Below, piece after piece: positions 1 to 64,000 of a stretch of DNA of 64,000 bases (position 1 is its first letter; each line of letters starts with the position of its first letter). Source of the stretch: Rubripirellula sp. (lineage in GTDB: Bacteria > Planctomycetota > Planctomycetia > Pirellulales > Pirellulaceae); the NCBI GenBank assembly GCA_012270065.1, contig JAAXJB010000112.1:24504-88503 (forward strand), given 5' to 3'. The notes beneath the pieces are model-generated. The model saw nothing but the letters and a program-made list of their open reading frames with translations, did not search any database and had not been told where the DNA came from. Position numbers and translations under genes: made by a program.

Positions 1-44
1 CAAAGCATCCACTCCCGCGTCCCATCTGTGGCGTCGCACTCGAC

Positions 45-689
45 ATGGACGGTCTGCTGTTCGACACCGAAGACTTGTATTGGGAAGTAGGAGATACAGT
101 ATTGCAGAGACGGGGCTTTCGTTACAGCAAAGCTCTTCAAAGTCGGATGATGGGCCGTGTAGGTGTTGCGGCCGTCCAGCAGATGGTCGATTTTCACTCG
201 CTGGAAGAAAGTCCGGAAATTCTGTTAGCCGAGTCAGACGAAATCTTTGCCGGGAAACTTGCAGAGGGTGTTCCCTTGATCGATGGTGTCTCTGACTGGA
301 TTGAACACCTGAAAACCCATCAAGTCCCTTTTGGGCTGGCGACCAGCAACCGTCGGAGATTTGTCGACATTCTGTTCCGGGACATACCTTGGCGAAAAGA
401 CCTTGCCTTCACTTTGACAGGAGACGATGTCATTAACGGCAAACCCCATCCAGAAATGTACCTCCGCGCAGCTGGTGAACTGGGAATCTCTCCCGACCAG
501 ATGCTCGTCCTGGAAGACAGTGGCAATGGTTGTGCCGCGGCCGTAGCAGCGGGCGCACGCACAGTGGCTGTTCCAAGCATTCATACCAAGGACCAGAACT
601 TCACCGGTGCCACTCTGCTTGCCAGCAGCATTCGCGACTCACGCCTTTGGGCGATGATAGAACCACCTCAAAAAACCGTCTCGGAATGA
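45..689 (+). CDS. HAD-superfamily hydrolase, beta-phosphoglucomutase-like (true start probably upstream or at window edge)
   Basis: DMDGLLFDTE motif I, LATSN motif II, GKPHPE and LEDSGNGCAAAVAAG motifs. Confidence 0.85.
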   Translation: MDGLLFDTEDLYWEVGDTVLQRRGFRYSKALQSRMMGRVGVAAVQQMVDFHSLEESPEILLAESDEIFAGKLAEGVPLIDGVSDWIEHLKTHQVPFGLATSNRRRFVDILFRDIPWRKDLAFTLTGDDVINGKPHPEMYLRAAGELGISPDQMLVLEDSGNGCAAAVAAGARTVAVPSIHTKDQNFTGATLLASSIRDSRLWAMIEPPQKTVSE

Positions 690-744
690 TGGCGGCATCG
701 CGAACCAGCAGGAAACCATCCGCCGGGATTCATTCTCACAAACT

Positions 745-1749
745 TCAGTGGTTTCCAGTCAGTGGTTCAACCGCGTCGGTCAAGAACCAACCCTCGGGTG
801 GATCAGGCAAAGCAAACGCTTGATGGTACTCCCGCTGTTTCAATTCAATCCACACAAGTGTCTGTTGATGCAGTTTGCTGGGGTTGAGGCGAATCGCTTT
901 GCGAGCAAGTTTTTTTGCCCGCGTGAAATCCTGCCCGGCGGCAGCTGCCAAGGCAAGATTATGAAGAGCTGCGATCTGCGTGGGATGCTGTTGATAGACC
1001 TCATTCCAAAGATTCTCTGCTTCACCCCAACGTCCCTTGCGGGCAGCCAGATTGCCCTGCCTGACGGTATCGCTTCCGGGCAGCAGATAAGGCGTCTCCA
1101 GTACGACATCAAATCGGTCAACCGATGGAGCGATCAGCCGCAGTGCTTCCCTTGCCATCGCGGTGCACAACACATCGTTTGCATCTGAAACGAACGCGAG
1201 ATCAGGATAGATTCTTCGAGCAGCATTGACATCCAGAACGATCGGTGTGCCGCCTCCGGGGTGAGCGGCATCCAACCCGGTAAGTCGCCAGGACATGCTC
1301 AAAGTTCCAGCGTTCCGGTCGTCATGAAAGGAAGGATTTTTTTTCGAGATCACTTCCCCCCTCAAGACATAATCAATGCCCTGATTCCGCGCAACGGTAG
1401 CCACGGCCAAGTCATTTGGGATCTCTTCCATGGCCGAAACGAGCTGGATTCCGCTGCTGGTTCGGTGATCGAGTTGCGAGCTGCGAGACTCGTAAGTCAC
1501 CAGATCCCCCAAACTGATCATGGTTACCTGCCGCCCGTGATCGGCGGGTGCTTGACTGAAAAGTTGCTGCTCAATGGGACGCGTCAACTCTTTTGGCCCA
1601 AGCACACCGGACAAAGCAACTCTTTTACCAACAGCTGATTCCAACTGTGGAGGCGTCCATGCGTGAATCGGAACGGTAGTTCGACAGCCCGAACTGATCG
1701 TCACCAAGACGCAGGTCAACAGAATCCATGAGGGAACGGAGCGGCACAT
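745..1749 (-). CDS. Lipoprotein with C-terminal TPR-like region
   Basis: Signal peptide with lipobox (TISSGC); NLAARKGRWGEAENLWNEVYQQHP...ALHNLALAAAAGQDFTRAKKLARKAIRLNP resembles TPR repeats. Confidence 0.7.
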   Translation of the reverse strand: MCRSVPSWILLTCVLVTISSGCRTTVPIHAWTPPQLESAVGKRVALSGVLGPKELTRPIEQQLFSQAPADHGRQVTMISLGDLVTYESRSSQLDHRTSSGIQLVSAMEEIPNDLAVATVARNQGIDYVLRGEVISKKNPSFHDDRNAGTLSMSWRLTGLDAAHPGGGTPIVLDVNAARRIYPDLAFVSDANDVLCTAMAREALRLIAPSVDRFDVVLETPYLLPGSDTVRQGNLAARKGRWGEAENLWNEVYQQHPTQIAALHNLALAAAAGQDFTRAKKLARKAIRLNPSKLHQQTLVWIELKQREYHQAFALPDPPEGWFLTDAVEPLTGNH

Positions 1750-1808
1750 GCTCTTTCCCTTAAAGTTTGTCGGCCTGACGAGTCAAGTTCGATTGACCAG
1801 GACGGACA

Positions 1809-2150
1809 TCATGCCGAGATGGCCAGCGGTTCCTTGACAGCCACGTTCAGGCTTTCACGGCGAATCCCGTCGCTTCCGTAAAAGATCACGGTATTTTTGG
1901 AAAAATCACAAATGGCGGTCAACTTGACACTTCTGGGCCCATGGACACAGAAGTAAACCCCTACGGTTTCTCCACTTCGAATCACTTCCCGCTGCGTCAT
2001 CGGGAATTGGTGGGGCACAAGATGCCCAAGTTCACAGAGTCTTTTTTCGACAGTGACGCAAAGGGTCGAAAAGTCAATTTTGCGAGGCGATAAGCCGATC
2101 ATCTGCATCCATTGGGCTGGCGGAGCAATCAGTTCAAGCCGCAGGGACAA
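1809..2150 (-). CDS. Hypothetical protein
   Basis: 113-aa ORF co-oriented with neighbours; no recognised domain. Confidence 0.5.
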   Translation of the reverse strand: MSLRLELIAPPAQWMQMIGLSPRKIDFSTLCVTVEKRLCELGHLVPHQFPMTQREVIRSGETVGVYFCVHGPRSVKLTAICDFSKNTVIFYGSDGIRRESLNVAVKEPLAISA

Positions 2151-2301
2151 GGTGATTCCTTTCCCCGGCAGCGTTGGTATCGGCGGCCCAGTCGCTGGAA
2201 TTTAGCTCTCCACCAAGACTCTCCCGGCAAGAGCATCAAGCACGGCAATGCGTGCGGATTGTACGGTTTCGATGCCCCGTCCACGATTTTTCAATGTTCA
2301 C

Positions 2302-3000
2302 TCAATGATGAAGCAATCCTTGGGTGTCCTTCTGAGTGATACGACCGAAAATGTCACTCAAAATTACCTGTTCTAACGTTGAGTCTCTCCCCAGCGGGAT
2401 CCACCCAAGGGTTTCCGGTGTTCCCTCGACCAACCGGCCGCGTCGCTCAATACTTGCCTCATGACGAATTCCAACCGAGGACTGGGTCTCTGTTACTGAA
2501 CGCCCAACGTCTTCAAGGTCCTTTTGAACAACGACTTCGACTGTATATCCCGGCCCTCGTGGGCGAACTGTGACAATCGCACGTCGGCGGATCGATTGCA
2601 ATGTTCCCTGCCAACGCTCAAAACCGGGTGTGCTGTCTTTTCGCCAGGGTTCAAAACAGGACGCTCCGATCGAATATGCCGTCTCTACCCGACCATCAAG
2701 AATGAAACCATCTGCGTTCTGAACCGGTGTTTCGCGTATGATTCGAAAGTAGTCATCCACTGCATCAATGACCTGTGACCAGACAAATGCATCCGGAGCA
2801 GCTGGCAAATCAAGAGGGTTGGGAACAAACTGCTCCGGGGGCGCGTTGCGGAATCGATAACGAAACTGCCGGCAACCGGGACTGAGCGAAATTCCAAGGA
2901 TCATGAAAGCCAGCAGAAGAAGGCCAAGCATGCGTTCACGCTCAGGCATGAAAAAATCCCGGATCCCTTCGTTCTGCTGTGAATCAGTTCCATCCATCAT
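2302..3000 (-). CDS. Hypothetical lipoprotein
   Basis: Hydrophobic N-terminus ending ISLSPGC (lipobox); overlaps the upstream PPIase gene by 4 bp. Confidence 0.65.
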   Translation of the reverse strand: MMDGTDSQQNEGIRDFFMPERERMLGLLLLAFMILGISLSPGCRQFRYRFRNAPPEQFVPNPLDLPAAPDAFVWSQVIDAVDDYFRIIRETPVQNADGFILDGRVETAYSIGASCFEPWRKDSTPGFERWQGTLQSIRRRAIVTVRPRGPGYTVEVVVQKDLEDVGRSVTETQSSVGIRHEASIERRGRLVEGTPETLGWIPLGRDSTLEQVILSDIFGRITQKDTQGLLHH

Positions 3001-4124
3001 CGATTCGTGGAGTTGTTCCTGCGAGTGATGCTGACCGGAAGAGGCTTGGCCCCGGGTATGTCTTCGGGAAACAACGTCCAGACCGGAATTTTGTCTCGCA
3101 TGCGATTGAGAGCGAGACGCTGTGACGCCTCGATTTTTCGTTGGCGGATTTTGTTTCGCAACTCGTCCTGCAACTCACTCTGAGGCGTGTATCCCGCCTC
3201 TTCGCGGGCGAGCACCCGAACAATGTGAAATCCGCTCGGGTCCTCAATCACACCGCTGATCTTGTTGAGGGGGAGAGTGAAAATCTGAGCGTCGAGCTGT
3301 TCGGAAACCAGCGACCCTCGCGATGTCCAGTCATGAACACCGCCATTGCTTGCAAGTGGTTCCTGGCTTCTGGCACGAGCGACCGCTTGCATACTTCCGC
3401 CGAACAACGCTTCCCGTCCCATTTCCTGAATGGCTTGTCGGGCCTCCGCCTCATTTGGGAATTTGCTTTTGAGTACCGTCAGTTGTTCCCAGCGGGCTCG
3501 TTCGGGTCTGAAATGATTCTCTTTTTCACTTTCGTATTCGAGAACAATCTCCGCCAACGAGACCTTTGGCTCGCGTTCGACACTGCCGCGGAGATAAAGA
3601 TGCCCCAGCATCTGATCAACGAAATTCCTCTGTCTGGCCAACAGGGAACTTCCCTTTTTTCGCAGTATCTCGTCCAATTCCCGAAGGTTCTCGGTTCCAT
3701 ACTGTTTTTTCAGTTCAGGCAACTCAGCTTCGTAGAACATACCCCGGGCCCGTCCGCTCAGCTTTTCATCAGCCTCATCGCGTTTTGCCGCGTTCTGGGT
3801 TCCAACCTGGTCCAAAAGAAATGATTCACGCATCATCTTCGTTTGAATGGTTTTTCCAAGCAGGCCCCGAACCAGTGACAACCTTGCATTGATTCGCTGC
3901 TCCTCAGGAATGGTCTGACCAGACGTTTCCTCGGCCTCGGCAATTCTGGCGTCCGCCTGGGGAAGCAGATCCCCCAGAAGAATGTTCGAACTCCCGACAA
4001 CCGCAATGACAGCTGCTGGATCATCTGGCAGCTTTACTTCAGCGTCCGGCGTATCACAGGCAGCGGGTGAAATCACGCAGACTGTGAACATGAGAATTGG
4101 GAAAAAACGCTCGCGTAACAGCAT
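2997..4124 (-). CDS. PpiC-type (parvulin) peptidyl-prolyl isomerase lipoprotein
   Basis: MLLRERFFPILMFTVCVISPAAC signal/lipobox; GGVHDWTSRGSLVSEQLDAQIFTLPLNKISGVIEDPSGFHIVRV is typical rotamase/SurA sequence. Confidence 0.85.
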   Translation of the reverse strand: MLLRERFFPILMFTVCVISPAACDTPDAEVKLPDDPAAVIAVVGSSNILLGDLLPQADARIAEAEETSGQTIPEEQRINARLSLVRGLLGKTIQTKMMRESFLLDQVGTQNAAKRDEADEKLSGRARGMFYEAELPELKKQYGTENLRELDEILRKKGSSLLARQRNFVDQMLGHLYLRGSVEREPKVSLAEIVLEYESEKENHFRPERARWEQLTVLKSKFPNEAEARQAIQEMGREALFGGSMQAVARARSQEPLASNGGVHDWTSRGSLVSEQLDAQIFTLPLNKISGVIEDPSGFHIVRVLAREEAGYTPQSELQDELRNKIRQRKIEASQRLALNRMRDKIPVWTLFPEDIPGAKPLPVSITRRNNSTNR

Positions 4125-4591
4125 TCCGGAACCTGATTCGTGTTGAAAAAGAGACTGCTTCTGGTCGGCTTTTAGACCGCCGAGGCACGATGACACAAGA
4201 GCGAAAACCGGAGACTCATGACCACGGGCCCCTCGATCTGCCGTTTTGTTTCTCACCTTCGTGTTTCCCGCACTTCGTGTTTCCCGATTCAGAATGTTGG
4301 AACCGTCTCTTCATGCGAACGCTGCGCTGTTCACGTGTTTTCTTTTTCCTCTCTTTCACTCGAGCCGGTTTTTTTACTAGTTTCCAACTTGTCAGACAGA
4401 TGAGTTATCCACCGCTCGCGTTTTCCACTGCCAAAAAAGATGTCGAATTACCTTTCGACACTGTTACTCCCAGACTCTGTTTCTCAGCGACTCTGTTAGT
4501 TCGCGAGGCAGATGGGGCTGGTAACGGAAGGTAAACAAGAGCGGGAACAGGCGAAGTCAGATGGGCCCGAAAAACCCTGGTTTTTGGTGTT

Positions 4592-5740
4592 ATGGCTGGC
4601 GAGGAAAAACCGACTGAAAATCAAATTGAACTTTGCCATTCGGGTCAAAACGGTCTCCGAACAAACGCTTCGCTGCGCGCCGACGACCGTCATGACAAGC
4701 TGGATCCGCCAAGGCAAATCAATGATCGCGGTGACACCCGTTACCGACCGCCGGTTGAAGAAACACAAAAGTTTCACCTCGCGGCATTACTGTGGTTATC
4801 TGTGATTTCGTTGCTATTGGTTCCCATGGCGACACTTCTGGACATTCCCATAGCCCGCAATTTTCAAGCAGACTTTCTGCCACAGGAAGTCAGCAAAATG
4901 CTTGACCTGTCGCTGATTTACGCTCACGGCAGTGGCATTTTCCTGATCATGCTTGCGATTCTGATGATGGCTCCCACGAAACGGTGGAAGATGCCCCGAC
5001 TGGCAACGCTGGCTCTGGGTAGCGGTGCAGTGGCGACTCTGGTCAAGATGTTCGTACTGCGTCCACGTCCCAACTCGCTCAAACTTGATCTGGCAACCAA
5101 CGAACATGCATGGATCTGGTCGTTTGACTGGACTCTGTCAAGAATTGCTGAATACGATGCCGGCATGCGTGCTTTTCCCAGCGGTTATCTGGCTACCGCA
5201 ACAGCGTTGACAGTCGGCCTCTGGATCGTCGTTCCCCGAGGTAGGCCGCTGTTTCTGGCTTTCTGTATCGGGACGATGCTGCAACGGATGTACTGCGGAT
5301 CGCACTTCCTCAGCGACCTGTTCGGGTCTGCCGCTGTTGGGCTGGGCTGGTGTTACATCTGCTACCACCCCAAGCTGATCGGAAATGTTTTTGACAAGAT
5401 GGAAGCCGTGCCATCGCCCAAACGACGACTGGCAACGTATCAGGAACCAGCCGGAGTTCAGCCTGCTTTCGGCCGACACCAGCAGGTCCACGAGCGTCAC
5501 ACGCATTCAGCCATGCCAGCGGCTCACTTCAACAAGTCACCTGTTCAATCAGATGCACGCGAGAGAAGCACCATTGCACCAGCAGGCACAAACGTTGCAG
5601 CATCACAGGCCAACCCTCATGACAACGAAAACAGCCGCAGCAACAATGAAGTAACAACATCAACCCGCGTGCCGCCGAGACATTTTCCGCCGTCCCAGCA
5701 ACCGCGAACTCAAGACGGAGATGAACCACGAGCGGCCTGA
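4592..5740 (+). CDS. PAP2-superfamily phosphatase-like membrane protein
   Basis: KMFVLRPRP, FPSGY (variant of PSGH) and RMYCGSHFLSD motifs; several TM segments; disordered C-terminus. Confidence 0.8.
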   Translation: MAGEEKPTENQIELCHSGQNGLRTNASLRADDRHDKLDPPRQINDRGDTRYRPPVEETQKFHLAALLWLSVISLLLVPMATLLDIPIARNFQADFLPQEVSKMLDLSLIYAHGSGIFLIMLAILMMAPTKRWKMPRLATLALGSGAVATLVKMFVLRPRPNSLKLDLATNEHAWIWSFDWTLSRIAEYDAGMRAFPSGYLATATALTVGLWIVVPRGRPLFLAFCIGTMLQRMYCGSHFLSDLFGSAAVGLGWCYICYHPKLIGNVFDKMEAVPSPKRRLATYQEPAGVQPAFGRHQQVHERHTHSAMPAAHFNKSPVQSDARERSTIAPAGTNVAASQANPHDNENSRSNNEVTTSTRVPPRHFPPSQQPRTQDGDEPRAA

Positions 5741-5888
5741 CCGGCGCACGGCGGCATCTTCCAAAACACAGAACCACAGGCTGGCCCCAGCTCAAGTTCC
5801 ATTCTGGAGTTCCCGGGCCTTCAGGCACTCGCCTGATTACAGAAGCTCTGCTTCATTTACAACTGTCTGAAGCAGCGCACGCTTGCCA

Positions 5889-6278
5889 TTAGCCGTACTG
5901 TTCCAGCAAAGCGTCTGGCACTCGCTGTGGATTCCCCTCTCTGTCGATCACGACCAGTGTCACCAGTGCTGTCACCAATTTTTCGTTGGCGCGTGCAATT
6001 TCATAGGCGTGAATGATTTTACCAGCCGTGACTTTTTCAATGCGCGTCCGCACCCTGATCAGATCATCGTAACGCGCAGGCCGATGGTACCGGCAATCCA
6101 CATGCACCACCACGACCAACTGGCCGGAATCCTCCATGTCACGGTAACAGCCCCCAGAGGCCCGCAACAGTTCGGTTCTGCCGACTTCAAAATAACGAAG
6201 GTAGTTCGAATGGTGCACCAACCCCATCGCATCAACTTCGTCATACCGAACACGCAATTCAATTTCGTGCTCTCTCAT
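5889..6278 (-). CDS. YbgC/4-hydroxybenzoyl-CoA-type acyl-CoA thioesterase
   Basis: RVRYDEVDAMGLVHHSNYLRYFEVGRTELLR hotdog-fold signature. Confidence 0.88.
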   Translation of the reverse strand: MREHEIELRVRYDEVDAMGLVHHSNYLRYFEVGRTELLRASGGCYRDMEDSGQLVVVVHVDCRYHRPARYDDLIRVRTRIEKVTAGKIIHAYEIARANEKLVTALVTLVVIDREGNPQRVPDALLEQYG

Positions 6279-6649
6279 GCCAATTCGTCTCACTTCATTC
6301 TGTTGCCAGTCCACGTGGGACCGCCAAACGGGACACGGTTTCATCGGGAAACGGTCTTCAGGTTCGTCCCGGTAAACCGTCTCGCGAGAAATCACTCATC
6401 AGGCTCCCGGCTGAGGCAGTGGCTTTTCAGCCTGCATGACAAACGAGTCTGGAATCAAAACCGTGCCAACCGGATGATCATCTTTACAAACATGCACGCT
6501 GCCTTCAGGTGATTGAATCAGAAGCACGTCCAAGCCGGTGCTTTACCGGGTTAGCAAGCGTGCCTCCGCCTGAAAACCAGATCCTGATGCAGTTCCAAAA
6601 AACAGGCGTGACTGAAAAATCAGTGATCGAGAACTCCGTTTTCGATCAT

Positions 6650-8146
6650 TCATTTATCGAGGGGCTTGAGTGGAAACAATTTCGACGGCGTACGTACCTC
6701 CGACATCATTTTCGCAAGCCGGGCAACGATATCCGGATGCTTGGCAGCAACATTGTTTTGCTCACTGATATCTTCAGCAATGTTGTAAAGTTCAATTTCA
6801 AGATTTCCTTTACCCATTCTCTGCCGAACAGCTTTCCAGTCCCCCACGCGGATCGTCTGTTGACCACCGTAACTGGGAAACTCCCGGTAAAGGTATTCGC
6901 GTTCGGGCTGCTTCTGTCCTTTGAGCGTTGGAAGCAGCGAGATGCCATCCACGTCATCGGAGACGGTATCGCTTGCACCAAGAACTTCCATCAGAGTTGG
7001 CAGCCAGTCCTCAAAACCGCTCACACGATCGCTGACCGTCCCCGGTGTGACGTGGCCTGGCCAACGCACAAGAGTAGGAACGCGCACGCCTCCTTCGTAA
7101 AGCGAGCCTTTGAGACCACGTAGCTCTCCAACACTTTTGAAAAACTCATAGTCGACTTCCAGATCCAGATGAGTTGTTCCATTGTCACTTGTGAAAACAA
7201 CAAGCGTGTTGTCACTCAAATCCAGCTCATCCAGAAGGTCCAGCAACTTGCCCACGTACTGATCCAAGCGAGTGATCATCGCAGCGTAAGCCGCTCTCGG
7301 AGTGAAGTGTGGTGTGTACCCATATCCTTTCCCTCGGGTGAATGGTGGGTCATTCCATCCCAGATCAAGGTACGGCTTGAGATCCTCATCAGGCACATGA
7401 AGTGCCACGTGAGGGATCACCGTTGGGTAATAGAGAAAGAATGGCCTGTCTTTATTCTGTTTTACAAACTCCAAGGCAGCAGCATTGATGCGATCGGGGG
7501 CATAGTCACTTCCTTTGAAAATGTCGTAGCTTGCCGGATCTGATTTATCAGCACCTTTCGCAAGTGATGCGTGGCCCGGTACAGGTGGGTTGTTGTTGAG
7601 GACCACATGCTTGTCGTCATCCCAAAGGTAGGATGGATAATAGCTGTGAGCGTGTGCCTGACAGTTGTAACCGAAAAACCGGTCGCGCCCCTGACGCAAG
7701 GGAGCCCCCGTTGAAGCAGGTCCTCCCAGCCCCCACTTCCCAAAGGCACCGGTGACGTACCCTTGCTGCTTCATCAACTCGGCAAGCGTGATCTCATCGC
7801 TCGGAATTTCCTGCTGACCTTCAGGCGGGGTCGACTTGTTGGCCCTGACGAATGCATGCCCTGGATGCTTTCCGGTCATCAGAACACATCGGGAGGGCGC
7901 ACAGACAGCATTTCCACTGTAGTGCTGCGTCAGACGCATTCCCTGCCTGGCAAGTTCATCCAGATTGGGCGTGCGGATAAGCTGCTGCCCGAAGCTCCCA
8001 AGCTCGCGATAGCCAAGGTCGTCCGCAAGGATGAACACGACATTGGGCCTGTCTTTTTCCGCTGCGAAAATCCCCGACGGACAAAGCGAGAGTGACCAAA
8101 GACAAAAGAGTAAAAATGGCAAACGGAGCATGCTCAAGATCAACAA
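6650..8146 (-). CDS. S1-family arylsulfatase
   Basis: Signal peptide; RPNVVFILADDLGY; CAPSR formylglycine motif; GKWGLGG; TSDNGTT. Confidence 0.93.
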   Translation of the reverse strand: MLILSMLRLPFLLFCLWSLSLCPSGIFAAEKDRPNVVFILADDLGYRELGSFGQQLIRTPNLDELARQGMRLTQHYSGNAVCAPSRCVLMTGKHPGHAFVRANKSTPPEGQQEIPSDEITLAELMKQQGYVTGAFGKWGLGGPASTGAPLRQGRDRFFGYNCQAHAHSYYPSYLWDDDKHVVLNNNPPVPGHASLAKGADKSDPASYDIFKGSDYAPDRINAAALEFVKQNKDRPFFLYYPTVIPHVALHVPDEDLKPYLDLGWNDPPFTRGKGYGYTPHFTPRAAYAAMITRLDQYVGKLLDLLDELDLSDNTLVVFTSDNGTTHLDLEVDYEFFKSVGELRGLKGSLYEGGVRVPTLVRWPGHVTPGTVSDRVSGFEDWLPTLMEVLGASDTVSDDVDGISLLPTLKGQKQPEREYLYREFPSYGGQQTIRVGDWKAVRQRMGKGNLEIELYNIAEDISEQNNVAAKHPDIVARLAKMMSEVRTPSKLFPLKPLDK

Positions 8147-8505
8147 ATTGGAGGATCAATTCAGAAGAATTCGACTGAACTGGAAACAGACTTTTTTCAA
8201 TTGGGGCAAGGGAACAACAGACCGGCGTCAGCAGCCACATCCCCGACGACTCTTATCTTACCGCGCCAAGCCGTACAGCAAGCACCCCCACCGGGACCAC
8301 TTTGATTCCATGCAGAAGCATGGTTTCTGATTCCGAGGGGCAAATAACACGAAAAAATCTGGTTACACGGAACATTTTCAGCTTATATTCGTCAAATCAG
8401 TGGATCCGTCTGCGTTCTCGATCACGCGCTGAACCGAGGCCCACGAGCGATGATCACCGACCTCTTCCAAGTGGTATCACGACCGTCTCTGACGCTGATT
8501 GACTT

Positions 8506-11500
8506 ATGCCAAGACGCCGCCGTCCTAACCGCACCCAACAAACGCGACTGCGCCACGGTCGCGGACGGATTCAGAGGAGCCCCGTTCGTCACCGAACACT
8601 TCGCACTGAACGTCTTGAAGACCGGAATCTGCTGGCAGTAACTTTCGAGTTCAATTTCCTCGGGGGAACCTCTGTCGGCTTCAATGATCCAATCATGGGT
8701 GGCGCTTATCAGGCAGCTCTGGAAGCGGCCGCCACCCGCCTGGGAAATGACATTCTTCATGACGCCACCATTGAAGTCGACGTAAGTTCCAACACGTTCA
8801 ATGGCACTACCCTGGGCACGTCCACTTCCAATGTCGGTCCTTTTGTTCCGGAAGGAGGATTTGTGCATCGCGTGGTTCCATCCAAGATCCTCGGTGAAGG
8901 CGATCTCAATGGATCTGAAACCGATGCAATCATGACCATTTATTTCTTCAGTGGAAGCGACCCGTACACTTACATTCTTGATCCAGCTGAATCAGACGAA
9001 CCGGGCGAGATCGATTTTCAAGCCGTCATGTATCACGAGTTGGTACACATGCTTGGCTTTACGAGCAACACCCACAGCAACGGTCGCGACGACTCCGGAA
9101 ACGGAATCACCACGCCGGGCACGTGGGCTCCCTACGACCGGTTCCTGTCCGATCTCAACGGAAATCGTTTCATCAACGCAGACACCAGTTCTCCGTTCGT
9201 CTATCTGATGGACTTCACTCAATGGAACGCCCATAGCACGGGAGGTGCGGGCCCCAACGCCGGGCTGTTCTTTGATGGCCCCACCGCGAAAGCCGTTTAT
9301 GGCAACCGTGTCCCACTTTATTCGCCGGCAACGTTCTCACTTTCCTCAAGCGTTTCCCATCTCGACTGCGAAAATTACCCCAACGGCAATTATGTCTTCT
9401 CTCCACGCACGCACCCCATGTGTCATGTGGCGGTTACCGGTGCCTCGCCTCAGGGCTTGACCCTCGTGGAAAAAGCGATCCTTGCTGATACGGGCATGAT
9501 GCTCAGAGAAGACGTCCCCCCAACCATCACCGCGCCACGGAATATCACGGTGGAGGCCAATACCACCGGCGGTTTCACGGGGACCAACCAGGACATTCTC
9601 GACTTTCTAGCCGAAGCAACCGCGGAAGATGTTTTTGATCCCAATCCTGTGATCGAGAACGACAAACCGGAAACTCTGTCGCTGGGCGCCAACAGCATCG
9701 GCTTCACTGCCACCGATCTGTCCGGCAATACTGCAAGCACCACCGCGTTGATCACCGTCAGCGACACCACGGCTCCATCTTTCAGCCTGTCACCTACCTT
9801 GACAATTCATGCCAACACGCCGATGGGTGCTGACCTGCAGCACCCGGACCTTCTCGAATTGATTCTCCAGAATGCCAGCGACGTGGCTGATGACACGCTG
9901 TCGGTCACAGCGGACACCGAACTGTTTCCCATTGGTGACAGCGTTGTCACGTTCACCGTCACCGACGATTCGGGCAATTCATCACAAGCATCCACCACCC
10001 TGACGGTAACAGACGAGAGTCTGGTGGTCACAACCCTCGAAGACGAACTTGACGCTGATCCGGAAAACAATCCGACAGACCTGAGCCTGCGGGAAGCCAT
10101 TGAACTTGCCAACCAGAATCCGGATTTCACCCTGATTCAAATTGACTCCAGCCTCAACGGCACCATCGCCATGAATGAACTGCTGGGTTCATTGTCCATC
10201 ACCGCCTCTTCCGGGCTTTACGGTTTGGGTGCAACGGCAACGATCCTCGATGCCCAAGGACATTCCCGTGTGCTGGATATCAGTGGCAGCCAGACCTCAG
10301 TCTTCCTGGATGGTTTGACGATCAGTGGCGGCGAGACCGAAGCCGGCGGCGAAGGAGGCGCGGGAATTCGATTCAACAGCCCCAACAAGCTTTCGATCCA
10401 TGCATCACACATCATCGACAATACGACCTCGGGAGACGGAGCAACCGGGGCAGGTATTCAAATGCAACAGGGTGACTTGTGGATCACTGATTCGTGGATC
10501 AACTCCAACCTGACGGCAGGGGCCACAGCGGGAGGCGGTGGCATCTGGTCACAAGCGTCCGTTGCAATCCGATCAAGTACAGTTTCCGGAAATTCAACAG
10601 AGGGCACCGACGCTCGCGGTGCGGGCATCCAACTGCAGGGTGGCAGGCTAGAAATGGTCAATGCGACTGTCTCCGGCAACGACACGCTGGATGCGGACGG
10701 TGCCGGCATTCATGGTGCCGGAACCGACATTGCCATCAAGAACTCGACGATCGTCAACAACATCGCCAGCGATGTCGGAGGTGGCATTGCCATGCCTGCG
10801 GGAGGGTCAGCGATTTTGACCATCCGCAATTCGGTGATCGCCCAGAATACCGACAATGGAACTTCACCTGACTTCACGGGAACAGGCATCCTGCTTCAGT
10901 CCGATGCCGTCACCTACAGCCTGATTGGGGACAATGCAGGAACAACGCTGACAGAATCGCAGACAGCTCATCCCAGTACAGGAAACCTTGTTGGAGACGC
11001 CACTGGAGCTGGAGTGATCGACCCGCTGCTGCTGGCGCTGAGTGACCATGGCGGACCAACGCCCACTCAACCACCCGAGCCGAACAGCCCACTGATTGAT
11101 GCTGGTGCACCCGATTTTTCACCCGACGATTTCGTCCCGGCGCTGGAATACGATCAGCGTGGCGACCCATTCGCCCGTGTCCGCACACGGCTCGACATCG
11201 GAGCTGTTGAAACGCTGATCCCGCTTCTGATTGACTGGCCAACTCCAGAAGACATTGCCGTAGGGACTCCTTTGACCGCGACGCAACTCAACGCCACTGC
11301 GAACATCAGCGGCACTTTCGAATACACTCCGCCCGCCGGCACAGTTCTTGGCCTCGGTGCCAATCAGCTGTTGTCAGCAACTTTCACTCCTGACAATCAG
11401 GAGCTTTACAGTCCCACTGATACCACAGTCACAATCAATGTGACCAGCAGCACCCCCTCGTTATCGTGGAACACACCTGCCGACATCGTTTATGGCACTG

Positions 11501-13422
11501 CTCTTAACGCCACCCAACTCAATGCCACGGCCAATGTGTCAGGCGAGTTTGTATACACACCGCCTGCAGGCACCGAACTGGATGCTGGCCCAAGTCAGGT
11601 CTTACAAGTCACATTCAATCCAGACGACACAGCTTTTGAATCTGTATCGACAAGTGTCACAATCAATGTTCTCAAAGCCACACCGGCAATCACATGGAAC
11701 GACCCTGCAGACATTGCAGTCGGCACGCCTCTGACTGGAATGCAACTCAACGCGACCAGCCCTGTGCCGGGCAGCTTCAACTACACACCAGATTTTGGGG
11801 CCATTCTTGAAAGCGGCAACAACCAACTGCTCACCACAAGCTTTACTCCGGACGACACCGACAATTATGAAAATAACACCGCTCAGGTAACGATCGATGT
11901 CATTGACACGCAGGACTATGGAGACGCCCCTGCGATTTATCCCGTGACGCTGGCGGACAATGGAGCAAGACATCTCATCGGATCATTGAGGCTGGGAACA
12001 GCAGTCGATGATGAAAGTGATGGACAGGCAAGTAGCGATGCATCCGCAGACGGGAACGATGATGATGGAATCCTGCAGCTTTCTGATGCAATCACTCTTG
12101 CAACCAGTGACAGTCGGTCCAGTTTCGAAATACTGGCGTCCGGCACGGGAAAACTGGACGCATGGATCGACTTCAACGGTGATGGAGACTGGACAGATCC
12201 CAATGAACAGATAGCAGTCAATTTCGATGTCACAGCTGGCAGCAACCTGCTTTCCTATGTGATTCCATCAGGCTCCACTGTTGGTCAGACCGCAGCCAGA
12301 TTCCGTCTCAGTTCCTCTGGTGGACTCGCGCCAACCGGCGCTGCAAGTGACGGAGAAGTCGAAGACTACATGATCACTCTCGTTGACGGATCGAATCCGC
12401 AGGACATCAACATCGATCTGGCCGGCAGCGAAAACAGCATATTTGTCGACGATGCGCAATTCGTTGCAGCGATTCAATCTGTTGAAATTCTGCGAATTGA
12501 CATCAACACACTCAGCACGCTGACGCTGACAGGGCGAGATAACGACCAGACACTCACTCTCAACGTTGATGACATCACTTCAATCACTGCTTCCAGCATG
12601 ACCGTCCATGGTGGAGGCGGAAGCAACCGGATCCAGCTTCTCGGCGAATCCGCCTCACTTGATCTGACTGACTCTGCGATCGCAGTGGAACGATTCCAGA
12701 CACTCGATCTGACTGGCTCCGTGAGTCAGATCATCACGCTCGATGGTGATACCATCGTGAGCATGAACCCTGACAACAAAGAAGTCACCGTGCTGATGGC
12801 CGATGGCGATCAACTCCGATTCAATGACCTCAGTGAATGGAACCTGGAACCTGCGACACTTACTGCAGACACATTCCTGCAGACGGCTTTGCACCAGACC
12901 AACAGTTCGATCATCCATGTGGATTCGGCCAGCCCATGGCAGAACTTTCTCAGACCAACCGACATCAATGGCGATAATCAGGTAACCACATTGGATGCTC
13001 TCATCGTCATCAACGAAATCGCTCGCAGAGCCTACTCGGACGAAAACACATCCGCGTTGTTTGACCCCATCACTCTGGGTAATTTTCCTGATTTGTACTT
13101 TGATCAGACGGGGGATGGTTTGATCACCACCTTCGATGCTCTGCAGGTTCTCAATCATTTGGCCCGGAACTCTGGCGAAGGAGAGTTTGCGGGAATTTCC
13201 CATGATCTTGCTGCAGCACACGCAAATGCAAATGCGGGCGCCCACGTCCACCACTCGCGAGTTTCACGACATCAAAGCCACATTCAATCACGCGTTGCTT
13301 CTTTCCAGGAAGCTCGCCAATGGGAATCAATTGAACGGGAAAAGAGGGAAGATGAAAATGCCGAGAGCGTGGACCAATTGCTAGCAGACCTCGGTTTCAT
13401 GGCACAACTCGGCATTCGCTAG
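8506..13422 (+). CDS. Large multidomain surface protein: planctomycete extracellular N-terminal motif, zincin-like HELVHMLGF region, HYR domains, right-handed beta-helix, three ~76-aa repeats, GEVED, dockerin type I
   Basis: RTERLEDRNLLA N-terminus; HELVHMLGF; PPTITAPRNITVEA...FTATDLSGNTAS; SLREAIELAN; SDGEVEDYMI; DINGDNQVTTLDALIVINEI...DQTGDGLITTFDALQVLNHL. Confidence 0.92.
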   Translation: MPRRRRPNRTQQTRLRHGRGRIQRSPVRHRTLRTERLEDRNLLAVTFEFNFLGGTSVGFNDPIMGGAYQAALEAAATRLGNDILHDATIEVDVSSNTFNGTTLGTSTSNVGPFVPEGGFVHRVVPSKILGEGDLNGSETDAIMTIYFFSGSDPYTYILDPAESDEPGEIDFQAVMYHELVHMLGFTSNTHSNGRDDSGNGITTPGTWAPYDRFLSDLNGNRFINADTSSPFVYLMDFTQWNAHSTGGAGPNAGLFFDGPTAKAVYGNRVPLYSPATFSLSSSVSHLDCENYPNGNYVFSPRTHPMCHVAVTGASPQGLTLVEKAILADTGMMLREDVPPTITAPRNITVEANTTGGFTGTNQDILDFLAEATAEDVFDPNPVIENDKPETLSLGANSIGFTATDLSGNTASTTALITVSDTTAPSFSLSPTLTIHANTPMGADLQHPDLLELILQNASDVADDTLSVTADTELFPIGDSVVTFTVTDDSGNSSQASTTLTVTDESLVVTTLEDELDADPENNPTDLSLREAIELANQNPDFTLIQIDSSLNGTIAMNELLGSLSITASSGLYGLGATATILDAQGHSRVLDISGSQTSVFLDGLTISGGETEAGGEGGAGIRFNSPNKLSIHASHIIDNTTSGDGATGAGIQMQQGDLWITDSWINSNLTAGATAGGGGIWSQASVAIRSSTVSGNSTEGTDARGAGIQLQGGRLEMVNATVSGNDTLDADGAGIHGAGTDIAIKNSTIVNNIASDVGGGIAMPAGGSAILTIRNSVIAQNTDNGTSPDFTGTGILLQSDAVTYSLIGDNAGTTLTESQTAHPSTGNLVGDATGAGVIDPLLLALSDHGGPTPTQPPEPNSPLIDAGAPDFSPDDFVPALEYDQRGDPFARVRTRLDIGAVETLIPLLIDWPTPEDIAVGTPLTATQLNATANISGTFEYTPPAGTVLGLGANQLLSATFTPDNQELYSPTDTTVTINVTSSTPSLSWNTPADIVYGTALNATQLNATANVSGEFVYTPPAGTELDAGPSQVLQVTFNPDDTAFESVSTSVTINVLKATPAITWNDPADIAVGTPLTGMQLNATSPVPGSFNYTPDFGAILESGNNQLLTTSFTPDDTDNYENNTAQVTIDVIDTQDYGDAPAIYPVTLADNGARHLIGSLRLGTAVDDESDGQASSDASADGNDDDGILQLSDAITLATSDSRSSFEILASGTGKLDAWIDFNGDGDWTDPNEQIAVNFDVTAGSNLLSYVIPSGSTVGQTAARFRLSSSGGLAPTGAASDGEVEDYMITLVDGSNPQDINIDLAGSENSIFVDDAQFVAAIQSVEILRIDINTLSTLTLTGRDNDQTLTLNVDDITSITASSMTVHGGGGSNRIQLLGESASLDLTDSAIAVERFQTLDLTGSVSQIITLDGDTIVSMNPDNKEVTVLMADGDQLRFNDLSEWNLEPATLTADTFLQTALHQTNSSIIHVDSASPWQNFLRPTDINGDNQVTTLDALIVINEIARRAYSDENTSALFDPITLGNFPDLYFDQTGDGLITTFDALQVLNHLARNSGEGEFAGISHDLAAAHANANAGAHVHHSRVSRHQSHIQSRVASFQEARQWESIEREKREDENAESVDQLLADLGFMAQLGIR
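11227..11906 (+). repeat. Three in-frame ~76-aa protein repeats inside the large surface protein
   Basis: LIDWPTPEDIAVGTPLTATQLNATANISGTFEYTPPAG / SLSWNTPADIVYGTALNATQLNATANVSGEFVYTPPAG / AITWNDPADIAVGTPLTGMQLNATSPVPGSFNYTPDFG. Confidence 0.9.
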
Positions 13423-13614
13423 CCAGGATCGCCTGTCAAAGCGTCGCCTCTGGAAAGACCAATCCCTCTGCCGGCCCTAGTCGGGATTGCGTCAGCGGCG
13501 GTATTTGGGGTATTTGCAAAGATAACACGGGCAGTCTCTGTCCGTGGCATTGAGCCATGCTGTGTCCGAGGACGGGCGCGGCTCATCAGGCCCGATTTAC
13601 CAGGCTCACGGAAG

Positions 13615-15546
13615 ATGCCCCCAAGAACCAGTCGTTTTCTATCCACCCTTGCCTTCCTGTTCCTGCTGACAATCACCACCGGTGAATGCCAGTCGGTCGA
13701 GGGCGATGCGGCCAAACTCGACGAGTTGACATCCAATCAGGACTGGGATGGATCGATTGAGTTTGCGCGGAAAATCACATCCGATCCTGATCAAAATGAG
13801 GATCTGACTTATGCCTTGGCGCGTCTGGCTCGTGGCTTGCAAAACGCAGGAAAGGTGAAGATAGCGGCTGAGTTTTATCAACTTGCTGTCGATTCATCGC
13901 AACTTCCAACGGCCTCCAACTTGACTGCCAGTGACAGGACACTGATTCATCTGGCTGCCAGTGAGGTGATGGTGCAGAGTCAGAACATTCCAGCGGCTAT
14001 CGCCTTGCTTGCACCTCTGCTTGATGGAGCATCAGATCCTGTCTCGGCGGCCCATGAAACCGAAACGGTCGATACCGGCGAAGCAAACCCCACGATCAGC
14101 GTTGATCCTTCCATCAGCGAACAACAGAAAAAAATTGCGGTGTGGGTTCTTCTCCGCGCGGGTTCGGCTTCACTGTCCCGCGGGGCAGCGTTGGACGCAA
14201 GCACCGCCTATTCGCTCGCACTGCGTCATGCTGACCAACAACAACGGCCACTGGCCCTTCTGGGCGATGCGTGGGCCACAGCGGTGCGAGACGAAAAGTC
14301 AGCTGCTGCGGTCAGCAAACTGTCCGACTTTGTTGATCAGTACCCGGATCACAAAGACGCACCGAACGCAGCTCGTGGATGTGCACAATGCCTGAAAAGA
14401 ATGGGACGCGAGGCTGATTCGACGGCCATGCTGTCAGATCTGCTGCACCGTTGGCCAAACTCAGAAGCTGCATTGGAAGTGATCCGCATCCACGGCGACC
14501 TTTCTCCAACCCTGATCCCCAGTGCAGTCCAATTCTGGGTCATCACGAAAGCGAAAGCAAACGATCTCAAATCGTTTGATACCCGCATTACCAGGATGGG
14601 ATTGCTGATCGCAGCTGACAAGTCCGAACTGGTTGCCTGGGCCAACCTTGCTTCGCACTTGGCGATCATTGACACCACTGGCCAAACAACTTCGGATGTA
14701 CTTAAACAGCTCGAGACCGCGAAGCTGACGTCGGATGCTGAACAACTGGCAGTGCAATTCATTTCGCCAACAGCGGAAAGGCCAGTGACCACCGCTGCAC
14801 GAGAAGCAGCATGCCGATGGGCAGGACGAACATCCCGCTGGTCGATGCTCGCAGTAGCGTCAGAGGGCGAAGATCTTTCTTCCGACGATCCCACCCGCAC
14901 TCTGTCGGTGGAACGGCTGTTTGCTGAAGCGCTGACTCAAACGGGTCAAACGAAGCTGGCTCACGCCTGGTGGGTTCATCTGGCAGATGTCCGTGCGACG
15001 GGTGATTTCCGCATTCTGATTCGATGTGCCGAGACAGAAACCTCACATGGCAATGATTCCAGACTTGCTGAGGAACGAATTGCCGCTGCCCGCGTTGCAG
15101 CGGGTGACAACGCGACCAGCATCAATCTGGTCAAGATGCTTGAAGCGGAACTCGCAATTCGAAAATCAAATTTCGACGATGCTCGCGGAATCCTGGAACT
15201 CGTGATCCGATCAACCGAACCGGTGCCTGAACTTCGAGGCAGGGCACAATGGCTAATCGGTGAAACGTGGTACATGCAACGTCAATACAAAAATGCAATC
15301 GATGCTTACCGCAAGGTGGAGGCCATCGACAAGCGTGGCACCTGGACGGCGGCGGCCTTTCTGCAGGCAGGCAAAGCGTTTGAGCAACTGGGTGGAATCA
15401 AAGAAGCCACCCTGTGCTATGTGACCTTACTGAACCGGTTTCCCGAAACTCAATACGCCGCACCAGCACAAAATCGTCTTGCGGCTTTATCGAATAACGA
15501 ATCACGTTCATCCTTTCCCTCCTCTCCACCAACAATCCGACGATGA
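13615..15546 (+). CDS. Secreted TPR-repeat protein
   Basis: N-terminal signal peptide; repeated helical motifs (GETWYMQRQYKNAIDAYRKVEAIDKRGTWTAAAFLQAGKAFEQLGGIKEATLCYVTLLNRFPETQYA). Confidence 0.8.
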   Translation: MPPRTSRFLSTLAFLFLLTITTGECQSVEGDAAKLDELTSNQDWDGSIEFARKITSDPDQNEDLTYALARLARGLQNAGKVKIAAEFYQLAVDSSQLPTASNLTASDRTLIHLAASEVMVQSQNIPAAIALLAPLLDGASDPVSAAHETETVDTGEANPTISVDPSISEQQKKIAVWVLLRAGSASLSRGAALDASTAYSLALRHADQQQRPLALLGDAWATAVRDEKSAAAVSKLSDFVDQYPDHKDAPNAARGCAQCLKRMGREADSTAMLSDLLHRWPNSEAALEVIRIHGDLSPTLIPSAVQFWVITKAKANDLKSFDTRITRMGLLIAADKSELVAWANLASHLAIIDTTGQTTSDVLKQLETAKLTSDAEQLAVQFISPTAERPVTTAAREAACRWAGRTSRWSMLAVASEGEDLSSDDPTRTLSVERLFAEALTQTGQTKLAHAWWVHLADVRATGDFRILIRCAETETSHGNDSRLAEERIAAARVAAGDNATSINLVKMLEAELAIRKSNFDDARGILELVIRSTEPVPELRGRAQWLIGETWYMQRQYKNAIDAYRKVEAIDKRGTWTAAAFLQAGKAFEQLGGIKEATLCYVTLLNRFPETQYAAPAQNRLAALSNNESRSSFPSSPPTIRR

Positions 15547-16562
15547 AACAACAGCTTCGGAAACCAACGCACAATCGTCTTCTGCCCGTCCGCGCGAAGT
15601 CACGCCGACATGCCTGGCAATTGATGTCACGCGTCATCCCTCTGGTCGTGCTATCGATCGCATCTTGCTGGTGGATGCTTGCAATGAGCCCGGCAATGGG
15701 ACAATTCCCCAGTCCGCCCAGCACAACGCCAGCACCTTTTCAGCCGGTCAATCAGAATTTCAATGCGTCGGGCACACCGACGATTCCATCAACGGCAATT
15801 CCATCAACAGACTTTCAACCGTCGGCTGCCGCACAGAATTCGGATCAACAGACCACCGCCGATGCAGCGGGCACTGAATCCGGATGGAAATTACCCGCAT
15901 TCCTGGAAAAGATCAGTGAAGGTGGCTGGTTAATGCTGCCGTTGGCGGCCTGTTGTCTGATCGTCTTCTCGCTTTCAGTCGAGAGGATGATCGCGCTTCG
16001 CCGTCGTCGCGTGATTCCTCGCCCATTCGTCCGTCGCTTCACAGAATGTGTCGAGGACGGGCAACTGAGCTACGAAGAAGCAACGGAACTCTGTGAAGAA
16101 TATGATTGTCCTGTCGCTGAGGTTTTCAGAGCGGCAGTCCGACGCTGGGGACGTCCCATGTTTGAGGTGGAACAGGCAGTGATGGATGCCGGCGACCGGG
16201 TTGCTGACGGACTACGCCGTTTTCTGCGTGTCTTTCACGCAATCAGCAATGTCGCACCGTTGATCGGTCTTCTTGGCACGGTACTCGGAATGATCGACTC
16301 TTTTGAAACCATCAGCACGCAAGCTTCTCTCGGACAACCCGAATCACTTGCTTCCGGTATCAGTGTCGCACTGCTGACCACCGCTGGTGGATTGACCGTC
16401 GCGATACCGGCGTACCTGGCCTACATGTACTTCAGCAGTAAATCCGACAGTTACCTCAATGAGATCGACAAACTGTGCCAAAGGGTCGTCGACTGCATTT
16501 CGGCTGAGGGTCTTGAAAACGCTGGTGAGAAAAGTAGCAACCGCAAACGACGTGCTGCGTGA
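15543..16562 (+). CDS. MotA/TolQ/ExbB proton-channel family protein
   Basis: FLRVFHAISNVAPLIGLLGTVLGMIDSFETIS...ASGISVALLTTAGGLTVAIPAYLAYMYF; 4-bp overlap with previous ORF. Confidence 0.93.
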   Translation: MKQQLRKPTHNRLLPVRAKSRRHAWQLMSRVIPLVVLSIASCWWMLAMSPAMGQFPSPPSTTPAPFQPVNQNFNASGTPTIPSTAIPSTDFQPSAAAQNSDQQTTADAAGTESGWKLPAFLEKISEGGWLMLPLAACCLIVFSLSVERMIALRRRRVIPRPFVRRFTECVEDGQLSYEEATELCEEYDCPVAEVFRAAVRRWGRPMFEVEQAVMDAGDRVADGLRRFLRVFHAISNVAPLIGLLGTVLGMIDSFETISTQASLGQPESLASGISVALLTTAGGLTVAIPAYLAYMYFSSKSDSYLNEIDKLCQRVVDCISAEGLENAGEKSSNRKRRAA

Positions 16563-16667
16563 TGCCGTCATTTTGTTCCAAGCCGACCTGAAAGCCCCCA
16601 CAAAGAAAAACAACTGGAGCAGATTCGCTGCTCCTCCAACCATAATCTCTTATCCGGTGATGAGCTG

Positions 16668-17081
16668 ATGACGAACAGTCGAAGCAAGACAGAAGAAGCA
16701 ACGATCAACCTGACACCCATGATCGATGTCGTGTTTCTGCTGGTGATCTTTTTTCTGGTTGGAAGTGAGTTCAGTGAGGCCGAGAGCAAAATACCAGTGA
16801 ACGTTCCGACAGCTGGACAGATGCAGGCGATCACGCGAGGGCCGGATGAGCTGATCGTTGAAATCGCAGTTGATGACAGTGTTTCCCTGAACGGTGAAAC
16901 GATGGAACTTGATCCGCTGCGTACCAAACTGAACCAATATCACACCAGTTACCCTGACGTGAAAGTAATCGTCCGTGGAGAAGCCACCGGTTCACTGCAA
17001 AGAACTGTCGAAGTCCTCCAAACGGTTCGTCGCAGTGGCATCCAGAACATCGGAATCTCAACCAAGAGGATGATTCGTTGA
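16668..17081 (+). CDS. ExbD/TolR biopolymer transport protein
   Basis: INLTPMIDVVFLLVIFFLVGS N-terminal signature. Confidence 0.93.
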   Translation: MTNSRSKTEEATINLTPMIDVVFLLVIFFLVGSEFSEAESKIPVNVPTAGQMQAITRGPDELIVEIAVDDSVSLNGETMELDPLRTKLNQYHTSYPDVKVIVRGEATGSLQRTVEVLQTVRRSGIQNIGISTKRMIR

Positions 17082-18997
17082 TAGATCAAGCTCCTCTATG
17101 GGCAGATCCTCGACTCACCTACACAGTAGCGGCTTTTGCTGTTTTGCTGCTGGTAGCAGCTATCTGGCTGTTTGGAAGAAAGAAACGTCAGGGACGTCAA
17201 GCTGGCGTGATCTGTCTGTCAATTTCAATCGTCCTGCATCTGGCACTCATCACGCTGGTTCCCAAGCTGCCTGCATTCCGCGGAAAAGGCGCACCTGCGG
17301 GCGATGCAACTTCCACCACAGAGGAAGCGCTGGCTTCATTCCAGTTTTTTGATCCGGACACAGAAGCTTCTGCAGCAGAACAGGAATCAACAACGGTCAT
17401 AAGTCCATTGCCCATCAGTAATCTGGATGATCTACTCGGCCCGACTGACTCGCTCGCCGGGCTAACAGAAGCGGACACCCCAATTGACTCCGATTCAGCG
17501 AACCAGACTGAAACAACAAGTCAAACAGATCCCCAAAAAACGGAAGAAGAATCAGCTGACACGAATTCGTCGACACTTGACACGCTGGCAATGGAATCCC
17601 TGATTCCACCTGACCTCTCCGACGCGACTGAACCATCAACAACCGATTCTGCTTCAGCCGCATCCAGCCTTGCCAGCAACATGAGCGCACAGCTTGACGC
17701 TCTGCTGGAAGCTGCATTTACAGACAACCCGTCAAAAACTCCACTGATCCCCGATTCGCCACGAGAGGTTTCGCCACAGAACGATTCAGGGGCCATTGCC
17801 AAGGCCAGTCCACCACGTTCAACCAACGCAGCACCTTCCCAATTCGCCTCATCCAAAAGCGGACCAACGGGCGCAAAAAACGAGTCACCAGAAAGTGCAT
17901 TTGCGAATCGCAGCGGTGAGGCAAAGACGACGGCCCTGCAACAGACCGGTGGCAGCGAGGAGACCGAAGCAGCTGTTGCATCAGCCTTACGATATCTGGC
18001 TCAAACCCAACAAGCCAACGGATCCTGGAATCCACAAACCACGGGAGCTGGCGTTGAACGCGCACCACTTGGTGTGAATCGTCATGGAGCGGGCGGAAGA
18101 TCAGAAACAGCAATCACAGGCCTGGCCCTTCTGGCGATGATCGGAGCCGGTAACACTCACCAGCAAGGCAAGTACGCGGACAACGTCTACCGTGGTCTTG
18201 CATTTCTGATCAACTCTCAAAGTCGCGTTCCTCAAAGCATTGGATCTCTTTCCGGAGCCAACACCTCAGTTTACTCAGCAACTTACAGTCACGGGATCGC
18301 TGCACTGGCGATGTGTGAAGCGGCTGCGATCACGCGTGATGCATCAGCTTTGGTATCGGCCCAGCGGGCGATCAACTACACGATGCAGATGCAGATTCCA
18401 GCCACCGGCGGTTGGCGTTACACACGGTACGACCGGGATGGTGACCTTAGCCAACTTGGCTGGCAAGCAATGGTTCTCGACGCTGGCCACCGTGCGAAGC
18501 TTCCGGTCAAGCAGCAGACGGTCAATGGAATCCAACGCTTCCTCAGAAGCGTTCGGGCGGGCCGTGGAGGATTGGCCTCTTACCGGCCACGCGAAGCCCC
18601 CACCCGGACCATGACAGCCGAGGCTTTGGCAACCCGGCTCTTGATCGGCGAGAATGTTCCTGCTGCCGAGATTGCCGAGGCCGAAACCTATCTGCTTCAA
18701 CAGCCACCGGGTGTGGGTGCCGACAATTACTACTACTGGTATTACGCCACTCTGGCACTTCATCAACTTCAAGATGACGCGTGGCTTCAGTGGAACACCG
18801 CGTTGAAAAGGCGATTACTTTCAACGCAGCGTCCTGACGGGCGATGGCCTTCCAATACGGTGTGGGGCGGTTATGGTGGAGAAATCTACACAACTTCGAT
18901 GGCAACACTGTGCCTCGAGACCTACTACCGCCACGCGATACGGAAAAACAAAGCCCGCATCGCAACGCGTCCGCCAACGCAGACATTCCAACGGTGA
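17078..18997 (+). CDS. Membrane-anchored protein with long disordered linker and C-terminal prenyltransferase/squalene-oxidase-type alpha/alpha-toroid repeats
   Basis: Two N-terminal hydrophobic segments; Ser/Thr/Glu-rich linker; ALRYLAQTQQANGSWNP, HGIAALAMCEAAAITRD, LKRRLLSTQRPDGRWPSN...YTTSMATLCLETYYR. Confidence 0.85.
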   Translation: MIDQAPLWADPRLTYTVAAFAVLLLVAAIWLFGRKKRQGRQAGVICLSISIVLHLALITLVPKLPAFRGKGAPAGDATSTTEEALASFQFFDPDTEASAAEQESTTVISPLPISNLDDLLGPTDSLAGLTEADTPIDSDSANQTETTSQTDPQKTEEESADTNSSTLDTLAMESLIPPDLSDATEPSTTDSASAASSLASNMSAQLDALLEAAFTDNPSKTPLIPDSPREVSPQNDSGAIAKASPPRSTNAAPSQFASSKSGPTGAKNESPESAFANRSGEAKTTALQQTGGSEETEAAVASALRYLAQTQQANGSWNPQTTGAGVERAPLGVNRHGAGGRSETAITGLALLAMIGAGNTHQQGKYADNVYRGLAFLINSQSRVPQSIGSLSGANTSVYSATYSHGIAALAMCEAAAITRDASALVSAQRAINYTMQMQIPATGGWRYTRYDRDGDLSQLGWQAMVLDAGHRAKLPVKQQTVNGIQRFLRSVRAGRGGLASYRPREAPTRTMTAEALATRLLIGENVPAAEIAEAETYLLQQPPGVGADNYYYWYYATLALHQLQDDAWLQWNTALKRRLLSTQRPDGRWPSNTVWGGYGGEIYTTSMATLCLETYYRHAIRKNKARIATRPPTQTFQR

Positions 18998-20169
18998 ACC
19001 AAGCAGCTGAACTCGTCGAGAAACTGCAGCAAGCAGCGGCTGCTGCGGGTTTTTGCCAATTCGGAATCACACCTGCCGTACAGATTTCGGGTTATTCAGC
19101 TCTCGTCTCGTGGATCGAATCCGGTTACGCGGGTGAAATGCAATACTTTGCCAACCGCCAACAGGCATACCAGCATCCCAACGGAGTCCTGCAGGGAACG
19201 AAATCCATCATCGCCCTCAGCTATCCCTATGAAGCAAGCTCCGCCATGGAATGCTCCAAGGGCATGGCACAAACGGCAAAGTATCTCTGGCCCGGCGTCG
19301 ATTACCACGATGTCATTCATCCAAAACTCAAAGAATTGTGCAAGATCCTGACGATCCACGCGCCCTATTCAAAGGCACGTGGCGTCGTTGACACGGCACC
19401 GCTGATGGAACGTGAAATTGCAGAACAAGCCGGGCTTGGATGGCAAGGAAAGAACACGTTGCTGCTGAACAAACATCATGGCAGCTACTTCTTTCTGGCG
19501 TGCATTCTGTCGACACTTGAGCTTCCAAGTGACGAAATTCGAAAAACCAACCATTGCGGAACGTGCAGGGCATGCCTTGATGCCTGCCCCACAGATGCGT
19601 TTCCTGAACCCGGTGTTCTTGATGCATCCCGTTGCATCAGTTATCTGACCATTGAACACCGCAGCCCAATTCCACGGCCGTTGCGAGAAGGCATCGGCAA
19701 TTGGCTATTTGGCTGTGATGTTTGTCAGGAAGTGTGTCCATGGAATCGGAAACCGACGAGAAAGGCAGATCACCAAGTACGGCAGTCCGAGCAGAAAGCA
19801 CTACAAAACGGACCAGAGCACAATTCGCTTCAACAAATCGATGCCATCAACCTGTTCGAGCTGGATGATGAACAATTCCGGCAACGCTTCAGGAAAACGC
19901 CTCTGTGGCGTGCCCGTCGCCGCGGCATCCTCCGAAATGCAGCCATCGTACTTGGCAATCAAAAAAATCGATCGGCATTACCGGCCCTGCTGATCGGTCT
20001 CGAAGATAATGAAGCTCTCGTGCGTGGTGCAGCAGCCTGGGCATTGGGCAGCATTGGAGATGCATCGGTCAGATCAAAGCTTGAATCATGTCTGTCCCAG
20101 GAACAGGACCCAGAGGTTTGTGAAGAAATTGAGATCGCCTTATCCAGCCTGGCCGCTGCAAGCCAATGA
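18994..20169 (+). CDS. queG: Epoxyqueuosine reductase QueG with C-terminal HEAT-like repeats
   Basis: CGTCRACLDACPTDAF and CDVCQEVCPWNRK Fe-S motifs; WQGKNTLLL; GTG start overlaps the upstream stop (GTGA); in frame with the 18844 ORF. Confidence 0.92.
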   Translation: MNQAAELVEKLQQAAAAAGFCQFGITPAVQISGYSALVSWIESGYAGEMQYFANRQQAYQHPNGVLQGTKSIIALSYPYEASSAMECSKGMAQTAKYLWPGVDYHDVIHPKLKELCKILTIHAPYSKARGVVDTAPLMEREIAEQAGLGWQGKNTLLLNKHHGSYFFLACILSTLELPSDEIRKTNHCGTCRACLDACPTDAFPEPGVLDASRCISYLTIEHRSPIPRPLREGIGNWLFGCDVCQEVCPWNRKPTRKADHQVRQSEQKALQNGPEHNSLQQIDAINLFELDDEQFRQRFRKTPLWRARRRGILRNAAIVLGNQKNRSALPALLIGLEDNEALVRGAAAWALGSIGDASVRSKLESCLSQEQDPEVCEEIEIALSSLAAASQ

Positions 20170-20246
20170 GTTGACCACACCAAATCCCGTCAATTAAACA
20201 ATGGAATTCCGTCAGCCACTCCTCCTGATTGAGAACACACAGTCAC

Positions 20247-21434
20247 ATGCACGCCCGTGACCATTGGCAACTGAATCCCCGAATTGACTTTCTCAATCAT
20301 GGCTCGTTCGGCGCATGCCCGAAAATCGTCTTGCAGAAACAGCACGATCTCATCCGTTCACTTGAACAGGATCCCATCGCGTATCTCGCACCAGAAAGGG
20401 ACCTGGAACCCAAGCTGGACGAGGTCAGAAACAAAATTGCAACTCTGGTCAATGCCTCCGCAACTGACATTGCCTTTGTTCGCAATGCAACTGATGGTGT
20501 GAACGCCGTGCTGAGTTCAATTCCGCTCCAACCTGGAGAGGAAATCCTGATCACCAATCATGGCTACAACGCATGCAACAACGCAGCTCAGTTTGCTGCC
20601 CAACGCACCGGTGCCAGAGTCACCATGGCCGACGTGCCATTTCCACTGACCACGCAGCAGGCCGTACTTGATGCGTTGGACAGCCAAATATCACCACAAA
20701 CCCGCTTGATTCTGGTTGATCATGTCACCAGCCCCACAGGATTGATCTTCCCTGTGGAAGAAATCATCTCCATGGCTCATGCCCGAAATATCTGCGTTCT
20801 TGTGGATGGCGCGCATGCCCCAGGAATGCTCCAGCTTGACCTGAGCAGAATGAAACCCGATTTCTACACCGGAAATCATCACAAATGGTTATGCGGCCCG
20901 AAGACATCGGGCTTTCTGTACGTGCAACCGGAACTGCAACATCAAGTCAGACCCAACGTCATCAGCCACAGTGCCAACCGCCCACGTCCCAAGCGGAGCC
21001 GTTTCATCAGTGAATTCGACTGGACCGGCACCTATGACCCCTCCCCCCTGCTGGCGGTTCCCGCAGCGCTGGACTTCATGCGTAATCTTTACCCGGGTGG
21101 TCTGGTAGAACTGCTCGAAACGAACCGCCAAAAAGCATTGCTTGCAAGAAGGATTCTTTGTGATGCTTTGGCAATGGAACCACCAAGCCCTGACTGCATG
21201 ATCGGTTCACTGGTCACCATCCCCATCGATGCCGACCAGTTCTGCAGGCGAGGTGAAACCGGAGCCCCCGCTGAAACACTGCAAAAAATACTGCGTTGGG
21301 ACCATCAGTTTGAACTTCCAGTTTTCGCTTTTGAAGGCAAAGATCCACACTGCCTACGAGTCTCAATGCAGGCCTACAATGAAACGTCGCAAGTGGCACG
21401 TCTCGCGAGGATTCTCCTCAGCCTCAAACGATAA
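20247..21434 (+). CDS. Class V aminotransferase, isopenicillin-N epimerase-like
   Basis: LNHGSFGACP N-terminus; VDGAHAPGMLQLDLSRMKPDFYTGNHHKWLCGPKTSGFLYV with PLP-lysine region. Confidence 0.9.
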   Translation: MHARDHWQLNPRIDFLNHGSFGACPKIVLQKQHDLIRSLEQDPIAYLAPERDLEPKLDEVRNKIATLVNASATDIAFVRNATDGVNAVLSSIPLQPGEEILITNHGYNACNNAAQFAAQRTGARVTMADVPFPLTTQQAVLDALDSQISPQTRLILVDHVTSPTGLIFPVEEIISMAHARNICVLVDGAHAPGMLQLDLSRMKPDFYTGNHHKWLCGPKTSGFLYVQPELQHQVRPNVISHSANRPRPKRSRFISEFDWTGTYDPSPLLAVPAALDFMRNLYPGGLVELLETNRQKALLARRILCDALAMEPPSPDCMIGSLVTIPIDADQFCRRGETGAPAETLQKILRWDHQFELPVFAFEGKDPHCLRVSMQAYNETSQVARLARILLSLKR

Positions 21435-21847
21435 AGGCCTCGGACCCATCTCCTGGATTTTCTGTGCGTACCGGAAGAATCGTCACTGCCCTCACCGAGT
21501 GCGATTGCTCTTTCATCATGAGCCTGACAACACTCGACGCACAACCATTGAATTCCGGCTACAATCTTCGGGTAAGGCTATCTTCACAAGCGAATCACCG
21601 CCCATGCTCCATGAGAACGCGGATGGGGGATTTACCGGTGATCTACCCACCGAAGTCTGTTTAAGATAAAAGCCTTTTTTGCATTCACGGGACGCAAGCT
21701 CAAAACGCAGGGTTGCAGATAACAAAGCGCGTTAATCCGGAACCATTCTGTTGTCTAACGACAGTAATGCCCGGATGGCATCAGACAGTCACGCGATGAA
21801 ACGTTGCAAGAGAGAGCATCACTGCATTTTGCCAAACCCTTGATTTT

Positions 21848-23551
21848 GTGATTTGCGAGATGAACCTACCACCACGCGTACAACATGCCCCCTCCGGGAA
21901 GAGCAGAGAACCAATGAGTCCAACACCCGAATCTGATGTTGCAGGCAAATCAGAGTTACCGGGTTCCGGCATGTCAGTCGCCCGGCTCCGAACAATTCTG
22001 CAATCGGAACCGGAATGCGTCAAAACAGTGAATGCTGACGGCCAGCTGATCGATCTCAACCCCGCCGGATTGAGAATGATCGGTGCAACCGATGTGGAAC
22101 AGATACGTGGCACTCACTTGTCGATGATGGTTGACCCGAGAGACTGGCCAACCTATCAAAAGAACATGGCACGCGTCTTTCAGGGGGAAACATTAAGTTG
22201 GCAATTCCGCTGCAATTCGCCGCAAGGGGATCAACGCTGGATGGAGCAGACTGCTGGACCTGTTTACAGCGAAAGTGATCGTGGCAAGGTGACCGAGATG
22301 GTAGCCATCACTCGGGACATCACTGATAAAAAGCGGGATGAGAATCGGCTTCTGACGGCCAAGGAAAACGCCGAACGGGCCAATGCAGCAAAGACAAATT
22401 TCCTCGCCAACATGAGTCATGAAATCCGCACTCCCATGAACGGAATTCTTGGGATGGTCAACATGCTCACAGAAACCTCGTTGACCGATGAACAGCGTGG
22501 CTGGGTCGATGTGATTCAACAATCAAGTGAGTCATTGCTTCGCATCCTCAATGATATCCTTGACCTGTCAAAAGTCGAAGCTGGTCACATTGATCTGGAA
22601 AAGTCCCGCTTCCGCATCAGTGAACAGATTGCCGAGCTCCAGCGTCTGCACTCAGCAAATGCAAGCCGGAAAGGAATCGCACTGGAACTGACTGGTTGCG
22701 AACAGATGGAGATAGAACGTTACGGTGACCCAGTCAGGATTTTACAGATCCTGAATAACCTCATCGACAATGCGATCAAATTCACATCCACTGGCCGGGT
22801 AACCGGCAGATTCACTTGTGGAAAATCGTGGGAGAATCCGCCGCAAGCCTGCCAACATGACGATGTGGACCATGTACACATCACCATCACAGACACCGGG
22901 ATCGGCATGACAGTGGAGCAAACAGAAAAAGTATTTGCACCTTTCAGCCAAGCTGATGCTTCAACCACACGCCGCTATGGTGGGACGGGCTTGGGGCTTA
23001 CCATCGCCAAAACCTTGACCGAGTTGATGGGTGGAAAGATCAAGGTCGAGAGTGAAGTTGGCTTGGGAACGACATTTGAAATCATGTTGAAACTGCCAAC
23101 CACTGAACAAGCAAACCTGCCTGACATCACGACCGACCAGAGCAGTTCCAGTACAGGCAAAACAGCCCCGGAAAGCCCACCACTTCGTGTCATGGCTGTC
23201 GAAGATGGTGATGTCAATCGGCTGGTCCTGTCACACATCCTGAAAAAACTCAACGTCACTGTCTCGATGGCGTTTGATGGAAAGCAGGCAATCGAGTTAT
23301 TCAAAGAAGAACGGTTTGACCTGATTCTGATGGACATTCACATGCCGGTGATGGATGGAATTGCGTCAGCCGAAGAGATTCGAAAGATCGAGGCTCAACT
23401 CGGTATCGATGAGACACCCATCGTGGCAGTCACAGCCAGTGTCACGGATTCAGAAGTTGACCGTTACAAGCAATTTGGCTTTTCCCACTGCATCGCCAAA
23501 CCCATGGAGCCCTGGAGGCTTCGCGAGGTGATTGACGAGATTCGCGGCTAA
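21848..23551 (+). CDS. Cytoplasmic hybrid histidine kinase (PAS-HisKA-HATPase-REC)
   Basis: PAS-like LNPAGLRMIGATDVEQIRG; FLANMSHEIRTPMNGILGM H-box; GGTGLGLTIAKTLTELMGG; DLILMDIHMPVMDG receiver; no TM segment seen. Confidence 0.92.
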   Translation: MICEMNLPPRVQHAPSGKSREPMSPTPESDVAGKSELPGSGMSVARLRTILQSEPECVKTVNADGQLIDLNPAGLRMIGATDVEQIRGTHLSMMVDPRDWPTYQKNMARVFQGETLSWQFRCNSPQGDQRWMEQTAGPVYSESDRGKVTEMVAITRDITDKKRDENRLLTAKENAERANAAKTNFLANMSHEIRTPMNGILGMVNMLTETSLTDEQRGWVDVIQQSSESLLRILNDILDLSKVEAGHIDLEKSRFRISEQIAELQRLHSANASRKGIALELTGCEQMEIERYGDPVRILQILNNLIDNAIKFTSTGRVTGRFTCGKSWENPPQACQHDDVDHVHITITDTGIGMTVEQTEKVFAPFSQADASTTRRYGGTGLGLTIAKTLTELMGGKIKVESEVGLGTTFEIMLKLPTTEQANLPDITTDQSSSSTGKTAPESPPLRVMAVEDGDVNRLVLSHILKKLNVTVSMAFDGKQAIELFKEERFDLILMDIHMPVMDGIASAEEIRKIEAQLGIDETPIVAVTASVTDSEVDRYKQFGFSHCIAKPMEPWRLREVIDEIRG

Positions 23552-23836
23552 AACATCCCGATGGTCGCTCGGCATTGGCTCGCTGTATCGAGACAGTCCG
23601 GATACAATCGATGGAAGCGGCACAGTGCAAACACCGTAGCGTCTTCCACCTCCGGAAATGGTGTCCAATTTCAGCGTTGCCAATCGCTGTCCTTTCAACC
23701 ACTCTCCTGTCCATCACTGCCTTGACGGACAAGGCTGTGCTTCGTGCCGTGCAACTGAGAATTCACTCCGCGAATCGCCCGGTTAACTCCCCTCAAGTTT
23801 CTCTGCCTCATCCCTGCAGCATTCACTACCGAGATC

Positions 23837-25351
23837 ATGATCGAAATGCATCCATCACATCCTCTAGCGCGAAACGACAACCACCGAACGAGTCATTTCC
23901 AATGCAATCTGCTGAAGAGATTGATCGTCTTGCTTGTGATTTTGATCCCGGCTTCTGGTGCAGCAACAGGGCAAGCCGCGGAACAGAATCCCGACATCGT
24001 TTTCATCATCGTTGATGACCTGAATGACTGGCTGGGTTGCCTGCAAGGTCATCCCGACGCACGGTCACCGAACATTGATGCTTTGGCGGCGAGCGGAATG
24101 CTTTTCCCGCAGGCTTATTGCAATGCGCCGCAGTGCCGCCCATCGCGAACCAGCCTCAACCACGGCATCTATCCATTCCATACCGGAACGTATTTCAATG
24201 CCAAGTTCAAAGGCGAAAAGAAAATCACCACGCCATCAATGCAACAGTTCTTCATGCAGCAGGGTTATCGGGTTGCAAGCGGTGGTAAAGTTTTCCATGG
24301 AGGCCCGGGAACCAGGGGTGATTCTCTTCTCAGTCGTCCCGGCGACCCAAAACCACCAGCAGGAAAAGACAAATTCGGTGGAATGAATCCTCCCAACGAT
24401 GGCTTTGCCTTGAACGTCAAGGACGAGCAAATGGGGGACTACAAGGTGGCGCAATGGGCAGTGGAGCAGTGGAATCAGGAATCATCGCAGCCGTTATTCA
24501 TGTCAGTGGGCTTTTTCCGTCCTCACCGCCCGTTGCAAGTACCTGAAAGCTATTTCCGACAGTTCCCGCTTGACTCGATCCGTAAACCCATGGAACCGGA
24601 GGCAGACGACTGGAATGACATGCCTGATTTCGCAAAGCGTCTGGCAAGAAGCCACGCACATAAGCCGCTTCATTCACGCAGAACTTCAGACGGCAAAACA
24701 GTCAGGGACCTGAGTGATCACGAATACATCGTTGAAAGCAACGAATGGGAAACAACGATACAGGCCTATCAGGCTTCGATTGCCTTTGTTGACCGACAGA
24801 TCGGACGCTTTCTCGATGCACTGAAAACGAATCCGCGTGGACGCGAAACCATTGTCATGCTGGTCAGTGACCACGGATGGCACCTTGGTGAAAAGAAGCA
24901 CTGGTGCAAAGGAGCAATCTGGGAACAGACCACGCGAATTCCATTCATGATTCGTGCTGCGGGCGTCAAGCCTGGAAGCGTGTGCATGCAACCGGTCAGT
25001 CTCATTGACGTTTTCCCTACCCTGGTTGACCTTGCCGGACTTCCCGTCCCCGAACACCTTGATGGCAGCTCCGTCAAACCGCAACTTGTCGACCCCATGC
25101 AAAAACGCTCACCAGTGATTTCCTCTTACGGCGAAGGCAACACCGCGATCCGGACACCCCGGTGGCGGTACATCCGGTACGAAGATGGTTCAGAAGAGCT
25201 TTATGACCACTCGGATGACCCGCACGAATGGAAGAACCTTGCTGAATCGGCTGAACACCAGGAGATCAAACGGGAACTTGCTGCTGAGATCCCGAAAAAC
25301 CAGCATCGAGGCCTGAAAGTCCAGAACTGGTTCAATCACTATCAACCTTGA
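23837..25351 (+). CDS. S1-family sulfatase, iduronate-2-sulfatase-like
   Basis: NPDIVFIIVDDLNDWLGCLQGHP; CRPSR motif; [27 protein letters not shown]. Confidence 0.93.
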   Translation: MIEMHPSHPLARNDNHRTSHFQCNLLKRLIVLLVILIPASGAATGQAAEQNPDIVFIIVDDLNDWLGCLQGHPDARSPNIDALAASGMLFPQAYCNAPQCRPSRTSLNHGIYPFHTGTYFNAKFKGEKKITTPSMQQFFMQQGYRVASGGKVFHGGPGTRGDSLLSRPGDPKPPAGKDKFGGMNPPNDGFALNVKDEQMGDYKVAQWAVEQWNQESSQPLFMSVGFFRPHRPLQVPESYFRQFPLDSIRKPMEPEADDWNDMPDFAKRLARSHAHKPLHSRRTSDGKTVRDLSDHEYIVESNEWETTIQAYQASIAFVDRQIGRFLDALKTNPRGRETIVMLVSDHGWHLGEKKHWCKGAIWEQTTRIPFMIRAAGVKPGSVCMQPVSLIDVFPTLVDLAGLPVPEHLDGSSVKPQLVDPMQKRSPVISSYGEGNTAIRTPRWRYIRYEDGSEELYDHSDDPHEWKNLAESAEHQEIKRELAAEIPKNQHRGLKVQNWFNHYQP

Positions 25352-25432
25352 TGCAAGGCTGTGGATAGCAGGAACCACGGAAATTGCAGCTCATCTTTCA
25401 GATTTCGCAGCAACCCCAAACAGGCTCGTAAC

Positions 25433-26818
25433 CTACGCAGCTTTCTGCTTTTCTTCCGCCGCGTTGATTTTGTTGTAAAGCGTCTTGAGGCTCACGCCAA
25501 GCTCGGCCGCAGCAGCGGGTTTATTTCCATCATGCCGTTCGACGGCTTTTGCGATGGCAAGCACTTCCAGCTCCCTGAGCGTCATTGGACTGGAGTCACG
25601 AATTTCCTTTCTCAGCTGCCTTTTTCCAAAGTGCCTGGGCAGGTCATCGTGGTCAATCGGCATCGATTCACAAAGAATGGCAGCATGTTCGATGACATTG
25701 GCAAGCTCCCTGACGTTGCCTGGCCATTGGTGCTCCTGCAATTCCTGCATGGCAAGTTCGGTAAACAAGGCGTCATCACTGCCATCACTGCGATGGCGTC
25801 TCAGCAGATGCCTGGCTAGTACCGGAATGTCTTCTCGCCGCTCGCGCAATGCGGGCACGTTGATTTCAAAAGTATTGATCCGGAACATCAGATCCTCTCT
25901 GAAGGTTCCGCCTTCCACCATCTGCTCAAGATCACGATGGGTCGCGCACACCAGCCGCACATCCACGTTCACGGTTTGATTGTCTCCCAACCTGCGGATG
26001 TCACCTGTTTCAAGAACACGCAGCAGTTTTGCCTGCATGGACAACGGCAACTCCCCGATCTCGTCAAGAAAGATCGTGCCACCATCGGCGACTTCAAAGA
26101 GGCCAGTTCTTGCAGTGTCAGCTCCAGTAAACGCCCCGCGACAATGTCCAAACAGCTCACTCTCGATCAGATTCTCCGGCAGTGCTCCACAATTCACCGC
26201 AACCATCGGCTGTTCAGCTCTCAGGCTGCTGTTGTGCAGTGCACGTGCAACGAGCTCTTTTCCGCATCCGGTCTCCCCACGGATCAGGACAGAGCTATCC
26301 GTGGGTGCAACCTTGGAAATCAGCTTCAGGACGCGTTCCATGGCGGGGCCGGTACCGACCAGTTTCGAGTCGCCTTCAGCGCGGCGAACGCGGTGTTCCA
26401 GGGCTGCCAGTTGGCGCCGGGTATGACGACGTTCATTGACGCGTCCCAGCATTCCGGAGATCACCGCCAGCCGTGCTGGTTTCGTGAGATAGTCAAACAC
26501 CTGATGCCGCAGCGCTTCAATGGCCGTGTCCTGGCTTGGCTTTCCCGTCATCACGACCGCCTCGATTTCTGGCCGCAACTCCCGCGCCTTGCTGATCACT
26601 TCCAGCCCGGTCATTCCAGGCATGTCCAGGTCAACCAGCAGGCAGTCAAAAGGTTCTTTTTCCAGGGCAGCAACCGCGGTGAAGCCATCAGGACACACGG
26701 TCACCGAGTAACCCATTCTCGGTAATTCGGTGCGCATCAATTCCTGCAAATTCGGTTCGTCATCAGCAAACAGAATTCGCATCTTTGGTTGTTCAACCGA
26801 CTTTCTGGTACGACTCAT
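25433..26818 (-). CDS. NtrC-family sigma-54-dependent response regulator (REC-AAA+-Fis HTH)
   Basis: DCLLVDLDMPGMTGLE; GETGCGKELVARALH; GAFTGA; C-terminal HTH KPAAAAELGVSLKTLYNKI. Confidence 0.95.
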   Translation of the reverse strand: MSRTRKSVEQPKMRILFADDEPNLQELMRTELPRMGYSVTVCPDGFTAVAALEKEPFDCLLVDLDMPGMTGLEVISKARELRPEIEAVVMTGKPSQDTAIEALRHQVFDYLTKPARLAVISGMLGRVNERRHTRRQLAALEHRVRRAEGDSKLVGTGPAMERVLKLISKVAPTDSSVLIRGETGCGKELVARALHNSSLRAEQPMVAVNCGALPENLIESELFGHCRGAFTGADTARTGLFEVADGGTIFLDEIGELPLSMQAKLLRVLETGDIRRLGDNQTVNVDVRLVCATHRDLEQMVEGGTFREDLMFRINTFEINVPALRERREDIPVLARHLLRRHRSDGSDDALFTELAMQELQEHQWPGNVRELANVIEHAAILCESMPIDHDDLPRHFGKRQLRKEIRDSSPMTLRELEVLAIAKAVERHDGNKPAAAAELGVSLKTLYNKINAAEEKQKAA

Positions 26819-28580
26819 AATCTAATCCCAGTGAAACTGGATTTCCTGTGTTCTGCTTTTCTTCCAATGCCACGCTTGGCAACGTCAACACCATCCGCGA
26901 CCCACACCCTGGACCGTCGCTGTGTGGTTTGAGTGACCCACCATGCTTTGAAACGATTCGGTAGCTGATACTCAGCCCCAGCCCCGTGCCTGTTCCATCA
27001 CGGCGACGTGTGAAAAACGGCTCGAAAAGATGCAATTGTGTTTCTGCATCCATGCCGCAACCTGTGTCCTCGACAACCACCACGGCATCGCCACCTTGAC
27101 AGTCCACATGAATGTCAACGGTTCCGTCAGTATCCATACTCTCCAGTGCGTTGGTGACGAGATTCAAAATCACCTGTCGTATTTCCTGGGGATCGGCTTC
27201 GGCAATCACGTTATCCGAAGCATGGGTGCTGATCGTTTTGCACCGGTATTCGCCCAACTGCCCAACCATGTCAACTACTTCGTTGACAACATCCACCAGA
27301 TTGACAGGCACACGCTGCACTTTGCTCAAGCGACTGAAATCGAGCAGTTTTTCAGTGATTCCCTTGCAGCGATAAGCCTCTTCTTCGATCCGCCGCAGGT
27401 TGCGTGGCAACTCCTGCTGAAGCTCATCATTGAGCAACCGCTGCTCGGGCGGCAGCATCAGCAGCTCGGAAAGTCTGGATTGCAAAACCTCAGAACTCAT
27501 TGCGATTGTGGCGAGCGGATTGTTGATTTCATGGGCCACTCCCGCAGCCAGAAATCCCACACTGGCAAGCTGCTCGTTCTGGATCAGCTCACGAGTACGC
27601 TCCTTCACTTCGCGATCAAGCCCCGCGCAGGTAGCATTGAGTTGCAGGAGTGTGGATCGAAACCGATCCGTCATTCCGTTCATGGCCTGCCCCAGCTCAT
27701 TCAACTCGTCTTCGGTGCCAAGATCGATCCGGTGGCCAAATTCACCACTTGCAACCAGTCGTGAACCATCAATCAGAGTGCGAAAGGGCTTTGCAATGTA
27801 GGAATTGAAGAACCAGAAAAAGGTGACCAATAATAGCACCGTCGCGACTGCACAGACCGAAGCCAAATACAACCAGAAACGAGCCTGCCGGCGTACCTGA
27901 TCGCTGTAAATCGTAAACGCACGGTGAGTTGATTCAGCGTGCATCTTGCACGCTTCACCGAGTGAGTCGAGGCATTTTTCGGTCTTGTCCAGATTGTCGC
28001 CGTTGTAATACCGCTTGAAACTGAATTCGCTACCAAACGGCTCAAGCTCCTTGAGCGTCTCAAAGTGACCTTTGATATCCGCCAGCCGACCATCACGCTC
28101 AACCTCCGGCATCAGCAGAGTCGTCGATTGAGAACTGGATAGGCCGTAACATGTTTCGAGGCTTGTCTCAAACTGGTTGCCGAGACTCTCGAAGTCACCA
28201 CCTTTGGCATGGAAATAATCCAGCAGATTATCACCCATCTCATTATTCAGCATGCTGAAGTCTTGATCACTCGCTTTCTTGCTCTCGAAACTGTATCTCA
28301 GCTCGAAGGCAGTCGCGTGCAAATCGCTGACCTGACCCAACTCACGGGAATGCTGCGCCAGCTCCAACGCCAAACCGTTGTAAGCACTCAGTGCCACAAT
28401 GACAGCGGAAACGAGCAAACAGAAAACGAAGGAGAAAACCACCAGCGCGACGGTGAGCTTCGTCCTGATCGACGTTCGTTTCAACACGTGATTGCCCTCC
28501 CTGACAACAAACGCGTTCCTTCTCAAACCCAACTGGCAGACTATCCATCTGCCAGTCAAACAGCAAGAGCGAAGACACAA
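26793..28580 (-). CDS. Membrane sensor histidine kinase with HAMP
   Basis: Two TM segments; HAMP region; AAGVAHEINNPLATIAMSSEVL; GTGTGLGLSISYRIVSKHGG; overlaps the downstream regulator ORF. Confidence 0.92.
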   Translation of the reverse strand: MCLRSCCLTGRWIVCQLGLRRNAFVVREGNHVLKRTSIRTKLTVALVVFSFVFCLLVSAVIVALSAYNGLALELAQHSRELGQVSDLHATAFELRYSFESKKASDQDFSMLNNEMGDNLLDYFHAKGGDFESLGNQFETSLETCYGLSSSQSTTLLMPEVERDGRLADIKGHFETLKELEPFGSEFSFKRYYNGDNLDKTEKCLDSLGEACKMHAESTHRAFTIYSDQVRRQARFWLYLASVCAVATVLLLVTFFWFFNSYIAKPFRTLIDGSRLVASGEFGHRIDLGTEDELNELGQAMNGMTDRFRSTLLQLNATCAGLDREVKERTRELIQNEQLASVGFLAAGVAHEINNPLATIAMSSEVLQSRLSELLMLPPEQRLLNDELQQELPRNLRRIEEEAYRCKGITEKLLDFSRLSKVQRVPVNLVDVVNEVVDMVGQLGEYRCKTISTHASDNVIAEADPQEIRQVILNLVTNALESMDTDGTVDIHVDCQGGDAVVVVEDTGCGMDAETQLHLFEPFFTRRRDGTGTGLGLSISYRIVSKHGGSLKPHSDGPGCGSRMVLTLPSVALEEKQNTGNPVSLGLDYESYQKVG

Positions 28581-29065
28581 ACGCAGGCTTTGCTAGCTTT
28601 TGCTGATGCCGTGGAAACTGAATGATTCTGGAAAAGCATGATGCTGATTCGGGGTTGCGCGAAGGCACTTGAAAATACCTGAAACTGCGGCCATCTGGCT
28701 TGCATCACAAGGAGTTCCGGGCGTGCCAAACCAGAATGTCGAAAGCCCGGTCGGCAAGACGATGCGCCCCTGTTTTGCAAAAAGAATCGAATCTGAAATT
28801 GCGACTGGTCAGTTGGGGACATGTTCTCAGTTGAGCAACTGACCTCTGGCGGGCAAATGCTCACTTAGCAACAGCACGAGCACCGCATTGGCTCTCTGAT
28901 CATCGTTCTCACCCCGAACGGTACATCTTTCCTGACTTCTCGGACTGTTGCGACCCGAAGCCGGCTCGCGAAGCCTTGAAATCAGACCGATCCAAAGACT
29001 TCAGCAGTGGTTCCCGCAACCGTCATGCGGGACTGCACTGCAGATGTTTCCGGCAAACCAGCAAG

Positions 29066-29272
29066 GCAAGCATGTCGCCCACACAGACCTCACACGTAGC
29101 AGAACTTGAACCAGGGCAACTCCTGAACGAACTCGAGCAACGGCAGGATGATGTTCTGGAGCAGTTGGATGCCTTGGACACCCAGTTGCAGGAGGTTCTG
29201 CGTGGCCTTGGCGTGACTCTGGAAGAGGACTTGGACGAGGATCTGGTCTGAGCAAGCATGTTGCCCACACAG
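29066..29272 (+). repeat. 21-bp direct repeat (20/21 identical) flanking the small ORF: gcaagcatgtcgcccacacag / gcaagcatgttgcccacacag
   Basis: Copies at 29066-29086 and 29252-29272; each contains an ATG start context. Confidence 0.85.
29072..29251 (+). CDS. Small acidic, coiled-coil-like protein (59 aa)
   Basis: MSPTQTSHVAELEPGQLLNELEQRQDDVLEQLDALDTQLQEVLRGLGVTLEEDLDEDLV; heptad-like Leu/Gln/Glu pattern; start chosen inside the 28976 ORF. Confidence 0.5.
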   Translation: MSPTQTSHVAELEPGQLLNELEQRQDDVLEQLDALDTQLQEVLRGLGVTLEEDLDEDLV

Positions 29273-29664
29273 GGTCAGTGGCTCGGACGGGGCTCTGTTA
29301 AGTTCGAGCCTTTGGCATGGACGGGGCTCTATCTCTCAATTCGTGTGTCTCGAGTGCATCCGGCCTTTGGGTTCCAGTCATTTCCGGCCGATAAACGAGG
29401 GGGGTCGAACCAGCGGACGACTACGATTCGTCTGTGAATTTTGCCGAAACATCCGGGTAAATTGCTGAAAACGGGCTCGAAACGGTGTCGGAGCGAGTTT
29501 CAGCAGCAATTTCGTGCTGAAATATGGCGGAAATACGGTCGTGCCATTGCCATTCAGGTGGCCTGATCGTTAGACTTCCCATCCGCGTGGACAGGCAAAG
29601 GGCCGTCCTGAAATTACATTCCCTTCCAAGGGAGACATGATCTGGCGATGAATTCGGAGCAAAA

Positions 29665-29859
29665 ATGGTCAAGTTAGTGGTTCGCGATCGTGAAACGATC
29701 CAGGAAGCTGTTCGTCGATTCCGCAAATTGGTAGAGCGAAGCGGCATCAAAAAAGAGATGCGACGCCGGGAATACTACGAAAAGCCAAGCGAAACCAACC
29801 GTCGCGCCCGCCTGCGTGCAGAACGTCGGGCACGTCGGACCCAAATGCTCAGTCGCTAG
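29665..29859 (+). CDS. rpsU: 30S ribosomal protein S21
   Basis: [47 protein letters not shown]. Confidence 0.95.
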
Positions 29860-30053
29860 CTCATTTTGCTAAGCTGAGTTCGTTGTCTTGCCGAAAAACA
29901 AGACATCGAAATCACAATCCAATGCGGCTTACCACGCAACGACTTGAGTCGGTGAATTGGCCGCAAAAAACGCTGGAAGCAGACAATGATGCCCGGCCAC
30001 TTGCCCGGCAGATCCCGCATGATGAAACAGGTGTTTCGCCAGGAACACCCGGG

Positions 30054-30129
<76 letters not shown>

Positions 30130-30859
30130 CTCGCAGATTGCAATTCTGCGAACTCACCCGCAGGCCCGCGAAAATCACTGTATTTTCGTTGGGCCTTTTG
30201 CGTTGGTGGTGACTCCCCCCAGTCTTTGCTTCAGCTGGAGTGAGAGAATTTGGGTTGGTAATGCGACTATGTTCTGGAGGCTGAGGCGTAGCCCAAGTCG
30301 GAAGAACAGAGCCTGCCGCCTATGCGGCGGAGGTTTGATAATTCAAAAACCGATGCCGCGTTGCGGAAAGAGCGTGGCTGTCTGGCTGGGCTATTCTGCA
30401 GGTGAATAGCATCCACCATTGCTGACCTCATGTGCTACCATCACGTTCGGCTCTCCAAAGGCGTCAATTCCTGCACGGTATTCAAGCCAAACACTACCCC
30501 ACGAAAATCACCTATGAAATTGCCTCCGATCGAAAAACGAATCGTCACGATGGCCGCCCATGAGTACTTAAGGCACTATTGCCTCGACCCTGCTAATTAC
30601 GACTTGGTGACAACCTACTCATCTTCCGTAGGAACAAGCGCTTTGTCTGATGCCTTTAAAAAAATGGCCGTGAACATGCATTGCTTGAGATCAGGGCAAC
30701 GTAGTCAAAGGATTTGATGCCCTTCTTCCTGTCGGCCTTTGATTGTGCTCATGCATCTGACCTGGCTTGACGGGCGGGTCGTAGAGCTGACAACGTCTGT
30801 CGCAGTTGATCCTTGACCATCTTTGCCCCGACATGCTGCCTTCGGTCAGAACAAAAAAC

Positions 30860-31480
30860 ATGCAACACCATGAAAATCGAGCCCCCCTGTTCATCGGAAT
30901 CGCAGGTGGAAGTGCAGGCGGCAAAACGAGCTTTGCGAAGGAGCTGTCAGCTGCAGCAGGCAACAAACTGACGGTTCTGGAATTGGATCGTTTTTATCAT
31001 TGTCTGGGGGATGCAACGGACAAACACGAGGCAAACTTTGATGAACCCTCGTCGCTGGATTTCCAGTTGCTTGAGAAGGTGCTTGAGCAAATGCGGTTGC
31101 ACGGTGCCGCCTCAGTTCCGGTATACGACTTCGCGACACACAACCGGGTGGGATACGAGCCGTTGGATGCTGCTTCGGTGATCGTGATCGAGGGCATCCT
31201 TGTTCTATGGCACAAGAGGATACGCGACCTGCTCGATGTCAAACTGTATGTCGACGCGCCAGCAGCGGTCAGATTTCAGCGGCGCCTCCACCGCGATGTC
31301 AGCGAACGTGGGCGTGATACGGATTCCGTTGCAAAACAATGGAAAGATACCGTACAGCCAATGCATGACAAATATGTCGAGCCATCCCGCCAGTATGCTG
31401 ACAACATCATCGATGGTACTGCTGATCTCAGGATGATCGCCAAGAAGTTTTCTGCATCCTGGCTTTCTCAGACGGCGTGA
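30860..31480 (+). CDS. Uridine kinase-like P-loop nucleoside kinase
   Basis: IGIAGGSAGGKTSFAKEL Walker A; ELDRFYH; FDEPSSLDFQLL; VIVIEGILVLW. Confidence 0.85.
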   Translation: MQHHENRAPLFIGIAGGSAGGKTSFAKELSAAAGNKLTVLELDRFYHCLGDATDKHEANFDEPSSLDFQLLEKVLEQMRLHGAASVPVYDFATHNRVGYEPLDAASVIVIEGILVLWHKRIRDLLDVKLYVDAPAAVRFQRRLHRDVSERGRDTDSVAKQWKDTVQPMHDKYVEPSRQYADNIIDGTADLRMIAKKFSASWLSQTA

Positions 31481-31843
31481 ATCAATCCATGAGTCTGCAG
31501 CATCAGATTCCTCTGAATCCATGCACCGGGTTTCCTCTCATGGAACAGAAGCATTCAGTGTCGCCCCCTGCGCGAAATCATGATCAGACAATGCAACGCG
31601 ATCATTGATTTGCGGTGGCGAATCGCAGCAAGGCTGATTCCCAGTCACGCTTGTTTCCGCGATTCCCTACTTTTCAGGTGTCGCGATGTGACTCAAACAC
31701 CATGGTCACGTCAACTTCCAAACCGGGATCAAATCTTGCCATGTCCCGAACAAGCCGAAATCCACGGTTCAGCGAACAACGCCACCAAGATCGAAAACTG
31801 CCACAGAGTAAAACAACTTCCCGGAGCAAAATGCCAACCGCAT

Positions 31844-32554
31844 CTACTGCTGCGCAAATTCGTGAAGCAGCTTTTGAAGGTCATCCGGCTGGCACTTTTC
31901 AACAAATGCATCCAGAGCTTCACCGGTGATTGCTTCCACGTACTGTGGATACGCCTGCAGCCTCTGAATCAATGCTGATCGACTCAGTTCAGGATGGAAC
32001 TGAGTTCCATAAATCGGTTTCCCACGTATTTTGAACGCCTGGTTTTCGACCTTCGTAGAATACGCCAAACGTACAGCATTGGGCGGCAGCTTCACCACGC
32101 AGTCCTGATGCCCCATCGGAGCAAGAAAGCTGCTCCCGAGAATTCCGAACAGTGGATCTGACTTTCCTTCTTCAGTGAGAAAAACCTGAACAGCACCCAA
32201 TTCGGCCCGTGTCATGTCCGTGATGACATCTCCCCCCAAGGCTGCTGCCATCGCCTGAAAGCCCCAGCATGACGCAAACGTCGGAATCCCCCGATCATGA
32301 AGCTCCCGCATCGCTTGCAACGCGGGTGGCAGCCAATCTCCTCCTTCAGCAACGGAGTAATCACCACTGCCCCCGAGGAGCACGACATCAAAACTTGAAA
32401 AATGGTCGGCCGTAGGACGCCCACCAAGTAAATCAAAAACAGATATCTGACTCTTGTCACACTTCAGGGACTCTGCGAAGCAGTCAACTTCCTGTGTCAA
32501 CATCGCATCATCCGGGTCTCGAACCTGTAACAGCAGAAATTTTTTCATGGCCAA
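31844..32554 (-). CDS. Class I glutamine amidotransferase-like protein
   Basis: VVLLGGSGDYSV; ASCWGFQAMAAALGG with nucleophile Cys; GTQFHPELS. Confidence 0.9.
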   Translation of the reverse strand: MAMKKFLLLQVRDPDDAMLTQEVDCFAESLKCDKSQISVFDLLGGRPTADHFSSFDVVLLGGSGDYSVAEGGDWLPPALQAMRELHDRGIPTFASCWGFQAMAAALGGDVITDMTRAELGAVQVFLTEEGKSDPLFGILGSSFLAPMGHQDCVVKLPPNAVRLAYSTKVENQAFKIRGKPIYGTQFHPELSRSALIQRLQAYPQYVEAITGEALDAFVEKCQPDDLQKLLHEFAQQ

Positions 32555-32760
32555 GGTCGCATCAGGATCACGTCAGTTCCAACTCGTTGCAGACGCAAGT
32601 ATGCGCCTACAACGGCTGTCCGTCGATGCCTTTTGCTGACAATGCACGCTGGCAGAATTCAGAGGTGGTGAGGTCGAACAGTTCGTAGGAGAGGTGAATG
32701 CGTTTCGCCCTCACAGGACCACCTGCCAGGCGTTGAGAAGGCGAGGTGCCATCACCCGAA

Positions 32761-33741
32761 CTAATTCTGACGCAGCTGATTAGCCAAATGCAATCTCGAC
32801 GAGATGCACTGATGCCCATCCCGCACGTGGCGAGTCCCAAACTTGAGGGGCGGTGTGCTGTGCTGAGGTGCATCGACCTGCTGATACGAAGTGTTCGCAC
32901 CCCGACGTTTTCTTATGCAACAGTCCCGCTCATCAGGCATGTGTCCAAACTCGGCTGGCCCATAGTAGGAATATCGGTCAAAAGCGTTTGCCACTTTCCA
33001 GTCGTGATCAAGTGCGTTTGAGTGCTCACAGCAAGCCCCCTCTGCTTTTGTACTTTGTGTCCCAGACTGTCCGGATACAACCGTTCCCTGTCCATACTCG
33101 TGTGACGCCGCAAACGGTTCGAACTGTGCATCGCGAACGACCATGGGCTGTTCATCGGAAGCGGGCTGTTTGCTGTCGACCTGATGCTGGTTTTTGGCGC
33201 CAGTTTGAACGTTCTGCTTCAACGAAGGCGCGAGAATCGGCAGGGGCTTGAGTGGTTGGGACCCGTCCGCTCCTCTGAAAATTCGGCTGTTTTCCGCTTG
33301 TTCCAAGTGATCTTCACAAGTCTCACTGGCAGAATCTGCAATCCTCGCCAATCGTGTCCGGGTCCGTTGCAAGAAAGCCTGAAGATCTGCACGACACTTC
33401 TGGATCGCGATGATTTCCGGGCGGGCATCCGGTTGGGAATCGCAGCCAAGATGGTTCCAGTTTCTGCCACTTGAACCAAGGAGTGCGGGACCAATGGGGC
33501 CCGACTGGTAATCTGAATGATGTTGCATGATGGTCTCCGCAAGCACCATTCCTGCGCAGGCGCGCAGTTGGTGATTGCCATGAAATAGATTCGACTTCGG
33601 TAGCCCAGCCATCTCAGAGAGATCTGTGGCTTTGCGTCCCGACCTCGCGATCGGTTTGCCGTTTCGGAGAACCTTTTCAGAGACCCACATCGGTGAGACT
33701 GAAGCGGTACACCGCCCCCGTGAAAGGACGATTATTGACAA
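32761..33741 (-). CDS. Hypothetical protein (orphan ORF)
   Basis: 326 codons without a stop between well-annotated genes; no recognised motif. Confidence 0.3.
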   Translation of the reverse strand: MSIIVLSRGRCTASVSPMWVSEKVLRNGKPIARSGRKATDLSEMAGLPKSNLFHGNHQLRACAGMVLAETIMQHHSDYQSGPIGPALLGSSGRNWNHLGCDSQPDARPEIIAIQKCRADLQAFLQRTRTRLARIADSASETCEDHLEQAENSRIFRGADGSQPLKPLPILAPSLKQNVQTGAKNQHQVDSKQPASDEQPMVVRDAQFEPFAASHEYGQGTVVSGQSGTQSTKAEGACCEHSNALDHDWKVANAFDRYSYYGPAEFGHMPDERDCCIRKRRGANTSYQQVDAPQHSTPPLKFGTRHVRDGHQCISSRLHLANQLRQN

Positions 33742-33898
33742 CTGTCCAATTGAAACATGTGTCAGAAATTGCCGGAGTCAAGGAAAGCGACATTTTTTTT
33801 TCGTTTCAAGCCGCTCTTTCCCGAATTCACGTGCCTTGCAAGGGAAAAACTTCTGATCATGCCCGTCGGATCAGTATTCGCAGCTCCGTGGCGTTCGG

Positions 33899-34963
33899 CT
33901 AAACCACCCCGGACCGTGATTGTCTTTTCCAAATGAAGCCGTCAAGAACGTAGTGAGTGATCTGAGGAACAGCCAACAAAGGGACGAGCACAAAATGGTA
34001 GTTTTCCTGGCCCCATGCTGGCCCAAACAGCCAACTGCGCTCGTTCCACACTCCGGAATCCCACAGGAATTCTTCCAGATAAGCGAGCATCCAGACCACC
34101 CCGAGAAAGGATGCGATCTTTGGCAAATGTCGTGAAGGCGGCTGCTCCTGCCCGCCACACCGATACCAATACACAAGCACCATGTAGGGTATGCCGTGGA
34201 TGATGACATTCGTGACTGTGAAGGCATAATCCGAGTTGAACGTTATGATCCCCACATACCAGCACACGGCAGTGGTCATCACAACAATGTCTTTCCCCGG
34301 ACTCCACCGGCCATGAGCGAACCCCAGATACGCCGATCGAACGAAATAGAGACTCAGTATGCACCAATAGAATGGGCAGGCTATGTTCTCGAACACAGCC
34401 GGCAGTTTCTGGAAATCACCGTCGAGAAACCACCAGAAATTCCGTGGCAAATGCGAATGCCAGTGGATCAGCGGATAGAGCGTTGCCATATAAATCGCAA
34501 GGGTATCGATCCAGTATCCAAGGCGGCCAGTTTCACCGGCACGCGAACGATACAGCGCGACCCATCCGTACTGCTGACGCACAAAATGAAAAACGGCCAG
34601 ATAGGCAAGTATCCTCCAGAACCCTGCTGAAGTTTCGGAGTAAATCGCGATTCCAACAAAGAAAGCAAGGAGGGGAGTCAGCCCATACAACCAAGGCCTT
34701 CGCCGCAGTTCAACACGATCAAAGTAAACCCGGAAACCAGTGGAATAGACGTGCGCAACGTCAATCATCAAAATCGCGCCGATCCACAGCCACTCCGGTG
34801 AGTCACTCTCCAGAAGACCAAACGGCGCACCAACGGCGAGCAGCCCGAGAGCGACTACCGCACTCCCGAGAAACGTCCACAGATCAACCTGGGGCGAGAA
34901 GAGCCACCGACTGCGTGGCCGTTGTTCTGCTGGCAGGGATGATGCTGTCACGGGTACCTTCAA
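33899..34963 (-). CDS. Polytopic membrane protein, last gene of the polyamine/SPFH operon
   Basis: Many TM segments; start overlaps the stop of the upstream FAD protein by 4 bp. Confidence 0.8.
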   Translation of the reverse strand: MKVPVTASSLPAEQRPRSRWLFSPQVDLWTFLGSAVVALGLLAVGAPFGLLESDSPEWLWIGAILMIDVAHVYSTGFRVYFDRVELRRRPWLYGLTPLLAFFVGIAIYSETSAGFWRILAYLAVFHFVRQQYGWVALYRSRAGETGRLGYWIDTLAIYMATLYPLIHWHSHLPRNFWWFLDGDFQKLPAVFENIACPFYWCILSLYFVRSAYLGFAHGRWSPGKDIVVMTTAVCWYVGIITFNSDYAFTVTNVIIHGIPYMVLVYWYRCGGQEQPPSRHLPKIASFLGVVWMLAYLEEFLWDSGVWNERSWLFGPAWGQENYHFVLVPLLAVPQITHYVLDGFIWKRQSRSGVV

Positions 34964-36705
34964 TCTTTACGCGTCAGATCGACAGGACGGTCCACAATCC
35001 CTCGAACTGCCAGTATTTCTTCTGCGGCACGTACACCATGAAAAAACGCTTCTTCCAGTAGTGCAACGCCACTTAAATCCGTACCCGCAAAATGCACAGC
35101 CCCCAAAGGCTCAGCGGCTGCACGCCGCTCCGGTCCCCAAACAAAACCCGGGCTTGGCTGAATCATTGCATGCCCCCAGCACATGATATCGATCCGGGAT
35201 ACCAAATCATCAATCCCGGGATGAGCGAGCCGCAGGTCGGCCAGAACAACCTCCGCCCAATCTGCCCAGCCAAGTTGCAACATCTGTTTTCGCGTGATGG
35301 TTGCTTCCACGTCAGCGAAAGGATAGTACCACGTCAAAACAGTAGGACCATGATCGACTCCCAGTTGGTGCGTCGCCGTGACGTAACCCAGTGACCTTGA
35401 TTCCCGAATCACATTATCCCAAGCCATGGGAAATCCCTCATCAACGGGGCGATCCTGCACATGCACATTGGCAACCAACCACGAACCGTATTGGAACCCT
35501 GACACATCACGTCCAGACTCACTGAAACCCTCGATGACGTGCTTGGCCATCATCTGAGGCGCCGCAAACAGCACCTGTTCGGATCGGAACCCGACCTGCT
35601 TTCCCGTTTTTGCGTCCAGTGCCGCAACCCGGCAGGGCCCCGCTTCCTGGCTTCCGGCCACAGCGAATACCCCCACGCCGGTGCGAACATTTTCCTGCAC
35701 CGAATCATGAAGATAATTCACGATTCGCCCATTCCCCTCCGGCCAGGTGATGACCTCCTGCGATCCCATGCCACTGCGAACGATGCGAGCGGCAAAGTAG
35801 AACACGCCAGCCCAGGCGCTCACACGTTCCGGGGGCAGGCCATAATCGTCACGGCAGGAATAGTCGACGAGCCAATGCAACCGGGGAGAATCCCAACCTT
35901 GATCATTCATCCAGTCCTTCATTGACATTTGATCCAACTGCCTGACCACTTCATCATCAGACCCCATCGCCATGGGTATCGCAAACATCCGGCGTCCACT
36001 GGCATCACGCATGTCTGCCCAGCGATCCATTTCCATGCGAAACGCGTTCAGTTGCTTCAAGTCCTCTTCACTCGCCCCGTGACCTGGGTACAAGCCCTCA
36101 TGCCAACTCCCATCACTGTAGACCCTTTCCTCGGGCTCCCGGCAAAGAAACTCTTCCGCCACAACAGGACTACCGTCATCCGCCACTGACTCAATGACCC
36201 GCATTTCGGTCAGCAATTGAATCAACGATTCGTTTTCAGCCATGGGAACAGGAACATAGTGGGCTCCCCATGGAAAGCGGACTCCATTTCGACTTCCGCC
36301 ACGCGCTGTTCCTCCCGGCTTTGATTCCAGCTCTGCAAGCACAAAATCGTCAAAGCCAGCACGTTTCAATCTCCAAGCTGCAGCAAGACCGGCAATTCCA
36401 CCACCAACAATGGTGACACCAACCTGCTCATGAGCCGAGAAATCGAGTTCAGCGGCAACCCCATCACGAACCAGATGACCGATGTCAAAACGGGTGTGCT
36501 GCAACTCACCAGCAGGTGGTAGCCGCAATGTGCTGCAGCCGACACTGCCTGCAACCTGACACCCCAACAGGGCGGTCAGTAATTGCCGCCGGTTCAGCGT
36601 TTCAGTCTTTGCCACGCCACTCCTCGTCATAGTACCGAACCAGGACCTGATTGTTGAGCTGATTGACTTCTGTCTCGACGGGGTAAATATCGCGTGGCAG
36701 TTCAA
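34960..36705 (-). CDS. Exported FAD-dependent amine-oxidase-like oxidoreductase (start probably near 36.62 kb)
   Basis: [21 protein letters not shown] resembles a Tat signal with lipobox; [21 protein letters not shown] dinucleotide-binding motif; C-terminal [29 protein letters not shown]. Confidence 0.85.
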
Positions 36706-38128
36706 AAAGACTGGAAATCATTTCCTCGTTGAGATACGACAATTCCTGTTCGATACGAGTTAGATCCGGTGGAACATCAATCCCGGCACGCAGCCCGGCC
36801 AAGGCGAATCCCCAAACACCAAATGTTGGAACCGACGTGCAATAAGGACGTACGTGAAAACCGGACTCCTCCATGGTGCGCAGGATACACCAGTACGACT
36901 GCCCGGCCACCAGCGGAGATGTGCATTGAATACTGACCAATGCATCCGGCTTCATGATCTGTCTTAAACGGCGATAGAAGAAGGTTGTGTAGAGTTTCCC
37001 GACTGAATAGGAACCCGGATCCGGGAAGTCGATCACGACTGCATCAAAAGGCTCGTGCTGCTTCCCCACCCAGACAAATGCATCCGTATTCACGACCGTT
37101 ACTTTTTCATGAGTCAAGGACTGCTCATTCAATTCACGGAGAAGGGGAAACTGGGTGGCAATCTCAGTCATGCCGGGATCGATGTCGACGAGGGTTACCG
37201 TCTCAACACTGTCATGTTTCAGGATTTCCCTGACGGCGAGTCCATCCCCCCCTCCCAACACAAGAATCCTTTTCGGTTGCTGTGCAGCCAACATGACCGG
37301 ATGCACCAGAGCCTCGTGATAACGGTACTCATCAGTCGAATTGAATTGCAGATGGCCATTGAGATACAACTGGAATCCACGACGATCATTGGTGACCAGA
37401 ATCCGCTGGAAACGTGTCTGTCTGGCGTGAACAACCGACTTGCCCAGAATGATTTCCTCTGTCCACGTTGTGAGTGCATCTGCCTTGATGATGCCGATAA
37501 CCAACACCCCAACCACAAGAAACGCACGCCCTCGCAATCCCGACAAACCCCGGTTGGTCAACAGCGGTCGGAGCAGATAGGTCCCCCACAATCCGACCAG
37601 CGCGTTCATGACACCGAACACCAGTGATGTCCGCATCAAGCCGAGATAGGGCACCAGCAATATTGGAAACAGAAGTGAAGCGAGCAAGGCTCCGATGTAA
37701 TCGAACGTAAGGACGCGTGAGACAAGATCGCTGAAATCCAGGTGTTCCTTGAGGATCCGCATCAACAGGGGGAGTTCCAGACCAACGAGTGTTCCAATGA
37801 CAAACACGCTGCCAAAGAGCACAAGCTGAAACCACTGAACGAAAGCAAACGACACGAAAAGCAACGGCGCGGACAACCCGCCAACCAGAGCAAGTGCCAA
37901 CTCGACTTCGATGAATGTCCGCGCCAGCCCCTGATGCAAATACTGCGAGAACCAGGCGCCCACACCCAGTGCCGAAAGATACACACCGATCACCAGCGAG
38001 AACTGCGTGACCGAATCTCCCAGAAGGTAACTTGCCAGGGTTCCGGCAATCAATTCATAGATCAACCCGCACGTGGCTACCGCCAGCACGTTCAAGTAGA
38101 GCAAAAAGAGGGGCGCACGATTGAGCAA
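36602..38128 (-). CDS. Membrane-fused spermidine synthase-like protein (polyamine aminopropyltransferase)
   Basis: N-terminal multi-TM half; [65 protein letters not shown]. Confidence 0.92.
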
Positions 38129-38151
38129 GTCAAAAAGCCAATGACAGAGAG

Positions 38152-38454
38152 CTAGCCAAGAATCGCCGACGCAATGATGACAGAGATCCCGACCACAACC
38201 GCCGCAACGATGGTTGCCATCGCCTGATTGTGCTCCTCAACAACCTCTTTGACAATCGAAAAAGGTGTGACTTTGTCCATCAGCAGAATGGCCAGAAACA
38301 GGACAACGATGCCGAGCACAGCAAAGACCGTGGCCGCCAACAGGTGCGTCAACAACAAGGAAAGATTCCCGGCACTCACCACGGAACCTGCAGCCGCGTC
38401 CGCCGCTGCCACCAAAGAAACTGAATCAAGCATTCCAGAAAACATATTGAGCAT
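38152..38454 (-). CDS. DUF350 (YjfL-like) membrane protein
   Basis: [65 protein letters not shown]. Confidence 0.88.
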
Positions 38455-38639
38455 TACTTGCCTCCTCCCCAAGAACCACCATAAGAACGTCCATAAACAC
38501 CTCCTCCTCCATGGCTCATGCCATCGAGAATTCCGAAGTTAGGAGCTCGCCAACTGAACGCGGCTGCAACTCCGAACCAGAGGCAAACGCTCAGACCAAA
38601 AACCAAATAACCAATGAACCACTTCGACTTTGAATCCAT
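38454..38639 (-). CDS. Small single-TM protein with Gly-rich C-terminal tail
   Basis: TM segment WFIGYLVFGLSVCLWFGVAAAFSW; tail GGGGVYGRSYGGSWGGGK; tightly packed between DUF4178 and DUF350 genes. Confidence 0.75.
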   Translation of the reverse strand: MDSKSKWFIGYLVFGLSVCLWFGVAAAFSWRAPNFGILDGMSHGGGGVYGRSYGGSWGGGK

Positions 38640-38645
38640 TAAAAA

Positions 38646-40184
38646 TTACTCCGTCGCGTAAGGGCTGTAATCACTGTCTTCCCAACGCTTTCGCTCAAAG
38701 GAATACTGGTATGCCAACAATGCCACGGGCAAAGCAGCAAGCGCGACCAATCCATAAAAACAGAGCCACGGGTCAGCCTTTGAGAAGGCTGCATAAGTGA
38801 GCAGTATCAAGACAGACATGGCAGGCCAACTAAGAAACACACCTTTGCCAAACGACGGTGCTGGCTGGATCGGACCGACGCCAAAACTCCGCGGCAAATT
38901 CTCGACACCGAAGCCGACCTCGATCATTTCAGGCGTCACATAAACAGACTCCGTCACATTGACTTCACTGGATTTTTCCGTCTTTGACCATTCATACGAG
39001 AGCATTCTCGGCGGCGCGATGTAGTCCGCTGTTTTGACTTTTTCACCGGCCTCGACTTTCCAGTAAAACTCGCCAAGAACATGCTTCACCGTGGCCAGCC
39101 CGCGATCGTAAATCCGGAATCGATCCCCATCGTAGGCGATCGCATTCGTCTTGCCGCTGTTCTTCATCGCTTCGCCGGCTGCCGGTGACGCAAATGACCA
39201 ATGCCGGTCATTGTAAATCAACCAACGGAAACCATTCTTTTCGCTGTAAAGAAGGTATTCCTGCCACGGATAGCTGATTCCACCATACATGGCAAAACGC
39301 CCCAGAAACCCAATGACAGTGTACTTCTCGCCAAACAGTTTTCCTTCGCTGCCCAACTTCAAACGAAGCTTCAATTTCTTTGGCTTCGAGAGTGTTTTCA
39401 AATACGTCAACTTGCCGTTATCGGCATCCAGCAAAGAATTGCAACTGGGACATGTAACACGCAAGGCCGCATCCGGGGCGTGAAGAGTCAATGCACCACC
39501 GCACTTCGGACAGTTCAGTGAAACCGATCCAGTTACGATTTTCGCATCGAGTACTTCGCCTGCACCGCCCTCAAGATTCAAGCTGTCCAGGCTGATTTCC
39601 TGTCCGACATAGGCGTTGGTCGTCGTCCCGTATTCCAAAGTGGCAAAGCGGCCCTCATCGGCTTGCAAGTCCACAAACTTGTGCTCAGCACCACCTCGAA
39701 ACGCCCACGGTATATCACCTTCAGCGGTGAGCGCCGTCGCCACCCCGCGCTCGGTAACATTGAATTCTGCACCACCGAGTTTGACCGTTTCTCCGAGCTC
39801 CAGGTCATCAAAGTCCGGCGTGCGCGAATTCCCGGACAATTTCTTCTGAAACATCAGGTAGGTCTTTCCCTGAGCCTCGGAAAGCCAACCCCAGCGTCCA
39901 CCCGGAAGAGCAAGGTACCATTCATCCCAAACCCCACCTGCAGGATGCTGATATTGCACACGCCCAACAACGGTGAAGTGCTTGTTCTTGAGCCTTCCTG
40001 ACAAACCGCACCGCAGCCGTGATGATGTTTCAACCAATTCGGCAACTTTGCCAATGTCCTCGACTTTTCTATCCGTCCGTGCGACGGCCGACTGGCAAAA
40101 TTCGCATACGGAAACCATCGAACCGACAGTGAACTCGACGGGCGCCCCACAGGAGGGACAAGCGGTCTTTCGGCTTTTCATCAA
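38646..40184 (-). CDS. Zinc-ribbon protein with two DUF4178-like domains and C-terminal TM segments
   Basis: CPSCGAPVEFTVGSMVSVCEFC and CPKCGGALTLHAPDAALRVTCPSC; two WDEWYLAL.../YPWQEYLLYSEKNGFRWLIYNDRHW modules. Confidence 0.85.
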   Translation of the reverse strand: MMKSRKTACPSCGAPVEFTVGSMVSVCEFCQSAVARTDRKVEDIGKVAELVETSSRLRCGLSGRLKNKHFTVVGRVQYQHPAGGVWDEWYLALPGGRWGWLSEAQGKTYLMFQKKLSGNSRTPDFDDLELGETVKLGGAEFNVTERGVATALTAEGDIPWAFRGGAEHKFVDLQADEGRFATLEYGTTTNAYVGQEISLDSLNLEGGAGEVLDAKIVTGSVSLNCPKCGGALTLHAPDAALRVTCPSCNSLLDADNGKLTYLKTLSKPKKLKLRLKLGSEGKLFGEKYTVIGFLGRFAMYGGISYPWQEYLLYSEKNGFRWLIYNDRHWSFASPAAGEAMKNSGKTNAIAYDGDRFRIYDRGLATVKHVLGEFYWKVEAGEKVKTADYIAPPRMLSYEWSKTEKSSEVNVTESVYVTPEMIEVGFGVENLPRSFGVGPIQPAPSFGKGVFLSWPAMSVLILLTYAAFSKADPWLCFYGLVALAALPVALLAYQYSFERKRWEDSDYSPYATE

Positions 40185-40687
40185 CCTGGCGTCCTGTCAC
40201 AGGAAATGGATTCAGTTTCCTCAGGTGAGCCCAAAGGCGCGATCCCAGTTGAAACGCCACGGGCTAATTGTCTGACACAAACATTCTCTGCCCCAAGCAC
40301 CTCGGCGAGAACCAACTTCCAATCCCAGCCTGCCCTCTCACGACAACAATAAAGATTGAATGTTGCCAAACCGTATTCCGGATACGTGTGGCATGCTAAA
40401 TGCGATTCGCTCAACATGTACAACGCGGTGACTCCACCCGGACCGCCAAAGCGGTGCAACTGGGGAATCCCAACGACAGTGACTCCGAGATCGTCAATGA
40501 TACGCTGGCAAAGGCTCTGAATCAGATTCAGGTCCTGAAGCTGTTTCTCGCTGCACCCGTATGCATCAACGACCCATTCCGTCCCCGTTCCAACGGCGAC
40601 TTCAGCTTTCCCACGACTCGCTTGTGCAGTACTCATGGATGAAACAGTTTCCAGTTCGCCCGGCGAGAGAGCAGAACACGACAACAA
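40181..40687 (-). CDS. speD: S-adenosylmethionine decarboxylase proenzyme, prokaryotic type
   Basis: LSESHLACHTYPEYGLATFNLYCC with the ESH processing site; 4-bp overlap with downstream gene. Confidence 0.93.
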   Translation of the reverse strand: MLSCSALSPGELETVSSMSTAQASRGKAEVAVGTGTEWVVDAYGCSEKQLQDLNLIQSLCQRIIDDLGVTVVGIPQLHRFGGPGGVTALYMLSESHLACHTYPEYGLATFNLYCCRERAGWDWKLVLAEVLGAENVCVRQLARGVSTGIAPLGSPEETESISCDRTPG

Positions 40688-40732
40688 CAGCTCGGGTCAG
40701 CACGTACCGACGGCCGATAAGGTTAGCACAGA

Positions 40733-41851
40733 TCAAGATGCTGGTGGTGGAGGTGGCGGAGGTGTGGCCTGAAAATATCCGGCCAATTGAGGGACTTGCC
40801 CGGCAGCCGTCCAACCGCCAATCTCGGCAGTCCAAACCAGAGTGTCCTGACTAACCTGCCCGGAACTGATGGCTGACACAAGCTGTTCGACGCTGAAAGG
40901 CCCCTGAGTCTGGCCATTCACAGCGATGTGCCACTGAGCCACGGGAGGCGGAGGAGGACTAGCTGCGGCTGTCGGTGTACCGGGTACAACACCGCCCTGT
41001 CCGGGCATCATGCGACTGGCCATGGCAAACCCCATTCCCAGCCCCATGCCATCAGCGGCTCCACCGCCAGCAGGATTTTCGGCAGCTGCTGTCATTGCCT
41101 GCCCCATCTGATACTGCTGGAAGGTATTCATGTTGCCAATCACTCCCATGCTTGTCCGGGTATCAAGTGCTTTCTCAACAGCTTCCGGCAGCGAGATATT
41201 GACGACATAAAGCTGCGGACAATCCAGACCGTACTCATCATCGATCCGTTCCACGACTTCCTTGCGCAAGGCCTCGGACAACTCAGTGTATTTGGCAGCA
41301 AGATCAAGAGCAGGGACCTGAAGTTTTCCGAGAATGTCAGCAAATGAGGAGCCGATGATGTTACGCAACAGCTCGGTGATGTCATCAGCAGAGAAATCAC
41401 CATCCGTTCCGACCAGCTCTTTCAAAAGTGCCTTGGCATCGACCGCCTGAAGCGTGTAGCTTCCGAACGCCCGGATACGAATCGGCCCAAACTCGGGATC
41501 GCGCAGCATGATCGGATTGGGCGTTCCCCACTTCAGATCGGTAACCTGCTTCGTGCTGACAAAATAAACCTCTGCCTTGAATGGACTCTCAAACCCATAT
41601 TTCCAGCCTTGCAGAGTCGAAAGGATGGGCATGTTCTGTGTCGTCAATTCGTAATGTCCCGGCTCATAAACGTCAGCCAGTTCACCACCGTTGACCAGAA
41701 CCGCGATCTGCCCGGGCCGTACAATCAACTGCGCCCCATTCTTGATCTCGTTCTGATGGCGTGGAAAACGCCACACCAGCGTTCGGTTGGAATCATCGAT
41801 CCACTCGATGATATCGATCAACTCACCACGTAGAACGTCGAACAGACCCAT
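40733..41851 (-). CDS. SPFH-domain (YdjI/virion-core-like) protein with C-terminal GYF_2-type domain
   Basis: MGLFDVLRGELIDIIEWIDDSNRTLVWRFPRHQNEIKNGAQLIV; WHIAVNGQTQGPFSVEQLVSAISSGQVSQDTLVWTAEIGGWTAAGQV; Pro-rich terminus. Confidence 0.92.
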   Translation of the reverse strand: MGLFDVLRGELIDIIEWIDDSNRTLVWRFPRHQNEIKNGAQLIVRPGQIAVLVNGGELADVYEPGHYELTTQNMPILSTLQGWKYGFESPFKAEVYFVSTKQVTDLKWGTPNPIMLRDPEFGPIRIRAFGSYTLQAVDAKALLKELVGTDGDFSADDITELLRNIIGSSFADILGKLQVPALDLAAKYTELSEALRKEVVERIDDEYGLDCPQLYVVNISLPEAVEKALDTRTSMGVIGNMNTFQQYQMGQAMTAAAENPAGGGAADGMGLGMGFAMASRMMPGQGGVVPGTPTAAASPPPPPVAQWHIAVNGQTQGPFSVEQLVSAISSGQVSQDTLVWTAEIGGWTAAGQVPQLAGYFQATPPPPPPPAS

Positions 41852-42334
41852 ATCGATTACTCCAATCAGTTTCGTTTTATTTCCATCAGCAAGCTGATAA
41901 CACATGAATCGATGCGACAGCATCGCACATGCGATTCTCAAAACATGCCGGAAGCTGGCCAATTCCTGCCGCATCGTTGCACTGAACGCGCCGCTTCGGC
42001 GAGTATAACGCCCCCGCAAGGCCGACACCATACAAGGCGTGAGCCCTCCCAACTTGTGGCGCGCCAAAACACAAATTTTCAACGAAACAGAAATGCCGCT
42101 GACTCGTCTGCCACAGTGCGCAAAGACATCTTGAGAGCTACCACAATCATTCTGCCCAAACCCATGCTTTTGTGCATATCTTCGCTGAATGCAGATCGGC
42201 AACCAATGCAAACGGAAGCCGCGCCAGGTTCAAACGAGTTCGCTAAAATCCGGGCATCGCAGAGAATCGCAGCAGGGCAGCGAAGCCCTGCAAAGAATTT
42301 GCAACCCCAGTGACAGCCAGGACGATTGATCAAA

Positions 42335-43861
42335 TCAGGACACGATGTCCTGCGAATCAGCGCCGGTCACCTCATTTGCGTCAGCAAAGAACCATTGCCG
42401 CTGTGCCGGCTCGACATTGCGAAAGATGTCAGTTTCCTTGTCATCGCGAACAAATCCATTTCGTTTGCTGTGGTGATAACGGGACGCATGGCGGCCTTTT
42501 CGTTTGTCGATGAAGTCGTCCACGATGGCCTCCACTCGATCTTCAAACGCATCGCCCGAAGCCCAATAGTCCATCAGCTTGGCCAACTTGCAAACCCGTG
42601 CTTCATCGCGAAGCACGCCACCAATCACAATGTCTTCACCCGCACTGACCAGACGATCGATTCCCCGACCGCCCACCAGAATATTGAAGCCCGGCCCCCC
42701 GCTGCCCTTGTCGTTTCCTGGCCCGGCAGAACGCAAATCGTGGCCCCGGCCGGCGATGAAGGTGTAGTTGCCGTGACCCGTCACCACAATGTCGTTTCCA
42801 GCGCCTGCGATGACTTTCGTATCACCATCGCCGCCTTCGACAATGTCAGCTCCAGCACCAGCGTGAATCACTGCTTCCAGTTTTACTTTGGACTGCACAC
42901 GAATATGGTCACGCCCCGGCCCGGTGGCAATGCTCAAGCTCGCGACATCATTCGCATGAAATGACCTGTACTGCTTGCCAAAATCTTCAAATTTTGCCGC
43001 GACATAGTACCTGCCGCGTTTTGCTTTCCGGACTTCAACGCGATCTGCACCGCTGCCACCAACAACCTCCAAAACCCCGGCATCGGTCAAAGTTGCACCA
43101 ACGACCACCGCTCTTCCTGAATCATTATCACTGTCAACATCATCGGACACAGTCACCGAAACGTCGTACAGTCCCGGCTTCGAATAAATATGATCCGCAT
43201 GGAAAGTATCTGAATCCTGATTCACCTCTGATGCTGTCAGTACTTCAGTATTGCCATCACCCCAGTCGACCGTGACCGTGTGCATGTCGTCTGCATCAGC
43301 GTCGGCAAAGGTGCCGCTGAGAGAAATCGCATTTCCTGGCAGTACTGCGTTGACGAAACCAAGTCCCTGCAGACTGGTGACTTCGGGTTTTGCATTACCG
43401 CCCTGCGCGTCAAGAATCTCAAACTCGATCACCAGATCATTGTATCCTGGCGCTGACGCGACTACGCTGACGAACTGGTTTCCATCAGCCACGTTATCCA
43501 CCACACCAGCAACAAGAAACAGGTTGGATGATGTTTCACCAGCGGTGATGTAAACGATTCTTTCTTCACTGATGGAATCGAGGCGCAAGCTTGCCTCGGG
43601 ACTGCTTTGCTCCAAACGCAGTTGAATTTCAAGATCTTCAGAACCCGCGGGCAACGCTGTTTCGATGTCGATGCTGCCGAACAGGGAGCCGTCTTCGATT
43701 ATCTGATACGGGAATTGAAACGGACTTGAAAACGTGAAGTCACCCGCAAGCAATTCCCGCCTTTCCAGATTTTGTACGGCACAGCGTCTGCGAAAAGAAC
43801 GACGCAAGCGAGAATGCGATTGATGGACTTTGTGTGAACGGGACGAAAGCGGAAAACGCAT
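42335..43861 (-). CDS. Surface protein with planctomycete N-terminal motif, PKD-like domain and RTX-like Gly/Asp repeats
   Basis: VQNLERRELLAGD; VDWGDGNTEVL...HIYSKPGLYDVSVTVSDD; GADIVEGGDGDTKVIAGAGNDIVVTGHGN. Confidence 0.88.
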   Translation of the reverse strand: MRFPLSSRSHKVHQSHSRLRRSFRRRCAVQNLERRELLAGDFTFSSPFQFPYQIIEDGSLFGSIDIETALPAGSEDLEIQLRLEQSSPEASLRLDSISEERIVYITAGETSSNLFLVAGVVDNVADGNQFVSVVASAPGYNDLVIEFEILDAQGGNAKPEVTSLQGLGFVNAVLPGNAISLSGTFADADADDMHTVTVDWGDGNTEVLTASEVNQDSDTFHADHIYSKPGLYDVSVTVSDDVDSDNDSGRAVVVGATLTDAGVLEVVGGSGADRVEVRKAKRGRYYVAAKFEDFGKQYRSFHANDVASLSIATGPGRDHIRVQSKVKLEAVIHAGAGADIVEGGDGDTKVIAGAGNDIVVTGHGNYTFIAGRGHDLRSAGPGNDKGSGGPGFNILVGGRGIDRLVSAGEDIVIGGVLRDEARVCKLAKLMDYWASGDAFEDRVEAIVDDFIDKRKGRHASRYHHSKRNGFVRDDKETDIFRNVEPAQRQWFFADANEVTGADSQDIVS

Positions 43862-44422
43862 GGACCTGACCTTGGGGATTTAAATTAATGATTAACTCAA
43901 TCAAATTGCCCCAAACAAACTGCACGCGCCCCACTGCCTCGAGATGACGTCATACGCATGTCATCTCTGCAACTTCCAGGAAAGCAGTTGGTACAGATCT
44001 GATGGAAGATACTTACCCAACTGGCCGTGCGTTCCACCTGTATTTTCTGGTGGATCCCTGCTGCACGACGGGGTCCATTAAAACTCCTGCCGCCATTCAA
44101 GCAAGAGAAAGATTTCATTCCAGGGAAGATCCTCGGTGTTTTTTCCAAGGCCGGGGGGTGCGCTACTCCACTAACTGGAATACTTTTCCACACTACATTC
44201 CCGTCTTTCCGCAAACTTTCACAGCTGCGTTTTTGAGCGACACAATCACGCCACCCAACGAATGCGGATCGGGATAATTCCTGCTCCTGTAACCACTGTC
44301 GTGGCAACCGGGTATCAACTCATCAAGCATGGGCAGAGCATGAAGCATGCGAACAGATATCAGGCAACCGGAGGGACGGGCAGTTACACACTGTTACCTT
44401 CACACAGTTACCCACGTACAGC

Positions 44423-44456
44423 ACCGTGCCTGCCGCGTTACCGTGCCTGCCGTCCC
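44423..44456. repeat. Two tandem 17-bp units (accgtgcctgccgcgtt / accgtgcctgccgtccc)
   Basis: Direct reading of sequence. Confidence 0.75.
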
Positions 44457-44476
44457 ACACCGTATCCACGGCCGAT

Positions 44477-45442
44477 TCACAGTGGCGCGGGCAGATCACG
44501 GGTTCGCAAGATCCGGTGGGCAATGGCAAAAAAAAGCACACCGAACGCAATGAGAATCAGCGGGTAAACCGGGGGAGCAAACATACCCTCGGGCAAGGTT
44601 TCCGTAAAACTCCACGGCCCGCCCAGACCGCGATCTGTGACGATCGACGTCATTTTCTGCGGCTTGTAGCAACTGAAAAAGGTGAACGACAGCAACCAGT
44701 CGAGAGATTCAGCGGCCTTTCCAAGTCCGTACATGACCAATTGCAAAATGTACACTGCGACCACAGCACCGACGGTTCTCCATCGGTAGCGGTCCAACGA
44801 ACTCAGCATGGTGGACAGGCCCAAAACAAAAAAGCCAAGTGAAAAAAGAGCCACGGTTGAGGCGGCGTAGGTTCGCACGTCGACACGGTCCCGTAACGGC
44901 ACTTCCAATTTTTCGGGACTCTCGACAGCAAGTGGAACATCGACATTGAAAAACGGAATCTGGAACGATGGTTGCTCCACGGTCTCCCTGACGGTCGTGG
45001 CGTACACACCGATTCCGATTCCTGCCCAGACCAGCAAGCACAGCAAAGCCAGCCCGCCGATCGAAACCGTTGCGTGTGAGAACAGCAGCGTACTACGTTT
45101 GATCGGCTGCGCGAGCAGCATTTCCAACGTCCCACGCCCCAATTCCCCACTGACGACATCACTTCCACGAGCAACACACCAGACAACAACGCATAAAATG
45201 ACGATTGGTTCGTCATACGTCATTCCAACGCGTCCCGGGTAGGTGAACAACGCATCAAAATCGATGGGCGCGAACTTTTCAAATTCCCGAAACTGCTCCA
45301 GAATCGTCCTGAATTGCCCCATGTCGAGCAGGCTGACCACCCACACCCTAACCCAGGCGAAGGCAAAAAGCGCGATACCACAGGCGTAAAAGAGCAAAGC
45401 AGATTGCCCCATGTACTTGCGAATCAGAACCCGACTGATCAT
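44477..45442 (-). CDS. ABC transporter permease, ABC-2-like
   Basis: Polytopic; SGELGRGTLEMLLAQPIKRSTLLFSHA motif; 4-bp overlap with ATPase gene. Confidence 0.88.
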   Translation of the reverse strand: MISRVLIRKYMGQSALLFYACGIALFAFAWVRVWVVSLLDMGQFRTILEQFREFEKFAPIDFDALFTYPGRVGMTYDEPIVILCVVVWCVARGSDVVSGELGRGTLEMLLAQPIKRSTLLFSHATVSIGGLALLCLLVWAGIGIGVYATTVRETVEQPSFQIPFFNVDVPLAVESPEKLEVPLRDRVDVRTYAASTVALFSLGFFVLGLSTMLSSLDRYRWRTVGAVVAVYILQLVMYGLGKAAESLDWLLSFTFFSCYKPQKMTSIVTDRGLGGPWSFTETLPEGMFAPPVYPLILIAFGVLFFAIAHRILRTRDLPAPL

Positions 45443-46488
45443 ACGCTGCCCCCCTTCACCGAATCCTCATTCGCGACCTGGGGATCTGCTCGCCGATTCT
45501 CAACACCGGGCTTGCCACCATGCACGGACTCATACACCACACGAAGACCAAGCGGCTCAACTCGAATCTGCTGCAAGCACAGGGAATCGATCCATTCAAG
45601 TAATGGTGCCAAATCACCAGCGGTGTCAATTTGCACGTGGTCAGCATGCCCATATTGAATCTCACGCACCTTCACGTGCTGGCTCAACTCGGCCGGTACC
45701 GAGATTCTGATTTCCGGTTTTCGTGCAGTGATTCGATGCCGTTGGAACAAATCTCTCATCGCCAATTCATGCACCAACTTGCCGTGCCGCAGGAATGCCA
45801 CTCGATCACAGGTGTCCTCGATTTCGCTGAGGACGTGCGAGGAAAAGATAACGGTCCGTCCGGCGTCTCGCGCATTGAGCACCAGATCAAGCACGGTGGC
45901 TCGAATGGTCGGGTCCAGATTTGCAGTGGGCTCATCAAGAATCAACAGGGGCGTCGAGAGTCCCAACACGACCGACAAGGCAAGTTTCTGTCGCATGCCA
46001 GTTGACATGAAACCAACTCGGCGACGAGTCTGCAGTTCAAGCCGATCTGCCACCTCCAGGCTTCGTTGCAAATCACCGCATGGGTGCATTTCGGCGAAGA
46101 ATCGCAGCACACTGTCGCCGCGCATGTGCCTTGGGAGCCGCGCATCACCCGGAAGGTATGCAACCCGCTCGCGGAGCCCCACTCCATCGACACGAGGATC
46201 AAACCCATCCACGAGACAAGATCCGGAAGTCGGCTGCAAAAAGCCCAGCATCAGGCGGATCAAGGTTGTCTTGCCAGCGCCATTGGGCCCGAGGAGACCG
46301 AAGACTTCGCCTCTCCTGACGTGCAGGCAGCATTCCGAGAGCGCAGTAAAATCCCCGTAAATCTTCGTCAAATGGTCAATCTGAACCAAGTTGATGTCGG
46401 CATCGCTCCGAACCAGGTCGATGTCGCTAACTCTCGTCCGGGCTACTCCCGGCTGATCGGCTTCGGCAATCTCATCGCTGTGGCTCAT
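45439..46488 (-). CDS. ABC transporter ATP-binding protein
   Basis: GLLGPNGAGKTTLIRLMLG Walker A; LSVVLGLSTPLLILDEPTANLDP. Confidence 0.95.
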   Translation of the reverse strand: MSHSDEIAEADQPGVARTRVSDIDLVRSDADINLVQIDHLTKIYGDFTALSECCLHVRRGEVFGLLGPNGAGKTTLIRLMLGFLQPTSGSCLVDGFDPRVDGVGLRERVAYLPGDARLPRHMRGDSVLRFFAEMHPCGDLQRSLEVADRLELQTRRRVGFMSTGMRQKLALSVVLGLSTPLLILDEPTANLDPTIRATVLDLVLNARDAGRTVIFSSHVLSEIEDTCDRVAFLRHGKLVHELAMRDLFQRHRITARKPEIRISVPAELSQHVKVREIQYGHADHVQIDTAGDLAPLLEWIDSLCLQQIRVEPLGLRVVYESVHGGKPGVENRRADPQVANEDSVKGGSV

Positions 46489-46709
46489 CTGATTTTGCTT
46501 CGCCGGGGAGAAAAAGACGGCGCAGTAACGCGCGGCAGTACTCGCTAGTATGCCGGTTAGTCAAATCGGGACAAGCCACCGCAAACGGCGAGATTCTGGT
46601 GATCCACGATGTTGCTGAAACCCGATCATGCACAAACGATTCCCCGTTCGTATTGGATGTCACCACACACCCGATACCCAAATTGGCACAAAAACAGACT
46701 GTTAAACAA

Positions 46710-47963
46710 ATGACTTCCCCTGACAACGTCCCTTTTTCCGAAGCGATTGCATCTTCCGAGAGGAATGCCAATGCAATTCCGAGTGACGCACTGCCAACCG
46801 GTTTTTCGTATGCGGGGGTAGCCTGCGGCATCAAACCGAGTGGCAATCTGGACGTCTCCCTGATCGTGTCAGAGCAGCCAGTTGTCGCCGCAGGAGTCTA
46901 CACGCAAAACCAGGTCGTCGCCGCACCGGTCGTCCTGACCCGCGAGAAGACTCCCAACCATTCCATTCGCGCCGTCATCACCAACAGTGGAAACGCTAAC
47001 GCTTGCACGGGCGACCAGGGCATGGCAGATGCCCAGGAGATGTGTTCCCTTGTTGCAGAAAAAATTGGCTGCTCTGCCGAAAGCATCTTGCTGATGAGCA
47101 CGGGTGTCATCGGAAAACACCTTCCCATGGATTGCATACGGAACGGCATTCGTGACGCTTACTCTCAACTCGAAGGCACACCAGCGGCATTTGTGCGATC
47201 AGCAGAAGCGATTCGCACCACCGATAAAAATCTAAAAGTGGAATTCGAACAGATCGACCTGGGCGGGCGTGAGTTCCGCATCGCAGCAATGGCCAAGGGC
47301 GCTGGGATGATCGCCCCGAACATGGCCACCATGCTTTCCACCATTCTGACAGATGTACCGCTTACGGCTGAGATGGCACAAGAAACTCTGAGCCGGGTAG
47401 CAGCCGCCAGTTTCAACCGGGTCAGCGTCGATGGTCATACGAGCACCAACGATACACTCCTGCTGCTTTCCAGCGGCCAAGGTGCCCCCTTGAACTCCGC
47501 TGAGCAGATCGAATTCGAGAATTCACTGACAAACCTGGCAATCAAACTTGCCAAGCAGCTCGTCGCCGATGGCGAGGGCGCCCAGCATGTCATGTCAATT
47601 CTTGTGAAAGGAGCCGCAGACGAATCCACCGCCGAAATCGTTGCCAAAACGGTTGCAGCCAGTCCACTGGTCAAAACAGCAATCACAGGCGGCGACCCGA
47701 ATTGGGGACGAATCGTATCAGCCGCCGGTTATGCCGAAGCTCGAATCTGCCCGGAAAAAACCAGTTTGGAGATTCTAGGAACCACCATCTATCTCCATGG
47801 TTCACCTGTCGACTTTGACGAAGCCGCTCTTAGCCACAAGATGAAAACCAGCCCGGAAGTTTCCATGGTTCTGTCGGTAGGTGACGGCCCCGGTACAGCG
47901 CAGTACTGGGCCAGCGACCTGACCACTGATTACGTGCAATTCAATTCTGAATACACGACCTGA
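46710..47963 (+). CDS. argJ: Bifunctional glutamate N-acetyltransferase / amino-acid acetyltransferase
   Basis: GVACGIKPSGNLDVSLI; MAKGAGMIAPNMATML autoprocessing site; GGDPNWGRI. Confidence 0.95.
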   Translation: MTSPDNVPFSEAIASSERNANAIPSDALPTGFSYAGVACGIKPSGNLDVSLIVSEQPVVAAGVYTQNQVVAAPVVLTREKTPNHSIRAVITNSGNANACTGDQGMADAQEMCSLVAEKIGCSAESILLMSTGVIGKHLPMDCIRNGIRDAYSQLEGTPAAFVRSAEAIRTTDKNLKVEFEQIDLGGREFRIAAMAKGAGMIAPNMATMLSTILTDVPLTAEMAQETLSRVAAASFNRVSVDGHTSTNDTLLLLSSGQGAPLNSAEQIEFENSLTNLAIKLAKQLVADGEGAQHVMSILVKGAADESTAEIVAKTVAASPLVKTAITGGDPNWGRIVSAAGYAEARICPEKTSLEILGTTIYLHGSPVDFDEAALSHKMKTSPEVSMVLSVGDGPGTAQYWASDLTTDYVQFNSEYTT

Positions 47964-48078
47964 TGCCGACCATTCATTCTGCCAGTCAAACCATGGCAAC
48001 CGATCAAACGGGTGAGTCTATCTGCTGATGAAGACGGCAATCCTGCAGGCTTGCGTGATGCACAGGTTAGCAGCCAAC

Positions 48079-48138
48079 GTGCCTCAAAATGCCGTGCCTC
48101 AAAATGCCGTGCCTCAAAATGCCAAGCCTCAGAATGCC
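48079..48138. repeat. 15-bp tandem repeat, 4 units (gtgcctcaaaatgcc)
   Basis: 48079-48093, 48094-48108 and 48109-48123 identical; 48124-48138 degenerate (aagcctcagaatgcc). Confidence 0.95.
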
Positions 48139-48193
48139 GTGCCTTGCAATACAAAAACTGGAACGATGCGACGGTTGTCCGACGCTCAATCAG

Positions 48194-48538
48194 TCAGTCG
48201 GCTCCAAGTTGATCGCCGTACTGCTCGAAAACGACCGGCAGATAGGTTTGAACCCAGCCACGAAGCATTTCATTGCTGGATGATATTGCAGTCTGATCAT
48301 TCACATGACCATCACGTTCAGCCAATACAATTGCAGCCAGAACATGTTGAACATCGACGGGATGAGGAACGACATTCTCAAGTTCGATTGCCAGATCGAA
48401 TAATACCCGGCCAACATCGGCGTCAACGGAAACCTGCCCGGCTTCGTCCAATCTGATTCCCTGGGCGATCAATCGCGAAACATTCGGTCTTTCCACGGTC
48501 TTGTGTCCGATCTGGATGATTGTGGGAGTGGCCGGCAA
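48194..48538 (-). CDS. Hypothetical protein, 114 aa
   Basis: ORF downstream of and co-oriented with the sulfatase; no recognised domain. Confidence 0.45.
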   Translation of the reverse strand: MPATPTIIQIGHKTVERPNVSRLIAQGIRLDEAGQVSVDADVGRVLFDLAIELENVVPHPVDVQHVLAAIVLAERDGHVNDQTAISSSNEMLRGWVQTYLPVVFEQYGDQLGAD

Positions 48539-48573
48539 GCCCGGTCGGGACTGCCAGAAAATCCAGACTTCAC

Positions 48574-50235
48574 TTACGGGAGTCGCTCATCAAGCTGCTT
48601 TTTCAACCTGGCAACCACATTCGGATACTCGCTGGCGAGGTTGTGTGTTTCAGCGTCAGGTTGATCATGATCGTAGAGTTCGACAGCTCCTTTGCCGTGG
48701 ACGATCAAGCGATAACGTTGGGTTCGAATCGTTCTTCCCCTGCGTCCGTACGAAATGGCGGAATGTCCTTTTGCCGAGATATTCTCAAGACATGGTTTCA
48801 GGGACACCCCATCAAGCCCCGATGGCGTTGGAACTCCCGTCAACTGACACAGCGTTGGAAAGACATCAATTGATTCCACCATCGAATCAGTTGTCTCACC
48901 GGGTGCTCCGAGCCCCTTGTACTGGATGATCAGAGGTGACCTCAAAGACTCTTCAAACAAGGCATGCTTCCCCCAGATCGCGTGTTCTCCCAGATGCCAC
49001 CCATGGTCTCCCCAAAGCACAACGACCGTGTCATCCCGCACGCCCAAACGGTCCAGACGCTTCAACAACTGTCCAACCAGAGCATCAGCATAGGTAACGC
49101 ATGCCGCGTAATGCCTGCGAACCTCGGTCGCGAAAGCCGCATCCCGATTTGGATCACGGCCCCAACGATTGTATTTCATGAACTCACCGGAGCCATGCCA
49201 TGTGGTAATGCCTTCAGGTTTTTTCGGGTGAGAAATCGGGGGTAGTTCAACATCCTCGTAGGCCTGCATGTATTTCGCTGGTGCACCAAACGGCAGATGA
49301 GGGCGGATGATGCCCACGGCAAGAAAGAATGGCTTCTCTGCATCTGCTGCCAGCGAATCCATCTGCCTCAGCGACTCAGCAACGATCAGACCGTCCGGAT
49401 AAATTTCATCCTCCCCAGCCACGGACTGGAAAACATCCATGTCCTTCGCGTTTTTACGGATTTCACCATTCGCCAAACCATGCATCGCCCCTCGTGGATG
49501 TTTCCACGGACCTGCAGGCAGGAGATGACGATCCCAGCTCTTGGGCATTTCCAACTGCTGGCCATCATCCCAATCACTACCGCCGCGGCCACCGGGATGA
49601 TGTGAAACCTTGCCCACCGAAACAGTGGTGTAACCATGTGACCGAAACCATGCGGGCATGGAGGCCTGTACGGAGGATGGATCACTGACAAGCTGTTTTG
49701 CACGTTTGAAAAGTGCCCCGTTATCGCCGGGACCATACTGCCCAGTCAGCAATGCATAACGCGAAGCGCCGCATGTTGGCGCCTGCACGTAATGGCTCGA
49801 AAAAATCCGTCCATTGGACGCGAGCTGATCAATGTTTGGTGAAGAAATGTATTCCTTGCCGTAACACCCGAGTTCAGGTCGCAAGTCGTCCACACAAATC
49901 AACAGCACATTCGGTTGACGAACCGGTTTGTCGCCGTCTGCTAGGACAGGCTCAAGGCTGGTGCCGCCAAGCAACAAGGCGAACACAAGCCCCAGAACAC
50001 GGCGGCCAGGAAAGTGCTTCGGGCAGGCGTGGGAACAGGGCCGGACAACAGACAACCGCCAACGATTCAGACGTTCAACGTGAACACGCACACACAGCCT
50101 CCCAAGGATTTCAAGCCAGCTGGATAGATTTTCTGCTTGTCTGTCCCGGGATCGTGCAATATCTGGATTTTGCAATGTCTGGATCTTGCAAGATCTGGAT
50201 TTTGCAATGTCAGGCCGACAAGCCGAGCACGACAA
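48574..50235 (-). CDS. S1-family sulfatase, iduronate-2-sulfatase-like, with CGASR active-site motif (real start probably downstream of the repeat-encoded N-terminus)
   Basis: [65 protein letters not shown]. Confidence 0.92.
50155..50218. repeat. 16-bp tandem repeat, about 4 degenerate units (tgcaatgtctggatYt)
   Basis: tgcaa occurrences spaced exactly 16 bp at 50155, 50171, 50187, 50203. Confidence 0.85.
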
Positions 50236-50241
50236 GCAAGA

Positions 50242-50697
50242 TCAATCGATGTTGTCAAAATCTTCGAAATCGTCGAGCCCGTCTTCAACCTCTGGCTCTT
50301 CGTTGGCTTTGCTGCCCAACCCGAATTCAGCACTGATTTCGTCATCAATCTCGATTTCGTAATCGTCTTCTACTTCTTCTTCAAAGTCATCATCGAAATT
50401 ATCATCAAAATCGTCTTCATCGATGTCATCAAATTCATCGAGGTCGTCGTCGTCATCCAGATCATCCTGGAAGCCAACGTCCGGGTTGCCCTCCCCATCT
50501 CCATCATCAATAAAGCCATCGTCATCGTCCGACGATGAGCCCCCGCCCAAGTCATCACCACCATCATCCGACAGGTCATCATCCAGATCCTCGCTAACCA
50601 CCGTAACAACGGTTCCTCCAGCATCGGGCAACGCCGCAACAGGAGTGGGAATGACGATATCGGAAGCAGTTCCAGGGAGATCAGCAACAACAGCCAT
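50242..50697 (-). CDS. Extremely acidic Asp/Glu-rich low-complexity protein
   Basis: SEDLDDDLSDDGGDDLGGGSSSDDDDGFIDDGDGEGNPD...DDNFDDDFEEEVEDDYEIEIDDE. Confidence 0.7.
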   Translation of the reverse strand: MAVVADLPGTASDIVIPTPVAALPDAGGTVVTVVSEDLDDDLSDDGGDDLGGGSSSDDDDGFIDDGDGEGNPDVGFQDDLDDDDDLDEFDDIDEDDFDDNFDDDFEEEVEDDYEIEIDDEISAEFGLGSKANEEPEVEDGLDDFEDFDNID

Positions 50698-51265
50698 GAG
50701 CGAAGATTAAAGAATGAGGTTCTGCAAAAAAAGAAGTCAACTCAGATGACTTCCGTAGTTTATCGAAGCACCGCCAGCGGGGGAATCGTCGTCGACAGGC
50801 AAGTCCAATGCGGGCAGCTTACGGGATCTTAACCCACCAAACAGATAGGTAGACTCAGAAACCATGGAAAGATGGGGCAAAAGCGTAGTTTTTGTCAACT
50901 TTCCCGGTCTGACCGATTATTTCCACCCGAATGATGACCAATCACCGATAGGAACGGAAGTGGGCAGAGCACGTCTCGTCTTCGTGGTGAGATTTTTGCC
51001 TCGCAGGTCGGGACATCCGAGGTTTGTCATCTGCCCGGCGTTGCACCGTGAAAGTGGCACCGAGTCACGGGTTGGCTGACTGCCCTAGCAGGAAATTCTG
51101 ACATTTTGATAGTGAGAATTCAGGGCGAGTTTCTAGCCACCTGTTGGGCAGCATTTTGAGAAAGCAATGGATCAGCCCACCCAACCGACGCTGCTTCCCC
51201 AGTGCAAAACTCGCGAGCCAGAAAGCCATCCCCCGGATCAATCGACCTTTTTCGGATTACGCTTC

Positions 51266-52018
51266 ATGAACACGCCACAACATCATTTCCGTTGCGGGTA
51301 TCTCGTACTCACATTTGCCTGCTGCTCCATCGCTGGCTGTGCGAGTCAGTACGGGCATATCCTTGCCAAACAGGACAAGGATCTTGTGGGTAGTCATGCT
51401 GCGGGTGCAGCAACATGGAATCCGCTGGTAGATAATTCAGTAGCACAATTGCTTGGCAGATGTCCCCCAGCAGTGCAGCCAGCAGCCTTTCAAACTGCTT
51501 CGGGGGCAGCGGATGAAGCAACTGTCAATCCGACGCTGCTGACGTCCGAAACATCGGGTGTTTTGGCTCGCGGTCCGGCATCCGTCTGCTTCATCGGCAT
51601 CGAAAATAAAAGTGCCGAGGAATTGGGTGATTTCAAGGATCAGCTGTACCAGCGTATTGACACACAGATCAACTCGGCAGAGAGCTTCCGGGCAATCAGC
51701 CGTCGAATGGTCGACGCAGCCCTGCTGGAAACACGAATCAGACCTGATGGTCTATTTCTGCCTGCCAACCGTGCTGCTTTCGCAGCAGCGCTCGGTCGCC
51801 AAGGAGCTCCTGTGGACTACCTGCTGTACGCCACGGTCACCAGCGGCACAACCGATCGGAACAACAGCAGCCAGCGCGACTATGAACTCACTCTGGAAAT
51901 GGTCAACATGCACTCGGGTGAGTTTCTGAAAGAGTCAGCCAAGATTCGCAAGGGATACAGCAAGAACCGTGCGAGCAAATGGTGGAATTACGGTTGGCTG
52001 GGCCAGGGCGATGGTTGA
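51266..52018 (+). CDS. LpoB-like lipoprotein (penicillin-binding-protein activator family)
   Basis: Lipobox SIAGC; VCFIGIENKSAEELGDFKDQLYQRIDTQINSAESFRAISRRMVDAALLE...VDYLLYATVTSGTT resembles LpoB. Confidence 0.7.
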   Translation: MNTPQHHFRCGYLVLTFACCSIAGCASQYGHILAKQDKDLVGSHAAGAATWNPLVDNSVAQLLGRCPPAVQPAAFQTASGAADEATVNPTLLTSETSGVLARGPASVCFIGIENKSAEELGDFKDQLYQRIDTQINSAESFRAISRRMVDAALLETRIRPDGLFLPANRAAFAAALGRQGAPVDYLLYATVTSGTTDRNNSSQRDYELTLEMVNMHSGEFLKESAKIRKGYSKNRASKWWNYGWLGQGDG

Positions 52019-52099
52019 TCTGGAACATACAGGTTTTTCGCTGACTTGAATCATCAAGTCGGCGGGATATTTCAGTCGCCATGATCAAAGGGTGGCTTC

Positions 52100-53509
52100 A
52101 TGGCACAGCGTTGTCGCTTTATCAATCTACTCCTGTCACTCACCCTGTTTGCGCACCTTGCGGGTTGCGCAAGATCAGTGGCAACGATTGGCACAGCCCA
52201 CCGGGCATTCGCCACTGGTGATCTTGACGCGGCGTCATTGGCACTCAAAGAAATAGCGAACGAGTCGCCGCAAATGAAAGACACCGCAAGCCTTGACATG
52301 GCCATCGTCGAACTTGCAGCAGGAAAAACCTCTGCTGCGGAACGCCGCTTGAGAGCCTTGCGTGACCACTTTGATACGGTTCCCAAAATCAAGCCCATCC
52401 ATGAACTCGCCTCGGTTGCGACCGACGAAAACGCAAGACCTTTTTACCCAGCGGGATACGAAGAGGTAATGCTCCGAACCATGCTTGCGTTCTGCTCTCT
52501 GGCGGGTGACCAGGTCGACGCCGAAAGCTATACGCTGCAAGCGATCACCCGTCAGACTGAGCTTGCCAGGCAAGCAGACCAGCAAGGTCTCAATGGTACC
52601 AACCTTTACCAACCGATCGCGATCGCCCCATATCTGCGAGGCGTTCTCAGGGAAGCCACCCATCACGATTATGATGACGCTTCGAGGTATTATCAGCTTG
52701 TCAGTTCCGTCCGGCCGGAATTTTCCGCTGCAGCCAACGATATCATCCGATCACAGAACGGCACACATAGCCAACACGGCAACGGAGTCCTGTACGTCAT
52801 CTCATGTGTTGGACGCGGCCCAGTTCTCCGCGAAACTGTTGCACCAACCACAACCGCAGCATTGGCCATCGCATCCTCAGTATTGAACACAGCAACCAAC
52901 CAGAAAAGCAAAGAGAGCTCGCCCAGCACCAGTCAGGCTGATGGCACCACCGCTGACGCGATCGACGAGGAAGTACCGGCATTGCCCAACATCGCTTCGG
53001 TCAAGGTGCCCGAGGTATTCATTCCGGCCAGTCCCATTGCTCGATTGGGAATCACCGTGAATGGAAAAATTGCGGGCACGACCGAAACAGTGACTGACAT
53101 CGGCGAATTGGCAATCCGGCAAAACACCGCGGAAATGCCGTGGACAATTGCAAGGGCTATCGTGCGGAGGGTCGCCAAGGAAACGGCGGTTGCATCGATC
53201 ACAGATGCCATCGGTCTTGAAGGAACAGCTGGATCAATGTTCCACTTTGCGACCGCATCTGCATGGAGTGGGTTGGAAAAAGCAGACCTCCGCTGCTGGG
53301 GTTTGCTACCGCGTGAAATTCAGGTTTTGCGGACTGAACTGCCAGCAGGTGATCACGAAGTCCATGTTTTGCCGCTGAATTCTGCAAGTGACACCATTTC
53401 ATCCGGCAAGCGAGTCACCGTATCGATCAACAATGGCCGAAACCACTATCTGATTGTCATGGCGCCAACCGAGCGAATGCACCTGATTCAACAAACCACG
53501 AAGAATTGA
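52100..53509 (+). CDS. COG3014-like TPR lipoprotein
   Basis: Lipobox HLAGC; YPAGYEEVMLRTMLAFCSLAGD...; SVKVPEVFIPASPIARLGITVNGKIAGTTETVTDIGELAIRQ; sits next to the LpoB-like gene. Confidence 0.7.
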   Translation: MAQRCRFINLLLSLTLFAHLAGCARSVATIGTAHRAFATGDLDAASLALKEIANESPQMKDTASLDMAIVELAAGKTSAAERRLRALRDHFDTVPKIKPIHELASVATDENARPFYPAGYEEVMLRTMLAFCSLAGDQVDAESYTLQAITRQTELARQADQQGLNGTNLYQPIAIAPYLRGVLREATHHDYDDASRYYQLVSSVRPEFSAAANDIIRSQNGTHSQHGNGVLYVISCVGRGPVLRETVAPTTTAALAIASSVLNTATNQKSKESSPSTSQADGTTADAIDEEVPALPNIASVKVPEVFIPASPIARLGITVNGKIAGTTETVTDIGELAIRQNTAEMPWTIARAIVRRVAKETAVASITDAIGLEGTAGSMFHFATASAWSGLEKADLRCWGLLPREIQVLRTELPAGDHEVHVLPLNSASDTISSGKRVTVSINNGRNHYLIVMAPTERMHLIQQTTKN

Positions 53510-53614
53510 AAATTTCGCGTGGCTGACTTGGCGTCGGCATGGGCGTCAAAGCGTCAGGATCGTCACTGGATTGCGAACTGGGAAAGATCGCCACCGCACC
53601 CCGTAGCCATCGAT

Positions 53615-53665
53615 GCCGGGCTGCCATCGCTGCCGGGCTGCAATCGATCCCGGGCTGCAATCCAT
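53615..53665. repeat. 17-bp tandem repeat, 3 units (gccgggctgcaatcgat)
   Basis: Units start at 53615, 53632 and 53649. Confidence 0.85.
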
Positions 53666-53791
53666 GCAGTGTCAGATCTTTTCTCCCAATCGCTGTCGCC
53701 TCTTCAGCATTCGGCCCTTTTCGAGCCAAAGCCAAAGAAGCAACGCAGAATCATCCATTTCAGCAATCGCAATGCAGGGGATGCCTCGGGG

Positions 53792-54562
53792 TCAGCCTCG
53801 AGCCCGATCAGGCTTGGCAAGCCCACCACCAAGCGTCCCATCATCGAGTTCCTGAACGGTTCTACCGAGAACAATATCAAAATTGGCTTCCAACTCACCA
53901 ATCCTCGATCCTTTGATCGGATTGAATCCGACGAGCAGGGAGTCACGGGCCGCCTGATTAGCAAGACGCTTGAACAGGAAATCCTGCTCGTTCATGGGAT
54001 GCCCTTTGACCAGCATCTGCGTGGTCAGAACACGATGTCCATTTTTGCTGACGCCAAAGTGGATGTGCGGTGTTCTGCCGGGATAAGGCACTGGCTTGAT
54101 CGTGCGGAAAAAGTAGCGTCCCTGGCTGTCAGTCAAGTAACGGCCGTAACCCTGAAAATTGGCGTCAGCCTTGGTTTTATTACTGGAACGACTATGAAGA
54201 TAGGCTCCCCCAGCATCACACTGCCAGATTTCAACGAACGCATTTCGAATTGGCTGCCCGTTTTTGCCTAACACACGCCCCGAAAGGTAGGTAATCTCTC
54301 CGACACCCGGATTCAGCGAGTCGTTGATCAGGAGAAGGTCGTTGTCGGTATCAAGCGGAAGGCGATCAGGGTAGAACGGACCTTCCACCATGCTTGCCGT
54401 GCGAACCAGGCCACCTTCAACTTCCTCTGCAAAGCATCCTGGAATCGCGAATGCGGCGGAAAGCAACGCAGAACTTTTCAGCAAAGATCTTCGATTCATC
54501 GACATCCAATGCCGATCAGATTCCGATCCGGATTCCGCCTTGGGATGAGCTTTCATGGCCAT
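53792..54562 (-). CDS. Intradiol ring-cleavage dioxygenase, protocatechuate 3,4-dioxygenase-like
   Basis: EGPFYPDRLPLDTDNDLLLIND; GRVLGKNGQPIRNAFVEIWQCDAGGAYLH; RYFFRTIKPVPYPGRTPHIHFGV. Confidence 0.92.
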   Translation of the reverse strand: MAMKAHPKAESGSESDRHWMSMNRRSLLKSSALLSAAFAIPGCFAEEVEGGLVRTASMVEGPFYPDRLPLDTDNDLLLINDSLNPGVGEITYLSGRVLGKNGQPIRNAFVEIWQCDAGGAYLHSRSSNKTKADANFQGYGRYLTDSQGRYFFRTIKPVPYPGRTPHIHFGVSKNGHRVLTTQMLVKGHPMNEQDFLFKRLANQAARDSLLVGFNPIKGSRIGELEANFDIVLGRTVQELDDGTLGGGLAKPDRARG

Positions 54563-55003
54563 TCTGTTTCCTCATTCAAATCGTGGTCAAGGATGTTACT
54601 TTGCTATCGTAAAATCAGGTCGCTCGCCACAGGCAAGGCCATGTCAGCGTCACGACGATGCTGACACTTTACGCTCAATTGATCTCGATGGATGTAAAGG
54701 AATTGTAACAGCACTGGGCGTCTGACTCGATGATGCCACCTGAAACCCGGCAACCTCACCGAGCCCCCCACAACAGCACACGCTTCAGAGCAGCAACCGC
54801 CTGCCAGAATGTCGGGTTGGAAGATGCTGTTCGGGCAACACCCGCTGGCTTCACCCCCCCGTGGCTAGATAGACTGGGAACTTGCACGGCGGAAAAACAC
54901 TCGGAAAAGGACAAAGGTATCCAGGTTGGGTACCGGGTGGGATTCATCAGAATTCCGCCCAACCGGCCAGCAGTTTGCGAGGTGCCGAGCAGGAGCCACG
55001 ACA

Positions 55004-56926
55004 GTGACGGACACAACGAAAACTCGATTCTGGTCGCCCCAACAAAGCGCCGAGCTGTACGAAATTGATCGTTGGAGCGACGGCTACTTCAACATTTCAG
55101 ACCGGGGCACAATCACAGTCTCCCCAACGCGCCAGGCAGAAGACGGGATTGACCTGAAGGAACTCATCGACGGTCTGAAACAACGAGGTCTCGACCTGCC
55201 CATTCTGATCCGTTTCAACGGGATCCTGGGAGACCGCCTGAAAACACTCAGCCAATGTTTTCAAAAGGCAATTGACGAGAACGGTTACCAGAATGGATAT
55301 CGCTGCATCTATCCCATCAAGGTCAACCAGCAGCGTGATGTTGTCCAGCAGATCATTCGCCACGGACAGCAATTCGGCTCAGGTGTCGAGGCTGGAAGCA
55401 AACCTGAACTGCTGGCGGTTGTCGCAATGACCGATGCGGATACGCCAATCATCTGCAATGGTTTCAAGGATGCCGAGTTCATCCGCATGGCATTGCTGGC
55501 TCAGAGGCTTGGACGCACGGTGATTCCGGTGGTTGAGAAAGTCAGTGAACTGGATCTGATTCTCGAGATTTCCGAAGAACTCGGTGTTCGCCCGACTTTG
55601 GGTATGCGTGTCAAGCTTGCCACGCGGGGTTCGGGACGTTGGCAAGCCAGCGGTGGCTACCGCAGTAAATTCGGACTCACCGTTGCGGAAATGCTCAATC
55701 AGCTCGACCGCTTGATCGACCACGGCATGGGTGACTGTTTCCAGTTGCTGCATTTTCATGTGGGCAGCCAGGTAGGAAACATAAGACAGCTCAAGGCAGC
55801 ACTTGTCGAGGCAGCGAGAATCTATGTTGACCTGCATCGCCGTGGTGCAGGCTTGAAGTATCTCGACGTTGGAGGCGGGTTGGGTGTCGACTACGACGGC
55901 TCACAAAGCGACACCGCCTCAAGCATGAACTACACCGTGCAGGAATATGCCAACGACGTCGTGTTCCACGTCCAGACTGTTTGCGATGAGGCAGCTGTCC
56001 CCCACCCTCAATTGATATCGGAAAGCGGCAGGGCAATCGCTGCCCATCACAGCGTACTTGTCGTAGAAACTCTGGGTGTTACATCGCAGGGTAATGTGCA
56101 AGCAGTTCCCATGCAGGTTCCAGAGCATTATGAGCAGCCAGTGCTCGATCTCTGGAATACATTCTGCGACCTCAGCAGCGAAAACATCCATGAGTCATAC
56201 CACGATGCACAACTAGCTTTGGACATGTGCATGAGTTTATTCAGTGGGGGCTATCTTCCACTGGAACAACGAGTGACAGCAGAGGACCTGTTCTTTTCTC
56301 TATGCCATCGCATCCGTGACATGGCAAATGCGCAGCAGGATCCGCATGTGGACTTCAAAGAGCTTGATCGCATGCTCTCCGACATCTACTTCGTCAACTT
56401 TTCCCTCTTTCAATCCATTCCCGATTCCTGGGCGATCAACCATCTTTTTCCAGTCGTTCCAGTGCACCGTCTGGATGAACAGCCTACAAGACACGCTGTG
56501 CTAGGTGACATCACCTGCGATAGCGATGGAAAAGTGGATCGATTCATCGACGGCGGCAAACAGAAAAGAACGCTTCTGCTGCACGATCTTCGCCCGAATG
56601 AACCTTATCAGCTTGCGGTATTCATGGTCGGCGCCTATCAGGAAATCCTGGGTGACCTGCACAACCTGTTTGGTGATACCCATGCCGTGCATGTTGATGT
56701 TCACAACGGCAATGCAAAGGTGCAGTCGATCGTCAAAGGCGATACCGTTCGCGAAGTACTCGGTTATGTCCAATACGAAGGGCGTGAACTGGTAGACAAA
56801 CTACAGGATGCGGTCGAAGACGCTTTGCAACACGGTCACATCACCAACGAACAAGCCGGCGACACCGTTTCATTTTACGAACAGGCTCTCGCACATTACA
56901 CCTACTTGTCGGGCCGCAGCGAATGA
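55004..56926 (+). CDS. speA: Biosynthetic arginine decarboxylase
   Basis: LPILIRFNGILGDRL; YRCIYPIKVNQQRDVVQQIIRHGQQFGSGVEAGSKPEL; KYLDVGGGLGVDYDGS; GTG start in frame with the 54926 ORF. Confidence 0.95.
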   Translation: MTDTTKTRFWSPQQSAELYEIDRWSDGYFNISDRGTITVSPTRQAEDGIDLKELIDGLKQRGLDLPILIRFNGILGDRLKTLSQCFQKAIDENGYQNGYRCIYPIKVNQQRDVVQQIIRHGQQFGSGVEAGSKPELLAVVAMTDADTPIICNGFKDAEFIRMALLAQRLGRTVIPVVEKVSELDLILEISEELGVRPTLGMRVKLATRGSGRWQASGGYRSKFGLTVAEMLNQLDRLIDHGMGDCFQLLHFHVGSQVGNIRQLKAALVEAARIYVDLHRRGAGLKYLDVGGGLGVDYDGSQSDTASSMNYTVQEYANDVVFHVQTVCDEAAVPHPQLISESGRAIAAHHSVLVVETLGVTSQGNVQAVPMQVPEHYEQPVLDLWNTFCDLSSENIHESYHDAQLALDMCMSLFSGGYLPLEQRVTAEDLFFSLCHRIRDMANAQQDPHVDFKELDRMLSDIYFVNFSLFQSIPDSWAINHLFPVVPVHRLDEQPTRHAVLGDITCDSDGKVDRFIDGGKQKRTLLLHDLRPNEPYQLAVFMVGAYQEILGDLHNLFGDTHAVHVDVHNGNAKVQSIVKGDTVREVLGYVQYEGRELVDKLQDAVEDALQHGHITNEQAGDTVSFYEQALAHYTYLSGRSE

Positions 56927-57068
56927 CAAGCTCGTGCATGAAGAAGGCGATCGTGAAACCACGGCCAACGCCGACACTCTACGGCCGCTCCGCATGGCAA
57001 GACGCCGTCAACAGCATTCGAACAATACCGGAAAAACAGAAGCGGCCCGTGTCGATGCCTCCCGACAG

Positions 57069-57094
57069 AGACTCCATGCAAAGACTCCATGTAA
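57069..57094. repeat. Two tandem 13-bp units (agactccatgcaa / agactccatgtaa)
   Basis: Direct reading of sequence. Confidence 0.7.
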
Positions 57095-57174
57095 GGGTTC
57101 TCGGGAGAACCGTCTTTGGCCCTGCAGGGCGACACACTGCCGGATTACCTTCCCCCGGCAAACAGGACGCCGAC

Positions 57175-57212
57175 CGTGTAATTCCACAAACAACGTGTAA
57201 TTCCAAAAAACT
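57175..57212. repeat. Two tandem 19-bp units starting cgtgtaattcca
   Basis: Copies start at 57175 and 57194. Confidence 0.7.
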
Positions 57213-57554
57213 CTGGATTCACCTGACAAACGCACACCCATTGCTCGGTGGCGGGAGAGCAGCCACCCGAACGGTTTTTGCCACCCCACAGTCCGAGGCC
57301 GACATTCGGACAAAACCATTGTAATTTGCGGTAAAACCCACAAACCGGAACGGCATTTCCCAAAGTCAGCCGAGGCGACGAAGGGTCCTGAGTGCAGTGT
57401 CTGAAGGCGACATAACCCGGCCGCTTTTGCGGTAGACGCTGGTCGGCTATCGCTCGCCTGCTACCATAGAGGGATACGCGAAGGACACAATATTTGCTTC
57501 ATCCAGCGACGCCCGTGTCTCTGCTGCCGACGAGAACAAGCCGAGGAGAAATCG

Positions 57555-58718
57555 TTGTCCATCCTGCTCACCGCCAAATGGCTGATCCCGCTGGTTCACA
57601 CTTTGACGCTGGCAGTCCTGCCTGTTGTCGTTGAAACCACGGACGGAAAGAAAATTCGTGGTGAACTTTCAGGCATCACCGCTGACAAGTTGCTTGTGAC
57701 AGCCGCCGGAAGTACTCAAGAGCTGTCTTTCGACGATCTTGTGTCGATGGAGCGAACAGATTTCACTCCGAAAGTCCCCCCAGCCACGAACGTTGCATTT
57801 GCCAATGGCTCGAGGGTTTTCACGGGAGGGCTGACTTTTGACGGGCAGGGCGTGCTAGTCAGTCCACGACGCCAGGAACCGCTGCTGGCACCCGTCAAGA
57901 AACTACGATCCATACGCTTCCGAAAATCGTCAGCAGAAACGGATGCCCAGTGGCTCGGCCTCGCAAACGTAGAAAGCAAACGCGACACCCTGGTCATCCG
58001 CCGCCCGGGCAATCGTCTTGACCCACAGGAAGGCATCATTCTGGCCATCAAGGATGCAATCGTCGTGTTCGATCTTGACGGTACAGAAATCGACGCGCCG
58101 ATGAATCAGCTCGAAGGCATCGTATTCGGCGGCAAGGCCGAAGTGGAGAAAACTCCTCCTCTCAGACTGACTGACATCTACGGGTCCACCTGGCTACTCA
58201 CCAGCATCAAAACGGACGCGGATGGTGAATCATTGAACATCCAACTCGATGACAGCCTCGAACATGCAATCCCGATGGACCAAGTGGCAAGAATCGACTG
58301 GAGCAGTGGAGTGCTTCTGCTGTCGGCAGAAAAGCCATCGGTATCAAAGTTCACGCCGTACCTTGCGACCAACGTTGCACCAGACCTGGTAGACCGGTTC
58401 TTTGCCCCCCGTCAACAGGGCGAAGCAGACTTGCAGATGAATGGTGGTTCCGTTTTGGAATACAGACTTGATCCGGAATTCAAAAGGTTTGCCGGCGCTG
58501 TAGTTCGCGGACAGGCGGACGGGGTCAACGGAGCGTTGAAAGTCAACATCAAACTCGACGACAAGCTGGTCTGGAGTGAGTCGCTGACGGACGCTCAACC
58601 ACGCGGCTTTGATATCGAAACAGGAAAGGCTCGAAAGGTCAGGCTGGAGGTTGGACTGGGTGGCGACGGCGATGCAGGTGACAACATTCGTTTGCTTCGC
58701 CCACGTTTACTGAAGTGA
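57555..58718 (+). CDS. Secreted protein with C-terminal NPCBM/NEW2-like domain
   Basis: Signal peptide; C-terminal FKRFAGAVVRGQADGVNGALKVNIKLDDKLVWSESLTDAQPRGFDIETGKARKVRLEVGLGGDGDAGDNIRLLRPRL. Confidence 0.78.
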   Translation: MSILLTAKWLIPLVHTLTLAVLPVVVETTDGKKIRGELSGITADKLLVTAAGSTQELSFDDLVSMERTDFTPKVPPATNVAFANGSRVFTGGLTFDGQGVLVSPRRQEPLLAPVKKLRSIRFRKSSAETDAQWLGLANVESKRDTLVIRRPGNRLDPQEGIILAIKDAIVVFDLDGTEIDAPMNQLEGIVFGGKAEVEKTPPLRLTDIYGSTWLLTSIKTDADGESLNIQLDDSLEHAIPMDQVARIDWSSGVLLLSAEKPSVSKFTPYLATNVAPDLVDRFFAPRQQGEADLQMNGGSVLEYRLDPEFKRFAGAVVRGQADGVNGALKVNIKLDDKLVWSESLTDAQPRGFDIETGKARKVRLEVGLGGDGDAGDNIRLLRPRLLK

Positions 58719-58887
58719 TTCATCAACCCAAGTACGGCAAACCTGACTCACAAGCCAACGAACCAGCATGAAAATGCACCCATACATACTGCAGGCCAGA
58801 TGATGCATTCGAAATCGCGGCACTTCCTGCGAATCGGGAATAACGCCGGACATCGAAGAAAAGCCTGACTACCATTGTTTACCTGAC

Positions 58888-60873
58888 ATGAAGCTCACAA
58901 TTATCGAACTGATGAAAAAAGCACGACGACTCAACAGCCTGCTAGCGCTCGTCCTGACCCTGTGGTTCAGTAGCCCTTCAACAGCTTCAGACCCGATTGA
59001 ACTGGATCCAGTCCTGGAAGCAGTCGAAACCCGTCGGATCGAATCGATCGCCCGCGCCGTACCATCGGCGGTCAGCGTCTTTGTACCTGGCGGCGGAGGC
59101 GGTGGCAGCGGAGTGGTGATATCGCCTGACGGTTATGCACTGACCAACTTTCATGTCACAAGCCCTGCGGGCTCTTTCATGCGCTGCGGCATGAGCGATG
59201 GAAACGTGTACGATGCAGTCATCGTTGGGATCGACCCTGTGGGCGACCTGGCAATGATCCGACTGCTTGGACGCAGCGACTTTCCAACTGCCACACTGGG
59301 CAACAGTCGAACGGCCCAAGCCGGAGACTGGTGCATGGTAATCGGCAATCCTTTTCTGCTGGCAACCAATCTGAAACCGACCGTGACCTATGGAATCCTC
59401 AGCGGCGTAGGGCGTTATCAATATCCTTCGGGCACTTTGCTTGAATACGGGGACTGCCTGCAAACCGATGCCTCTGTTAATCCCGGCAACTCGGGTGGTC
59501 CCATCTATGATGCCGAAGGTCGACTGCTGGGCATCATCGGCCGCTGCTCCTTTGAGAAACGTGGTCGAGTGAACGTCGGAGTTGGCTATGCAATTTCGAT
59601 CAATCAGGCTGAGAATTTCATTGGATACCTGCACAGCGGTCGCATTGTTGATCACGCGACACTTGGTGCCACCGTGTCAACTGACCCGGATGGGGGCGCC
59701 GTGGTATCGAACATTCTGGAATCCAGCGACGCTTATCGCCGCGGTCTGCGGTATGGGGCAGAAATTCTCGAAATCGATGGCCGGACCGTACAGACGGCCA
59801 ATGACGTCCAAAATGTACTCGCCACGCTGCCCAGTGGCTGGCGTGTCAAACTCGCGTATCGTTCGAAAGGACAAACCGTTGAAACGCTGGTTCGTTTGAT
59901 GGGTGTTCACCTGGAAGACGAACTGCTGAAAAAGATGGCCGGGGCACTCCCTCCTCCTCCGCCTCGCCCGCAACAGCCCGGCGACAACAAGGACAAACCG
60001 AAGGACGGCGACGCCCCGGATGGCGAAAAAGAGAACAAGCCGCCGCAAAGGGGTCCACGTGGTCAACCTGCAGGCAAGCCAGCCATAAAGATCCCGCAGA
60101 AGGTCAAGGACCAGCTGGTAGAAAGAAAAGGATTTGCCAACTACCACTTCAACCTTGTTGAACAGAAAGCGTTCATCAACGCCCTGCGGAACCAGTTCCC
60201 CAGCAGAAACAAAGAACAGCCGGTGGCAGAGGCAGACGAAAACGCCAGTCCAAAACAGGCATGGGTGATCCGTGGAGAAACAGTGGAAGAATCGCCAAAG
60301 CCCATCACGATTCAGATCGACACAGACAGGATGTCACTCGCGATTGGGAAACAGACTTTCGAAATCAGCAAGCGGAGTAAAATGTACGATGCCATCACCG
60401 ATGGTGACCCGACAGGCGTCCTGCCGGCGTTGGACGCGTGGCGGAGGATGCTCGACGATGGCCCCCGGAAATTCGGCGAATCGTACTATCTGGGAACAAT
60501 GCCTCTTGGCGGCGAACGCCCGCTACGCGACGTCATGGTCGGAATCGCAGGAGAACTGCAGGTGCGTTGGCTGAGCCACCCCGAGACAGGACTGGTCGAA
60601 GCCATCGAAGTGTTCGCTGATCGCGATGAAGACCCTGCGGAACTATGGGTCTTACGAGAGGGTGATTCGCAATCGATGCCGACCATTCTGGATCTTCGTT
60701 ACGGCTTGGACAGCAGACTGAAAATCAAGGTCAACTCATGGGAATCTGTCCCAGGCAGTGAACTTGAGTGGGACAACGGAGAAAAGAATGCCGCTGTCGG
60801 GCCTGCTCGACCACTGATTCAAAACGCGACCGGGTCAAAATTGGCTCTTGCCAACAAAGAGGTGAGTTCATGA
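58888..60873 (+). CDS. Trypsin-like HtrA-type serine protease with PDZ domain (catalytic triad intact)
   Basis: TNFHV (His), DPVGDLAMIRL (Asp), NPGNSGGP (Ser); PDZ region GGAVVSNILESSDAYRRGLRYGAEILEIDGR. Confidence 0.93.
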   Translation: MKLTIIELMKKARRLNSLLALVLTLWFSSPSTASDPIELDPVLEAVETRRIESIARAVPSAVSVFVPGGGGGGSGVVISPDGYALTNFHVTSPAGSFMRCGMSDGNVYDAVIVGIDPVGDLAMIRLLGRSDFPTATLGNSRTAQAGDWCMVIGNPFLLATNLKPTVTYGILSGVGRYQYPSGTLLEYGDCLQTDASVNPGNSGGPIYDAEGRLLGIIGRCSFEKRGRVNVGVGYAISINQAENFIGYLHSGRIVDHATLGATVSTDPDGGAVVSNILESSDAYRRGLRYGAEILEIDGRTVQTANDVQNVLATLPSGWRVKLAYRSKGQTVETLVRLMGVHLEDELLKKMAGALPPPPPRPQQPGDNKDKPKDGDAPDGEKENKPPQRGPRGQPAGKPAIKIPQKVKDQLVERKGFANYHFNLVEQKAFINALRNQFPSRNKEQPVAEADENASPKQAWVIRGETVEESPKPITIQIDTDRMSLAIGKQTFEISKRSKMYDAITDGDPTGVLPALDAWRRMLDDGPRKFGESYYLGTMPLGGERPLRDVMVGIAGELQVRWLSHPETGLVEAIEVFADRDEDPAELWVLREGDSQSMPTILDLRYGLDSRLKIKVNSWESVPGSELEWDNGEKNAAVGPARPLIQNATGSKLALANKEVSS

Positions 60874-61889
60874 ATCGTATATCTGGTTTGATCGTGGCAC
60901 TGTTGACCATCGCACTGCTCGTTGCTTCGACATCACCAATGGCCCATGCGGAGGCCCCTTTGGGGAAATGGGTACGTGATGCCCAGAAACGTGTTGTGAA
61001 GATCTATGGTGCGGGTGGCTTGAAAGGTCTGGAAGCCTATCAGAGTGGTTTCCTTGTCTCGCCCGATGGCCACATCGCAACTGCGTGGAGCTACGTACTG
61101 GACGTCAATCCCGTTGTTCTGCTTGATGATGGGCGGCGTTTCGAATCAAAAATTGTTGGATTCGAACCTGCGTTGGAATTGGCAGTTCTGAAAATTGATG
61201 CGACCGACACACCGTTTTTTGAACTCAACGAAAAGCGTTCTGTGGACTGGGGCGACCCTGTGATTGCAGTGAGCAACCTGTTCAACATTGCCACTGGAAA
61301 CGAACCTGCCAGCGTGATGCAGGGAACAGTCGCATCCACCGCGGATTTGAACGCGAGAAGGGGAACATTCAAGACACCTTATCGCGGACAGGTTCTGGTG
61401 CTTGATCTGATTGCCAACAACCCTGGTGCTGCCGGAGGGGCAGTCATCGACACGGATGGTCAGTTGGCAGGAATGCTTGGAAAAGAGTTGCGTGACGCAA
61501 CGACAGGTGTATGGCTGAACTATGCCGTGCCGGCCGATGCCCTGCGAACAACCGTTGGTGACATCATCGCAGGCAGGAAAACCACCGCAGTCGATGCGAC
61601 CACCAAGACATTGCCTCGCAAAGACTCGCATAACCCCGCTGCCCTGGGGCTCGTGCTGGTGCCTGACGTTTTGGAGATAACGCCAGCATTTGTGGACAAA
61701 GTAAAACCGGACAGCCCGGCATCGCGTGCATCTCTGAAAGCCGATGATCTGATTCTGCTGGTCAACGGCCAGCGAGTGGACGGCCAACGTACTTTACGTT
61801 CACTGCTGCGGACAATCGACCGACGCGATGATGTTGAACTGACGGTTCAACGCGACACAGACATTCTTCCCGTTACACTGCAACCGTGA
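60870..61889 (+). CDS. HtrA-like PDZ protein, predicted pseudoprotease
   Basis: Same fold landmarks, but His position is TAWSYV, Asp position ALELAVLKI, Ser position NPGAAGGA; PDZ VKPDSPASRASLKADDLILLVNGQRV; ATGA overlap with previous gene. Confidence 0.88.
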   Translation: MNRISGLIVALLTIALLVASTSPMAHAEAPLGKWVRDAQKRVVKIYGAGGLKGLEAYQSGFLVSPDGHIATAWSYVLDVNPVVLLDDGRRFESKIVGFEPALELAVLKIDATDTPFFELNEKRSVDWGDPVIAVSNLFNIATGNEPASVMQGTVASTADLNARRGTFKTPYRGQVLVLDLIANNPGAAGGAVIDTDGQLAGMLGKELRDATTGVWLNYAVPADALRTTVGDIIAGRKTTAVDATTKTLPRKDSHNPAALGLVLVPDVLEITPAFVDKVKPDSPASRASLKADDLILLVNGQRVDGQRTLRSLLRTIDRRDDVELTVQRDTDILPVTLQP

Positions 61890-63844
61890 CTCACATGATT
61901 CGCAACCAGATATCAAGCGGCATTTCGCTGCTGACGCTCGCCATCATTTTCATTGCAACGGCAAGCACGACCCACGCGGACACCGAGTACCGGAAGGCAA
62001 TGGCCAAGGCGGTACGCAACACGGCCAATCGCGTTCTACCCTCAGTGGTTGCGATCGAGATTGTTGGCACGGTACAGGGCGCGGCCGGTGAGATTGAGCA
62101 GGATGCACCAACATCGGGCGTCATCGTTGACGCGGATGGCTTTGTGATCGCATCGAGCATCGTGGTCAGCAAAACTGCCGCAAGCATTCTGGTCGTGCTT
62201 TCGGATGGATCCCGCCATGCTGCCAAGGTGGTGGCACGTGACTATCACCGCGATCTGGTTCTCCTCAAAATCGAAACAACCAAAAAGTTGACTGCCGTTG
62301 ATTTCCCGGAAAAGCTGGATCTCCGGATTGGGAAGACTACCGTTGCGGTCGGGCGCTTTGGCAACGGTGCTTCACCCATCATCAGTCGCGGCGTACTCAG
62401 TGGAGTGGAAAGACTCGACGGAATCGCCTTGCAGACCGACGCCCGTGTTTCACCGGCATTTTACGGTGGCCCCTTGATGGATCTCTACGGAAACGTTTTG
62501 GGAATCCTGATTCCTGCAGTCGCGGGTGGTGCTGGTTCAGACCCAACGGGCTGGTACGACTCGGGCATAGCATTCGCGATTCCCAGTGATGTGATCCAGT
62601 CAAAACTGGACAGGCTGAAATCCGGAACAGATATCAAACGCGGCCTGATTGGCATCGCATCGAAGACCAAAGACCCCTACGACGACGGCACAGGAATCTC
62701 CGCCGTCCGAAAGCGATCACCTGCCGAGTCTGCCGGGATCAAAGCAGGAGATGAGGTCATTGAGATTGCTGGACGCAAAGTCAAACGCCATCAGGAAATC
62801 AAGCAGGCACTGGGTAGATTCGACGCTGGCGAATCAATTCGCATCAAACTGCGTCGTGATGGCAAAGAAATTGATGTCACGACCCAATTGGCCGAGACGA
62901 TTCCACCACTGCAACCACAGCGTCTGGGCGTGCTCGCCCGTGAACAGACGCGTGAGAACGAGCAGGTCGGAGTGATCGTTGATGGCGTCCTTCCAGAAAC
63001 ACCAGCCGACGGAAAAATCGAAGCCGGTGACGAACTGTTGAAGTTCGGCGATGCGAAAATCAGCAGTCTCAATGCACTCCGCAGTCTGTTGATGTCCGCT
63101 GAACCAGAGACAGCGGTTGAAGTGACAATTTCACGAGCAGGTACAGAACAGCAAATCAAAATTACACCTTCCACCATCACAGGTCCGCTACTGAAACAGG
63201 TTCCACCGGCGTGGTCCAATGAGCAGAAAACTGCCGAGTGGTACACAGAAGAAATCAAATTGCCCGATGCTGGAAACTCCGCTGCATTTCTGGCCACCAA
63301 ACCTGAAAACTCGCTACCGGACCAGGGCTTGCTCGTCCTGCTTCTGAATCCAAGCGAAGGTTCGCCAATCGACGTACTTGCCAAGTGGCGTGATGCGGCC
63401 GTTGAAACAGGAGTAGCCATTTGTGCAGTTGCGCCAGAAGACACTCGAAGGTGGCAACCCAAGGAAATCAACGCCATCGGCAACTTTGCCGCTGCCGTGA
63501 TGAAAAAAACCACAGTCAATCCGATGGCAGTCGCAGTTGCAGCACCAGGAGCGATTTCCGGCACGGGAGCAGAAGCAGCCGATTCGATGGCGCTTGCGGT
63601 CGCGGTCTCGCAGAGTGCAACATTCGCGGGTGTGTCGGTTTCACCTGCGACACGTAGCCCAGCAATGCGTGTCAAAGAGAACAATCCATCTTCATCGCTG
63701 CAGGTGCTCCTTCCTGTCTCTTCGGAAAAGGAACTCCCGCGTTGGAGTGTTTCCATCCAACAAGCGGGCTACCCCGTTGTCCGTGGTGGGGAAACCGATG
63801 CCCGAACCCTGTTGAACTGGGTGCGGTCACTGCAGGCCTTTTAG
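61886..63844 (+). CDS. HtrA-like protein with two PDZ domains, predicted pseudoprotease
   Basis: His position IASSIVV, Asp retained (YHRDLVLLKI), Ser position SPAFYGGP; two PDZ regions; overlaps the previous stop. Confidence 0.88.
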   Translation: MTHMIRNQISSGISLLTLAIIFIATASTTHADTEYRKAMAKAVRNTANRVLPSVVAIEIVGTVQGAAGEIEQDAPTSGVIVDADGFVIASSIVVSKTAASILVVLSDGSRHAAKVVARDYHRDLVLLKIETTKKLTAVDFPEKLDLRIGKTTVAVGRFGNGASPIISRGVLSGVERLDGIALQTDARVSPAFYGGPLMDLYGNVLGILIPAVAGGAGSDPTGWYDSGIAFAIPSDVIQSKLDRLKSGTDIKRGLIGIASKTKDPYDDGTGISAVRKRSPAESAGIKAGDEVIEIAGRKVKRHQEIKQALGRFDAGESIRIKLRRDGKEIDVTTQLAETIPPLQPQRLGVLAREQTRENEQVGVIVDGVLPETPADGKIEAGDELLKFGDAKISSLNALRSLLMSAEPETAVEVTISRAGTEQQIKITPSTITGPLLKQVPPAWSNEQKTAEWYTEEIKLPDAGNSAAFLATKPENSLPDQGLLVLLLNPSEGSPIDVLAKWRDAAVETGVAICAVAPEDTRRWQPKEINAIGNFAAAVMKKTTVNPMAVAVAAPGAISGTGAEAADSMALAVAVSQSATFAGVSVSPATRSPAMRVKENNPSSSLQVLLPVSSEKELPRWSVSIQQAGYPVVRGGETDARTLLNWVRSLQAF

Positions 63845-63950
63845 GCACTCTTCAGGGCGTCAGCGATTGCCGCAAAGAAGTCAGCAGAGCACTGCGAACC
63901 GCTGCCCGTTCTTTGCCTGGTCACTTGCCTTGAAGGCACCGTCCCCCAAA

Positions 63951-64000
63951 AGTGCACTCCAGCACAGTGCACTCCAGCACAGTGCACTCCAGCACAGTGC
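63951..64000. repeat. 15-bp tandem repeat (agtgcactccagcac), at least 3.3 copies, running off the window
   Basis: 63951-63965, 63966-63980, 63981-63995 identical plus partial copy. Confidence 0.95.

Follow-up and report, generated by a model that had tools for sequence, protein, structure and literature searches.

A predicted active HtrA-type protease and two predicted pseudoproteases encoded side by side across Planctomycetota

Three co-oriented HtrA-like genes (g1, g2 and g3) lie at 58888-63844 on the + strand of the window, i.e., the whole 64,000-nucleotide stretch of Rubripirellula sp. DNA analysed here. An earlier reading made from the letters and open reading frames (the sequence-only reading) had described three consecutive HtrA-like genes overlapping at ATGA-type junctions, and the open reading frames together with Pfam and NCBIfam matches confirmed this. 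Neighbouring genes overlap by 4 nt at both junctions, which read ATGA for g1/g2 (60870-60873) and GTGA for g2/g3 (61886-61889); an alternative ATG start for g3 is found at 61895, 5 nt past the g2 stop. All three products matched Trypsin_2 (2e-20 or better) and PDZ models in Pfam, as well as HtrA/DegP/DegS models in NCBIfam below the curated cut-offs. The conserved block g0-g1-g2-g3 opens with g0, a homologue of which lies immediately 5' of g1 in ~70 loci, and this NPCBM-domain gene belongs to the same unit as g1-g3. The features are as follows.

57555-58718, + strand: g0, exported-looking protein of 387 aa, TTG start, C-terminal NPCBM/NEW2 domain (Pfam PF08305, 6.6e-07)
58888-60873, + strand: g1, predicted active HtrA-type protease of 661 aa (signal peptide, Trypsin_2, PDZ, proline-rich linker, C-terminal beta-type domain)
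59104-59535, + strand: Trypsin_2 domain of g1 (Pfam bounds, 3.6e-29)
59152-59154, 59245-59247 and 59491-59493, + strand: codons of the g1 triad, His89, Asp120 and Ser202 (alignment of orthologues)
60133-60870, + strand: C-terminal domain of g1, weakly DUF4292/LolB-like (Lol-type beta fold; tentative)
60870-61889, + strand: g2, predicted pseudoprotease of 339 aa (signal peptide, Trypsin_2 fold, one PDZ; Pfam, NCBIfam and structure profile)
61089-61091, + strand: Ser74 codon of g2, in place of the catalytic His (orthologue alignment)
61431-61433, + strand: Ala188 codon of g2, in place of the catalytic Ser (orthologue alignment)
61886-63844, + strand: g3, predicted pseudoprotease of 652 aa (signal peptide, Trypsin_2 fold, two PDZ, C-terminal hydrolase-like domain)
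62462-62464, + strand: Tyr193 codon of g3, in place of the catalytic Ser (98 of 99 orthologues have Tyr here)
63239-63841, + strand: C-terminal domain of g3, a predicted degenerate alpha/beta-hydrolase fold lacking the nucleophile Ser (profile and Pfam)

Export of g1, g2 and g3 is predicted from their N-terminal sequences; for g1, the N-terminus reads as hydrophobic. The claim that g1 keeps His, Asp and Ser was borne out at the aligned positions (H89/D120/S202), and the triad is intact in all 101 alignable orthologues. Its PDZ domain matched PDZ_2 (4.1e-07), and against TIGR02037 (Do family) it scored 190 bits, where the curated cut-off is 416. On these scores, g1 is best classed as a divergent HtrA relative and not as a named DegP, DegQ or DegS. 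The C-terminal domain matched DUF4292 in 4 of 23 members (best 4.6e-4) and LolB in one (0.026), had no relative in the PDB and is poorly conserved in deep lineages. We also noted a cysteine immediately N-terminal to the catalytic Ser loop (Cys190, window 59455-59457; motif Y-x-D-C-x-Q-x-D), at least 95% conserved in the orthologues.

As the sequence-only reading had stated, g2 lacks all three triad residues, the equivalent positions being occupied by Ser74, Glu103 and Ala188. The fold is nevertheless that of the family: Trypsin_2 was matched at 3.7e-20, the g2 profile matched DegQ, DegS and DegP structures (best 3e-18, DegQ), and the TIGR02037 score was 96 bits (cut-off 416). None of 106 g2 orthologues has an intact triad, and the catalytic Ser position is mostly Ala. 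Catalytic residues at shifted positions had been named as a way in which these calls could fail. A His does lie one residue downstream of the catalytic position in 19 of the 106 orthologues; with each triad residue allowed to shift by one, H, D and S came together in only three of them, and the nucleophile position is Ala in all three.

For g3, the residues at the H/D/S positions are I92, D123 and Y193, in agreement with the earlier call that Asp is kept while His and Ser are lost. The retained Asp is incidental, since only 12 of 99 orthologues have Asp there, and the intact triad was found in none of the 99. Tyr193, by comparison, belongs to the 25 positions of the protease domain that are at least 95% conserved. 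Trypsin_2 was matched at 2.2e-20, and the TIGR02037 score was 191 bits (cut-off 416). Newly seen here is the C-terminal domain of g3, which is predicted to be alpha/beta-hydrolase-like and to have itself lost the nucleophile. Its profile matched esterases in the PDB (3wyd, 1.4e-10) and the PHB depolymerase family (4.4e-09), Pfam alpha/beta-hydrolase families were matched by up to 9 of 43 such domains, and Ser occupies the nucleophile column (G-x-S-x-G) in 1 of the 43. Matches of the same profile to TAL effectors were rejected, as they look like compositional artefacts. These C-terminal ~200 residues are present in the window's class and missing in deep lineages that nonetheless retain g1-g3. 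An AlphaFold2 prediction of g3 from seven sequences (the window and L039-L044) reached a mean pLDDT of 43, and no claim made here rests on that model.

All searches were limited to Planctomycetota. Among 297 genomes of the window's taxonomic order, 264 gave a g2 match at 1e-15, the weakest handful of which are perhaps paralogues. The phylum-wide search of 392 genomes returned 69 matches at 1e-20, covering all 27 sampled genomes of a second family of the same class and ~30 genomes outside the class. We fetched ~100 syntenic loci across the phylum for orthologue comparison, and the arrangement g1-g2-g3 is conserved in nearly all of them, the exceptions being mostly contig ends. One candidate (L144), an HtrA of the ordinary kind whose triad is intact, was rejected as an orthologue and excluded from the counts. 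In a tree of the protease-PDZ regions, g1, g2 and g3 form three separate clades (SH-aLRT 99-100); the tree search was quick, four paralogues served as the outgroup, and the branching order of the three is less certain than their separateness. Given that each clade has members from both the class and deeper lineages, the g1/g2/g3 split predates these lineages.

These data bear on whether g2 and g3 are merely functionless duplicates of g1 undergoing lineage-specific decay, an outcome that the sequence-only reading had proposed to recognise by orthologues with intact triads. The lost triads would fit such decay, as would faster evolution: median pairwise identity is 0.51 for g2 and 0.45 for g3, compared with 0.66 for g1. 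However, no intact triad was found in g2 or g3 across the ~100 loci, and thus the loss is not local. Moreover, open frames, synteny and fixed replacements such as the g3 Tyr extend phylum-wide, the three clades are old, and g2 and g3 are lost jointly with g1 (see below). We therefore reject decay on the distribution across ~100 loci and regard it as scarcely credible. It is strongly supported that g2 and g3 are ancient, obligately non-catalytic homologues, as predicted from their residues, kept beside an active g1. The earlier idea of inactive homologues with a non-catalytic role beside an active protease is thereby well supported, with 0 of 106 g2 and 0 of 99 g3 triads intact.

The three genes are tightly coupled. 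With start-codon choice being approximate, the g1/g2 overlap recurs in 46 of 96 loci where the two are separate genes (median gap 1 nt), and the g2/g3 overlap in 31 of 97 loci (median gap 17 nt). A single open frame joins g1 and g2 in six loci, with a linker at the junction in place of the g2 signal peptide, and four changes between the fused and split states are forced by branches with good support in a 98-locus tree. No fusion containing g3 was seen among the fetched loci. Co-loss points the same way for all three genes: 16 genomes of the window's order (completeness 90% or more in 15) lack g2, and none of these has a g1 above 135 bits, compared with at least 472 bits in six controls. Likewise, 15 of the 16 have no g3 above 103 bits, compared with at least 190 bits in the controls. 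In the exception, G280, g3 runs to the contig end, and we put the missing g1 and g2 down to that contig end rather than to true absence.

Since g1 and g2 form a single polypeptide in six loci, with four changes on the tree, direct contact is favoured for this pair. The earlier proposal of a hetero-oligomer or scaffold with the active protease may hence hold for g1-g2, for which fusions, tree changes and co-loss are indirect support; for g3, the support is linkage and co-loss only. HtrA proteins normally homotrimerise, which counts against a mixed complex, and the window genome holds other HtrA-type genes that may be able to act alone. Alternatively, g2 and g3 could be stand-alone periplasmic chaperones or adaptors that lost protease activity and work in the same pathway as g1, never in complex with it. 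Operon linkage and co-loss need only such a shared pathway, both proteins retain PDZ domains, g3 is unfused in every locus seen, and the chaperone activity of HtrA is separable from proteolysis (PMC4877387). The g1-g2 fusions, however, favour direct contact, and we consider this alternative unlikely, though deserving of weight.

What lies upstream gives the unit a wider context. Families a and b are found 5' of g0 in 66-69 loci, and the genes preceding them are c, a vWA-type membrane protein, a BatA-type protein, DUF58 and MoxR (MoxR, DUF58 and BatA identified by Pfam). In 24 genomes with longer flanks, a-b lies upstream in 20 and BatA in 17, and in 13 the retrieved region contains MoxR, DUF58 and BatA together. 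The triplet is usually the 3' end of a MoxR-DUF58-BatA/vWA operon, except in the family subclade to which the window belongs. Gene c is missing in 13 of the 16 triplet-less genomes and present in 6 of 6 controls. The window genome has the upstream operon genes elsewhere, on contigs C73 and C106, and no Bat genes adjoin the triplet in three relatives from the same family. Thus, g0-g3 apparently split off as a block in that lineage, and tight co-transcription with the Bat genes is not essential.

Several members of this neighbourhood were recorded in their own right. Families a (a Glu/Gln-rich coiled coil) and b (~385 aa) are in the same operon as the triplet at L104:9916-12902 and had no Pfam match at 0.01. 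At L149:1681-7005, the Bat-type operon includes c and the vWA-type membrane protein, both long and conserved, which matched Pfam weakly or not at all. Beyond MoxR, L149:11342-15982 encodes a single 1547-aa protein combining a PQQ/BamB-type beta-propeller with TPR, with homologues in several fetched regions.

In Bat (Bacteroides aerotolerance)/MoxR operons (PMC3557215), the MoxR AAA ATPase, DUF58 and BatA/vWA membrane proteins are likewise encoded in one operon, whereas the planctomycete version adds c, a, b, g0 and the HtrA triplet at the 3' end. Bat function is still described as elusive (PMC3557215). Since the unit stands at the 3' end of a Bat-type operon in most planctomycetes examined, its job is likely to be with exported proteins handled by the Bat system, which it would process or quality-control.

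Taken as a whole, g1-g3 probably form an envelope HtrA unit of one protease and two pseudoproteases, in which g2 binds g1, g3 serves in recognition or as a scaffold, and the task is Bat-linked quality control. In this mechanism, g2 would bind g1 directly, either in a mixed trimer or in a 1:1 pair like that of the natural fusions, and would control g1 activity or present substrate through its PDZ domain. With its two PDZ domains and dead hydrolase-like domain, g3 may be a substrate-recognition or scaffold subunit. The physical complex, allosteric control and substrate recognition, like any link to stress, are what we infer from the genes.

To our knowledge, HtrA-fold pseudoproteases have rarely been studied, and the main known bacterial case is tied to magnetosomes. 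There, the pseudoprotease MamO activates proteolysis by MamE without catalysis, although no physical interaction between the two was detected (PMC4794232), a point against a complex in the triplet. As in the planctomycete locus, an active HtrA-type protease is genetically coupled to, and encoded together with, a pseudoprotease of the same fold, whose conservation argues for function and whose role is non-catalytic (PMC4794232). Unlike MamE/MamO, the triplet comprises two different pseudoproteases, has no TauE-type transporter domain, includes natural g1-g2 fusions, and is found phylum-wide in a Bat-type operon context rather than on a magnetosome island. Against the NCBIfam MamE and MamO models, g1-g3 scored at most 110 and 47 bits, respectively (curated cut-off 800). 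MamE/MamO may thus be regarded as the nearest precedent, in that the triplet appears to resemble it in logic, i.e., in how it would work.

The magnetosome case also suggests a different role, in which g2 and g3 would be repurposed to bind a non-protein ligand (metal, lipid or polysaccharide) and g1 would be a housekeeping processor of both, as MamE processes MamO. The dead protease domain of MamO binds a transition metal (PMC4794232), g0 carries a carbohydrate-type NPCBM domain, the g1 C-terminus is weakly Lol-like, and g3 ends in a dead hydrolase fold. Set against this, we identified no ligand-binding motif, the assignment of the g1 side domain is weak, and the hydrolase domain of g3 is missing in deep lineages that keep all three genes. 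We judge this role to be quite improbable.

Returning to the envelope unit, two further systems offer partial parallels. DegP, DegQ and DegS (S1C) share with the triplet the Trypsin_2 and PDZ architecture, the signal peptide and clear sequence similarity; they differ in that the triad is missing from two of the three triplet members, that g1 and g3 have additional C-terminal domains, and that the triplet scores fall under the Do-family cut-off. Plant chloroplast Deg5 and Deg8, two Deg paralogues, form 1:1 hetero-oligomers (PMC4877387), whereas the planctomycete complex is proposed from genes. Moreover, both Deg5 and Deg8 are treated as proteases, whereas one partner in the triplet is predicted to be dead in every orthologue, and there is a third member. 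Our search of the literature, which covered open-licence papers and is thus weak evidence, found nothing on planctomycete HtrA pseudoproteases and nothing joining MoxR with HtrA and vWA.

More tentatively, the triplet could be a phylum-wide three-subunit HtrA machine, its catalytic subunit governed by two pseudoproteases, serving a MoxR/Bat chaperone-type system as its arm on the envelope side; we hold this broader picture to be possible, with less confidence than the envelope unit itself. An active/dead/dead HtrA set kept across a phylum is a good new place for studying the roles of dead enzyme copies, and the natural g1-g2 fusions are a ready-made 1:1 pair for experiments. The MoxR/Bat link, in turn, supplies the Bat system with a protease and candidate clients, so that both questions become testable in cultured planctomycetes.

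The surroundings of the block were also inspected. The open reading frame at 54926-56926 (666 aa), 5' of g0, is one that we take to encode a biosynthetic arginine decarboxylase (SpeA-like), and a homologue of it lies 5' of the block in five related loci. The one at 53792-54562 (- strand) presumably encodes a secreted intradiol dioxygenase-type protein, which it resembles by eye. Finally, 15-bp tandem repeats (AGTGCACTCCAGCAC) were observed 3' of g3, at 63951-64000 of the window and just beyond it (L154:8455-8670).
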